40,210 nucleotides of DNA from Oscillibacter sp. Lineage in GTDB: Bacteria; Bacillota; Clostridia; Oscillospirales; Oscillospiraceae. Below the pieces are notes generated by a model. The model saw only the letters and a list, made by a program, of their open reading frames with translations, ran no database searches and had not been told where the DNA came from. The position numbers and the translations under genes were made by a program. Below, piece after piece: positions 1-40,210 of this stretch. The stretch lies in NCBI GenBank assembly GCA_017547085.1, contig JAFYQM010000058.1:1-40210 (forward strand), written 5' to 3'. Within the stretch, counting starts at the first letter, position 1. The number at the start of each line of letters is the position of its first letter.

Positions 1-379
1 AGCTTCCAACATACCCAGGCACTTGTCGCCAACAACGAGTTTTACTCCATCCAAACCACGGCTGCGCAGCCACTGAAAGAAGTTGACCCAGCTGGCCTTG
101 TCTTCCTTCATACCTTCAGTAGCACCTAAAACTTCGCGGTATCCGTCCTCATTCACCGCAATTGCAACCAAAACCAGAAGTGGTAGTAAGGTTCCGGTCA
201 TAGTGGCCGCTGCGGTAACCCTGACGGGCTTCGTTGCGTTCGTAGCGAGCTGCTTGAGTCAACTTTTCTGCCTCGGCCTCCAGCAGTTCGTTGAGAGTTT
301 CTTCCACGCTGCCGCGAACTAATTCCTTGATCTGCCCCTTGATAATTTCCTCATTAAACTGTACAATCTTCTCGGACAT
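1..379 (-). pseudogene. IS256-family (mutator-type) transposase, internally deleted remnant
   Basis: The reading begins at an ATG (379-377) with a good AAAGGAG ribosome site and gives the typical IS256-family N-terminus (MSEKIVQFNEEIIKGQIKEL, then the helical leader and the RNGYR-like stretch QGYRSGHYDRNL). At about position 170 the frame breaks. The sequence then resumes in another frame with the family's central catalytic region (AIAVNEDGYREVLGA, then EDKASWVNFFQWLRSRGLDG and VVGDKCLGM), which runs off the left edge. About 100 residues of the family are missing at the junction, so this is an internal deletion with frameshift and cannot make an active transposase, at least as seen here. The outer inverted repeat was not identified with confidence. 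Confidence 0.85.
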
Positions 380-697
380 GGTTTGCTGTCTCCTTTCAGA
401 ATGGTGGTGTCGCAACTTCATTCTACCAGAGATCTGCAAACCATGTCTCTTTTTATGCTTTTTTCAATTTGCGCAATTTATTGTACCTTATCGCAACATT
501 CACAGATATGGAAATTACGGAATGTAAATGGTTGGCTCATAACGGGCAGCAACCAGATCCAGAATAAGACAACGTAAAAGAGCGGGTTCTGTTAAACAGA
601 ACCCGCTCTTTCACTTACAGAATTTTTTTGTTTTTACACCAAATGTAAAGTATAGCATCAAAGACGCACACATAATGGTTGCAATTATAGTGTTGTG
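380..697. other. Gene-free interval between transposase remnant and hydrolase gene
   Basis: This stretch holds the 5' non-coding end of the IS256-type remnant and one perfect hairpin (577-611, listed separately). Short open frames across it are AT-rich and resemble no protein family. No promoter was recognised with confidence. Confidence 0.6.
577..611 (-). terminator. Intrinsic terminator closing the proximal ABC operon
   Basis: This is a perfect 17-bp inverted repeat (AAAGAGCGGGTTCTGTT and its complement) separated by one base, so a small loop of a few bases forms. It is rich in A on one side and T on the other, so it could work in both directions. It lies about 90 bp past the stop of the phosphotriesterase-family gene. 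Confidence 0.75.
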
Positions 698-1771
698 TTA
701 TTCGTCAAAAGTCAAGTATCTTGCAGGATTGTCGACATTAAATTTCTTAGCGATATGCGGCTCGATGCCCGCCTCTGCCAAGAAGATCTGGAAGTCAGTA
801 ATGACATGAGAGTACCCCCAGCCACCGTAAGATCGCAGGAAGTGCTTCAAGCCCTGATCGTGAGAGAGGACAATCCGGTCTGAGAAACCACGATTGCACA
901 GCATACGAATCGCGATTGTCCGCTGCAGATCCGTAGGAAGAACCCAAGAAGAAAGCGGGGGTTCTTTCTTGTAAACCGTGGTATTGCCACAGAGTTCAAA
1001 CTCCACATAACAGCCACGGTTTGCAAGGCTGATCATATAATCCACACCTTCGTAGAAATCAATATCCTTGTGGGCAAGCGCAAACTCAGGATGCCCCAGA
1101 ATGATCTTCTCCGGCTTCACGCCCTCCTCCCTAATGAGGATGTCCAGCACCTCGTGGCCACGGCGTGCGCCGGGGTCCAGATGGATGGTCAGCGCAAGAT
1201 TGGTCTCCCGCTGAGCCCGCGCCGCAGCGCGGAGCACCTTGATCTCGTCAGGGGTGATCACATAGCTGGTGCCGATCTCACCGATGATGCCGGGACGAAT
1301 GCCGGTATCGCCAATCCCATGACGGATCTCACGAATATACTGGTCTGTCAGTTGGTCTTCCGTTGCCGTGCGCACATAATCCGGCAGTGTCGGATCAATG
1401 TAATGACCCGTAGCGCAGATGATGTTGACGCCGGTCTTTCTGGAAACTTCAGCCAACCGCACAACATCCCGTCCGCTCCCCTCCAGAGAAACCTCCGTAA
1501 TCGTGCTGCCACCGGCTTCTTTAAACCAGTTGATTTCCTTGACAGCCGTTTCCATACTGTCAAGGCGACACTCATCGCGATTGCTGTATGGGTCGACCTT
1601 CATGCGCCAGAGGTTGTCCAGCGTCACCGGTTCCTCCATGAAGGCAGCATCTTCCGGGGTTTTGGGTTCCAGCAAGAAGCAGGTAAAATCACAAAAAATA
1701 TGCTCATGAGACAGCGTCTTTCCCAACTGGGACGAATCCATGGGGCCCAAAACGGTCATAACAGTTCCCAT
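698..1771 (-). CDS. Phosphotriesterase-family metal-dependent hydrolase
   Basis: A 357-residue TIM-barrel hydrolase of the phosphotriesterase (PTE/Php) family. Visible metal-site elements are the HxH pair in SHEHIFCD (His22, His24), GEIGTS with Glu165, TIHLDP (His197), LGHPEF (His227) and LSHDQG (Asp305). In classical phosphotriesterase the bridging ligand is a carboxylated lysine; here Glu165 takes that place, as in the Php branch. Family members in this branch hydrolyse lactones, including sugar lactones and their phosphates, more often than organophosphates. The start is an ATG with AGGAGG seven bases upstream. It is the last gene of the importer operon, behind the permease and an intercistronic hairpin, so it probably acts in the cytoplasm on the imported compound. 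A lactone or ester substrate is inference. Confidence 0.88.
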   Translation of the reverse strand: MGTVMTVLGPMDSSQLGKTLSHEHIFCDFTCFLLEPKTPEDAAFMEEPVTLDNLWRMKVDPYSNRDECRLDSMETAVKEINWFKEAGGSTITEVSLEGSGRDVVRLAEVSRKTGVNIICATGHYIDPTLPDYVRTATEDQLTDQYIREIRHGIGDTGIRPGIIGEIGTSYVITPDEIKVLRAAARAQRETNLALTIHLDPGARRGHEVLDILIREEGVKPEKIILGHPEFALAHKDIDFYEGVDYMISLANRGCYVEFELCGNTTVYKKEPPLSSWVLPTDLQRTIAIRMLCNRGFSDRIVLSHDQGLKHFLRSYGGWGYSHVITDFQIFLAEAGIEPHIAKKFNVDNPARYLTFDE

Positions 1772-1824
1772 CGTTGTACCTCCTGATTAGCAAAGTATAT
1801 TTTTACCGAAGTGATAAATCCCTT

Positions 1825-1863
1825 GTACGCCAGAAGGAGCGCACTGCGCACCTTCTGGCGTAC
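1825..1863 (-). other. Intercistronic stem-loop between permease and hydrolase
   Basis: A 13-bp perfect inverted repeat (GTACGCCAGAAGG and complement) around a centre that can itself pair as GCGC/GCGC. No run of T follows on the minus strand. It is therefore more likely an mRNA-stabilising or partial attenuation structure than a full terminator. Confidence 0.6.
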
Positions 1864-1881
1864 CAAATCATGTCGCTTTTA

Positions 1882-3093
1882 TCAGCGCTTGGTAGCGGAA
1901 GAATTTACGATGAATGCATCCAGTACAACTGCTACCACCAGAATAAGGCCCTGAATGATCAGACGGGTAAAGGTCTCCGCACCAATCAGGTACATACCAT
2001 TGGTCAGGGAGCCCATGACCAGAGCGCCCAGCAGAACGCCCCAGATATTGCCCTTGCCGCCGGAAAGGCTGGCGCCGCCCAGCACGCAGGCTGCGATGGA
2101 GTTCATCATGATGGAGTCGTCAACAGAGGAAACGGACACACTCTGCAGACGGGAAGCTGCGATCATACCGGCGAAAGCAAACACAGCGCCCGAAATGATG
2201 AATGCTGCCCACTTGGTATTTTTTACGCTGATGCCCGCACGGCGGACAGCCTCAGGGTTGCCGCCCAGTGCATACAGATGCACACCAAAGCGGGTCTGGG
2301 TCAAAATATATGCAAATACTGCGAGAAGAGCAATCAGCAGCAGAACCGCGAGGTTCAGGCCTTTGTATTTTCTCATAATTTCCAGAACGATGATGCCGCC
2401 AGTAAGGACCCCCACCGTAGGAAACAGCACTTTATTGGCAAATTTAACAGGAAGATTGTTCTTCTTGGCCTGAGAATAAGATTGATAAGACAGGAAGAAC
2501 AGGAATGCAACACCGACTGCCAGAACAATATAAGACAGCCAAGTGGGGAGATAGATCGTAGTGAACACCGTCAAGGAGTGATTAACCAGAGAAATCTGTG
2601 TAGATTCACTTAACAACAGAAGCAGCAGGCCTTCCAAAGCCATCTGGCCGCCCATGGTGATGATAAATGCCGGAGCGCCAAACTGTGTTACAATCCAACC
2701 TTGGACCGCACCGATCAACGCACCAAAAGCAATGCAAGCTGCAAAGCCAACGATAAAGGGTAGGCCCTTATTGATGCAGAAAATCGCAGCAATGGTTGCG
2801 GACACAGCACTGGAGGCAGCGCAGGAAAGATCCAGTTCACCGTGCAGTAGTACCAGAAACAGACCGATGGCCATGATACCCATATTCACGATCTGCACAG
2901 ACAGGGTCGTTAGGTTGCGAGGGCTGACAAACGCAGGATTCAGGATGGTAAAAATCACCCAGATCACAACAAGAGCGAAAATAACAGGGAGCATACGCAG
3001 AGGTCCATTCAGCGCCTCCATTACGCGCAGCTTTTTATTGGGCTTAATCTCCGTGGTACGGCTTAAAACCACGCTTTTCTTCTGTTCATCCAT
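1882..3093 (-). CDS. Sugar-type ABC transporter permease (RbsC/BPD_transp_2 family)
   Basis: Membrane permease of about 403 residues with many hydrophobic segments and the RbsC-type hallmarks: N-terminal FTILNPAFVSPRNLTTL, the loop LYALGGNPEAVRRAGISV, and the C-terminal AACVLGGASLSGGKGNIWG followed by GALVMGSLTNG. It would form the inner-membrane channel with the two ATPases and the lipoprotein SBP of the same operon. The start chosen is the ATG at 3093 (MDEQKKS), seven bases after GGAGG; an in-frame start 30 bases further upstream has no ribosome site. It is longer than a minimal RbsC (about 320 residues) because of an insertion after residue 200 (SQAKKNNLPVKFANK) between membrane segments. 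Substrate unknown. Confidence 0.9.
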   Translation of the reverse strand: MDEQKKSVVLSRTTEIKPNKKLRVMEALNGPLRMLPVIFALVVIWVIFTILNPAFVSPRNLTTLSVQIVNMGIMAIGLFLVLLHGELDLSCAASSAVSATIAAIFCINKGLPFIVGFAACIAFGALIGAVQGWIVTQFGAPAFIITMGGQMALEGLLLLLLSESTQISLVNHSLTVFTTIYLPTWLSYIVLAVGVAFLFFLSYQSYSQAKKNNLPVKFANKVLFPTVGVLTGGIIVLEIMRKYKGLNLAVLLLIALLAVFAYILTQTRFGVHLYALGGNPEAVRRAGISVKNTKWAAFIISGAVFAFAGMIAASRLQSVSVSSVDDSIMMNSIAACVLGGASLSGGKGNIWGVLLGALVMGSLTNGMYLIGAETFTRLIIQGLILVVAVVLDAFIVNSSATKR

Positions 3094-3152
3094 AATTTGA
3101 CCTCCAGCATAAGCAATCAGCAATGTTCATTCGTGAGAAAAAAGGTTTCGGT

Positions 3153-3186
3153 GTTCCCCGCCCCCTCTTACGAGGGAGCGGGGAAC
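3153..3186 (-). other. Intercistronic stem-loop after the SBP gene
   Basis: Inverted repeat GTTCCCCGC/GCGGGGAAC with an inner CCCTC/GAGGG extension, between the SBP stop and the permease start. A run of T appears about 12 bases later on the minus strand. Such hairpins commonly raise SBP mRNA over permease mRNA by partial termination or 3'-end protection. Confidence 0.65.
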
Positions 3187-3192
3187 AGAAAA

Positions 3193-4359
3193 TTACTTCA
3201 GCGTGTTGGCAATGGCGTCAATGTCTGCCTGAGAAGCAACACCCATGTCAACGATCAGTTCCTTCATGTTGTCCTTGGTAATCAACAGTGCGGGGATGGA
3301 AATGGTGGGGATACCGTCATTCATAAAGTTGTTGTTGGTGGAGCTGTTGACCAGATCCATGGGATACTCGCCGGTAGCCAGATAGGTGGCAACGATCTTT
3401 GCCATGGTAGCGCCCATCGTCTCATAGTCGGGCATGATATCGCCTTCCTGCCAGCCTTCCTGAACGTGGGCCAGACCCTGCATGGTAACGTCGCAGCCGC
3501 CCAGAACGTGGACGTCGCCCACCAGCCCCTGCTCATTCAGAGCAGCCAGAACACCGGCGTTCAGGTCATCGTTGTTGGTGATTACGATGTCGATATCATT
3601 ACCGGTCTGGGTCAGCATCTGCTCGGCAGGACCCTGAGCGCTTGCAGCGGACCAGCTATCAGTCTGGACATTGAAAACGACCTCAGCCTTGCCTTCAGAT
3701 TCCCAACGCTTAAACGCCTCTTCATAAACAGCGGAGAGCTCATAGTAGAAGTTGGAGTCGGGACCGCCGATGTAAGCAATCTTGTAGGGATAGCCGGAAG
3801 CGTCGCTGATGATGTTTTCTTCCATGTAATCCACATATGCCTTTGCGATCATATCAAAAGGCATGGTCATGAAGATGGGGACTTCAGCGCCAAAGGGCGT
3901 GTGGCACATGCTGGCGAAGGGAACACCTTCAGCGTTCAGCACGTTCACGGAACCAGCAGCCTGCTCTTCTTCTGCGGGGATGAAAATCATAAAGTCGCAA
4001 CCACTGGAAATCGCAGCCTCGACCTGCTGCAGCTGTTTCTGGGCGTCGCCTTCGGCGTCGACCATCTTCATCTCAACATTAGGAGCATATTTGCTCAGAT
4101 ACTCCTGAATAAAGGGACCGTCAAAGGTTTCCCAGCGGGGAGTAGCGCTGTCCGGATACATAAAGTAAACAGTAGCTTCGCCATCGAAGATCACATCGCC
4201 GGAGGGAGCGGGGGCCTTTTCGCCACTCTGCTCAGCGGCAGGAGCCTTCGTCTCTTCCTTTTCAGGGGCAGGGTCTTCCTTGGCGCCGCAGCCGGCGAAC
4301 AGGCTGACTACCATGCACAGTGCCATCAGCAGAGACAGAATCTTACTCATCTTCTTCAT
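3193..4359 (-). CDS. Lipoprotein solute-binding protein, RbsB-type (periplasmic-binding type 1)
   Basis: A 388-residue secreted lipoprotein. The N-terminus is Lys-Lys followed by a hydrophobic stretch and a lipobox LFAGC with the lipidated Cys at residue 24, then an acidic Pro/Glu/Ala linker. The mature part has type 1 periplasmic-binding features such as FIPAEEEQAAGSVNVLN, a TNNDDLNAGVLAALNEQGL segment and GGCDVTMQGLAHVQEG, the pattern of ribose/galactose-type binding proteins. It captures the substrate outside the membrane for the importer encoded by neighbouring genes. The start ATG is preceded by AGGAGG. Unusually for these operons, the SBP gene lies after the ATPase genes and before the permease. 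Ligand cannot be deduced. Confidence 0.9.
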   Translation of the reverse strand: MKKMSKILSLLMALCMVVSLFAGCGAKEDPAPEKEETKAPAAEQSGEKAPAPSGDVIFDGEATVYFMYPDSATPRWETFDGPFIQEYLSKYAPNVEMKMVDAEGDAQKQLQQVEAAISSGCDFMIFIPAEEEQAAGSVNVLNAEGVPFASMCHTPFGAEVPIFMTMPFDMIAKAYVDYMEENIISDASGYPYKIAYIGGPDSNFYYELSAVYEEAFKRWESEGKAEVVFNVQTDSWSAASAQGPAEQMLTQTGNDIDIVITNNDDLNAGVLAALNEQGLVGDVHVLGGCDVTMQGLAHVQEGWQEGDIMPDYETMGATMAKIVATYLATGEYPMDLVNSSTNNNFMNDGIPTISIPALLITKDNMKELIVDMGVASQADIDAIANTLK

Positions 4360-4399
4360 TACAAAACCTCCTAATTATTCTATATCTACTAAGTCTTGC

Positions 4400-5137
4400 T
4401 TAGCCGATACCGGTAATATGTGCGACCAGATCGTCGCGGGTAAATTCTCCGCCCTTCAGAATGCAGGCGATCTCGCCGATACGCAGGACCACTACACGGT
4501 CAGCAGATTTTACAACCTCTTCCAGATCCTGAGAAATCACCACAACAGCCTTGCCTTCATCGCGCAGGCGGCGGGTCAGACGGGATACCTGCCGCCGCTG
4601 GATCACACCCAACGCTGCGGTAGGCTCGTCCATCAGGATCACCTTTCCAGGCAGCAGCAGGGACTTTGCGATGGCGACTGCCTGCCGCTGACCGCCGGAG
4701 CGGGTGCCGACCGGAGCCTGTGGATTGGGAACGTTGGAGCCGATCTCTTCAAACAGGTCTCTGGATCTGCGCTCCATATCCTCGTGGCGCAAATGACCGA
4801 AACTGGTCAGCTCGTTGCCCAAGAAAATATTCTGGAATGCATTCAGGTTATTGCAGAGGGCCAGATCCTGATAGACCGTAAAAATGCCCATCTGCTGTGC
4901 CTTCTTCGGATTGCTGATATTGACAGGTGCACTCTCGAAGAAGATCTGACTCTCCGAATTCGCATGGACCGCACCGGAAAGGATATTCACCAGAGTGGAC
5001 TTGCCTGCGCCGTTATCGCCAACGATGAACAGCAGCTCACCTTCATGGATATCCAGATCAATATTGTTCAGTGCGCGGACGCCGCCGTAGTTTTTGGACA
5101 ACCCCCGCAAACTGATGATCGGTGTTTCATTTCTCAT
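4400..5137 (-). CDS. Single-domain sugar-type ABC ATPase, second of a split pair
   Basis: A 245-residue ATPase of the RbsA/FrcA type. Walker A is GDNGAGKST, the Q-loop region TVYQDLALC, and Walker B VILMDEPTAALG. Two positions are altered: the signature begins RSGGQ instead of LSGGQ, and the switch histidine is Gln (VVISQDLEEV). In family terms the H-loop change predicts weak or no hydrolysis at that site. With its upstream partner, which keeps the histidine, it would form an asymmetric ATPase pair resembling the two halves of RbsA. The ATG at 5137 has GGAGA upstream and lies 11 bases after the stop of the partner gene, indicating coupled translation. Confidence 0.9.
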   Translation of the reverse strand: MRNETPIISLRGLSKNYGGVRALNNIDLDIHEGELLFIVGDNGAGKSTLVNILSGAVHANSESQIFFESAPVNISNPKKAQQMGIFTVYQDLALCNNLNAFQNIFLGNELTSFGHLRHEDMERRSRDLFEEIGSNVPNPQAPVGTRSGGQRQAVAIAKSLLLPGKVILMDEPTAALGVIQRRQVSRLTRRLRDEGKAVVVISQDLEEVVKSADRVVVLRIGEIACILKGGEFTRDDLVAHITGIG

Positions 5138-5148
5138 AACGCGTCTCC

Positions 5149-5931
5149 TTATTCGTCTTCTTCCATGAAGGTATTGGAACCGGTAATTTCAGCCACAACG
5201 CGTTCTTTGGTAATCTCAGGTCTGGAGATCTCCGCCACCTTCTCGCCCAGGCGGAAAACGACCACTCTGTCACACACCGCAAACACCTCGGCAAGGTCAT
5301 GGGAAACGACCACAACGCCCACGTTTTTGCTGCGCAGATTCAGGATTAGCTTGCCCACCTGCTCACGCTGGACCAAGCCCAGATTTGCCAGCGGCTCATC
5401 CAGCAACACGATTTTGGGAGAACCCAGCATGGCACGGGCAATGGCAACCGCCTGACGCTGACCACCGGACAGATCGCTCACCTTCGCACGGACAGACGTA
5501 AGCTCAATGCCCATCTCGTCCAGGCACTCACGGGCAATGCGCTCCATCTCGCTCTCATTGAGCCGACCGAACTTGTTTACGATCTCTCTGCCCAGAAACA
5601 GATTCTGGACCACGTCGAGGTTATCGCACAGTGCTAAATCCTGATAAACGGTCTGGATACCAAGATTCACAGGGTCAAGAGTATTGGAGATCGTGATGGT
5701 CTTACCTTCAAATTCAATCTCACTCTGCTGGGGGATATTAACGCCGGAAATCACCTTCAGGAAGGTGGACTTTCCTGCACCGTTATCACCGACGAGGGCA
5801 ATCACCTCTCCCGGATAGATGTCCATATCAACATCGATCAGCGCCTGAACGCCACCAAAATACTGATGCACATGACGAAGGGACATGATCGGCGCAACGT
5901 TTTCAATGACTTCTGCTGTATTCGTATTCAT
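5149..5931 (-). CDS. Single-domain sugar-type ABC ATPase, first of a split pair
   Basis: A 260-residue ATPase with a complete motif set: Walker A GDNGAGKST, Q-loop TVYQDLALC, signature LSGGQRQAVAIA, Walker B IVLLDEPLANLG and switch histidine in VVVSHDLAEV. It is the catalytically complete member of the pair. Most RbsABC-type systems carry one fused two-domain ATPase of about 500 residues (as the distal importer in this window does), whereas here the two halves are separate genes. The ATG at 5931 is chosen because GGTGAT sits at proper distance; a GTG four codons upstream has no ribosome site. Energises the importer at the cytoplasmic face. Confidence 0.92.
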   Translation of the reverse strand: MNTNTAEVIENVAPIMSLRHVHQYFGGVQALIDVDMDIYPGEVIALVGDNGAGKSTFLKVISGVNIPQQSEIEFEGKTITISNTLDPVNLGIQTVYQDLALCDNLDVVQNLFLGREIVNKFGRLNESEMERIARECLDEMGIELTSVRAKVSDLSGGQRQAVAIARAMLGSPKIVLLDEPLANLGLVQREQVGKLILNLRSKNVGVVVVSHDLAEVFAVCDRVVVFRLGEKVAEISRPEITKERVVAEITGSNTFMEEDE

Positions 5932-6011
5932 CTCTCGTATCACCTCTGGATCTTGTTTTCACGGGTTGCTCCATGCTGTGCGGTGGATAAAGCAGAAATT
6001 TATTGGATCTA

Positions 6012-6500
6012 TTAGACTCTGTCCTTCTTGGGAATGGTAGTAAACTTGGTCTCGCCCAGCAGGACCTTGATATCGATGTCTGCGCTGGGATAGCCGGCGA
6101 TCAGAACAGCCTGTGCGTGAATTCCTACGTCACCGGTCTGCACAACAGCCTTGCAGCGGTTACGCAGATCATAATACTCAGGTGCATAGTTAATCTGGCG
6201 GACCTTATTTACGCCGAACAGTTCGACCAGAGTGCCGTAATCCTTGGGATTCTGGTCCGGCATATCCTCGGTGATGATAGCGCCCTCGAAATCACCTGCC
6301 TCCACCAGTGTGCGGACAACATCCTCAAAAGAGGGGGAGCCGGTAACCACTTCCAGATCCAGATACTCAACACTGGGGTCCAGAGGATACAGCGCCTTGG
6401 AACAGGTGCCGCTGCCGGAATCAGCAATAAACAGCATTTCGCCATGGCGGATGGATGCAACGATGGCTGCCAGTCTCTCGTTCAGAATTCTTCTTTTCAT
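6012..6500 (-). CDS. RbsD/FucU-family sugar mutarotase-like protein
   Basis: A 162-residue cytoplasmic protein. The N-terminal pattern LNERLAAIVASIRHGEM with IADSGSG matches the active-site region of D-ribose pyranase RbsD/FucU (catalytic His in the RHG stretch, Asp in ADSG), and the C-terminal AVVQTGDVGIHAQAVLIAG matches the conserved end of the family. Members interconvert cyclic forms of ribose or fucose after import. The family is normally about 140 residues, so this one carries small insertions and could have a different sugar-like substrate. It is the first gene after the ANTAR-type leader, with AGGAGG seven bases before the ATG, and it leads the importer operon. Its presence supports a sugar or sugar derivative as the transported compound. 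Confidence 0.82.
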   Translation of the reverse strand: MKRRILNERLAAIVASIRHGEMLFIADSGSGTCSKALYPLDPSVEYLDLEVVTGSPSFEDVVRTLVEAGDFEGAIITEDMPDQNPKDYGTLVELFGVNKVRQINYAPEYYDLRNRCKAVVQTGDVGIHAQAVLIAGYPSADIDIKVLLGETKFTTIPKKDRV

Positions 6501-6611
6501 AATAATTCCTCCTGATATATGAAGTGTGGTTCACTTTGCGACGCATTTCATGCCGAGCCCTCTTTCGCTCTCTGTGCAGCCTCCCGCATGCCACAGTCTT
6601 GAAAGGAGGAG

Positions 6612-6650
6612 GTTCCTCCCCTCAAGAACCCGCTTCTTTCGGGGAGGAAC
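6612..6650 (-). other. Second hairpin in the operon leader
   Basis: A 10-bp perfect inverted repeat (GTTCCTCCCC and complement) about 110 bases before the first start codon and downstream of the leader terminator. It has no T run on the minus strand. It is probably an mRNA structure in the read-through transcript. Confidence 0.5.
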
Positions 6651-6693
6651 AGAGAAAAGAAGAGATCCGTTTTTGCACCTCGTATAAGTGATG

Positions 6694-6742
6694 AAAAACA
6701 AAAACGGTCGCTCTCATCCCTTGTGGGACGAAAGCAACCGTT
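6694..6742 (-). terminator. Leader terminator, predicted target of ANTAR antitermination
   Basis: On the minus strand an 18-bp uninterrupted stem (starting AACGGTTGCTTTCG, loop ACAA, G-U pairs allowed) is followed directly by TTTTTGTTTTT-type U-rich sequence. It lies in the untranslated leader about 190 bases before the first gene. Its 5' strand contains the loop and 3' arm of the upstream P2 hairpin, so the two structures exclude each other. Confidence 0.88.
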
Positions 6743-6789
6743 ACTTTCTGCTCTGTTTCTTTTACGAAGCTACCATAACCTCGTAAAAG
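6730..6789 (-). promoter_or_regulatory. Tandem-hairpin ANTAR antiterminator (P1 6759-6789, P2 6730-6748)
   Basis: On the minus strand P1 is a 12- to 13-bp hairpin beginning CTTTTACGAGG with loop ATGGTA. P2 is GAAAGT/GCTTTC with loop ACGGTT. Both hexaloops fit A-x-x-G-x-x, both have one bulged base at the 5' side of the loop, and both loops are followed by GCTT. Ten bases separate the hairpins. This is the architecture bound by ANTAR-domain dimers (EutV, NasR type). P2 overlaps the 5' half of the terminator, and an ANTAR regulator is encoded about 2 kb upstream. Confidence 0.85.
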
Positions 6790-6824
6790 CAATATTTAAT
6801 TAAACCGTTAAATTATGTATTAAT

Positions 6825-6852
6825 AATATAACAGTCTTGCACAACTTGTCAA
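6825..6852 (-). promoter_or_regulatory. Sigma-A-type promoter of the proximal importer operon
   Basis: On the minus strand TTGACA (6852-6847), a 16-base spacer and TATATT (6830-6825). Transcription would start near 6818, about 30 bases before hairpin P1. The promoter lies between the kinase stop codon and the leader hairpins, so the importer operon has its own transcript. Confidence 0.8.
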
Positions 6853-6914
6853 TCACTCATTTTTTACAAATCATACGGTTAAAATTGCACATATCTGATA
6901 AAAATGGCCTTCCG

Positions 6915-8756
6915 TCAACCATTCAGTTCCGGAGAAACTACCGGCATAATGGTAGGCCGGCGAAAATAGATCCAGGTTTCTGTTCCGTTGGATCTGCAAT
7001 AACGCAGTTCGCCGTGGAGACTGGCAACAATGCTTTTCACGATGGAAATACCCACACTGTCCGTACGGTCCAGATTAAAATCCTCCTGAATACCGACACC
7101 ATTGTCCCGCACACAGATTTTGATATCCATGCCGGTATTCTGTGTGATCACGGTGATAACATTGCCCTCGCTTCTGCCGGAAAACGCATGCTTAATACAA
7201 TTGCTGATCAGCTCGTTGATAACCAGCGCCATGGAGACTGCGTTATCATACGGCAGAGAAACGTCCTCCAGTTCCAGCTGGATCGTCACGCCCTCCGTTT
7301 CATAGAGCCGCACGATCTCCTGCGTGATATTCTTCAGATTCACAACATTCTTGCCATACCAGTCCCGGCAAAGCAGTGAATGCACATAGGCAATGCTCTT
7401 TACCCGGTTGATCGCAGTTTCCAGAACATTTCTCACATACCGTTCAGACGCCCCGCTTCCATCCGGTTTCTGTAAGTACAGCAGGTTTACGATGGTCTGC
7501 AAATTGTTCTTGATACGGTGGTGACTTTCCTGCAGCAGCACCGATTTACCCAGCAGACGAGATGTCTCGATAGCAATGCTGATCTCCTTGACAAACATTT
7601 TTGCATAAACAGAGAGCTGTCTGACATCTTTTCTGGCATGGGTGAATATTGCCTGCACCAGTGCCTTTCTATTGCCGGTAAAATGGAGCGGATAACATAG
7701 CATCAGCTCTACTACATTATTTTTATCAAAAACTTCATCAGGCGCAGGATCACCCCGCCTCCAGACCGCATCCTCACCACGGGCAATTACTTCCGCAACG
7801 GTCGCCGGTGTCATATATTCCTTTCTTGCTGACGGATCCGCATCCATGACCGTGAACCGGTCGTCGTCCATCATATAGATTACAACGCCGGACGCGTCCA
7901 GCGCCTTTTCCATATCTTTCAGAATGTATTCCAGCACGCGCTTCAGCTCATAATCCGACGTGACCATATCGCCCATATTGGCAATGGATTCCATAATGGA
8001 TATTGCCTCCGAACTGGAACCGATTTGAGTGATCTTCCTCCAGCCCGACAACAGGCTTGCCACTTCTCTCGGGTCTTTTCTGACGTTCTCCGTCAGAAAA
8101 GTTCCCTTCACGGTACCATTGTCAAACACAGAGATGCGGTCACTGAGCCGGAGTGCATCCTCAAAGTTATTGGTGATATAGATGACTCCGCAGCCTTTTC
8201 CTCTTAGCCAGTCCAACACACCGGGAATCTTCACGCGGGTCTCTTCTCCCAGAAAGGTCATACTGTCCAGAAACACGGCAACAGGTGGCAGCATGGCGCA
8301 GATGTGGAGAATCTCCACACGGCGCAGCTCATCACCGGTCATATCGGCCATGCGCTTGTTCAGATCCACATGCAGTCCGGTTTCTCTCATCAGTTCAAAG
8401 CACTTTTGGGTCATCCGCTGTCTGGGAGCAAAAAAAGGCATCCGCGCTGAAAGGAAAATCTGTTCTACTGGGGAAATGCTTTGCGAGACAGCAGTTTCCG
8501 TTTCCATGACCTGAATACTTTTGTTGATATCCTTAAGCGCATCATGAGATACGCCCGCGATGAAGCATTCTCCGGAGCTGCTCCTGATCTTGTTCTGGAA
8601 CAGATGCACCAGTCCCCACTCGTCATTGGCAGAGGTGGACAGGATGGCATGGGTTTCCCCTGCACGCAGGTCAAAGTTGATATCATGCAGAACCTTTCCC
8701 TCTTCTGAGACGGAGGACCAGTTGCTGATCTTCATCAAAATCTCACCTTTGTTCAT
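6915..8756 (-). CDS. Histidine kinase with an N-terminal degenerate ABC-ATPase domain
   Basis: About 613 residues, no membrane segment. Residues 1-240 have the fold order of a sugar-importer ABC ATPase but with every catalytic motif broken: Walker A region is STSANDEWG, the signature is MTGDELRRVE, Walker B is VAVFLDSMTF without the Glu, and the switch His is Asn (ITNNFED). Residues about 247-392 look GAF-like. Then comes a HisKA_2-type H-box (ESHHRIKNNLQ, His near 412-413) and a HATPase domain (NELISNCIKHAF, VRDNGVGI, SVGISIVKSIV). It is translated 26 bases after the ANTAR regulator, its likely partner. The start is taken at the ATG at 8756 behind GAGGTGGAG; an ATG at 8735 with AAAGGTGAG is equally plausible. 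The sensing role of the dead ATPase domain is inference. Confidence 0.88.
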   Translation of the reverse strand: MNKGEILMKISNWSSVSEEGKVLHDINFDLRAGETHAILSTSANDEWGLVHLFQNKIRSSSGECFIAGVSHDALKDINKSIQVMETETAVSQSISPVEQIFLSARMPFFAPRQRMTQKCFELMRETGLHVDLNKRMADMTGDELRRVEILHICAMLPPVAVFLDSMTFLGEETRVKIPGVLDWLRGKGCGVIYITNNFEDALRLSDRISVFDNGTVKGTFLTENVRKDPREVASLLSGWRKITQIGSSSEAISIMESIANMGDMVTSDYELKRVLEYILKDMEKALDASGVVIYMMDDDRFTVMDADPSARKEYMTPATVAEVIARGEDAVWRRGDPAPDEVFDKNNVVELMLCYPLHFTGNRKALVQAIFTHARKDVRQLSVYAKMFVKEISIAIETSRLLGKSVLLQESHHRIKNNLQTIVNLLYLQKPDGSGASERYVRNVLETAINRVKSIAYVHSLLCRDWYGKNVVNLKNITQEIVRLYETEGVTIQLELEDVSLPYDNAVSMALVINELISNCIKHAFSGRSEGNVITVITQNTGMDIKICVRDNGVGIQEDFNLDRTDSVGISIVKSIVASLHGELRYCRSNGTETWIYFRRPTIMPVVSPELNG

Positions 8757-8782
8757 CCGCTCCACCTCACACTCCAACATGG

Positions 8783-9358
8783 TTATTTCAGCAGTTCGCT
8801 CTTTTTGATGATCTCAACCGCAATAGCCGCCAGTTTTTTGTTGGTGTCCTTACTCTTCTTCTGCAGCGCCCGCATAGCTTCCGGCTCGGAAAGGCCAAAA
8901 TCCTCCATCAGGATTCCCTTTGCCCTCTCCACCAGTTTCCGTTCATCCAGTCGGGTAACTGCCTGGTCTCGTTCCTTTTCCACCTTGGTATAATCCTTAT
9001 GCCGCTCCACTGCGATTTGCAGTACAGACCGGATCTCATATTCATCCACCGGCTTTTGCAGATATCCGAATACACCGGCAGCACCTGCCCGCTTCGCAAT
9101 GGTCTCATCACGGAAACCAGTAATGACGACTGCCGGCACATTCAGCGTCTGATGGATCTTTTCAATGGCGGAGATTCCATCCATACCGGGCAGGTTGATG
9201 TCCATCAAAATCACATCCGGCTTTAATTGCAGGACCTGCTCCACCGCAACAGTACCATCTGCCGCAGTACCGACCACCGTATGCCCGCTTGCCGCCACCA
9301 TCTTTTTGAAGCCCAGCAGAACAATCGGCTCATCCTCAGCAATAAAGACTCTCAACAT
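8783..9358 (-). CDS. Response regulator with ANTAR RNA-binding output domain
   Basis: 191 residues. Residues 1-120 form a receiver domain (acidic pair in IAEDEP, phosphoacceptor Asp53 in LMDINLPG, conserved Lys in LQKPVDEYE). A short coiled linker (VEKERDQAVTRLDERK) leads into an ANTAR domain at about 133-187 (KLVERAKGILMEDFGLSE, EAMRALQKKS, KLAAIAVEI). ANTAR proteins bind paired RNA hairpins and prevent termination. Such a hairpin pair is present in the leader of the downstream importer operon. The ATG at 9358 starts directly at the receiver fold; an in-frame TTG seven codons upstream is an alternative. The domain layout equals EutV, the ethanolamine regulator, and a EutH-like gene lies just upstream. 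Confidence 0.93.
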   Translation of the reverse strand: MLRVFIAEDEPIVLLGFKKMVAASGHTVVGTAADGTVAVEQVLQLKPDVILMDINLPGMDGISAIEKIHQTLNVPAVVITGFRDETIAKRAGAAGVFGYLQKPVDEYEIRSVLQIAVERHKDYTKVEKERDQAVTRLDERKLVERAKGILMEDFGLSEPEAMRALQKKSKDTNKKLAAIAVEIIKKSELLK

Positions 9359-9427
9359 GCTCCAACACTCCCGATCCAAACTTCTTCTTTTCTCCTGTTT
9401 CAGCTATGGTCTTATCTTTTTAAGTCC

Positions 9428-9460
9428 GCGGCACACCTGCTTGCGGATCAGGTGTGCCGC
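9428..9460 (-). other. Stem-loop between hydrolase and ANTAR regulator genes
   Basis: A 12-bp perfect inverted repeat GCGGCACACCTG/CAGGTGTGCCGC with a 9-base loop, 8 bases past the alpha/beta hydrolase stop codon. No T run follows on the minus strand, so efficient termination is doubtful. Read-through would join the regulators to the upstream operon. Confidence 0.6.
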
Positions 9461-9467
9461 AGCATAA

Positions 9468-10310
9468 TTACAAAAAGAACTTCTTTGCAGTATCTGCCAA
9501 TACATCTGCTGCCTCGTTGGGGATCTCGTGGGCAACGCCTTCCAGCGTAATGAAATCTGCATCGGGCAGATATTCACGCAGCTCGTCCTGATATTCCTTC
9601 GTAAAAATAGCATCCTCCGTGCCCCAGAGGATCGTGACCGGAGCCTCAATAAACTGAAAGAAATTGCGATTGTCCGTCACAGACATGCCACGCCATGCAG
9701 CAGCCAGACCGGCACCGGAAAGCAGCCGCAGCGTGGAGAAAAATGCTTCGGGGAACCCCGGGTCCGCACAGTTTTCAGGGAAGGGCAGGAAATTCTTCTG
9801 CAGGTCTTCCTTGGCCATGTTCTGCATATCGAAACTTTCAAACATCTCTGTCAGTTCCTTTACTGCAGCAGGCGTTTCATGCATATGGGTCATCGTTGCA
9901 GCAAGGATCAACTTTTCAACGCGCTTCGGCGCAGAGAAGGCCAGCGTCTGCGCGATCATCGTGCCCATGGAGTGGGCTGCAACACAGGCAGACTGAATGC
10001 CCACAGCGTCCATGAAAGCGACAATATCCTCTGCGTGCTGGGTCATAGAATACACATACTGCACAGGCTTATCACTCTGTCCAAAGCCGCGCAGATCCAC
10101 CGCATAAATGTGGAAATCCTCTTCCACCAGAGAGATCAGCTGGCGCCAGATACGACTGGAGTCCGAATGGCCGTGAATCAACAGCAGCGTTTTCTTTCCC
10201 GGCGTGCCACACTCCATATAGGACATCCGAATCCCCGTAGGCAGCTGCACGGATTTGGTATAGTCGTGCCATGTCTCGTGGGTGGGTAACATCATTGTTG
10301 CAGTATTCAT
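9468..10310 (-). CDS. Alpha/beta-fold hydrolase
   Basis: 280 residues. Oxyanion-region LLIHGHSD, nucleophile elbow AHSMGT (Ser114), acid in WGTEDAIF and catalytic His in GVAHEIPNE give a complete triad in the usual order, with a helical cap of about 90 residues between them. There is no signal peptide, so it is cytoplasmic. Closest in pattern to small-ester, lactone and haloalkane-type hydrolases of this fold; the specificity cannot be read from sequence. AGGAGG precedes the ATG. It is the last gene of the distal importer operon, so the likely substrate is the imported molecule or its derivative. With the phosphotriesterase-family enzyme it gives this island two hydrolases. Confidence 0.9.
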   Translation of the reverse strand: MNTATMMLPTHETWHDYTKSVQLPTGIRMSYMECGTPGKKTLLLIHGHSDSSRIWRQLISLVEEDFHIYAVDLRGFGQSDKPVQYVYSMTQHAEDIVAFMDAVGIQSACVAAHSMGTMIAQTLAFSAPKRVEKLILAATMTHMHETPAAVKELTEMFESFDMQNMAKEDLQKNFLPFPENCADPGFPEAFFSTLRLLSGAGLAAAWRGMSVTDNRNFFQFIEAPVTILWGTEDAIFTKEYQDELREYLPDADFITLEGVAHEIPNEAADVLADTAKKFFL

Positions 10311-10381
10311 GGAACATACCTCCTGATATTCTTCACGCGCACTTGCAAAATGCGCAGTTGGTTTCTGTTTGATACAGGTCG

Positions 10382-10846
10382 TTATTTGCGGTTCCTGTCG
10401 GTATGGCTGTTTCCTCCGAAACTGAGGCCGGGAAGCACACTTTTAAACCCGTCCCGAAGTTCCTCATAGGTCACAATCTCATAGGCATCTTTTGCCTGCC
10501 GTGCCGCCCACTGCTGGCAAAGGATCTCCGCAAGGCGGGTACAAGCAGACGTATTCATGCGAAGCAGCATCGGCGACAGATATACCAGCAGCATATTCTT
10601 CGTACCGTATCTGAAACCGTTCTGCTTCCAAACAGGTGCCGCCATCCACGCCGTCTCTGCGGCACGCAGCAGAACTTCTGCCAGTCTTTCAATCGCATCC
10701 TCATCTTCTGCCTTTTGTGCAGCTTCCATATAGGCTGGAGCAAAGCGCCGGCAGTAAGCCTCGAATGCGCTGGAATAGTCTCTCCGGCTGAATTGCTGCA
10801 GCCATATTTTACTGTCCCGGATCGCCGGCAGCAGATCTTCCATCAT
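10382..10846 (-). CDS. Unrecognised 154-residue protein
   Basis: No family is recognised. It is predicted to be soluble and largely helical, rich in Ala, Glu and Arg (for example EAAQKAEDEDAIERLAEVLL), with aromatic residues in the middle (TAWMAAPVWKQNGFRYGTKN) and a polar basic tail ending in NSHTDRNRK. No signal peptide, metal motif or DNA-binding motif is evident. The ATG at 10846 (MEDLLPAIRDSK follows one further Met) is chosen because AGGAG lies eight bases upstream. It sits 30 bases downstream of the EutH-like gene and 71 bases before the hydrolase, in the same direction, so it is part of the distal operon. A role linked to the EutH-like protein is only suggested by position. Confidence 0.7.
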   Translation of the reverse strand: MMEDLLPAIRDSKIWLQQFSRRDYSSAFEAYCRRFAPAYMEAAQKAEDEDAIERLAEVLLRAAETAWMAAPVWKQNGFRYGTKNMLLVYLSPMLLRMNTSACTRLAEILCQQWAARQAKDAYEIVTYEELRDGFKSVLPGLSFGGNSHTDRNRK

Positions 10847-10876
10847 GTGCATTCTCCTGTATAATCCCACTTGAGT

Positions 10877-11959
10877 TCAAGTCTTCCTATCGCAAGGAAT
10901 ATCCTTCATAAAATACCGGGCAATTGCAAAACAGACGACTCCGGAAATCACCTTTGCTGAAATCACTGGCAGCAGCATCCCCGGCTCTACCGCCGCCGTA
11001 AAGGCAGCTAAATCACCAAAGGTCGCAACCATGGGCACTGCCCACGCAGACACCAAAACCTTTCCGCGGTCATCCATTTCTCCGTACATTTTGAAAGCCG
11101 GAAAACAATTAACGGAAGTGATCAGAATACCAAATAAAGATGCCGTCCGCAGGTGCGTAACATCTGCCAATTTCACAAGAGGCTTATCCAAGGATCGGAG
11201 AATCAACCGCAGCAACGGATACATGCCGATTAGAATGATAACCATAGAAAACAGAATTCCCAACGCATCATAAATTGGCATCATGCCCGGCAACAGCTCC
11301 ACACCCAGCAACTGGGAGATGGCGCCCACTATCAAGCCTACAACCGCACCGATTTCCAGCACTCTGCTAAAGAACATGCATCCCCGGATCATCTTCTCCG
11401 GAATTTTCCAAAGCCCCCAGGCCAGCAGAGCAGAGATCACAAACACCGGAACAGAGTTCACCAGCACAGCTCCTGCCCGGAACCCTGCGATCAAGCCGCC
11501 GGCCAGTGAGCCAAACGGCACGGAAATAATACCGATCAGCATACCCCGCATGAAAAACGGATCATCCTCACGGGAAATAATGCCACGGGCAATGGGCAGG
11601 CCGATCAGTCCGGCGCCCAGCATAGCGCACACAATACTGCCGAAAAACTTTCCCATTTCGGGGTCCGCAGCCAGATTGACTGCCAGCGTATAGCCGCCCA
11701 CATCTGCCGCAAATACGCTGGCAATGAAAGCAGGGTCAATACCAAGTTTCGTTACAACGGAGGCAAACGGAGAGATTGCCTGTGCCAAAGCAGGTGTGAT
11801 GACCAGAAGACCCAGGGCGGCAACACAGAAATCGCCGATCAGTAACAGGGCATCTTTAAAATAAACACCAATACCAAATCTGTTATTCAGGATCAAATCC
11901 ATTCCGCCAATGACCATACCAAGAATCGCGGTATAGGTTAAAATATCATACAGAGACAC
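10877..11959 (-). CDS. EutH-like integral membrane protein
   Basis: 360 residues with about ten hydrophobic segments. Several stretches match the ethanolamine permease EutH family: DVGGYTLAVNLAADP in the position of EutH DMGG, GIISVPFGSLAGGLIA, KIPEKMIRGCMFF, IGMYPLLRLILRSLDKPL, YGEMDDRGKV and the C-terminal FGDLAAFTAA. EutH is thought to pass ethanolamine across the membrane. The GTG at 11959 is preferred because it is preceded by GGGGGAG and gives MSLYDILTYTAIL, which lines up with the start of known EutH proteins; an in-frame TTG seven codons upstream is weaker. No other eut enzyme or microcompartment gene is in the window, so the substrate may not be ethanolamine. It follows an ABC permease gene, an unusual partner. 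Confidence 0.82.
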   Translation of the reverse strand: MSLYDILTYTAILGMVIGGMDLILNNRFGIGVYFKDALLLIGDFCVAALGLLVITPALAQAISPFASVVTKLGIDPAFIASVFAADVGGYTLAVNLAADPEMGKFFGSIVCAMLGAGLIGLPIARGIISREDDPFFMRGMLIGIISVPFGSLAGGLIAGFRAGAVLVNSVPVFVISALLAWGLWKIPEKMIRGCMFFSRVLEIGAVVGLIVGAISQLLGVELLPGMMPIYDALGILFSMVIILIGMYPLLRLILRSLDKPLVKLADVTHLRTASLFGILITSVNCFPAFKMYGEMDDRGKVLVSAWAVPMVATFGDLAAFTAAVEPGMLLPVISAKVISGVVCFAIARYFMKDIPCDRKT

Positions 11960-11991
11960 AAAACTCCCCCTCGTTACCAACTCTCTTTACA

Positions 11992-12026
11992 ATTATGGCC
12001 TGTCACAAAACATGACAGGCCATAAT
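11992..12026 (-). other. Intercistronic stem-loop between permease and EutH-like gene
   Basis: A 14-bp perfect inverted repeat ATTATGGCCTGTCA with its complement around a 7-base loop. No adequate T run on the minus strand. Probably a processing or stability element, possibly a partial attenuator within the distal operon. Confidence 0.6.
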
Positions 12027-12047
12027 CCTATGGTGAATTACATCCGT

Positions 12048-13145
12048 TTACTTGTGATTGGTCGTATCCAGAATGACGGCGATCAAAACGATCACACCCT
12101 TGAAGACCATCTGCAGGTCAGAGGACACGCCCAGCAGCGTCAGCAGGTTGTTCAGAACGCCGATCAACAGAATACCAAGAATGGTACCAGTAATCTTACC
12201 GGAGCCACCGGACATGCTGGTGCCGCCCAAAACAACTGCCGCGATGGCGTCGGTCTCACCGCCGACGTTCAACTGAGGAACGCCGGAGCCGAGACGAGCC
12301 GCAGCCAGAACGCCGCCGAGAGCCGCCAGCAGGCTGGAAATCATGTACACAAGGATAATGTTGCGGTCCACACGGATACCGGAGAAACGGGCTGCTTCAG
12401 GGTTTCCGCCCAGCGCATAGACCTGACGGCCATACACGCTGTGCTCCAGAATGTACCAGCAGACGAAGAATGCAACCACGAAGACGCAGATCAGATAGCT
12501 CATGCCCTTTCCGGTGATAGTCAGCCACACGGCGAAGGCAATAATGAGGAGCAGCAGCACCGTGCTGAACAGCTTTTTGCCCTTCTGCTCGCTGCGCAGG
12601 AATGCAAACACCACATACACAGCACACAGTGCCAGAATGATCAGCGTGATGGACATCGGCAGCTTATCTGTGCCAAAATTGTTAAATTTCAAATTGGTAA
12701 TGGGCTTTGCAGCGGCACCGGTGACCACATAAGCCAAACCTCTCCAGATGTTCTGGGATGCCAGTGTGGCAATAAAGGGGGGCACGCGGAACTTGGTCAC
12801 GACAACACCCACAGCCAAACCGTTGATCACGCCGAAAGCAAGTGCCAGTGCAACAGACAGGAAAATACCCAGACTATTGATCGTCATGGCAACGATAACA
12901 CCGGACATTGCCAGAATACTGGCCATAGCCAGATCGATACCGCCGGTCAGAATGGCAAATGTCATACCAAGCGCCATCACGCCGGTAGGCGCATTGGACT
13001 TCAGAATGTTGATCAAGTTATTAGGAAGCAGGAACGTCTTGCTGAGAACTGCAGAGATGATCACCAGCAGGATCAGGCCGAACGCAGCAGTATAGTCTTT
13101 CCAATTAAACTTGGCCTTCTTTTCAAGAGTGTTTCCTTTACTCAT
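12048..13145 (-). CDS. Sugar-type ABC transporter permease (RbsC family), distal importer
   Basis: 365 residues, polytopic. Family marks are KTFLLPNNLINILKSNAPTG, LTGGIDLAMASILAMSGV, the loop VYALGGNPEAARFSGIRV and AAVVLGGTSMSGGSGKITG. A long segment in the middle (SEQKGKKLFSTVLLLLIIAF) adds membrane-spanning sequence relative to E. coli RbsC. It pairs with the two-domain ATPase 24 bases upstream and with the lipoprotein SBP at the head of the operon. GGAGG precedes the ATG. Substrate unknown. Confidence 0.93.
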   Translation of the reverse strand: MSKGNTLEKKAKFNWKDYTAAFGLILLVIISAVLSKTFLLPNNLINILKSNAPTGVMALGMTFAILTGGIDLAMASILAMSGVIVAMTINSLGIFLSVALALAFGVINGLAVGVVVTKFRVPPFIATLASQNIWRGLAYVVTGAAAKPITNLKFNNFGTDKLPMSITLIILALCAVYVVFAFLRSEQKGKKLFSTVLLLLIIAFAVWLTITGKGMSYLICVFVVAFFVCWYILEHSVYGRQVYALGGNPEAARFSGIRVDRNIILVYMISSLLAALGGVLAAARLGSGVPQLNVGGETDAIAAVVLGGTSMSGGSGKITGTILGILLIGVLNNLLTLLGVSSDLQMVFKGVIVLIAVILDTTNHK

Positions 13146-13169
13146 CTTTTCTCTCCTCCAAATTCCTGC

Positions 13170-14702
13170 TCAAGCATCAGCCTTGCCGGCAACACCCAGA
13201 GCATACTGTGCCAGATTCACTTCGTTTGCGTCGCCCGCATTCAGGTTTGCAACGATCTCACCCTCGCACATAACAAGAATTCGGTCGCTGATTCCCAAAA
13301 TTTCGGGAAGTTCACCGGAAATAACAATAACGCCCTTTCCGGCATCTGCCAGATCACGGAGCATTTTATAAATCTCTGCCTTTGCACCCACGTCGATGCC
13401 GCGGGTAGGTTCGTCCATAATCAATACTTCAGGCTCATTCAGCATCCACTTCGCCAGAACAACTTTCTGCTGGTTGCCTCCAGAAAGCTGCTTGACCAGA
13501 TAGCTGGAATCGGGCACCTTCACACGGAAATCCTGAATGGATTTATCCACCGCCACAGCTTCACCCGCGTGATCGATCTTGCCCATCTTTGCACGCTTAT
13601 TCAGAGATGCCAGCGCAATATTGCTGCGCACAGAGTGCATCAGCACAAGGCCGGTCTTCTTACGATCCTCCGTGACCAGCGCAATTTTCTGCTTGGTAGC
13701 ATCCTGCGTGTCACGAATGACCTTCTTCTGGCCGTGGAGATACAGCTCGCCGGTACTCTTGATGGCTTTTCCCTCAAAAATAGAGGTCATCAGTTCCGTA
13801 CGGCCGGCGCCCACGATACCGTAGATACCGAGAATTTCGCCTGCATACAGTTCAAATGCGGCATCCTTCACAACCACCTTGCGGGAATCAGCGTTGTCAT
13901 AAACCGTCCAGTTCTTCACGGACAGGAGTTCCTCGCCGCGGGGCTTTCCGCTTTTGGGCGGGAACATTTCAGAGAGTTCTCGACCGACCATGCCGGTCAC
14001 TATGTCATGCTGGGTGACCTCGGAAACGGGGCGGTCCCAGACATATTTTCCGTCTTTTAAAACTGCAACGTGATCACAGCTGCGGAAGATTTCGTCCATC
14101 TTGTGGGTGACGAAAATCATGGTCACCTGACGTTCCTTCAGCTTCTCGATCACTTCAAACAAAAGCTTGATCTCTGCCTCAGACAGAGAACTGGTCGCCT
14201 CATCGAAAATGAGAACTTTCGGGTTTTTGGAAAGGGCTTTTGCGATCTCCACCATCTGCCGTTTGCTCACGGTCAGATCGCGGATCAAAGTATGGGTATT
14301 GATATCGTCCAGATCCAGAGAGTCCAGCATCTCGCGGGCCATCTGGTGCATGGTCTTCCAGTCCACCTTGCCCCGTTTGTTGGGCATCTGGCTCAGGAAC
14401 ATATTTTCGGCAACGGACATGTCGTTGATCAGGTTCAACTCCTGGTGGATGATAACAACTCCATGATTTTCCGCATCTCTCGTGCCGCTGAACTTCAGTT
14501 CTTCTCCGTCCAAAAAGATCTGACCGGAAAACTTCCCTTGGGGATGCACGCCGGCAACGATCTTACCCAACGTGGACTTACCGGCGCCGTTTTCGCCGCA
14601 AAGAGCGGTCATCTTTCCGTCAGGAAAAACGATGGAGACTTCCTCCAACGCACGAACTCCGGGAAAGTCAATGGTAATATTCTTGACTTCAAGTACCGCC
14701 AT
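13170..14702 (-). CDS. Two-domain sugar-type ABC ATPase (RbsA/XylG family)
   Basis: 510 residues, the normal length for RbsA-type ATPases. The first half has Walker A GENGAGKST, signature region LTVSKRQMVEIA, Walker B VLIFDEATSSL and switch His in FVTHKMDEI. The second half has the typically altered P-loop GIVGAGRTEL, a good LSGGNQQKVVLA signature and Walker B VLIMDEPTRGID. This asymmetry is normal for the family. It energises the distal importer at the cytoplasmic face of the permease. The ATG follows AAGGAGAA. A strong hairpin separates it from the SBP gene, so it is probably expressed at a lower level than the SBP. Confidence 0.95.
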   Translation of the reverse strand: MAVLEVKNITIDFPGVRALEEVSIVFPDGKMTALCGENGAGKSTLGKIVAGVHPQGKFSGQIFLDGEELKFSGTRDAENHGVVIIHQELNLINDMSVAENMFLSQMPNKRGKVDWKTMHQMAREMLDSLDLDDINTHTLIRDLTVSKRQMVEIAKALSKNPKVLIFDEATSSLSEAEIKLLFEVIEKLKERQVTMIFVTHKMDEIFRSCDHVAVLKDGKYVWDRPVSEVTQHDIVTGMVGRELSEMFPPKSGKPRGEELLSVKNWTVYDNADSRKVVVKDAAFELYAGEILGIYGIVGAGRTELMTSIFEGKAIKSTGELYLHGQKKVIRDTQDATKQKIALVTEDRKKTGLVLMHSVRSNIALASLNKRAKMGKIDHAGEAVAVDKSIQDFRVKVPDSSYLVKQLSGGNQQKVVLAKWMLNEPEVLIMDEPTRGIDVGAKAEIYKMLRDLADAGKGVIVISGELPEILGISDRILVMCEGEIVANLNAGDANEVNLAQYALGVAGKADA

Positions 14703-14731
14703 CTTCTTTTCTCCTTCTTTTCTCTCAAATA

Positions 14732-14783
14732 AAAGCAGCCGTCAAACGCATCCGCCACAGCGAAAACGTCCGACGGCTGCTTT
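14732..14783 (-). terminator. Attenuator-like hairpin between SBP and ATPase genes
   Basis: A 12-bp inverted repeat AAAGCAGCCGTC/GACGGCTGCTTT around a 28-base interior, with TTTTATTT following on the minus strand. It lies between the SBP stop and the ATPase start. Partial termination here would give excess SBP transcript, a common arrangement in importer operons. Confidence 0.7.
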
Positions 14784-14818
14784 CAATTTTCCTCAGTAAT
14801 CAGTGATTTTTCTACTGC

Positions 14819-15877
14819 TTACTTCAACAGATCGGGATACTTGAGCGCAACCTGCTCCTCGATGTTATCCTTAGTAACCAGAACCATGGGCGAATACTTA
14901 ATCATGACTTCGCCATCGTCGGTAGTCAGAACCTCATCGTACTCGACCTCTTCACCCTTGATGATCTGCATGGCCATATCAACGGTCACAATGCCCTGCT
15001 CAATGGCACCCTTGTTAACAACCATGAAGTTCTCCACGCCACTCAGAATCAGCTCGGCAGAATCCTGATCCCAGTCAGCACCGAAGAAATAGATATCATT
15101 TTCCTTGCCGACATTCTGGGCAGCCTTATAGCAGCCGTGAGCCATGGTATCGTTGTTGCAGAAAACAGCCTTGATATCGGGATGCTGCACCAGCAGTGCT
15201 TCCATGGTCTGCATGGCCAGCTGGCGGTCCCAGTTCTGATGCATCTGGGTCAGCACGTTCTCCATGTTGGAATACTTTGCGATGGTCTCCTCAGCAGCCT
15301 GCGTGATGGTCTCAGCACACTCGTCGCCGAGGCTGCCGCCGATAACAGCAACCTTTGCTTTCTCATCGGTGCCGAAGACTTCTGCAAACTTCTCGACCTG
15401 CATCTGACCAACCTGATAACTGTTGGAGTCACTACGATAAGGAACGTTGATGCCACGGATCTGTGCATTGAGATTGATAACGGGGATACCGGCATCGTTA
15501 CAGGCGCTGATGATGTTAACGCATGCGTCGGAACGAGCAGGCTCGATGACGATCAGGTCAACACCCTGCTGGATGTAGGCCTCAACCTGCTGCATCTGCA
15601 CGGCAGCGTCATTCTCGCAGGCAACCCACTCGACTTCCACGTTGCCCAGTTCGGCAGCGCGGGCCTTCATTGCATCGCAAACAAACATGTAGACGGCTTC
15701 CTTCAGGGTCATGCTGGTAACGCCGATTTTGTAGGTTTCTTTCTCCTCAACTGCAGGAGCCTCAGCTTCCTGCTTGGGAGCCTCTTCTTTCTCGGGGGCG
15801 GGTTCTTCCTTGGCGCCGCAAGCGACCATAGACAGAGCCATGATCAGAGCCAGGACCAGTGCGAAAAACTTCTTCAT
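14819..15877 (-). CDS. Lipoprotein solute-binding protein, RbsB-type, distal importer
   Basis: 352 residues. Basic N-terminus, hydrophobic stretch and lipobox MVAC with lipidated Cys at residue 20, then a Glu/Pro/Ala linker very similar to that of the proximal SBP (AKEEPAPEKEE against AKEDPAPEKEE). The mature part reads as a type 1 periplasmic-binding fold: YIQQGVDLIVIEPARSDA, IPVINLNAQI, VAVIGGSLGDE, AVFCNNDTMAHGCYKAAQN. The NND segment is the one that contacts sugar in ribose-binding proteins. It is the first gene of the distal operon, with AGGAGG six bases before the ATG and a consensus-like promoter about 170 bases upstream. Confidence 0.93.
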   Translation of the reverse strand: MKKFFALVLALIMALSMVACGAKEEPAPEKEEAPKQEAEAPAVEEKETYKIGVTSMTLKEAVYMFVCDAMKARAAELGNVEVEWVACENDAAVQMQQVEAYIQQGVDLIVIEPARSDACVNIISACNDAGIPVINLNAQIRGINVPYRSDSNSYQVGQMQVEKFAEVFGTDEKAKVAVIGGSLGDECAETITQAAEETIAKYSNMENVLTQMHQNWDRQLAMQTMEALLVQHPDIKAVFCNNDTMAHGCYKAAQNVGKENDIYFFGADWDQDSAELILSGVENFMVVNKGAIEQGIVTVDMAMQIIKGEEVEYDEVLTTDDGEVMIKYSPMVLVTKDNIEEQVALKYPDLLK

Positions 15878-16047
15878 AATATCCTCCTCAATTTTAATTA
15901 CTATAATATCATCCGCTCACGCAGATGTATAGTACCCTTTCATGCCAAATCCTTCCATTGCCCGGCTGCGCCGGTTCAAATGTAGGTATGACTTATTTTT
16001 GATAGTTAATCTATTCATTTATTTAAGGGGTTTTTTAATTATCTATA

Positions 16048-16076
16048 ATAATACGTTCTCTTACACATAATGTCAA
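16048..16076 (-). promoter_or_regulatory. Sigma-A-type promoter of the distal importer operon
   Basis: On the minus strand a perfect TTGACA (16076-16071), 17-base spacer and TATTAT (16053-16048). The leader of about 165 bases contains only two short hairpins (CCGGC/GCCGG and CATCTGC/GCGGATG) and no terminator, so the ANTAR mechanism seen at the proximal operon is not visible here. Confidence 0.82.
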
Positions 16077-16121
16077 TATCTATTAATTTCACCCCACCTG
16101 AAATCTACCACCCTCACAACA

Positions 16122-16155
16122 AAATCTGTCTATTTTTAGTTAATTTGACAGATTT
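16122..16155. other. Inverted repeat upstream of the distal operon promoter
   Basis: AAATCTGTC and GACAGATTT separated by 16 AT-rich bases, 46 bases upstream of the -35 box. It could be a regulator-binding dyad or a weak terminator for the opposite strand. No further assignment is possible. Confidence 0.4.
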
Positions 16156-16342
16156 CTTTTCATTAGAATGTGTATGTATTGTTCGAATTCATTTTTGCAC
16201 AACAAAACCGTTTGCCGTCTTGCTTTCTGTAGAATATGCTCCGTTCCGGCTCCCGGAAAGTTTGTTCCATTTACTATCTTCTATAGATTGAAATAATGTA
16301 TGAAATTACTGACTTATGCTGTTTCGACATCAATAAGAACTG

Positions 16343-16751
16343 ATCCTCACCGGTCAGATTCTGTCCGAGCAAGACATCCCCTTATGATTTCGCCACCGTT
16401 TCCCCTATCGGAAAGCACATCACGCCGCTCCACCCCTTACTGCAACGCGCAAACGGATACGATATTTCCTATATCCGCAACACAAGAGAGCCCGGATTGG
16501 CCGCTACGCTCCGAGATCCTGAGAGCGGCCGTCAGTTGCAGGTGTTTACGACCATGCCCATTATCCACCTGTATACCGGCAATTTTCTCCGAAATTTTGC
16601 AGAAATCGAGAGTCCCACCTACGCGCCTCACGATACACTTTGCCTGGAAGCATCTTACTTCCCTGACGCAATTCATCATCCCCATTTCGGCCATGCAATC
16701 CTAAAGGCAAATCATCTGCAAACAGATAAAATTTGGTTTAAAATTACATAA
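16343..16751 (+). pseudogene. galM: Aldose 1-epimerase (galM) remnant, 5'-truncated and frameshifted
   Basis: In one frame from about 16381 to the TAA at 16751 the translation reads YDFATVSPIGKHI, then GYDISYIRNTREP, AATLRDPESGRQLQVFTT, LYTGNFL, CLEASYFPDAIHHPHFG and ILKANHLQTD. This is the C-terminal third of the galactose mutarotase family, including the PDA-H-HP region and the original stop. Just upstream, ILTGQILSEQDIP (from 16343) fits the preceding PTG-type segment but lies in another frame, so there is a one-base shift near 16381. No upstream part can be recognised. The gene is non-functional, is AT-rich like the island, and marks its right edge. Confidence 0.78.
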
Positions 16752-16901
16752 ACCTCCATAAAACTCCACCCCTATCCCACCTTACGCAGTTCAAAATTTT
16801 CCAACAAAAACAAAGCATATTCTCTTCTTTTCGACACAACCTATGCCTGCGATACCCAGATTCGCAACGCACAATGATATGATGAAAAGGAGAAACGAAT
16901 T

Positions 16902-17099
16902 ATGTCTAACAGAAGTTCTAACAAGCTGAACGTCCCCGAGGCCCGTGCCGCTATGGATAAGTTCAAGATGGAAGCTGCCAGCGAAGTCGGCGTCGACCTG
17001 AAGGAAGGCTACAACGGTCACCTGACTTCCCGCGAGGCCGGCAGCGTCGGCGGCCAGATGGTAAAGAAGATGATCGAGTCCTACGAGAAGTCTCTGTAA
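16902..17099 (+). CDS. Alpha/beta-type small acid-soluble spore protein
   Basis: 65 residues with the SASP signature: KLNVPEARAAMDKFKMEAASEVGV, where the acidic residue in the KMEAASE segment corresponds to the site cut by the germination protease GPR, and the C-terminal GHLTSREAGSVGGQMVKKMI that contacts DNA. These proteins coat spore DNA, protect it from damage and supply amino acids at germination. AAAGGAG lies nine bases before the ATG and a strong terminator follows. Codon choice is that of a highly expressed gene, unlike the island to its left. It would be expected under sigma G, but I could not identify a convincing sigma-G promoter. This gene shows the organism is a spore former. Confidence 0.96.
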   Translation: MSNRSSNKLNVPEARAAMDKFKMEAASEVGVDLKEGYNGHLTSREAGSVGGQMVKKMIESYEKSL

Positions 17100-17113
17100 C
17101 TTCTGCAGGCAGA

Positions 17114-17147
17114 AAAAAGGAGCGGTTCAGCAGAGCCGCTCCTTTTT
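17114..17147 (+). terminator. Terminator of the spore-protein gene
   Basis: A 12-bp perfect stem AAAAAGGAGCGG/CCGCTCCTTTTT, extendable by three inner pairs, ending in five T on the plus strand. It begins 14 bases past the stop codon. Confidence 0.9.
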
Positions 17148-17163
17148 ACATTCATTAAATATT

Positions 17164-17195
17164 AAAAAGAGTTCTGCTTCGGCAGAACTCTTTTT
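17164..17195 (-). terminator. Terminator of the ammonia-lyase gene
   Basis: A 14-bp perfect stem AAAAAGAGTTCTGC with its complement around a TTCG (plus strand) tetraloop. It ends in five T on either strand, so it can act in both directions. It is immediately downstream of the minus-strand stop at 17200. Confidence 0.9.
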
Positions 17196-17199
17196 GTCA

Positions 17200-18414
17200 T
17201 TACACTGTAGGATATTCGCCATCCCAAAGGACCTTGCGGAACTTCAAGGGATCTGTATTTCCCTCCGTAGAGAAGATCAGCACCTGACTGAAACGGTCCA
17301 GTCCGAGGATATCGCGCAGGGGCTTATACTCATCCGTCTCCATCAGTGCAGCAATCAGGCCCATACCCACAGCACCTGACTCTCCGGAAGTAACCGCGGG
17401 ATCACCCTTGACCGGCACACCCAGCATCCGCATACCGCGGGCGCTGACCCAGTCGGGACAGGACACAAACGCAGACACATGGTTGCGCAGAATGTCCCAG
17501 GAGATAATGTTGGGCTCGCCGCAGGCAAGACCTGCCATGATGGTCTGCAGGTCGCCATCCACAATGCGGGGCTCACCGTCACCCGCTACCGCGCCCTGAT
17601 ACAGGCAATCTGCTGCGCTGGCCTCCATTACGATGAACTTGGGAGGATCGTTGGGGAACAGATTGGTCAAAAAGCCCACCACAGCACCAGCCAAAGAGCC
17701 TACGCCGGCCTGAATAAACACATGGCTGGGGCGGTTGACACCGATCTGCCGCAGCTGGTCAGCTGCCTCACCGGCCATGGTACCGTAGCCCTGCATGATC
17801 CATGCAGGGATCTCTTCATAGCCTTCCCACGCAGTATCCTGCACCACCACGCCGTGCTTGGTCTCTGCCGCTTCCGCAGCGGCCATACGGACGCAGTCAT
17901 CGTAATTCACCTCTTCGATGGTGACCCGTGCGCCCTCTTTGGCAATGTTCTCATAACGGGTCTGAGAACTGCCCTTGGGCATATGCACCACAGCCTTCTG
18001 TCCCAGCTTATTGGCAGCCCACGCCACACCGCGGCCGTGGTTGCCGTCCGTTGCGGTGAAGAAGGTGGCCTGACCGAACTCTCTGCGGAACGCTTCGCTG
18101 GTCAGGTAATCGTAAGTCATTTCAGATACATCCCGTCCCATCTGCTGGGCAATATAACGGGCCATGGCAAAGGAACCGCCCAACACCTTGAACGCATTCA
18201 GTCCGAAACGGAAAGACTCATCCTTCACATACAAGCCGCCCAGCCCCAGATACTTGGCCATGCCGTCCAGACAGGCCATCGGGGTCACGGAATACTGGGG
18301 AAAGCTGTTGTGGAAGAAGCTGGCCTTTGCCACATTGCGCAGAGACATCACATCCAGCGCTTGATCCTCGCTGGGGGGCATGTGGTTGATCGCCCACTTG
18401 ATTTTTTCTTTCAT
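17200..18414 (-). CDS. dpaL: Diaminopropionate ammonia-lyase
   Basis: 404 residues, PLP-dependent fold type II. Recognised by SFRFGLNAFKVLGGSFA with the PLP lysine at residue 76, TATDGNHGRGVAW, the glycine loop QAGVGSLAG and GESGAVG near the C-terminus. The enzyme converts 2,3-diaminopropionate (either enantiomer) to pyruvate and two ammonia. In enterobacteria its homologue YgeX belongs to a purine-degradation gene set, which is of interest because xanthine dehydrogenase-type genes lie 12 kb away. The start is the ATG at 18414 behind GGAGAGAG; an ATG seven codons upstream lacks a ribosome site. Transcribed alone, with its own promoter and terminator. Confidence 0.95.
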   Translation of the reverse strand: MKEKIKWAINHMPPSEDQALDVMSLRNVAKASFFHNSFPQYSVTPMACLDGMAKYLGLGGLYVKDESFRFGLNAFKVLGGSFAMARYIAQQMGRDVSEMTYDYLTSEAFRREFGQATFFTATDGNHGRGVAWAANKLGQKAVVHMPKGSSQTRYENIAKEGARVTIEEVNYDDCVRMAAAEAAETKHGVVVQDTAWEGYEEIPAWIMQGYGTMAGEAADQLRQIGVNRPSHVFIQAGVGSLAGAVVGFLTNLFPNDPPKFIVMEASAADCLYQGAVAGDGEPRIVDGDLQTIMAGLACGEPNIISWDILRNHVSAFVSCPDWVSARGMRMLGVPVKGDPAVTSGESGAVGMGLIAALMETDEYKPLRDILGLDRFSQVLIFSTEGNTDPLKFRKVLWDGEYPTV

Positions 18415-18439
18415 ACGCACTCTCTCCATATGCAAAAAA

Positions 18440-18457
18440 ATTTTAGTAGACCAAAAT
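18440..18457 (-). promoter_or_regulatory. Dyad between dpaL promoter and start codon, candidate operator
   Basis: An imperfect dyad with ATTTT-x-GT on one side and AC-x-AAAAT on the other, lying 26 to 43 bases before the dpaL start, inside a very AT-rich stretch. It could bind a repressor or simply reflect AT-richness. Confidence 0.35.
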
Positions 18458-18486
18458 TTTTGTTAGTATATTGTATATCATATCAT

Positions 18487-18508
18487 ACAGTCCCCGAAAG
18501 TCAACCCT
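18487..18508 (-). promoter_or_regulatory. Probable dpaL promoter
   Basis: On the minus strand TTGACT, a 16-base spacer and TATGAT near 18481-18508, about 70 bases upstream of the chosen start. It diverges from the copper operon promoter some 50 bases away. The exact -10 hexamer is uncertain because TATGATATGATATACAATATA offers several options. Confidence 0.55.
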
Positions 18509-18554
18509 TTTACCTCATTTTTAGGAAAACGTTTTTCTGTCCTTTTTGTCCCAC

Positions 18555-18583
18555 TTGACAGATACCCCCATGGGGTATATATT
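18555..18583 (+). promoter_or_regulatory. copA promoter with CsoR-type operator in the spacer
   Basis: TTGACA (18555-18560), a 17-base spacer and TATATT (18578-18583). The spacer carries a perfect 7-3-7 dyad ATACCCC-CAT-GGGGTAT (18562-18578), the G/C-tract pattern of copper-responsive CsoR operators. Binding there would cover both promoter elements, and copper would release the repressor. Confidence 0.88.
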
Positions 18584-18596
18584 ATGTGTCATAAAG

Positions 18597-18613
18597 ATAC
18601 CCTCCCGGGGTAT
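18597..18613 (+). promoter_or_regulatory. Second CsoR-type operator, downstream of the promoter
   Basis: ATACCCT-CCC-GGGGTAT repeats the first operator with one mismatch between the arms. It is 24 bases before the copA start and about one and a half helical turns past the -10 box, so both sites could be occupied together. Confidence 0.7.
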
Positions 18614-18636
18614 GCCCCGGAGAACAGGAGGCTTTG

Positions 18637-20883
18637 ATGCGGGAAGAAAAATATGACATTTCCGGTATGCACTGTGCTGCCTGCAGCGCATCGGTGGAAC
18701 GTGTGACCCGAAAGCTGCCCGGTGTGGAGCGCAGCGAAGTGAACCTCACCACCGGTATCATGACCATCTGCTATGACGAAACGCAGGTAGGGCAGGAGCA
18801 GATCGTGGCGAAAGTGGAAAAAGCAGGCTTTGGCGCCGCGCTGCATGCAGAGAAACAAGAGGCCGCGCCGGAAGATACCATCGACAAGGAAGAAGCGGAA
18901 CTGAAGCGAAAAAAGATCGAGCTGATCCTCTCCGGTATGTTCTCTGCGGTGCTGCTGTATGTCTCCATGGGCCAGATGCTGCCCTTCGGGCTGCCGCCGC
19001 TGCCGCTGCCGGACCTCTTCTCCATGCACACCCACGGCGTGAACTTTGCCATCTTGCAGCTGCTGCTGGCGATTCCCGTGCTGTACTGCGGCCGGAACTT
19101 CTTTATTGGCGGTTTCAAGGCGCTGTTCCATGCAGCGCCCAACATGGACTCGCTGGTTGCCATCGGCTCCGCCTGCTCCTTTGCGTACAGCGTGGTCATG
19201 ACCTTTTTGATCTCCGACGATCCCGGCCTTGTGCATAATCTATACTATGAATCCGCCGCGGTGGTTTTGACTCTGGTTTCTCTTGGCAAGTTCATGGAAA
19301 GCAGAAACATGCAGAAAACCAAGGGCGCCATCACCGCCCTGATGCAGCTGTCCCCCGATACCGCTATTCTCGCGGACAGCGGACGCGAAATTCCCACAAA
19401 AGATCTAAAAACCGGAAACATCGTGCTGGTCAAGCCCGGCGCCCGTGTCCCAGCGGACGGCATCGTGACCTCTGGTGAAAGCAGCGTCAACGAAGCCATG
19501 CTGACCGGCGAAAGCCTGCCGGTGGAAAAAGCGGAAGGCAGCGAAGTGATCGGCGGCAGCGTCAACCAGAACGGGGTCCTGTATGTAAAAGTGACCCGCA
19601 CCGGTGAAGATACCACCCTCTCCCGTATCATCCGGTTCGTGGAGGATGCGCAAGGCAAGAAGGCTCCCATCTCCCGCATGGCGGACAAGGTAGCCGGCAT
19701 TTTCGTGCCGGTGGTCATTTCCATCGCCCTGCTGGCTGCCATCATCTGGGGTATTGCAGGTCAGCCGTTGGCCTTTGTTCTGAAGGTATTTACCTCCGTG
19801 CTGGTGATCGCCTGCCCCTGCGCGCTGGGACTTGCAACACCGACCGCCATCATGGTGGGAACAGGCCTTGGCGCCCACCACGGCATCCTGATCCGCTCCG
19901 GCGAGATTTTAGAGATCACCCACAGCATCGACACCGTGGTGCTGGACAAAACCGGCACCGTAACGCAGGGCACCCCCGCGGTAACGGATGTGCTGCCCTA
20001 TCAGACGGATGCGGACACGCTGCTCCGCACTGCCGCGGCAGTGGAGGCCGTTTCCGCGCACCCGCTGGCAGAAGCCATCTCCGCCTATGCAGCCAAGCAG
20101 GGCATGGATGTTCTCTCCAAACCGGAGCAGTTTGAAAACCTCTCCGGCCGCGGCCTGAAAGCCACACTGGACGGCGCCGCGGTACTGGCGGGAAACCGCC
20201 GCCTGATGGATGAGCACGGCATTGACCTCTCCCCCCTTCTGGCGGAGGCACAGCGTCTTGCCGCGCAGGGCCAGACGCCTATGTTCTTTACCAAAGACGG
20301 ACAACTGCTGGGCCTGATTTCCGTAGCTGACCCTGTGAAGGACACCAGTGTAGAGGCCGTCCGCGCCATGCAGGCACAGGGCATCCGCACGGTGCTGCTG
20401 ACCGGAGACAACCGCGCCGCCGCCGAGCACATCGGCAAACTGGTGGGCGTTGACGAAGTCATTGCCGAAGTTCTGCCGGAAGAAAAAGCCGGCGTCATTC
20501 AAAAGCTGCAGAAGGAAGGCCGCAAGGTGATGATGGTGGGTGACGGCATCAACGACGCCCCCGCCCTGACACAGGCTGAGGTGGGCTGCGCCATCGGCAG
20601 CGGCAGCGACATCGCCATTGAATCCGCAGACATCGTGCTGATGCGGGACGACCTGCAGGACGTGCCCCGGGCACTGCGGCTCTCCGCGTTGACCCTGCGC
20701 CACATTAAGCAGAACCTGTTCTGGGCCTTCTGCTACAACACCATCGGCATTCCCATCGCCGCCGGTCTGCTGTTTGTCTTTGGCGGGCCGCTGCTCTCCC
20801 CCATGTTCGCCGGAGCCGCGATGTCTCTCAGCTCCGTGTGCGTGGTAGGCAATGCGCTGCGGCTGGGCCGGGCCAAGCTGTGA
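18637..20883 (+). CDS. copA: Copper-exporting P-type ATPase
   Basis: 748 residues. One N-terminal heavy-metal domain (GMHCAAC, Cys13 and Cys16), eight predicted membrane segments, the actuator motif LTGESLPVEK, the CPC metal site in ACPCALGLATPTA, phosphorylation site DKTGT, the HP motif SAHPLAEAI and the hinge GDGINDAPAL. This is the P1B-1 pattern for Cu(I) export. It pumps Cu(I) from cytoplasm to outside using ATP. It starts at an ATG behind AGGAGG, and the operon continues with csoR and copZ. Two CsoR-type operators precede it. Only one HMA domain is present, where several relatives have two; the separate chaperone may compensate. Confidence 0.96.
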   Translation: MREEKYDISGMHCAACSASVERVTRKLPGVERSEVNLTTGIMTICYDETQVGQEQIVAKVEKAGFGAALHAEKQEAAPEDTIDKEEAELKRKKIELILSGMFSAVLLYVSMGQMLPFGLPPLPLPDLFSMHTHGVNFAILQLLLAIPVLYCGRNFFIGGFKALFHAAPNMDSLVAIGSACSFAYSVVMTFLISDDPGLVHNLYYESAAVVLTLVSLGKFMESRNMQKTKGAITALMQLSPDTAILADSGREIPTKDLKTGNIVLVKPGARVPADGIVTSGESSVNEAMLTGESLPVEKAEGSEVIGGSVNQNGVLYVKVTRTGEDTTLSRIIRFVEDAQGKKAPISRMADKVAGIFVPVVISIALLAAIIWGIAGQPLAFVLKVFTSVLVIACPCALGLATPTAIMVGTGLGAHHGILIRSGEILEITHSIDTVVLDKTGTVTQGTPAVTDVLPYQTDADTLLRTAAAVEAVSAHPLAEAISAYAAKQGMDVLSKPEQFENLSGRGLKATLDGAAVLAGNRRLMDEHGIDLSPLLAEAQRLAAQGQTPMFFTKDGQLLGLISVADPVKDTSVEAVRAMQAQGIRTVLLTGDNRAAAEHIGKLVGVDEVIAEVLPEEKAGVIQKLQKEGRKVMMVGDGINDAPALTQAEVGCAIGSGSDIAIESADIVLMRDDLQDVPRALRLSALTLRHIKQNLFWAFCYNTIGIPIAAGLLFVFGGPLLSPMFAGAAMSLSSVCVVGNALRLGRAKL

Positions 20884-20898
20884 GAAAGGAGCCATGCC

Positions 20899-21285
20899 AT
20901 GACAGAAGCTGAAATACGGAAAATGAAGCGGGAACTGGATACGCTGAAGCGGGAGACCGGTGCGGACATTGAACTGTACCTGCCGGAGGACGAAGGTGCA
21001 GAATGCTGCCGCCACAAGCATCGCGAAGCCCCCGAATACGAAGCGCTTTTGAAGCGGCTCAAGCGCATCGAAGGACAAGTGCGGGGGGTGCAGGGCATGG
21101 TGGAAAAGGATGCCTACTGCACCGATATTCTGACACAGGTCTCCGCCATCCAGTCAGCGCTGAACGCCTTTTCCCGGGAGCTGCTGGCCAACCACATCCG
21201 CACCTGCGTGGTGGAGGACCTCCGCGAGAACCGTCTGGACACCGTGGACGAACTGGTTGCCACCATCCAGCGCATGATGAAGTGA
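20899..21285 (+). CDS. csoR: CsoR-family copper-sensing repressor with N-terminal extension
   Basis: 128 residues. The C-terminal 85 residues are a DUF156/CsoR four-helix protein (LLKRLKRIEGQVRGVQGMVE, YCTDILTQVSAIQSAL, ANHIRTCV) with the Cu(I) ligands Cys74, His99 and Cys103 in place. In the apo state CsoR binds the G/C-tract dyads; Cu(I) releases it. The first 43 residues are not usual for the family. They are charged and helical (EIRKMKRELDTLKRETG) and end in a possible metal-binding cluster CCRHKH at 36-41. The gene lies 15 bases after copA with GAAAGGAG upstream. It presumably represses this operon at the two dyads before copA. Confidence 0.93.
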   Translation: MTEAEIRKMKRELDTLKRETGADIELYLPEDEGAECCRHKHREAPEYEALLKRLKRIEGQVRGVQGMVEKDAYCTDILTQVSAIQSALNAFSRELLANHIRTCVVEDLRENRLDTVDELVATIQRMMK

Positions 21286-21328
21286 TTTGCTGTTTGAACA
21301 GCCCAATATTTTAAGGAGGAAATTGACT

Positions 21329-21526
21329 ATGCCTACCATTTCTGTCCCCGATATGATGTGCGAAAACTGCGTGAAGCGCATCACCAACGCCCTGCAGGAG
21401 GCCGAGCTGAAGTTCAGCGTGGACCTCGCCTCCAAGACCGTTGCCATCGACGGCTGTCAGCACTGTGTAGCTACCGCCGTCAGCGAGCTGGAAGATCTGG
21501 GTTTTTCCCCGGAAGTGCAGGAATAA
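21329..21526 (+). CDS. copZ: CopZ-like copper chaperone (HMA domain)
   Basis: 65 residues, one heavy-metal-associated domain. The metal site is MMCENC (Cys11, Cys14) in the usual loop. A second CxxC, Cys43 and Cys46 in DGCQHCVATAV, is not part of the canonical fold and falls just before the second helix. The protein probably hands Cu(I) to CopA. The ATG at 21329 has a strong AAGGAGG upstream; an in-frame start further upstream has none. Third gene of the copper operon, followed by a strong terminator. Confidence 0.9.
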   Translation: MPTISVPDMMCENCVKRITNALQEAELKFSVDLASKTVAIDGCQHCVATAVSELEDLGFSPEVQE

Positions 21527-21550
21527 GTTCTGAATCACTATATTTTTAGC

Positions 21551-21597
21551 AAAAATCAGGCCTGTATCGAGAAAAATGATACAGGCCTGATTTTTTT
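21551..21597 (+). terminator. Terminator of the copper operon
   Basis: An 18-bp perfect stem (AAAAATCAGGCCTGTATC and complement) with a 9-base loop, ending in seven T. It starts 25 bases after copZ. Confidence 0.93.
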
Positions 21598-21712
21598 GTT
21601 TTTCCTGTTTCCGTTTTGTTACTTTTTCGGTTTCCTGTTACATTTTTTACCGTTTCTTTTTGTCGTTTTTTCTTCAAAGTGGGTTTAAAAATCATAGCAA
21701 AGCGGCAAAAAC

Positions 21713-21741
21713 TTGACAAAAGTGGGACTACAGTGTATACT
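21713..21741 (+). promoter_or_regulatory. Promoter of the G5/3D-domain protein gene
   Basis: Consensus TTGACA (21713-21718), a 17-base spacer and TATACT (21736-21741). Transcription would start near 21748, leaving a leader of about 140 bases. Confidence 0.85.
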
Positions 21742-21751
21742 GTGCGAAGTT

Positions 21752-21872
21752 TTTCGGTTGGTAACAAAAGTTACAGGCTGCCCGCTCCGTGCGTTGGCAG
21801 CTGCCCAACGCTCCCTTGCGGAGACAGAAAAACCGGAGGAAGTCCACCCCGCAGCCGGACTTCTTCCCATCT
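21752..21872 (+). ncRNA. Structured 5' leader of unknown class
   Basis: The leader can fold as a three-way junction. CGGTT (21754-) pairs with AACCG near 21832 and encloses two hairpins: GTAAC-AAAA-GTTAC, and CTCCG...CGGAG with an inner GCGTTGG/CCAACGC stem. A further hairpin, GAAGTCC/GGACTTC, follows directly before the ribosome site and could sequester or expose it. I tried to match it to the c-di-AMP (ydaO), cobalamin, M-box, THF and c-di-GMP riboswitch cores and found no fit. Confidence 0.45.
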
Positions 21873-21887
21873 CAGGAGGTATTGATT

Positions 21888-22895
21888 TTGAAATTGTTTC
21901 ACTCCCTGAAAAAGGGAACGCGCGCTCCGCGGCACAGCAGAACCGCTGCGCTGGTGGCTGCGCTGGCCATGATCCTGACCAGCACCGCTTCCATGGGGCA
22001 CGCTGCCGCACTGTATATTCTGAACGGCTCTCAGGACTCTGTCATCATGCTGGGCACGATGAGCCATGTCACGGAACGGCGGTTTTCCATGATCGACCTG
22101 TCCACCGGCGAAAAGACTCGCGACCTGACCCTGTCTGCAGGCCTGCCCGTCACGGTGCGCCGCGACAGCAGCACGATCGTCACCACATCCCGTCAGGAAT
22201 CCGTGGTCGCACTGTTGGGGCGGCTGGAAGTGCAGCTCAGTCCATTGGAGATGGTAACTGTGGATCTCTCCGACAAGCAGGTGGAGATCACCATCGGCGA
22301 GGAGATCGTCTACTATGACCATGTGACGGAAACCGTCCCCTACGAAACGGAACGGGTCCCCAACCCGGCACTGCCTGTGGGCACGGAAATTGTGAAGCAG
22401 GTGGGGCAGGACGGCGTCTCCACCCGGGTGTATGAGGTGGTCCTCTCCCACGGCGAGGAGATCTCCCGCCAGCTGGTGGAGGAATCTGACACCACAGTCG
22501 TCAACGAGATCGTGGAATACAGCACCAAGGTGGAAGTCGCTTCCGTGGAGATGCACGAGGACGGCAGCGGTACGCTGCACCTGACTTCCGGCGATGCGCT
22601 GACCTTTTCCGATGCGAAGGCCATGACCGCCACCGCCTATACCGCAGGCCATGGCGGCGCCGGTTATATCACCGCGCTGGGCACGGACCTGCATGTGGGT
22701 GTGGTGGCCGTGGATAAGAAGGTCATCCCCCTGCGCAGCAAGGTACTGGTAGTCACCAAGGGCGGCATGGTTTACGGTCCTGCCGTGGCCGAGGACACCG
22801 GCGTGCGCGGCGATGTGATCGACCTGTATATGGACTCCTACGAGGAGTGCCGCTCCTTCGGCCGCCGCGGCTGCACGGTATATATTTTAGAGTAA
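21888..22895 (+). CDS. YabE-like cell-wall protein with G5 and 3D domains
   Basis: 335 residues. An N-terminal hydrophobic signal or anchor (TAALVAALAMILTSTASMG) is followed by a short DUF348-like region (LTLSAGLPVTVRRD), a G5 domain at about 140-220 (ETVPYETERVPNPALPVGTEIVKQ cut here; continues with GVSTRVYEVV) and a C-terminal 3D domain with its three aspartates (AVDKKVIP, AEDTGVRG, IDLYMD). Such proteins act at peptidoglycan, often as lytic transglycosylase-like factors in growth or spore resuscitation. The start is a TTG at 21888, eight bases after AGGAGG; no in-frame ATG fits. As in Bacillus (yabE-rnmV-ksgA), the next gene is rsmA, although rnmV is absent. Confidence 0.88.
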   Translation: MKLFHSLKKGTRAPRHSRTAALVAALAMILTSTASMGHAAALYILNGSQDSVIMLGTMSHVTERRFSMIDLSTGEKTRDLTLSAGLPVTVRRDSSTIVTTSRQESVVALLGRLEVQLSPLEMVTVDLSDKQVEITIGEEIVYYDHVTETVPYETERVPNPALPVGTEIVKQVGQDGVSTRVYEVVLSHGEEISRQLVEESDTTVVNEIVEYSTKVEVASVEMHEDGSGTLHLTSGDALTFSDAKAMTATAYTAGHGGAGYITALGTDLHVGVVAVDKKVIPLRSKVLVVTKGGMVYGPAVAEDTGVRGDVIDLYMDSYEECRSFGRRGCTVYILE

Positions 22896-22900
22896 TGTGA

Positions 22901-22934
22901 ACAGCGTCCCGACAGTTGTCGGGACGCTGTTTTG
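22901..22934 (+). terminator. Terminator after the G5/3D protein gene
   Basis: A 14-bp perfect stem ACAGCGTCCCGACA with its complement around a 4-base loop, then TTTT. It separates this gene from rsmA. Confidence 0.88.
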
Positions 22935-22953
22935 CTCTGCGACTACCTCTTTT

Positions 22954-22981
22954 CAAAGCCGGTTTTTTCTGGTATACTGAC
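22954..22981 (+). promoter_or_regulatory. Possible rsmA promoter
   Basis: TTTCAA, a 16-base spacer and TATACT just upstream of the rsmA start region. The -10 is good and the -35 weak. It would start the transcript about 20 bases before the coding sequence. Confidence 0.45.
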
Positions 22982-23007
22982 TTTGAACACAGAAAGGCGG
23001 GAAAACC

Positions 23008-23856
23008 ATGAATCTCTGCGATTATAACTTCATTCGCGACCTGCTGGGACGGCACGGGTTCCATTTTTCCAAATCCATGGGCCAGAACTTTTTGATCGAT
23101 CCCGAGGTGCCCTACAACATTGCAGCCGCTTCACAGGCGGACAAGTCCTGCGGCGTGCTGGAGATCGGCCCTGGCATCGGCCCATTGACGGCGGAACTGG
23201 CACAGCGGGCCGGCAAGGTGGTATCCGTGGAGCTGGACAAGGCGCTGCTTCCCGTACTGGCGGAGACCATGTGCGGCTATGACAACGTGGAGATCGTGCC
23301 CGGTGACGCCATGAAGCTGGATTTAGGGGCACTAGCCGCGGAAAAGTTTCAGGGACTGACCCCCATCGTATGTGCCAATCTCCCCTACAACATTACCACC
23401 CCCATTCTGGAAAAGCTGATTGAGACTCCTTGCTTTGAAACCATCACGGTGCTCATCCAGAAAGAAGTGGCCCAGCGGCTCTCTGCCGCGCAAGGTTCCG
23501 CTGACGGCGGTTCTTTTTCCCTGTTCCTGCAATATTATATGGAGACGGAATACCTCTTTGACGTGCCGCGGGAGAAGTTCCTTCCCGCACCCAAGGTGAC
23601 TTCCGCGGTGCTGCGGTGCGTGCGCCGTCCGAAGCCCGCTGTGGAAGTAGAAGACGAGGCATTCTTCTTCAAAGTCATGCGCGGTGCGTTTTTACTGCGG
23701 CGGAAAACGCTGGCTAACAGTCTCTCCTCCGCCCTCGGCCGCAGCAAGGAAGAAATCCAAGACGCCATCACCGTCTGCGGCTTGCGGACAGATGTTCGTG
23801 GTGAGAAGCTCACCTTGCAGGATTTTGCAAATCTTTCCAAAGCTTTACAGAGGTAA
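23008..23856 (+). CDS. rsmA: 16S rRNA (adenine1518/1519-N6) dimethyltransferase
   Basis: 282 residues, normal length. Motifs: SMGQNFLIDP at the N-terminus, SAM-binding EIGPGIGPLT, the acidic VSVELDK, GDAMKLD, and catalytic NLPYNITTPI. The C-terminal domain has FLPAPKVTSAVLR and the RRKTLANSL helix. It transfers four methyl groups from SAM to two adjacent adenines near the 3' end of 16S rRNA during small-subunit maturation (loss gives kasugamycin resistance in E. coli). The ATG is preceded by AAAGGCGG. It lies after the YabE-like gene as in many Firmicutes. Confidence 0.97.
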   Translation: MNLCDYNFIRDLLGRHGFHFSKSMGQNFLIDPEVPYNIAAASQADKSCGVLEIGPGIGPLTAELAQRAGKVVSVELDKALLPVLAETMCGYDNVEIVPGDAMKLDLGALAAEKFQGLTPIVCANLPYNITTPILEKLIETPCFETITVLIQKEVAQRLSAAQGSADGGSFSLFLQYYMETEYLFDVPREKFLPAPKVTSAVLRCVRRPKPAVEVEDEAFFFKVMRGAFLLRRKTLANSLSSALGRSKEEIQDAITVCGLRTDVRGEKLTLQDFANLSKALQR

Positions 23857-23937
23857 TCGTTTCCAGCCGCTTGCTTTTTTTTACGCAACGCAGTAGGATA
23901 ATAAACAATATGGCCCAATATTGAAGGAGGTACCTTT

Positions 23938-25626
23938 ATGTCTACGAAAGCCTATTACGCCAGAACTGAAATCGGCCCCGGCAAGGTCGGTTTTTCCAAG
24001 ACCCGTTCTATCATTGAAGCACCGTTCTACGGCAACAATGTGATCAAGGTCAACACCCTGAAGGAAGCCTATGAGCTGGCCAAGAACTCTCCCGGTACCG
24101 TTGTGACCGATATGCCCGTCTACCGCGGCGAAGAGTTCGGTCTGGAGCCCGATGCCAAGGTCCTCCTGTTCAACGACGGTTCCATCACCGGCCGCTATGC
24201 CGTGGCACGCCGCATCACCGGCAAGCCCGGCGTCAACACTACCGAGCTGGATAAGATCGTCATGGACGCCGTGTACGACACCCGCTGGAAGACCATGTAC
24301 CACGCTGAGACCTTCATCGGCCTGGACGAGGAATTCATGGTCAAGGCACACCTGCTGATCCCCGAGGGCGAGGAGAACCTGCTCTACAACTGGATGCTGA
24401 ACTTCCAGTATATGTCTGATGAATACATCAAGATGTATAAGAAGTCCAAGCCCGTGGGCGACGGCAAGGAAGCCGACATTTACATCTTCTCCGATCCTCA
24501 GTGGACCGGCGCTCCCGGCAAGGAAGACATCTGCGATCCCAAGTGCCTGTGCTATTTCAACACTGAGACCAACTGCGCTGCCATTCTGGGTATGCGCTAC
24601 TTCGGCGAGCACAAGAAGGGCACCCTGACTCTGGCATGGGCCATTGCCAACCGCAACGGCTACGCCTCCTGCCACGGCGGCCAGAAGGAATATACGCTGG
24701 ACGACGGCAGCAAGTATGTGGCAGCCGTGTTCGGCCTGTCCGGCTCCGGCAAGTCCACCCTGACCCACGCCAAGCATGACGGCAAGTATCCCGCCATCAA
24801 GGTGCTGCACGATGACGCTTTCATCATCAACTCCGACACCTGCTCTTCCGTGGCTCTGGAGCCCACCTATTTCGACAAGACCGCCGACTATCCGGTGGAT
24901 TCTCCCGACAACAAGTACCTGCTGACCGCACAGAACTGCTCTGCCACTCTGGACGAGAACGGCAAGATTGTTCTGGTCACCGAGGACGTCCGCAACGGCA
25001 ACGGCCGCGCCATCAAGAGCAAGCTGTGGTCTCCCAACCGCGTGGATAAGATCGACTCCCCCGTCAACGCCATTTTCTGGATCATGAAGGATCCCACCAT
25101 TCCTCCCATCGTCCGCCTGAAGGGCGCTTCTCTGGCCTCCGTCATGGGTGCCACTCTGGCCACCAAGCGTTCCTCTGCCGAGCGTCTAAAGGAAGGCGTC
25201 GACCCCAACGCACTGGTCGTCGAGCCCTACGCAAACCCCTTCCGTACTTATCCTCTGGTCAACGACTACGAGAAGTTCAAGAAGCTGGTCGCCGAGAAGA
25301 ACGTGGCCTGCTACATCATCAACACCGGCGACTTCATGGGCAAGAAGGTCCAGAAGGAAGACACCCTCGGTGTTCTGGAAGCCGTTGTGGAGGGCAAGGC
25401 AGAGTTCAAGCCCTGGGGCCCCTTCTCCGACATTGAGATCTTCGAGTGGGACGGCTTTGTGCCCGATCTGGCCGATAAGGACTATGTGGCTCAGCTGAAG
25501 GCCCGTATGCAGGACCGCCTGAACTATGTGGAAGGCCTGAAGGACGCCGAGGGCGGCTTCAACGTGCTGCCCGAGGATGCCGCCGAAGCCATCCGCAAGG
25601 TGGTTGACGAGGCCAACACCCTGTAA
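23938..25626 (+). CDS. pckA: Phosphoenolpyruvate carboxykinase (ATP)
   Basis: 562 residues, slightly longer than the usual 520-540. The kinase-1a P-loop GLSGSGKSTLTHAKHD, kinase-2 LHDDAFIINSDT and the RLKGASLASVMGATLATKR region mark the ATP-dependent enzyme, which interconverts oxaloacetate plus ATP with PEP plus CO2 and ADP. In anaerobic gut Firmicutes it often runs in the carboxylating direction toward succinate or propionate; direction here is inference. The ATG follows AAGGAGG. Codon use is strongly biased (AAG, GAG, CTG, ATC), indicating high expression. It is a single-gene unit with a terminator after it. Confidence 0.95.
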   Translation: MSTKAYYARTEIGPGKVGFSKTRSIIEAPFYGNNVIKVNTLKEAYELAKNSPGTVVTDMPVYRGEEFGLEPDAKVLLFNDGSITGRYAVARRITGKPGVNTTELDKIVMDAVYDTRWKTMYHAETFIGLDEEFMVKAHLLIPEGEENLLYNWMLNFQYMSDEYIKMYKKSKPVGDGKEADIYIFSDPQWTGAPGKEDICDPKCLCYFNTETNCAAILGMRYFGEHKKGTLTLAWAIANRNGYASCHGGQKEYTLDDGSKYVAAVFGLSGSGKSTLTHAKHDGKYPAIKVLHDDAFIINSDTCSSVALEPTYFDKTADYPVDSPDNKYLLTAQNCSATLDENGKIVLVTEDVRNGNGRAIKSKLWSPNRVDKIDSPVNAIFWIMKDPTIPPIVRLKGASLASVMGATLATKRSSAERLKEGVDPNALVVEPYANPFRTYPLVNDYEKFKKLVAEKNVACYIINTGDFMGKKVQKEDTLGVLEAVVEGKAEFKPWGPFSDIEIFEWDGFVPDLADKDYVAQLKARMQDRLNYVEGLKDAEGGFNVLPEDAAEAIRKVVDEANTL

Positions 25627-25651
25627 TTTTCCCAAAACTGATACAACGCAG

Positions 25652-25680
25652 GAGGGGAGCCGAATTGGCTCCCCTCTTTT
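25652..25680 (+). terminator. Terminator of pckA
   Basis: A 10-bp perfect stem GAGGGGAGCC/GGCTCCCCTC, 5-base loop, then TTTT. A GC-rich second repeat (GGCCTTGCGGCC, around 25697-25710) lies between it and the converging cyclophilin gene. Confidence 0.85.
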
Positions 25681-25722
25681 GCGGGCAAACGCGCCCGGCC
25701 TTGCGGCCGGCCGCTGACTGTT

Positions 25723-26397
25723 TTATTCCAACACGGTAATGGATTCGATGACCGGCTGCTGATCTGCGGGGATGGTGCCGTTATTATCCACCGGCTGTGC
25801 ATCAGCACAGATGGCATCCACCACCTCCATGCCCTCCGTCACATAGCCGAAGGCGGCATATTGGCCGTCCAGAAACACGCTGTCCTCATGGACGATGAAG
25901 AACTGGCTGCTGGCGCTGTTGGGATGCTGCGCACGAGCCATGGAAATGGCACCGCGGGTATGGGAGATGGAATTTTCAAATCCATTGGCGGCAAACTCGC
26001 CCACGATATTCTCAGCGCTGCCGCCGGTGCCGTTGCCCAGCGGATCGCCGCCCTGCATCATAAATCCTGCCATAATGCGGTGGAAGGTCAGGCCGTCATA
26101 AAAGCCGTCCTTTGCCAGCTTCACAAAGTTGGTCACTGTCTTAGGTGCAGTATCTGCATCCAGTTCCAGCGCGATGGTGCCGTAGTCCTTCACCACAATT
26201 TCCACCTGAACCTTACCGGTCAGTACCGCTTCTTCTGCCGGTTTTTCCTCCGGTGCCTCGGGCTGTGCTTCCTCCTTCGGTTCCGTAACAGGCGTCTTAT
26301 CCGTTTTCGTTGTTGTGATTCCAACCATGGTGGTCTTTTCACAACCGCACAGCAGGCACAGCATCATCGCCAGCACCAGCGCCAAATACTTCTTCAT
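25723..26397 (-). CDS. Cyclophilin-type peptidyl-prolyl isomerase, lipoprotein
   Basis: 224 residues. A short signal with Cys at 17 and 19 in a lipobox-like LLCGC implies a lipid anchor at the outer face of the membrane. A Thr/Pro/Glu-rich linker follows up to about residue 60, then a cyclophilin domain with FHRIMAGFMMQGGDP, GAISMARAQHPNSASSQFFI and LDGQYAAFGYV. The catalytic Arg (FHRI) and the Gln/Phe pair (SQFF) are present. It would assist folding of exported proteins. The ATG at 26397 has GAGG nine bases upstream and avoids a GTG five codons earlier without a ribosome site. It lies 20 bases after the cyclic-nucleotide-domain-like gene, in one operon. Confidence 0.93.
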   Translation of the reverse strand: MKKYLALVLAMMLCLLCGCEKTTMVGITTTKTDKTPVTEPKEEAQPEAPEEKPAEEAVLTGKVQVEIVVKDYGTIALELDADTAPKTVTNFVKLAKDGFYDGLTFHRIMAGFMMQGGDPLGNGTGGSAENIVGEFAANGFENSISHTRGAISMARAQHPNSASSQFFIVHEDSVFLDGQYAAFGYVTEGMEVVDAICADAQPVDNNGTIPADQQPVIESITVLE

Positions 26398-26417
26398 GTT
26401 CTTGTTCCTCACTTCCG

Positions 26418-26825
26418 TTATTTTTCCAAAGAGCGTGCGGCCTGTTCCTCCAACATCTGCCGGATGGTCAGCATCAGACGGGTATGGAACCAGCAGTTAC
26501 GGTGACAGGCAAACTCCATCACATCGTAGGGCATCCACAACACCTTACATTCAGACAGCGCCGTGATCACGCCGGAGTCCCGCCGGCAGCCCCGCGGACC
26601 GCCCAGCCGGATTCCCACAAGACCGCTGCCGGAAACCTGCTCCGCACCCCGGTCTGTCTGGATACCGGCCTCGCCTTGCAGCAGATAGCCGATGCGTCCG
26701 GCACTGCCGCGGGTATTCCCACTCTCCAGCGTTTCCACACTGAGCTCAAAACAGCTGCCCAGTACCTCCAGCCCCTCCGCAGGCATCCAGAATAGCCGCT
26801 GGTCCTGTTCCAACAGTTCCTGCAC
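26418..26825 (-). CDS. Small cyclic-nucleotide-binding-domain-like protein lacking a DNA-binding domain
   Basis: 135 residues starting at a GTG seven bases after a perfect AGGAGG. The pattern (LFWMPAEGLEVLGS, ESGNTRGSAGRIGYLLQGEAG, SGSGLVGIRLGG, ECKVLWMPYDVMEFACHRNCWF then a helix TRLMLTIRQMLEEQA) recalls the beta-roll and following helix of Crp/Fnr sensor domains. The chain stops where the helix-turn-helix would begin. No clear PBC phosphate-binding motif (RxA/S) is seen. It may be an effector-binding or dimerisation partner, or a truncated regulator. It is co-transcribed with the cyclophilin gene. Confidence 0.6.
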   Translation of the reverse strand: MQELLEQDQRLFWMPAEGLEVLGSCFELSVETLESGNTRGSAGRIGYLLQGEAGIQTDRGAEQVSGSGLVGIRLGGPRGCRRDSGVITALSECKVLWMPYDVMEFACHRNCWFHTRLMLTIRQMLEEQAARSLEK

Positions 26826-26847
26826 GGTGTCACCTCCTGACTGCCTT

Positions 26848-26876
26848 ATTCTACTACACTCTGCCGCGGCTGTCAA
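26848..26876 (-). promoter_or_regulatory. Promoter of the CNB-like/cyclophilin operon
   Basis: On the minus strand TTGACA (26876-26871), a 17-base spacer and TAGAAT (26853-26848), 23 bases before the GTG start. Confidence 0.75.
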
Positions 26877-27000
26877 AGCAGGCAGTGTGTCAACCAGCGG
26901 AAACATTGGAAAATCTGCACTCCCTGCGCCCTGTTGCATTACATAAATTCCCAAAGGTAAGGCATCCTAAAGGCACAAACCGAAAGGAGTGTGTCTTGCC

Positions 27001-27666
27001 ATGTTCAAGCACGAAAAACAGCTGTTTCATCCCGTGGAGATCGAAAAGCCCAATCCCCAGTATGCCGCGCTGCTGCAGGAGCAGTTAGGCGGCGGCAACG
27101 GCGAGCTGAAGGCCGCCATGCAGTATATGTCCCAGAGTTTTCGCGTGAAGGACCCCGAAATCAAAGACCTGTTCCTCGACATTGCGGCTGAGGAGCTGGG
27201 TCATATGGAAATGGTAGCCCAGACCATCAACCTGCTGAACGGCCACCATGTGGATGCGTCCTCCGTGCCCGCCGGAGAGATCCAGACCCATGTGATCCTC
27301 GGTCTGAATCCCGGTCTCATCAATGCCTCCGGCTATTCTTGGACGGCGGACTATGTCACCGTCACGGGCGACCTGTGCGCCGACCTGCTGAGCAACATTG
27401 CCTCCGAACAGCGGGCCAAGGTGGTGTATGAGTACCTGTACCGCCAGATCGGGGACAAAAAGGTGCGGGAGACCATTGATTTCCTGCTGAACCGCGAAGA
27501 GGCTCACAACCAGATGTTCCGTGACGCCTTCAACAAGGTGATGGATTCCGGCTCCAACCGGGACTTCGGCACCACGAAGGCAGCGAAGATGTATTTCTCC
27601 CTGTCCAATCCCGGTCCCAACGCCTTTGCAGGCAAGGATGTCAAGCCCGTCCAGTTTGATAAGTAA
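27001..27666 (+). CDS. Manganese catalase family protein (CotJC-like)
   Basis: 221 residues of the ferritin-like, dinuclear Mn catalase family. Metal ligands are seen in AAEELGHMEM (ExxH), SEQRAKVVYEYL and NREEAHNQMF (ExxH). The protein is shorter than full Mn catalases (about 270 residues) and has the length and N-terminus (FKHEKQLFHPVEIEKPNPQ) of CotJC spore-coat-associated members. The conserved FSLSNPGP segment is near the C-terminus. It would remove hydrogen peroxide or form part of the spore coat, fitting with the SASP gene in this window. The ATG at 27001 follows GAAAGGAG at a rather long distance of about 14 bases. Confidence 0.9.
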   Translation: MFKHEKQLFHPVEIEKPNPQYAALLQEQLGGGNGELKAAMQYMSQSFRVKDPEIKDLFLDIAAEELGHMEMVAQTINLLNGHHVDASSVPAGEIQTHVILGLNPGLINASGYSWTADYVTVTGDLCADLLSNIASEQRAKVVYEYLYRQIGDKKVRETIDFLLNREEAHNQMFRDAFNKVMDSGSNRDFGTTKAAKMYFSLSNPGPNAFAGKDVKPVQFDK

Positions 27667-27687
27667 GCCTGTATCCCCTGACAAAAC

Positions 27688-27718
27688 AAAAACAGCCGCC
27701 CGTTGGGCGGCTGTTTTC
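27688..27718 (+). terminator. Bidirectional terminator after the catalase gene
   Basis: A 13-bp perfect stem AAAACAGCCGCCC/GGGCGGCTGTTTT with a 3-base loop, lying between converging genes and A- and T-flanked on both sides. Confidence 0.9.
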
Positions 27719-27732
27719 TCTTCTCAATGCGC

Positions 27733-28170
27733 TCAGGTACGGTCTGGGAATTTCTTTACAAGACGGTCCAGTTCTTCGATCAAAGCCGCCATCTCCTCCG
27801 CTGTCATATGAGCGTACAGTTCGGCTACATCCTCGTCCTCCATGGTGTTGGGCAGCGTGAAGGAGACAAAGAAACGGAAGCCGTCCTCCACCGCATCCGC
27901 GGAGAGCATGAAATACGGCTCGGTGAACTCACTCTCATAGCGCTGCTTCAATCCCGCCTTCACCACCTTCAGTCCGGCGGTCATCTCCTGCAGTTCGTAG
28001 GTCAGCAGGCAGCTGTTGGAGTCCTTGATGAGGAGGCCGTCCTCATTGATCCATGTGGCCCGCAGCACCAGCCAGTTGCGGTCATCACTATCCGGTGCAC
28101 CGCCGTCGGCAGGCAGTTCATAACTGGCAATATCCAGCTTCAGGCTGGCTTCTTCATTTTTAAACAGCAT
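27733..28170 (-). CDS. Unrecognised 145-residue acidic protein
   Basis: A soluble acidic protein with beta-strand character in the first 100 residues (DRNWLVLRATWINEDG, SCLLTYELQEMTAGL, YFMLSADAVEDGFRFFVSF) and an acidic helical tail. The layout (short native-folded barrel with an NWL motif) reminds me of WapI-type immunity-like proteins, but this is only an impression. No signal peptide or catalytic motif. AAGGAG precedes the ATG. It begins 12 bases after the aldo/keto reductase stop codon, so it is the second gene of that operon. Confidence 0.65.
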   Translation of the reverse strand: MLFKNEEASLKLDIASYELPADGGAPDSDDRNWLVLRATWINEDGLLIKDSNSCLLTYELQEMTAGLKVVKAGLKQRYESEFTEPYFMLSADAVEDGFRFFVSFTLPNTMEDEDVAELYAHMTAEEMAALIEELDRLVKKFPDRT

Positions 28171-28181
28171 GGTATTTCTCC

Positions 28182-29210
28182 TTACTTATCCATGTGATGC
28201 TCTGCGTAAAATACCTCGTACTCTTTTAGTTGCTGCTGCAGCCGTGCAGGCACATCCAATTCATAAGGGCATCTTTTTTTGCACGCATCGCAATGGATAC
28301 AGTTTTCGATGCGGTGCATCTTCTCATTCCATTCCTCCGTCATATAGGGCTGGTACGGCATTCTCCTCACAAACAGCATGATTCTGCCAGCAACAGGAAT
28401 CGGAATCTCTGCTGCACAGGGCAGGCAATAACCACAGCCACGGCAAAAATCGCTGACCAGTTCCCGCCGGTCTTTATCAATGGTTGCCTGCAGTTCGGCT
28501 GTCATTGCTGGCCCCCGTTCTGCCAGTTCCAGCCACTGTTCCAGCTCCTCCTCCCGCTGAATGCCCCAGATGGGCACCACCCACGGATGCTGCTGCATGA
28601 ACACATGACAGGCTTCGGCGTTGTTCAGTAATCCACCTGCCAGTCCTTTCATAGCAATAAATCCCATGTCCGCCTCACGGCAGGCTGTGACCAAATCGAT
28701 ATCCTCCTGTGAGGAGAGATAAGAAAACGGGAATTGCATCGTTTCGAAATGACCGGAAGCAACAGCTTCCAGCGCAACCGGTCTCCGGTGGTTCGTAATG
28801 CCAATATGCCGGATGTATCCCTTTTGCTTCATCTCCAAAGCAGCCGCAAAGGCCCCGCAGGGGTCCTCCGGGTCCGGAAGCTTGGCAGGATTGTGAAACT
28901 GGAATAGATCAATATAATCGGTCTGCAAAGCCCGCAAGCTCGTCTCAATATGCGCGATGACAGTCTGTTTATCAGTTGCCGCACTCTTCGTGGAAATTAC
29001 CACATTCTGCCGCACATCGTGCAGGGCTTCACCCAGCTTTTCTTCACTGTCCGTATACGAGTTAGCCGTATCGAAATAGTTGATGCCTCCTTCATAGGCC
29101 CGTCGAAGCAGCCGCACAGCATCTGCCTTGGAAATGCGCTGAATCGGAAGTGCACCAAACGCCGTCTTGGAAACCCACAAGTCTGTTCGGCCCAACCTCA
29201 CTTTTTCCAT
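28182..29210 (-). CDS. Aldo/keto reductase with C-terminal 4Fe-4S domain
   Basis: 342 residues. Residues 1-240 form the aldo/keto reductase barrel: FDTANSYTDSEEKLG with catalytic Asp and Tyr, STKSAA with the catalytic Lys, and LFQFHN in place of the usual catalytic-His segment. The last 90 residues have two cysteine clusters (CRGCGYCLPC, and CIHCDACKKRCP), enough for one or two iron-sulfur clusters as in the family of Fe-S aldo/keto reductases of anaerobes. Such enzymes could take electrons from ferredoxin rather than only NADPH; substrate unknown. It diverges from a ModE-type regulator gene across 114 bases. Confidence 0.93.
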   Translation of the reverse strand: MEKVRLGRTDLWVSKTAFGALPIQRISKADAVRLLRRAYEGGINYFDTANSYTDSEEKLGEALHDVRQNVVISTKSAATDKQTVIAHIETSLRALQTDYIDLFQFHNPAKLPDPEDPCGAFAAALEMKQKGYIRHIGITNHRRPVALEAVASGHFETMQFPFSYLSSQEDIDLVTACREADMGFIAMKGLAGGLLNNAEACHVFMQQHPWVVPIWGIQREEELEQWLELAERGPAMTAELQATIDKDRRELVSDFCRGCGYCLPCAAEIPIPVAGRIMLFVRRMPYQPYMTEEWNEKMHRIENCIHCDACKKRCPYELDVPARLQQQLKEYEVFYAEHHMDK

Positions 29211-29237
29211 AATGCCCCTCCCGCTGGTTTTTTATTT

Positions 29238-29265
29238 ATTGTACCATACCCCGGCCCATTTGCAA
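29238..29265 (-). promoter_or_regulatory. Promoter of the aldo/keto reductase operon
   Basis: On the minus strand TTGCAA (29265-29260), a 16-base spacer and TACAAT (29243-29238). The palindromic -35 hexamer is the same six bases used by the divergent promoter. Confidence 0.6.
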
Positions 29266-29287
29266 ATCCACAAAAATATGCTATCAT
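29260..29287 (+). promoter_or_regulatory. Promoter of the ModE-type HTH gene
   Basis: TTGCAA (29260-29265), a 16-base spacer and TATCAT (29282-29287), 38 bases before the start codon. It shares its -35 element with the aldo/keto reductase promoter on the other strand. Confidence 0.6.
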
Positions 29288-29324
29288 ATTTTATATTTTA
29301 ATACTCTCACGGAGGAGATACGCT

Positions 29325-29693
29325 ATGGATCAAGACCTGCATCTAAAACTGACCGTTCGGCTCTACACCGCAGACGATCAACGCTGCTTTGGCCCCGGCA
29401 TCGCCACGCTGCTGGAGCGGGTACGGCTGCACAAGTCCCTGCGGGCAGCGGCCGCCTCCATGGAGATGGCCTATTCCAAGGCATGGCGCATCATCCGCAC
29501 CGCCGAGGAAGTCTTTGGCTGCAAGCTGCTCTCCTCTACCATCGGCGGCCAGCACGGCGGCGGCGCTGTTCTAACGCCGCAGGCGGAACAGCTGCTGGCT
29601 GCCTACCGTGCCTATGAGTCGGACGTGAAGGCATACAGTCTGGCAAAATTCAACGAAGCCTTTGATTTCTATAAGGATTTGGACAAAACCTAA
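29325..29693 (+). CDS. ModE-type winged-helix (LysR-like HTH) protein without molybdate-binding domain
   Basis: 122 residues. The sequence GPGIATLLERVRLHKSLRAAAASMEMAYSKAWRII (given here only as landmarks: GPG, AAA, MAYSKAW) is the N-terminal DNA-binding domain of ModE, followed by SSTIGGQHGGGAVLTPQAEQLL, the conserved wing. The C-terminal molybdate-binding Mop domains of ModE (about 130 more residues) are absent, as in many short ModE-like proteins of anaerobes. It may regulate the molybdoenzyme genes that follow within 1-8 kb. GGAGGAG lies eight bases before the ATG. A terminator follows at once. Confidence 0.88.
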   Translation: MDQDLHLKLTVRLYTADDQRCFGPGIATLLERVRLHKSLRAAAASMEMAYSKAWRIIRTAEEVFGCKLLSSTIGGQHGGGAVLTPQAEQLLAAYRAYESDVKAYSLAKFNEAFDFYKDLDKT

Positions 29694-29726
29694 AAAAGCC
29701 GGACCGCAAATGCGGTCCGGCTTTTT
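29693..29726 (+). terminator. Bidirectional terminator after the ModE-type gene
   Basis: A 16-bp perfect stem AAAAAGCCGGACCGCA with its complement and a 2-base spacer, then T-rich sequence. It overlaps the stop codon of the ModE-type gene and faces the converging kinase gene. Confidence 0.9.
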
Positions 29727-29734
29727 GGTTGTTC

Positions 29735-30382
29735 TCAGCGGGTGGGGTCTATCTCTGTGGGGCTGGGAATGGGATGCTCCTTATGAGCCACCATGGTCTG
29801 AATCAGCTCCACCGTGCGGCCCAAGCCCAGATAGCTGGAGTCGATACAGAAGTCGTAGCTGTCCACCGAACCCCATTTCTTGCCGGAATAATACTCATAA
29901 TAGGAGGCGCGGCGCTTATCCGTCTTCTGGATCAGCTGGCGGGCCTTTTCCGGCGTCAGCCCCTGCCGTTCAGCCACGCGGGCCACACGCACATCCAGAG
30001 GCGCACTGATGAACAGGCTCAGATGGTTGGGATCGTTCTCCAACGCATAATCCGCACAGCGACCGATGATGACACAGGGGCCCTGTGCCGCGATCTGGCG
30101 AATGGTATTGAAGGTAGCAAGATAGACCTGCTGCTCCAGCGAGTCGCCCACACCGCTGCCCGGCAGGGCGAACATATAGGAATCCATGGCGATGGAATAG
30201 AGCAGGCTCTTGGGCCGCTCATCAAAGTTTTCGAAAATTTTCTCACAAAGACCGCTCTTTTTAGCGGCCTCCTGTAGCAGCTCCTTATCATAGAAGGGAA
30301 TCCCCAGTTCCTTGGCCACGCGGATACCCACTTCCTTGCCGCCGCTGCCAAACTGACGACCGATGGTGATGACAGTTTTCAT
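29735..30382 (-). CDS. Cytidylate kinase-like family protein
   Basis: 215 residues. P-loop-like ITIGRQFGSGGKEVG, then RVAKELGIPFYDKELL, PCVIIGRCADYAL and the lid region KRRASYYEYYSGKKWG followed by YDFCIDSSYLG. This is the AAA_26 family of cytidylate-kinase-like proteins common in Clostridia and distinct from the housekeeping Cmk. They are annotated as kinases, but the physiological substrate is not established. An ATG preceded by GGAGG; own promoter upstream. Confidence 0.9.
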   Translation of the reverse strand: MKTVITIGRQFGSGGKEVGIRVAKELGIPFYDKELLQEAAKKSGLCEKIFENFDERPKSLLYSIAMDSYMFALPGSGVGDSLEQQVYLATFNTIRQIAAQGPCVIIGRCADYALENDPNHLSLFISAPLDVRVARVAERQGLTPEKARQLIQKTDKRRASYYEYYSGKKWGSVDSYDFCIDSSYLGLGRTVELIQTMVAHKEHPIPSPTEIDPTR

Positions 30383-30452
30383 ATCCAGACCTCCTTTGCC
30401 GATGCCAGTGCGCTACTCGCGATCAAACGCGGAGCGCGTGTTTCCTGCTTTG

Positions 30453-30481
30453 ATTATACCACCTGAGAAAAACCGCGTCAA
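30453..30481 (-). promoter_or_regulatory. Promoter of the cytidylate kinase-like gene
   Basis: On the minus strand TTGACG (30481-30476), a 17-base spacer and a perfect TATAAT (30458-30453), about 70 bases before the start codon. Confidence 0.82.
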
Positions 30482-30486
30482 ACAAA

Positions 30487-30514
30487 AACAGGACGTCCTT
30501 TCGGACGTCCTGTT
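30487..30514 (-). terminator. Terminator of the xanthine dehydrogenase-type operon
   Basis: A 12-bp perfect stem AACAGGACGTCC/GGACGTCCTGTT with a GAAA (minus strand) tetraloop, followed on the minus strand by TTTGTTTG. It lies 15 bases past the last gene. Confidence 0.85.
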
Positions 30515-30528
30515 CCTCTTTTACACTT

Positions 30529-31023
30529 CTACACTTCTTTGCCCAGACGGCGGTACATGGTCTTTTTCACGGCGCGGAGAATATTTTCATAGCCGGTGCA
30601 GCGGCACAGGTGGCCGGAGAGCAGCTTGCGCAGCTGTTCATCGGTATATTCCTTTCCGCTTTCCAGAATCTCCCACGCGGTGAGAATGAAACCGGGGGTG
30701 CAGAAGCCGCACTGGATGGCAGCCTCCTCCACAAAGGCCTGCTGGATATCGCTCAATTCGCCGTTGGGGCCAAGGAGGCCCTCCAGCGTGGTGATGCTCT
30801 TGCCCTCTGCCCAGACAGCCAGATAGATGCAGGAGTTGAATGCCTCGCCATCGATGATGACCGTACAGGCGCCGCACTCACCCACCTCGCAGCCTTTCTT
30901 GACGGAGGTCATCCGGTAGTCGTTGCGGAGCATATCCGTCAGGCTGGCACGGACATCCACGGTGCGTTCCACGTCACGGCCGTTCAGTTTGAAACGGACG
31001 GTTTGATACTGCTGCATTGCCAT
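30529..31023 (-). CDS. xdhC: Xanthine dehydrogenase-type 2Fe-2S subunit
   Basis: 164 residues, standard for the small subunit of molybdenum hydroxylases. The N-terminal plant-type 2Fe-2S site is GCEVGECGACTV with a fourth Cys in NSCIY; the second 2Fe-2S domain has CGFCTPGF and CRCTGYENI. It passes electrons between the molybdopterin and FAD subunits. The ATG at 31023 overlaps the FAD-subunit stop (ATGA), a sign of translational coupling. Last gene of a three-gene operon. Confidence 0.95.
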   Translation of the reverse strand: MAMQQYQTVRFKLNGRDVERTVDVRASLTDMLRNDYRMTSVKKGCEVGECGACTVIIDGEAFNSCIYLAVWAEGKSITTLEGLLGPNGELSDIQQAFVEEAAIQCGFCTPGFILTAWEILESGKEYTDEQLRKLLSGHLCRCTGYENILRAVKKTMYRRLGKEV

Positions 31024-31904
31024 CACAGTTCACCTCCAGCCAGTTTCACAGACTCGATGAAGGCGCGTTTCGCGCTCTCCACGGCGATGTGCATACGAAA
31101 ATCCTTGGCTGCACGCCAGGAGTCACGAGGGTTGATATCCTCCTTGACCGCCTTGGCAAAGGCCTCTGCCAGTTCCATGCTGACGGGTTTACCCGCTGCC
31201 AGTGCCTCGGCAGTTCTGGCACGCAGAGGCACAGGGCCAGCCACGCCAAAGGCGATACGGGCGCGCTCAACTGTCTTTTTATCCGCGGAGAGGCGGACAT
31301 TCACAGAGGTTCCCAGCGTGGCAATATCCATGGCATTGCGCATAGCATACTTAATATAGTGTCCATAAGTATCAATATAATCTTCTTTTTTGACAAGAAT
31401 ACCCGTCTGGATCTCTCCCTCGCGGATGTCCACCTTGCCTGCCTTGATATAGAACTCATGGATGGGAAGGCGGCGGACACCGTTGGGCCCCGTCAGTTCC
31501 ACGATGGCATCCCACGCATGGAGGGTGGATGCAGAATCGGCAGATGTGACACCGTTGCAGGTGTTGCCGCCGATGGTGCCGATGTTGCGGATCTGGGGGC
31601 CGCCAACCTGATCGACCGCTTCGCCCAGCACGTTGATATACTGCTGAATGATGGGATCCTTGGTGATGTGGGAGAAGCTGGTGAGAGAGCCGATGCGGAT
31701 GGTACCGTCGTCTTCCATAGTGACACCGCGCAGCTCGTCAAGGCCGTAAATGGAGATCAGCTCCACGCCGGCACGCTTGCCCTCCCGCATCTGCACCAGC
31801 ACATCAGAGCCACCGGCGATGATGTGGGCTTCGGGATGCTGCAGCCGGAGAGACACGGCGTCGGCCACATCTTTGGCCTGATACAAGGCTTTCATATCAT
31901 ACAT
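31023..31904 (-). CDS. xdhB: Xanthine dehydrogenase-type FAD-binding subunit
   Basis: 293 residues of the CoxM/XdhB family. FAD-binding marks are AHIIAGGSDVLVQMREGK, then GPQIRNIGTIGGNTCNG, and the C-terminal domain with RNAMDIATLGTSVNV and RIAFGVAGPVPLRA. The subunit receives electrons from the 2Fe-2S clusters and passes them to NAD or another acceptor. It begins 16 bases after the molybdopterin subunit with AAGGAGGG upstream, and overlaps the Fe-S subunit gene by one start codon. Confidence 0.95.
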   Translation of the reverse strand: MYDMKALYQAKDVADAVSLRLQHPEAHIIAGGSDVLVQMREGKRAGVELISIYGLDELRGVTMEDDGTIRIGSLTSFSHITKDPIIQQYINVLGEAVDQVGGPQIRNIGTIGGNTCNGVTSADSASTLHAWDAIVELTGPNGVRRLPIHEFYIKAGKVDIREGEIQTGILVKKEDYIDTYGHYIKYAMRNAMDIATLGTSVNVRLSADKKTVERARIAFGVAGPVPLRARTAEALAAGKPVSMELAEAFAKAVKEDINPRDSWRAAKDFRMHIAVESAKRAFIESVKLAGGEL

Positions 31905-31919
31905 ACGCGTTCCCTCCTT

Positions 31920-34214
31920 TTATTCTTCAATGAGTCCGGCTTTTTTGAACTCGCGATAGAGTACATGCGGTGTGATGGGACAGGTGTCAATAGCAACGCC
32001 CGTAGCCTGCAGGATGGCATTGCGGATGGCAGGCGCCGGAGAACAGGCAGGCGGTTCGCCCAGAGACTTGGTGCCAAAGGGTGCCGTAGGCTCCGCGTTC
32101 TCCACGAAAGCAGCTTCCAGTGTGGGATGATCCACAAAGGTGGACAGCTTATAGTCCAGCAGGTTGTTGTTCAGCGGCTTGCCGGTCTTTTCGTCGAACT
32201 TCAATTCCTCGGAAAGGCCGTAGCCGATGCCCATGGACATACCACCGTGAACCTGTGCCTCCGCCAGAGCGGGGTTGATGAGGCGGCCGCAGTCGTGGAC
32301 ATTCACGATATTCAGCAGCTTGACCTTGCACATGGGGATATCCACTTCCACCTCAGCCAGAGAGCAACCGAAGGAATAGGCATTGGTTTTGATCTGCGCC
32401 GTGGTTTCTGCCGTGATATGCTCGCTGGCCTCCAGAGAGTACAGGCACTCCATGGCAAGATCGCCCAGAGATTTCAGCACACGGCCATCGCTCTTGCGGA
32501 CGATCTGACCGTCCACCAGATCCAGATTGGAAACCGGCATGCGGGTCTGGTCATGGGCGATGCGCAAAATCCGCTCCCGCAGGGCGGCTGCCGTCTGAGC
32601 GATGGCAAAGCTGCCGATATAGGTCTGGCGGGAAGCATAGGCGCCAAGGCCGAAGGGCGTGATGTCCGTATCCTGAGAAGAGACCACATGGACATCTTTC
32701 AGGGGGACGCCCACGGCATCTGCCACCATCTGGGAATAGGCCGTGTCGCAGCCCTGACCGATTTCCGTTTCACCGGTCTGGAACTGGAGGGAGCCATCCT
32801 GATTGAGCACCATGCGGCAGGAGGAGGATTCCAGAGAGATGGGCCAGACGGCGGTATTGTACCAGAACACCGCGAGGCCCACGCCGCGGCGGATAGGGCC
32901 GGTCTGGTTTTGATATTCTTTCAGTTTCTCCTCGTAACCGAGAATCTCCATGCCCTTATTGATGCACTGGTTGAAGGAATCGTGGTACAGCTCATTCTTG
33001 GAGAAACCGTCCACATAGCCAACCGGCATCAGATTCTTGCGCCGGAAGGACAGCGGGTCCATGCCGATGGCCTGGCAAATATCATCAATATGGGCTTCGC
33101 CTGCGAACATGGCCTGAGGGATACCGTAGCCGCGCATGGCGCCAGCCGCGGGACGGTTGGTAAACACGCTCCAACAGTCGCATTCCAGATTGTCACAGGG
33201 ATACAGCTGGGGGAATGCACCCATGCCCTTGGCCACAACGCCGTGGCCGTGAGAGGCGTAAGCACCCTGATTGGAGAATGCCTCGAACTTGCGGGCCACC
33301 AGCGTGCCGTCGGGGCGGACGTAGGAAATGATATGGGTACGGATGGCATGGCGGACACGGTTGGAAACGAAGGTTTCCTCGCGGCTGCACTCCAATTTCA
33401 CCAGACGGCCGCCAACCTGCGTGGAGCACCATGCACACAGAGGCTCATACAACGCATCCTGCTTGTTGCCGAAGCCGCCGCCGATATAGGGCTTGATCAC
33501 CCGCACCTTGCCCCAGGGGATCCCCAGCGCCTGACCGACTACGCGACGGACGATATGGGGAATCTGGGTGGAGGACACCACCACGACGCGGCCGGAATCC
33601 TCATAGGCGTAGCAGCCGTGGTTTTCAATATGGCAGTGCTGGACAGTAGGGGTATCGTACCAGCCCTCCACGCAGATGAGGCCGGGCTCCTTACGAGCTT
33701 CCTCATAGTTGCCGCGGCGGATGTCGGTATGCTTGAGGATGTTATTAGCGTACTTCTCATGGAGCTGGGGTGCATCGTCCTCCATCGCTTTCTGCACATC
33801 CAGCACGAAGGGCAGTTCCTCGTACTCCACCTTCAAGGCACGGACAGCCTGTGCGGCAATGACTTCGTTCTCCGCGATGACCACGGCCACATCGTCGCCG
33901 TAATAGCGGACATGGCGATTCAGCAGCAGGCGGTCAGCCACGTCCTGATGGCCCGGGTCCGTGGACCAGGGATGGCCCGCCGTGGGAAACGGAATATCAG
34001 GCACATCGAAGCAGGTCAGGATCCGTACCACACCGGGGATGGCTTCCGCCGCCGTGGTATCAATGGATTTGACATAGCCGTGGGCAATGGTGGAGTGCAG
34101 AATCTTGACCACCAGCGCGCCGCGGTCGCACAAATCGTCCATGTACTTTGCGCGGCCGGTGGCTTTCTCATAAGCATCCACGCGGGTCACGCTTTTACCG
34201 ACACTTTTGCTCAT
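31920..34214 (-). CDS. xdhA: Xanthine dehydrogenase-type molybdopterin-binding subunit
   Basis: 764 residues. The aldehyde oxidase/xanthine dehydrogenase a/b hammerhead domain is at about 15-120 (VDAYEKATGRAKYMDD). The Mo-binding region follows, with PYIGGGFGNKQD, NRPAAGAMRGYGIPQ, FQTGETEIGQGCDT and the catalytic-Glu segment GTKSLGEPP. It hydroxylates a purine or related heterocycle or aldehyde with water-derived oxygen. The three-gene arrangement and NRPAAGAMRG segment favour a purine hydroxylase; the exact substrate is inference. First gene of the operon, divergent from a MocA-like gene that could supply its cofactor form. Confidence 0.93.
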   Translation of the reverse strand: MSKSVGKSVTRVDAYEKATGRAKYMDDLCDRGALVVKILHSTIAHGYVKSIDTTAAEAIPGVVRILTCFDVPDIPFPTAGHPWSTDPGHQDVADRLLLNRHVRYYGDDVAVVIAENEVIAAQAVRALKVEYEELPFVLDVQKAMEDDAPQLHEKYANNILKHTDIRRGNYEEARKEPGLICVEGWYDTPTVQHCHIENHGCYAYEDSGRVVVVSSTQIPHIVRRVVGQALGIPWGKVRVIKPYIGGGFGNKQDALYEPLCAWCSTQVGGRLVKLECSREETFVSNRVRHAIRTHIISYVRPDGTLVARKFEAFSNQGAYASHGHGVVAKGMGAFPQLYPCDNLECDCWSVFTNRPAAGAMRGYGIPQAMFAGEAHIDDICQAIGMDPLSFRRKNLMPVGYVDGFSKNELYHDSFNQCINKGMEILGYEEKLKEYQNQTGPIRRGVGLAVFWYNTAVWPISLESSSCRMVLNQDGSLQFQTGETEIGQGCDTAYSQMVADAVGVPLKDVHVVSSQDTDITPFGLGAYASRQTYIGSFAIAQTAAALRERILRIAHDQTRMPVSNLDLVDGQIVRKSDGRVLKSLGDLAMECLYSLEASEHITAETTAQIKTNAYSFGCSLAEVEVDIPMCKVKLLNIVNVHDCGRLINPALAEAQVHGGMSMGIGYGLSEELKFDEKTGKPLNNNLLDYKLSTFVDHPTLEAAFVENAEPTAPFGTKSLGEPPACSPAPAIRNAILQATGVAIDTCPITPHVLYREFKKAGLIEE

Positions 34215-34254
34215 AAGGGCTGTCCCTCCTTCGAAAAATGAACTCTCACCCCGA

Positions 34255-34284
34255 TTGACTTATCGGAGCGAAAACGGATATACT
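34255..34284 (+). promoter_or_regulatory. Promoter of the MocA-like gene
   Basis: TTGACT (34255-34260), an 18-base spacer and TATACT (34279-34284), 22 bases before the ATG and within the 91-base divergent interval with the xdh operon. Confidence 0.7.
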
Positions 34285-34305
34285 GGGTACAACGAGGTGA
34301 TTGCG

Positions 34306-34884
34306 ATGGAACCGTTAGGATATGTGATTATGGCGGCGGGCAATGCCCGGCGTTTTGGAGATAACAAATTGACTGCGCAGCTGCAGGGGCGAAGTCTGAT
34401 CCAGCGGGCCATGGAGGCCGTTCCCACGGAAAGCTTCGACCGTGTGGTGGTAGTCACCCAATACCGAGAGATCATGCGGCTGGCGGAAGAATTTCACTTT
34501 GCCGCCGTTCACAACCCTCATCCGGAACTGGGCATCAGCCACACGCTGCAGCTGGGGTTGACGGGACTCCGGGACTGCGGCGGTGTGCTATTCTCCGTGG
34601 CCGACCAGCCGCTGCTGCGGCGGGAAACGGTTTCGAAGCTGGCAAAGCTGTGGCAGTCGCAGCCGGAGAAGATCGCGGCACTCGGCTGCGGTGGAAAGCG
34701 GGGCAATCCCTGCATCTTCCCCGCCCGGTTCTTTCCGGAGTTGATGGAGCTGGAGGGCGACCGTGGCGGCAGTGCCGTCATCCGAAAGCACGAAAATGAT
34801 CTCGTTTTATTGGAAACCGCAGCTGAGGAACTCTACGATGTGGACACCGCGGCGGCGCTGGAATTACTGAAACAACATACTTGA
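34306..34884 (+). CDS. mocA: Molybdenum cofactor cytidylyltransferase-like NTP transferase
   Basis: 192 residues. The nucleotidyltransferase signature is VIMAAGNARRFGDNKL, followed by FSVADQPLL with the metal-binding Asp and GKRGNPCIFP. This is the MocA/MobA-like family that attaches CMP to molybdopterin to make the dinucleotide cofactor used by xanthine dehydrogenase-type enzymes. A position between two molybdenum hydroxylase loci supports this role. The ATG at 34306 follows GAGGTG at eight bases. In several Clostridia a related enzyme serves selenium-dependent hydroxylases, which is an alternative. Confidence 0.85.
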   Translation: MEPLGYVIMAAGNARRFGDNKLTAQLQGRSLIQRAMEAVPTESFDRVVVVTQYREIMRLAEEFHFAAVHNPHPELGISHTLQLGLTGLRDCGGVLFSVADQPLLRRETVSKLAKLWQSQPEKIAALGCGGKRGNPCIFPARFFPELMELEGDRGGSAVIRKHENDLVLLETAAEELYDVDTAAALELLKQHT

Positions 34885-34892
34885 TGGTCTGA

Positions 34893-35102
34893 AGCAGGCT
34901 CCCTTGGGAGCCTGCTCAGCGTGTCGAAAAAGTCTTTTCTTCCCGCTGAGCAAGTTTTCGAAACTTCCGAAACGTTTCGAAAACTTATGATTTCAATCGC
35001 GCAGGACACCCTTCCTGGGTTTCCCGCGCACACTCTTCCTTCCCGTCGAAGAAGTTTTCGTGGTTTATCGACAGTCTCAGCAGGCTCCCTTGGGAGCCTG
35101 CT
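34893..35102. repeat. 210-bp MITE-like element with hairpin-forming inverted ends
   Basis: Two identical 24-base near-palindromes (34893-34916 and 35079-35102, arms AGCAGGCTCCC/GGGAGCCTGCT) bound the element. Because the inner flanks also match in inverted orientation (TGTCGAAAAA at 34922 against TGTCGATAAA read back from 35073), the ends form terminal inverted repeats of about 38 bases. Inside lies a perfect 13-bp inverted repeat AAGTTTTCGAAAC/GTTTCGAAAACTT (34952-34986). No gene fits. The right copy ends in five T and would act as the mocA terminator. Confidence 0.6.
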
Positions 35103-35106
35103 TTTT
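35079..35106 (+). terminator. Terminator downstream of mocA (right arm of the repeat)
   Basis: An 11-bp stem AGCAGGCTCCC/GGGAGCCTGCT with a two-base centre, followed by TTTTT. The identical left copy (34893-34916) lacks the T run, so only this copy looks like a working terminator. Confidence 0.75.
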
Positions 35107-35118
35107 CAGTTACTTCAG

Positions 35119-37668
35119 TTACTTACGGGTATAGGGGGTATTGGCCAGCGGCAGCGCCGTGCGGAAATGGCCGTCATACCGGAAGTAGGCATCCGCGATG
35201 GCGGGAGCCGTGGGGATGGAAGTAATTTCACCGATGCCGATGGCTCCGCACGCCACGTTCAATCCGGCCTTTTCCACGATGATCGGTGTGATCTCCGGAA
35301 TCTGGTGGGCACGAAACAGTCCCAGCGTACCGTATTTGGCGGTGGGCTTGCAGTCCTCCAGCGGGTAGCGCTCGGTCAGGGCATAGCCCATGGACATGAC
35401 CACGCCGCCTTCGATCTGGCCTTCGATGGAGATGGGGTTGACGGCCTTGCCCACATCGTGGGCGGCGATCATCTGCTCAATTTTACCGTCCTCGCCGAGG
35501 ATGCACACCTGCGTAGCATAGCCGTAAGCCACATGGCTGACGGGGTTCGGCACGTTGGCACCCAGCGGGTCGGTCTTGGCCAGATACTCGCCGTAAAACT
35601 CCTGTCCGTTCAGGTCGGAAAGTTCCTTACCCTCCAGCGCCTCCTTCAGGTCCTGACAGGCGCGGCGGCAGGCCTCACCGGTCACAAGGGTCTGGCGGGA
35701 GCCGGAGGTAGTACCGGAGTCCGGTGCGTTATAGGTATTGGCACGCTCGTAAACGATGCAGTTGGGAGAGATGCCGGTCTGGTCAAAGACCATCTGCACC
35801 AGCACGGTGCCAAGCCCCTGACCGATGCAGGAAGCTCCCGCAAAGATATGTACCTTGCCGTCCTCCACCACCAGCCGGACGCGACCGGTATCAGGAATGC
35901 CCACGCCGACACCGGCGTTCTTCATGGCACAGGCCAGCCCCACATAGGGGTGGGCGTCCACATAGGGCTTCACTGCTTCCAGCGTTTCCACCAGTCCGGT
36001 GGATTCGTCCACGATCTGGCCGTTGGGCAGCTCCTGACCGGGACGGATGGCGTTGCGGTAGCGGATCTCCCACGGGGAAATGCCTACCAGATCCGCCATC
36101 TGGTTCAGCAGGCTTTCAATACAGAAACAGGTCTGGGTGACGCCGAAACCGCGGAAAGCACCGGCAGGGGGATTGTTCGTGTAATACGCCCAGCCGTCAA
36201 TTTCGAAATTCTGATAGTTATAGGGACCAGCAGCATGGGTACAGGCACGCTCCAGCACCGGGCCACCCAGAGAGGCGTATGCTCCGGTGTCGGCAATGAC
36301 TTCCGCCGCCACGCCCTGAATGATGCCGTTTTCATCGCAGCCCAGAGAGAATTCCATCTCCATGGGGTGGCGCTTGGGATGGATCAAAATGCTCTCGGCA
36401 CGGGTCAGCTTCACTTTCACGGGGCGCTTGGTGAGGTAGGCGATCAGCGCCGCGTGGTGCTGCACCGTCACATCTTCCTTGCCGCCGAAGCCACCACCCA
36501 CAAGGCAGTTGCGGACCTTGACCTTTTCAGCCGGCAGGCCCAGCATGCCCATGGTCTCGTGCTGGGTATCGTAAGCACTCTGGTCCGTGGAGAGGATCAT
36601 CACGCCGTCATCCTCCGGATACGCCACGGCGCATTCCGGTTCGAGGAAGGCATGCTCCGTCCATGGGGTAGAAAAACGCTGGGTCAGAACATACTTGGAT
36701 TTGGCGATGGCCTCCGCGGGGTTGCCGCGCTGGATATGCTTATGAGCCAGCAGGTTGCCGCTCTCATGCACCAGCGGCGCGTCCGGCAGCATGGCCTCTC
36801 TGGGAGAGCGAACCATGGGGAGTTCCTCATAGTCCACCTTCACCAGTGCCTTGGCCTGTGCCAGAACCTCCGGCGTTTCCGCCGCCACGAGGCAAATGGC
36901 ATCGCCCAGATAATGGGTAATGTCGCCGACGGCGATCATGGTGTCCCAGTCCTTTTTCAGGTGGCCCACCTTGTTCTGGCCCGGAATATCTGCGGCAGTG
37001 AACACCCCCACCACGCCGGGCAGCGCCTCGGCCTCTTCCGTATGGATGGCCAGCACGCGGGCACGGGGATAGGCACTGCGGACAGCGGAGCCGTAGATCA
37101 TGCCGTCCAGATAAATATCGTCCGGATAGATACCGGTACCGGTAACTTTTTCCTTCACATCGACACGGGGCACCCGCTGGCCCAGAGACCAGTTCTCCGG
37201 CACGGCGGGAATTTCGCCGGTGCGCAGCAGCTCCGCCGCCATCAAAATGGCATCGATGATCTTCACATAGCCGGTACAGCGGCAGATGTTATTGCGGATG
37301 GCAAACGCCGCTTCTTCACGGGTGGGAGCTGGGTTCTGATCCAGCAGGGCCTTGGCGCTGATGACCATGCCGGGGATGCAGAAACCACACTGCACCGCGC
37401 CGCAGGCGCCGAAGGCATAGGTATAGACATCCTTTTCCTGCTGGCTGAGGCCTTCCACCGTAAGAATCGTCTTGCCCTCCAGCTTATCGGTCTGGGGAAC
37501 ACAGGCTTTTGTGGGCTTGCCGTCGATCAGCACCGTACAGGTGCCGCAGGCACCTTCGCTGCAGCCGTCCTTGACGCTGGTCAAATGCAGGGTATCCCGC
37601 AAGAAACGCAGCAGCTTCTGGTTCTTTTCAACAGTCACGGTCTGGCCGTTCACGGTAAATGTTGCCAT
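35119..37668 (-). CDS. Fused 2Fe-2S/molybdopterin hydroxylase (selenium-dependent hydroxylase-like)
   Basis: 849 residues in one chain. Residues 1-160 are two 2Fe-2S domains (GCSEGACGTCTV with KACVPQ; CGFCIPGM and CRCTGYVKI). Residues from about 170 on are the molybdopterin part: RVDVKEKVTGTGIYPDD, CLVGGGFGGKEDV, NNPPAGAFRGFGVTQ, GASCIGQGLGTV and the catalytic Glu in AIGIGEITS. There is no FAD domain. The length and fusion match the family described as selenium-dependent molybdenum hydroxylase 1 or a purine/aldehyde hydroxylase of Clostridia. The family's usual accessory genes yqeB and yqeC are not in this window, so selenium dependence is unproven. ATG behind AAGGAGG; own promoter with a palindrome. 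Confidence 0.9.
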   Translation of the reverse strand: MATFTVNGQTVTVEKNQKLLRFLRDTLHLTSVKDGCSEGACGTCTVLIDGKPTKACVPQTDKLEGKTILTVEGLSQQEKDVYTYAFGACGAVQCGFCIPGMVISAKALLDQNPAPTREEAAFAIRNNICRCTGYVKIIDAILMAAELLRTGEIPAVPENWSLGQRVPRVDVKEKVTGTGIYPDDIYLDGMIYGSAVRSAYPRARVLAIHTEEAEALPGVVGVFTAADIPGQNKVGHLKKDWDTMIAVGDITHYLGDAICLVAAETPEVLAQAKALVKVDYEELPMVRSPREAMLPDAPLVHESGNLLAHKHIQRGNPAEAIAKSKYVLTQRFSTPWTEHAFLEPECAVAYPEDDGVMILSTDQSAYDTQHETMGMLGLPAEKVKVRNCLVGGGFGGKEDVTVQHHAALIAYLTKRPVKVKLTRAESILIHPKRHPMEMEFSLGCDENGIIQGVAAEVIADTGAYASLGGPVLERACTHAAGPYNYQNFEIDGWAYYTNNPPAGAFRGFGVTQTCFCIESLLNQMADLVGISPWEIRYRNAIRPGQELPNGQIVDESTGLVETLEAVKPYVDAHPYVGLACAMKNAGVGVGIPDTGRVRLVVEDGKVHIFAGASCIGQGLGTVLVQMVFDQTGISPNCIVYERANTYNAPDSGTTSGSRQTLVTGEACRRACQDLKEALEGKELSDLNGQEFYGEYLAKTDPLGANVPNPVSHVAYGYATQVCILGEDGKIEQMIAAHDVGKAVNPISIEGQIEGGVVMSMGYALTERYPLEDCKPTAKYGTLGLFRAHQIPEITPIIVEKAGLNVACGAIGIGEITSIPTAPAIADAYFRYDGHFRTALPLANTPYTRK

Positions 37669-37720
37669 GAAAAAAACCTCCTTGCCGTGCCCAACCCTGG
37701 TCCCACGGTCTGTTCAAGTC

Positions 37721-37740
37721 AGAAAAGGTCGACCTTTTCT
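37721..37740 (-). promoter_or_regulatory. 20-bp perfect palindrome at the transcription start, candidate operator
   Basis: AGAAAAGGTC joined directly to GACCTTTTCT, with no spacer. It lies 8 bases downstream of the -10 box of the fused hydroxylase promoter, so it would include the start of the transcript. The position suits a repressor; as RNA it would make only a tight hairpin with no loop. Confidence 0.65.
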
Positions 37741-37747
37741 TTGTCTT

Positions 37748-37776
37748 ATTATACAATACCTATGCAGTGACCGCAA
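37748..37776 (-). promoter_or_regulatory. Promoter of the fused hydroxylase gene
   Basis: On the minus strand TTGCGG (37776-37771), a 17-base spacer and a perfect TATAAT (37753-37748), 80 bases before the ATG. Confidence 0.78.
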
Positions 37777-37804
37777 CGAAAGATTATTCAATTCGTTATT
37801 CTAC

Positions 37805-38437
37805 TTATAGGATATCGGAATGGAGTTGCCAGCCGACTGCCAGAACGCCCTGCCGCACAGAGATGTGCGCCGTCTCTTCCATGATATGATTGCTGACCCC
37901 GAGAGGGAATTCCGGTGTCAGCACACCGTCTGTAAGGGGGTATTGCACACCTTGCAGCGTAATGCCCTCGGCCCGGTCGCCAAGACTGAAGAGAGACAGC
38001 AGTGCCCAGTCGGTTTCTCTTGGCACGCTTAGGCTCTCGTTCTCGATGACCGTCCAGACAAAGTCATCGTCAAACATCCAGCCCCGGGCTCCGCGGCGGC
38101 GGAGATACAGCAGCGTCTGCAAATTGGCCAGCGTGTGATCCAGCCGCTTGCCGCCGGTGCCGCCATACAGGAAAAACTCCGTGCAGCCCCGTGCAAGGCC
38201 TTCCTTCACCGCTGCCATGGTGTCTGTATCGTCCTTTTCCACCGGCAGGCGGCAAACCTCGCCGGAAAAAGCAGGCAGCTCCATGGAATCAAAGTCACCC
38301 AGCAGCAGATCCGGCTTGATACTCTGCTGCTCGCAGACCCGATAGCCGGCATCGGCGGCAATGACCAGATCGCCATCGGCAGGACGTTCCCGCAGGCCGA
38401 AAAACGTTCCCGCAGCAAAAATAAAACAGCGCTTCAT
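37805..38437 (-). CDS. thiN: Thiamine pyrophosphokinase
   Basis: 210 residues. Marks: IAADAGYRVCEQQSIKPDLLLGD followed by FDS, then PVEKDDTDTMAAV and GGTGGKRLDHTLANLQ, and the C-terminal thiamine-binding domain with SLFSLGDRAEGITLQGVQYPL and GVSNH. The enzyme transfers pyrophosphate from ATP to thiamine to make TPP. The start is an ATG at 38437 with GGGAGGA upstream; the open frame extends 54 codons further but without a ribosome site and across the terminator of the neighbouring gene. Single gene with its own promoter. Confidence 0.94.
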   Translation of the reverse strand: MKRCFIFAAGTFFGLRERPADGDLVIAADAGYRVCEQQSIKPDLLLGDFDSMELPAFSGEVCRLPVEKDDTDTMAAVKEGLARGCTEFFLYGGTGGKRLDHTLANLQTLLYLRRRGARGWMFDDDFVWTVIENESLSVPRETDWALLSLFSLGDRAEGITLQGVQYPLTDGVLTPEFPLGVSNHIMEETAHISVRQGVLAVGWQLHSDIL

Positions 38438-38466
38438 AGGAGTTCCTCCCCAAAATTCTTTTCCCC

Positions 38467-38495
38467 AGTATACCACGCGCGCTTTGTCGTGACAA
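38467..38495 (-). promoter_or_regulatory. Promoter of thiN
   Basis: On the minus strand TTGTCA (38495-38490), a 17-base spacer and TATACT (38472-38467), 30 bases before the ATG. No TPP riboswitch core is present in this short leader. Confidence 0.78.
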
Positions 38496-38499
38496 CGAA

Positions 38500-38526
38500 A
38501 AACACCGGCTGAGACAGCCGGTGTTT
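38500..38526 (-). terminator. Terminator of the DegV-family gene
   Basis: An 11-bp perfect stem AAACACCGGCT/AGCCGGTGTTT with a 5-base loop, ending in five T on the minus strand, 26 bases past the stop codon. Confidence 0.88.
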
Positions 38527-38552
38527 CAAAAGTTCGTTTTCTTTTTTTGGAT

Positions 38553-39410
38553 TCAGGCACGGCTGCTGCCCACAATACCGATACAGCCGGGACCGCCATG
38601 GCAGGTGATGACGCAGCCAGTCTTCATCCACGTGACCTTCCGGAAGCCGCACTCTGCGGCCGTCTGCTCCGAAATGCGCCGCACCTCCTCCTGCAAACCG
38701 GGAGACCAGATAAAATACAGGTGATCCCGGTCCAGATCATGCTTGTCCACGAAGTCGCGGATCAGCTTCGGCGTCAGCTTATCCAGTGCGCCGCGGTACT
38801 TTTTCTTTGCCACCAGCTGGCCGTCAAGGATCTCAATGCAGGGATGCAGCTGCAGCAGGTTCCCTGTCAGTGCCACCACGTTGCTGACTCGGCCACCGGC
38901 CCGCAGGTAATCGAGATTCTTAGGGATGAAGCACATCTGCGTCCGCTCCGCAATGGACTTGGCGGCAGCGGCGGCTTCTTCCACGGAGCAGTCGGGGTGC
39001 TCCCGCAGGAAACGGGCCACCTCCAGCACCACGGAGGCCTGTCCAACGGAGACATGCTTGGTATCTACGCTGGTGACATAGTCCCGTCCCTCCGATGCCA
39101 TAACGGCACTCTGATAAGAACAGGTGGTCACGGCAGAGTAGGCCAGATGGAGAATCTTCTTCTCGGGCCAGCGGCTGTGGATCTCGTCAAACACCCGCTC
39201 AAAGTCGCCGGGCACGCTGGCGCTGGTCTTGGGAACCGTGCCGGTCCGGTCATAATAGGCGCATACATCCTCCGGCGGGAACGTACCGTCGTCCAGCGTC
39301 TCATTCCCCATGGAAACATGCATGGGCACCAGATAAATGCCGTATTCCTCCGCCAGTGCAGGTGTGATATCAGAGCCGGTTTCGGCCACCAAAACGATCT
39401 GTTTATTCAC
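38553..39410 (-). CDS. DegV family fatty-acid-binding protein
   Basis: 285 residues. DegV hallmarks: VAETGSDITPALAEEYGIYLVPMHV cut into AETGSDI and GIYLVPM landmarks, PKTSASVPGDFERVFDE, ILHLAYSAVTTCSYQSA with the conserved Ser, VDTKHVSVGQ, and LDYLRAGGRVSNV. These proteins bind fatty acids; some (FakB) present them to the kinase FakA for phosphorylation. Whether this copy is a FakB cannot be told, as no fakA lies in the window. Single gene with promoter and terminator. Confidence 0.94.
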   Translation of the reverse strand: MNKQIVLVAETGSDITPALAEEYGIYLVPMHVSMGNETLDDGTFPPEDVCAYYDRTGTVPKTSASVPGDFERVFDEIHSRWPEKKILHLAYSAVTTCSYQSAVMASEGRDYVTSVDTKHVSVGQASVVLEVARFLREHPDCSVEEAAAAAKSIAERTQMCFIPKNLDYLRAGGRVSNVVALTGNLLQLHPCIEILDGQLVAKKKYRGALDKLTPKLIRDFVDKHDLDRDHLYFIWSPGLQEEVRRISEQTAAECGFRKVTWMKTGCVITCHGGPGCIGIVGSSRA

Positions 39411-39495
39411 AAGCTTAGTCCTTCCATTTTACAATTTTACAATCTTGCAATTCTGAAAACCTTATAACGCGGTTTTTAAAATCATATTTGTAAAA

Positions 39496-39524
39496 TATAT
39501 ATCAGAAATGTGGCTCGTTGTCAA
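39496..39524 (-). promoter_or_regulatory. Promoter of the DegV-family gene
   Basis: On the minus strand a perfect TTGACA (39524-39519), a 17-base spacer and TATATA (39501-39496), leaving an 85-base AT-rich leader without obvious structure. Confidence 0.8.
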
Positions 39525-39533
39525 GGATTGATA

Positions 39534-39567
39534 CAAAAAAACACCGTGCAGAGTATCTGCACGGTGC
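39534..39567 (-). terminator. Terminator of metK
   Basis: An 11-bp perfect stem CACCGTGCAGA/TCTGCACGGTG with a 3-base loop, followed by seven T on the minus strand. Confidence 0.92.
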
Positions 39568-39600
39568 TCATTTTTATACATTCTTAGCAATGGAGTAAAA

Positions 39601-40210
39601 TTATGCCAGTTCGGCCACGGCGGCCTTCAAAGCCTCCACGCGGTCGGTCTTTTCCCAGCTGACGCCCAGATCCTCGCGGCCCATGTGACCATAAGCGGCC
39701 AGCTGGCGGTAGATGGGACGGCGCAGGTCCAGATCACGGATGATGGCAGTGGGGCGCAGGTCAAAGACCTTGCTGACAGCCTGCTCCAGTACGCCGTCAT
39801 CCACCTTGCCGGTGCCGAAGGTATCCACCAGAACGGAGACGGGCTGTGCCACGCCGATGGCGTAGGCCAGCTGCACCTGACACTTGCTTGCAAGACCGGC
39901 TGCCACGATATTCTTGGCCACCCAACGAGCAGCATAGGCTGCACTGCGGTCCACCTTGCTCGGATCCTTGCCTGAGAACGCGCCGCCGCCATGGGCGCCG
40001 CGACCGCCGTAGGTGTCGACAATGATTTTTCGGCCTGTGAGGCCCGTGTCGCCATGAGGACCGCCTATCACAAACTTGCCCGTGGGGTTCACATGCAAGA
40101 TGAGCTGGTCGTCAAACAGTGCACGCTCCTCTTCCTTCACACGGCGCAGCACGCGCGGCAGCAGCACCGTCTCAATGTCCTGGCGAATGCGGGCAAGCAT
40201 CTCCTTGTCG
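39601..40210 (-). CDS. metK: S-adenosylmethionine synthetase, C-terminal part (gene continues beyond the window)
   Basis: About 203 residues of the C-terminal half; the frame is open to the right edge and the start lies outside. Recognised by [19 protein letters not shown] with [15 protein letters not shown], the [19 protein letters not shown] signature and [21 protein letters not shown]. The enzyme makes S-adenosylmethionine from methionine and ATP, with pyrophosphate and phosphate as by-products. The ending VSWEKTD is typical. Core housekeeping gene; it supplies the methyl donor for RsmA among others. No sign of damage in the visible part. Confidence 0.97.

Follow-up and report, generated by a model that had tools for sequence, protein, structure and literature searches.

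The window, i.e., the whole 40,210-nucleotide stretch of Oscillibacter sp. DNA analyzed here, carries on its reverse strand a series of genes coding, in the order of transcription, for EutH, a 162-aa ORF, a hydrolase-like ORF, a response regulator and a histidine kinase, followed after a gap of about 410 bp by RbsD/FucU, two ATPases, a lipoprotein and a permease. Between the EutH-type permease (11980-10877) and an ORF that by our own reading codes for a putative α/β-hydrolase-like protein (10310-9468) lies the 162-aa ORF, for which no significant family match was found. The response regulator (8783..9379; translation may in fact begin at the ATG at 9355) combines a receiver with an ANTAR domain (Pfam: Response_reg, 2.6e-25; ANTAR, 3.1e-19). 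The adjacent kinase gene (6915..8780) codes for a protein of 621 aa starting with the ATG at 8780; the initial annotation began at 8756, the next ATG, eight residues in. The first gene past the gap, which holds the leader described below, encodes an RbsD/FucU-type mutarotase (6012..6500; Pfam 2.2e-13); it is followed by two importer ATPases identified through Pfam, NCBIfam and an alignment of their ABC ATPase domains (hereinafter NBDs), namely a single-NBD version with intact motifs (5149..5943) and a single-NBD version with the switch His replaced by Gln (4400..5137), a XylF/ChvE-like substrate-binding lipoprotein (3193..4359; Pfam and NCBIfam), and an RbsC/GguB-type permease of 413 aa (1882..3123; BPD_transp_2, 2.3e-34; GguB, 8.4e-64). 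This importer has two separate single-NBD ATPases (4400-5943) and no fused RbsA, and the second of them (4400..5137) displays RSGGQ in place of LSGGQ as its signature. The initial annotation had placed the kinase between two RbsABC-type importers, and both are present: one directly downstream (1882-5943) and the other beyond the EutH gene (12048-15877).

The ORF, its domain matches and its relatives together define a kinase with the architecture pseudo-ABC NBD-GAF-HisKA_2-HATPase. The C-terminal HisKA_2 and HATPase domains (residues 418-607; 6960..7529) are both recovered past the Pfam cut-offs (HisKA_2, 4e-14; HATPase_c, 1.6e-10), and an eight-member alignment shows invariance of the H-box core HHRIKNNLQ, the N-box N/E/N residues and the G-box Gly residues, in keeping with the earlier description of the H-box and the ATP-binding domain as intact. 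By its H-box His, N-box and G-boxes, the protein is a HisKA_2 histidine kinase, predicted to autophosphorylate and to pass the phosphoryl group to the regulator. The GAF-like region (residues about 264-405; 7566..7991) is assigned through the kinase family alignment A2, in which a GAF domain is detected in seven of the eight members; in the window kinase itself the GAF match is sub-threshold in Pfam (E 0.089, residues 279-382). The highest 19-residue hydropathy of the window kinase is 1.64, attained in the NBD around Walker B, and the corresponding peaks of all 24 kinases of the family described below, judged by hydropathy only, range from 1.26 to 1.78. The usual cut-off for this measure is 1.6, and as 10 of the 24 kinases peak just above it, each in the NBD or the GAF region, solubility is here something that we infer: these kinases are probably soluble, and a soluble kinase could not by itself see an external sugar.

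The N-terminal region (residues about 16-250; 8031..8735) is a degenerate RbsA-like NBD, as indicated by PDB searches, NBD alignments and a tree. The Pfam ABC_tran model scores 19.5 of the 25 bits of its cut-off; NCBIfam ABC ATPase models match the window kinase with e-values down to 1.1e-14 (residues 29-234), the best being drrA, followed by YtfR. A phmmer search of the PDB with residues 1-266 as query (E<=0.01) recovered 95 distinct sequences spanning residues 29-239 (best match 4yer, 4.8e-11, residues 29-225), and each of the 60 listed among these 95 carries the name of an ABC transporter or of an ABC transporter ATPase. By these matches, residues 29-239 display homology to an ABC NBD over the whole domain, which bears out the ABC ATPase layout earlier proposed for this region; a chance NBD resemblance of residues 1-240 is ruled out by the NCBIfam and PDB matches and by relatives with intact motifs. 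Alignment against the N-terminal NBDs of RbsA places STSANDEWG at the position of the Walker A motif (GENGAGKST in RbsA), MTGDELRR at that of the signature (LSVAEQQx), FLDSM at that of Walker B (LLDEP; register uncertain by one residue, with the acidic pair broken in either register) and TNN at that of the switch (SHx), and the Q-loop Gln is also lost. Thus, the four losses claimed by the initial annotation, of Walker A, the signature, the Walker B Glu and the switch His, are all found as replacements in the RbsA alignments, and by these motifs the window protein would not qualify as an active ABC importer ATPase.

Searches for relatives established that this domain order recurs. At the level of the family, a search of 300 genomes returned the window's own gene alone, the 299 others being without a match at 1e-30. 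A single-protein search of 391 genomes of the class yielded one further full-length match (G446, 33% identity, E 8e-98); repeating the class search with profile A2 gave nothing beyond G446. A profile search (2 of 18 genomes) added G689, and a search of 297 genomes of the order gave the same two. At the phylum level, 9 of 398 genomes were matched, including the window's own and one with a kinase-only match (G1043), leaving seven full-length relatives; within the classes to which four of the seven belong, genomes with the kinase numbered 13 of 59, 2 of 17, 3 of 29 and 1 of 2 (counts in which genomes are partly shared and NBD-only matches left out). These large searches scored three or four candidates per genome, and their sensitivity is limited accordingly. 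The family examined comprises 24 genes in 22 genomes, by which number a one-off fusion or a gene wreck is ruled out.

Three of these genes are imperfect, namely a truncated third NBD-kinase in G1361 (G1361c; L093 8184-9488), which is without a regulator and has an RbsABC set at a distance of about 6 kb, one in G1410 that is cut by the contig end, and one in G1163 (L054 8566-10416) interrupted by an in-frame TAG within its NBD region. The permease in G1163 (L054 13924-14927) is likewise split into two ORFs, and the broken kinase and permease reflect either decay or sequence error. A pattern scan of genome contigs recovered one locus, matching residues 262-612 only and lacking the NBD; equivalent scans returned no close relative among viral contigs and no match covering 80% of the query among plasmids. 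The plasmid matches H1-H3, H5 and H18 are genes named "AAA family ATPase" that resemble the kinase half of the query; hence, other NTPase-kinase fusions exist. The window contig itself may be mis-binned: the bin has a contamination of 4.31% and the 299 other genomes of the family lack a kinase match at 1e-30. However, the GC content of the window (0.543) is like that of five stretches of other contigs (0.505-0.566), and the matter is immaterial to the kinase family, given the relatives in G446 and G689.

We analyzed the NBDs in a tree of 55 sequences, of which 21 were from kinases, with RbsA NBDs and the two window ATPases for comparison; the tree is midpoint-rooted, with other ABC families left out, and does not give the direction of change. 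A 98/94 branch separates all 21 kinase NBDs from the N-terminal (81/90) and C-terminal (100/100) NBDs of RbsA and from the two window ATPases. Within this group, the window and G446 NBDs are sisters (100/100), the former with a branch length of 2.14. The origin of the kinase NBD is better indicated by NCBIfam model matches than by the tree: in G967, G1259 and G1310 the ten best models are all those of RbsA-type importer ATPases, matching the N-terminal NBD, and in G1233 the five best models are RbsA-type. By these matches, the N-terminal NBD of RbsA-type importers is the nearest counterpart of the kinase NBDs that have decayed least. The kinase NBDs as a whole are homologous to those of the RbsA-type (CUT2) ATPases but differ from RbsA in grouping apart, in having no second NBD beside them and in being, for the most part, catalytically broken.

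The catalytic motifs are lost in a graded fashion. G967 keeps Walker A, the Q-loop, Walker B and the switch His, the sole such combination among the aligned kinases; Walker A and the DE pair are kept in G1259, G1310 and G1410; and Walker A is lost in the window protein, G446/G689, G1046 and G1392-G1394. Of the 21 kinase NBDs, 20 share with RbsA the catalytic Glu, 16 the Walker A Lys, 6 the Q-loop Gln, 4 the Walker B Asp and 1 the switch His. The initial description of a "dead" ATPase accordingly holds for the window NBD and not for the family, in which G967 keeps the key motifs and most members the Walker A Lys. Judged by these motifs, catalytic death is the end of a graded series, derived rather than family-defining, with the window protein among the most degraded members. 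In 12 of the 21, His stands in for the Walker B Asp (HE instead of DE), in 10 the switch His has become Lys, and in 15 a Trp follows two residues after the switch position; this newly conserved His/Lys/Trp set suggests constraint after catalytic loss. In the segment following the Q-loop, which in NBDs borders the coupling-helix groove, the RbsA Glu is kept in 19 of the 21 kinases and the Asn in 18, with the closing Gly kept in 2. That this segment is among the better-kept parts is suggestive. The pattern of retention is no proof of docking, because columns conserved in RbsA but distant from the nucleotide site have been lost too (15, 17, 22, 178 and 217, for example, are each kept in none of the 21); the kept residues may serve folding alone.

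The kinase belongs to a conserved cassette. A homologous regulator adjoins it in 22 of the 24 genes, the exceptions being the truncated G1361c and the contig-end G1410, and all 11 regulators scanned with Pfam contain both receiver and ANTAR domains. The most common order is kinase, regulator, gap, binding protein, RbsA and RbsC, with several loci having at the place of the binding protein an ORF with no BLAST match to the references used. The importer precedes the kinase in G446 and G689, the permease is upstream of the kinase in G1046, and G1362 has two permeases and no RbsA before its contig end. We looked for homologues without a neighboring importer, which would have spoken against the initial proposal, and none could be demonstrated: an RbsC-type permease is present in the fetched flank of 21 of the 24 genes, and the three with no permease in view (G1402, G1356 and G1410) are all at contig ends, with the flank of G1402 showing a binding protein and an RbsA running off the contig. 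The searched genomes have 4 to 57 PF02653 matches each, and against this background a permease lies within 6 kb of the kinase in 18 of 18 genomes vs 1.62 of 18 expected by chance, a figure that counts relatives that are not independent (11 chosen representatives still give a product of 10^-11.8).

G1361 contains two full-length kinases with two importers. The first kinase (G1361a) groups with those of G1317, G1364 and G1368 (100/99), as does its RbsA (100/100); the second (G1361b) clusters with those of the window, G446 and G1402 (98/97), and the RbsA that goes with it lacks any comparable partner. Over 15 loci, NBD and permease distances are correlated (r 0.78; 0 of 5000 permutations), and those of the kinase core and the regulator also track the permease (0.72 and 0.74, respectively). 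The value for the regulator means that the NBD-permease correlation shows only the cassette moving as a unit. The mean distance in these 15 loci is 0.678 for the NBD vs 0.496 for the kinase core.

The gap between the kinase gene and the importer operon holds, on the same strand, a candidate sigma-70-like promoter (6823..6852; TTGACA-18-TATTAT, by consensus match), followed by three structural elements recovered by scanning and folding: a hairpin P1 with the loop (U)AUGGU(A) (6759..6789), of a type also seen in other loci; a hairpin P2 with the loop (A)ACGGU(U) (6730..6748), which overlaps the terminator's 5′ arm; and an intrinsic terminator (6692..6745) exclusive with P2. When folded without the 3′ arm of the terminator, the leader forms P1 and P2 (-21.8 kcal/mol, z -3.45); when folded whole, it forms P1 and the terminator, and P2 gives way (-51.3 kcal/mol, z -10.6). 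Hairpins with a NAYGGYN loop occur at five sites on both strands of the window, in tandem only as P1/P2. Across 20 such gaps, the window included, a NAYGGYN hairpin with a stem of at least 6 is present in 13 (shuffle mean 0.16, maximum 3, 200 sets), a terminator in all 20 (shuffle mean 1.45, maximum 4, 20 sets), and a P2-type hairpin overlapping the terminator's 5′ arm in 9 by the scan. Six further P1 loops were placed by eye, with three stems well paired and three (G1362, G1371 and G1233) poorly paired in the register used; no P1 was found in the G1259 leader. Among the 17 aligned P1 rows the loop A is conserved in all and the fourth-position G in 14, and 101 of 119 cells are paired (shuffle mean 77.2, maximum 89, 2000 shuffles), a count that is partly circular because 11 of the 17 rows were chosen for having a stem. 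In G1392-G1394 (L099, L100 and L101), where about 900 bp separate the regulator from the importer, the leader places a pair of P1-type hairpins ahead of P2.

The loops of these hairpins can be read as having 5, 6 or 7 nucleotides, depending on the pairing of the outer couple. A search for 6-nt A1/G4 loops with at least 5 pairs recovered none of the leader hairpins, whereas the 5- and 7-nt loop searches did; 5-nt loops show a modest excess (11 hairpins with a stem of at least 6 over 20 gaps vs about 3.4 expected), and the excess became clear with the 7-nt NAYGGYN loops. At the gathering threshold, Rfam gave no match in the window. EutW is a HisKA_2-type kinase. ANTAR systems of the EutW/EutV kind have a two-hairpin leader, bearing A1/G4 loops, before a terminator (PMC3369931). 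Our systems are like EutW/EutV in joining a HisKA_2 kinase, a receiver-ANTAR regulator and a two-hairpin leader before a terminator, with the P1 loops here fitting a 7-nt N-AYGGY-N form, whose outer couple is sometimes pairable, vs hexaloops in the EutW/EutV-type leaders. They differ in that the input of the window kinase is an ABC NBD and a GAF domain, and in that the predicted target is an RbsABC-type importer operon. The leader, with its A1/G4 loops and paired hairpins before a terminator, fits the ANTAR rule, and the predicted target of the regulator is therefore the importer operon itself. Both the partner of the kinase, i.e., the ANTAR response regulator, and its output, the antitermination leader before the importer operon, were absent from the initial annotation.

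The identity of the domains, the grouping of the NBDs, their stepwise loss of catalysis, the conserved cassette and the layout of the leader are what was observed here. From these we propose, as a somewhat probable reading, that the kinase reads its importer, perhaps in preference to the free sugar, and controls the importer operon by antitermination via the ANTAR regulator. The wiring of kinase, ANTAR regulator, leader and importer is very likely: the kinase would phosphorylate the adjoining regulator, which in turn would stabilize P1 and P2 in the importer leader, such that the terminator would be prevented and, with the response of the predicted sign, the importer would be made. At the input end, much as the initial annotation suggested for the permease coupling helices, the NBD-like domain would dock where an NBD would, i.e., on the RbsC-type permease or its ATPase, and a loaded or cycling importer would set the activity of the kinase, with the GAF domain transmitting the signal or perhaps adding a cytosolic input. 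Docking on the importer is the economical reading because the NBD is of the importer type, is inherited jointly with an importer, and belongs to a kinase whose regulator has the leader of that importer as its predicted target. As judged from sequence, contact of the NBD with some part of the importer would be reasonably probable, and docking on the permease in particular has a little less than an even chance. We suggest more tentatively that an NBD-kinase dimer might replace the ATPase on the RbsC-type permease dimer, forming a transmembrane receptor together with the binding protein. Sensing by the window kinase may differ from that in its relatives, because its GAF domain is barely recognizable and its NBD very diverged.

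Alternatively, the kinase NBD might bind the importer ATPase as a pseudo-heterodimer, rather than the permease, and read its nucleotide state. MalT held by MalK provides a parallel for a regulator reading an importer ATPase, NBDs pair with NBDs, and the least decayed kinase NBDs are nearest to the N-terminal NBD of RbsA. However, the NBD dimer interface is built from Walker A, the signature and the acidic pair, all of which are broken in the window protein; moreover, the G1362 locus offers two permeases and no RbsA before the contig end. We hence regard this version as unlikely, even though PhoU, which would read PstB in a similar way, is reported to interact with it (PMC5775613). It is also rather improbable that sensing resides in the GAF domain, which would detect an imported sugar or metabolite, with the NBD-like domain being merely a dimerization scaffold. 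The presence of GAF in seven of eight members and the faster divergence of the NBD relative to the kinase core (0.678 vs 0.496, 15 loci) are compatible with this, but a scaffold leaves unexplained both the importer type of the NBD and the importer adjoining 21 of the 24 genes, and the GAF of the window kinase is itself sub-threshold. Finally, retention of the Walker A Lys (16 of 21) and the catalytic Glu (20 of 21) alongside loss of the Walker B Asp (kept in 4) and the switch His (kept in 1) is what might be expected of a domain sensing cytosolic ATP/ADP through binding without hydrolysis. The absence of Walker A excludes such a reading for the window protein, G446/G689, G1046 and G1392-G1394, and an energy sensor would need no adjoining importer, so that we consider it very improbable as an explanation.

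The proposed reading of an importer by its kinase has partial counterparts. In BceAB-BceS, the transporter and the kinase constitute one sensory unit that controls the expression of the transporter (PMC8534201, PMC10314905); BceS is of the intramembrane-sensing type (PMC7828314), and its TM helices touch BceB (PMC10314905). Unlike that system, ours pair an importer with a kinase that has an NBD of its own; by hydropathy, transmembrane sensor helices of the Bce type were not found in any of the 24 kinases. For the Pst system, the conformations of PstSCAB have been proposed as the signal read by PhoR/PhoU (PMC5775613), with PhoU, as depicted there, being a separate adaptor that links ATPase and kinase, whereas the kinases described here have the ATPase fold built in. 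In KsAmt5, a kinase is joined to a domain of the ammonium transporter type (PMC8534201), and it resembles our family in the conversion of a transporter part to a kinase input domain; however, the KsAmt5 domain is membrane-integral and ligand-binding, while the one described here is a motor domain without a known ligand site of its own. A literature search by title and start of abstract, with preprints and most subscription papers outside its coverage, found no description of an NBD-containing histidine kinase. To our knowledge, the Bce, Pst and KsAmt5 systems include no kinase that itself contains the ATPase fold.

Even for Bce and Pst, work continues on how a transporter is read by a kinase that has no external sensor of its own. 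With a motor fold fused to the kinase, transport state as the signal becomes testable with one kinase, one permease and an RNA output, and the decay series leading from G967 to the window could separate the needs of signaling from those of catalysis. If the NBD-kinase dimer does replace the ATPase on the permease, the same permease would be an importer when with its ATPase and a sensor when with the kinase, and the decay of the NBD would track its shift from a motor to a pure receptor adaptor. The NBD would also add a class of input domain to the histidine kinases.
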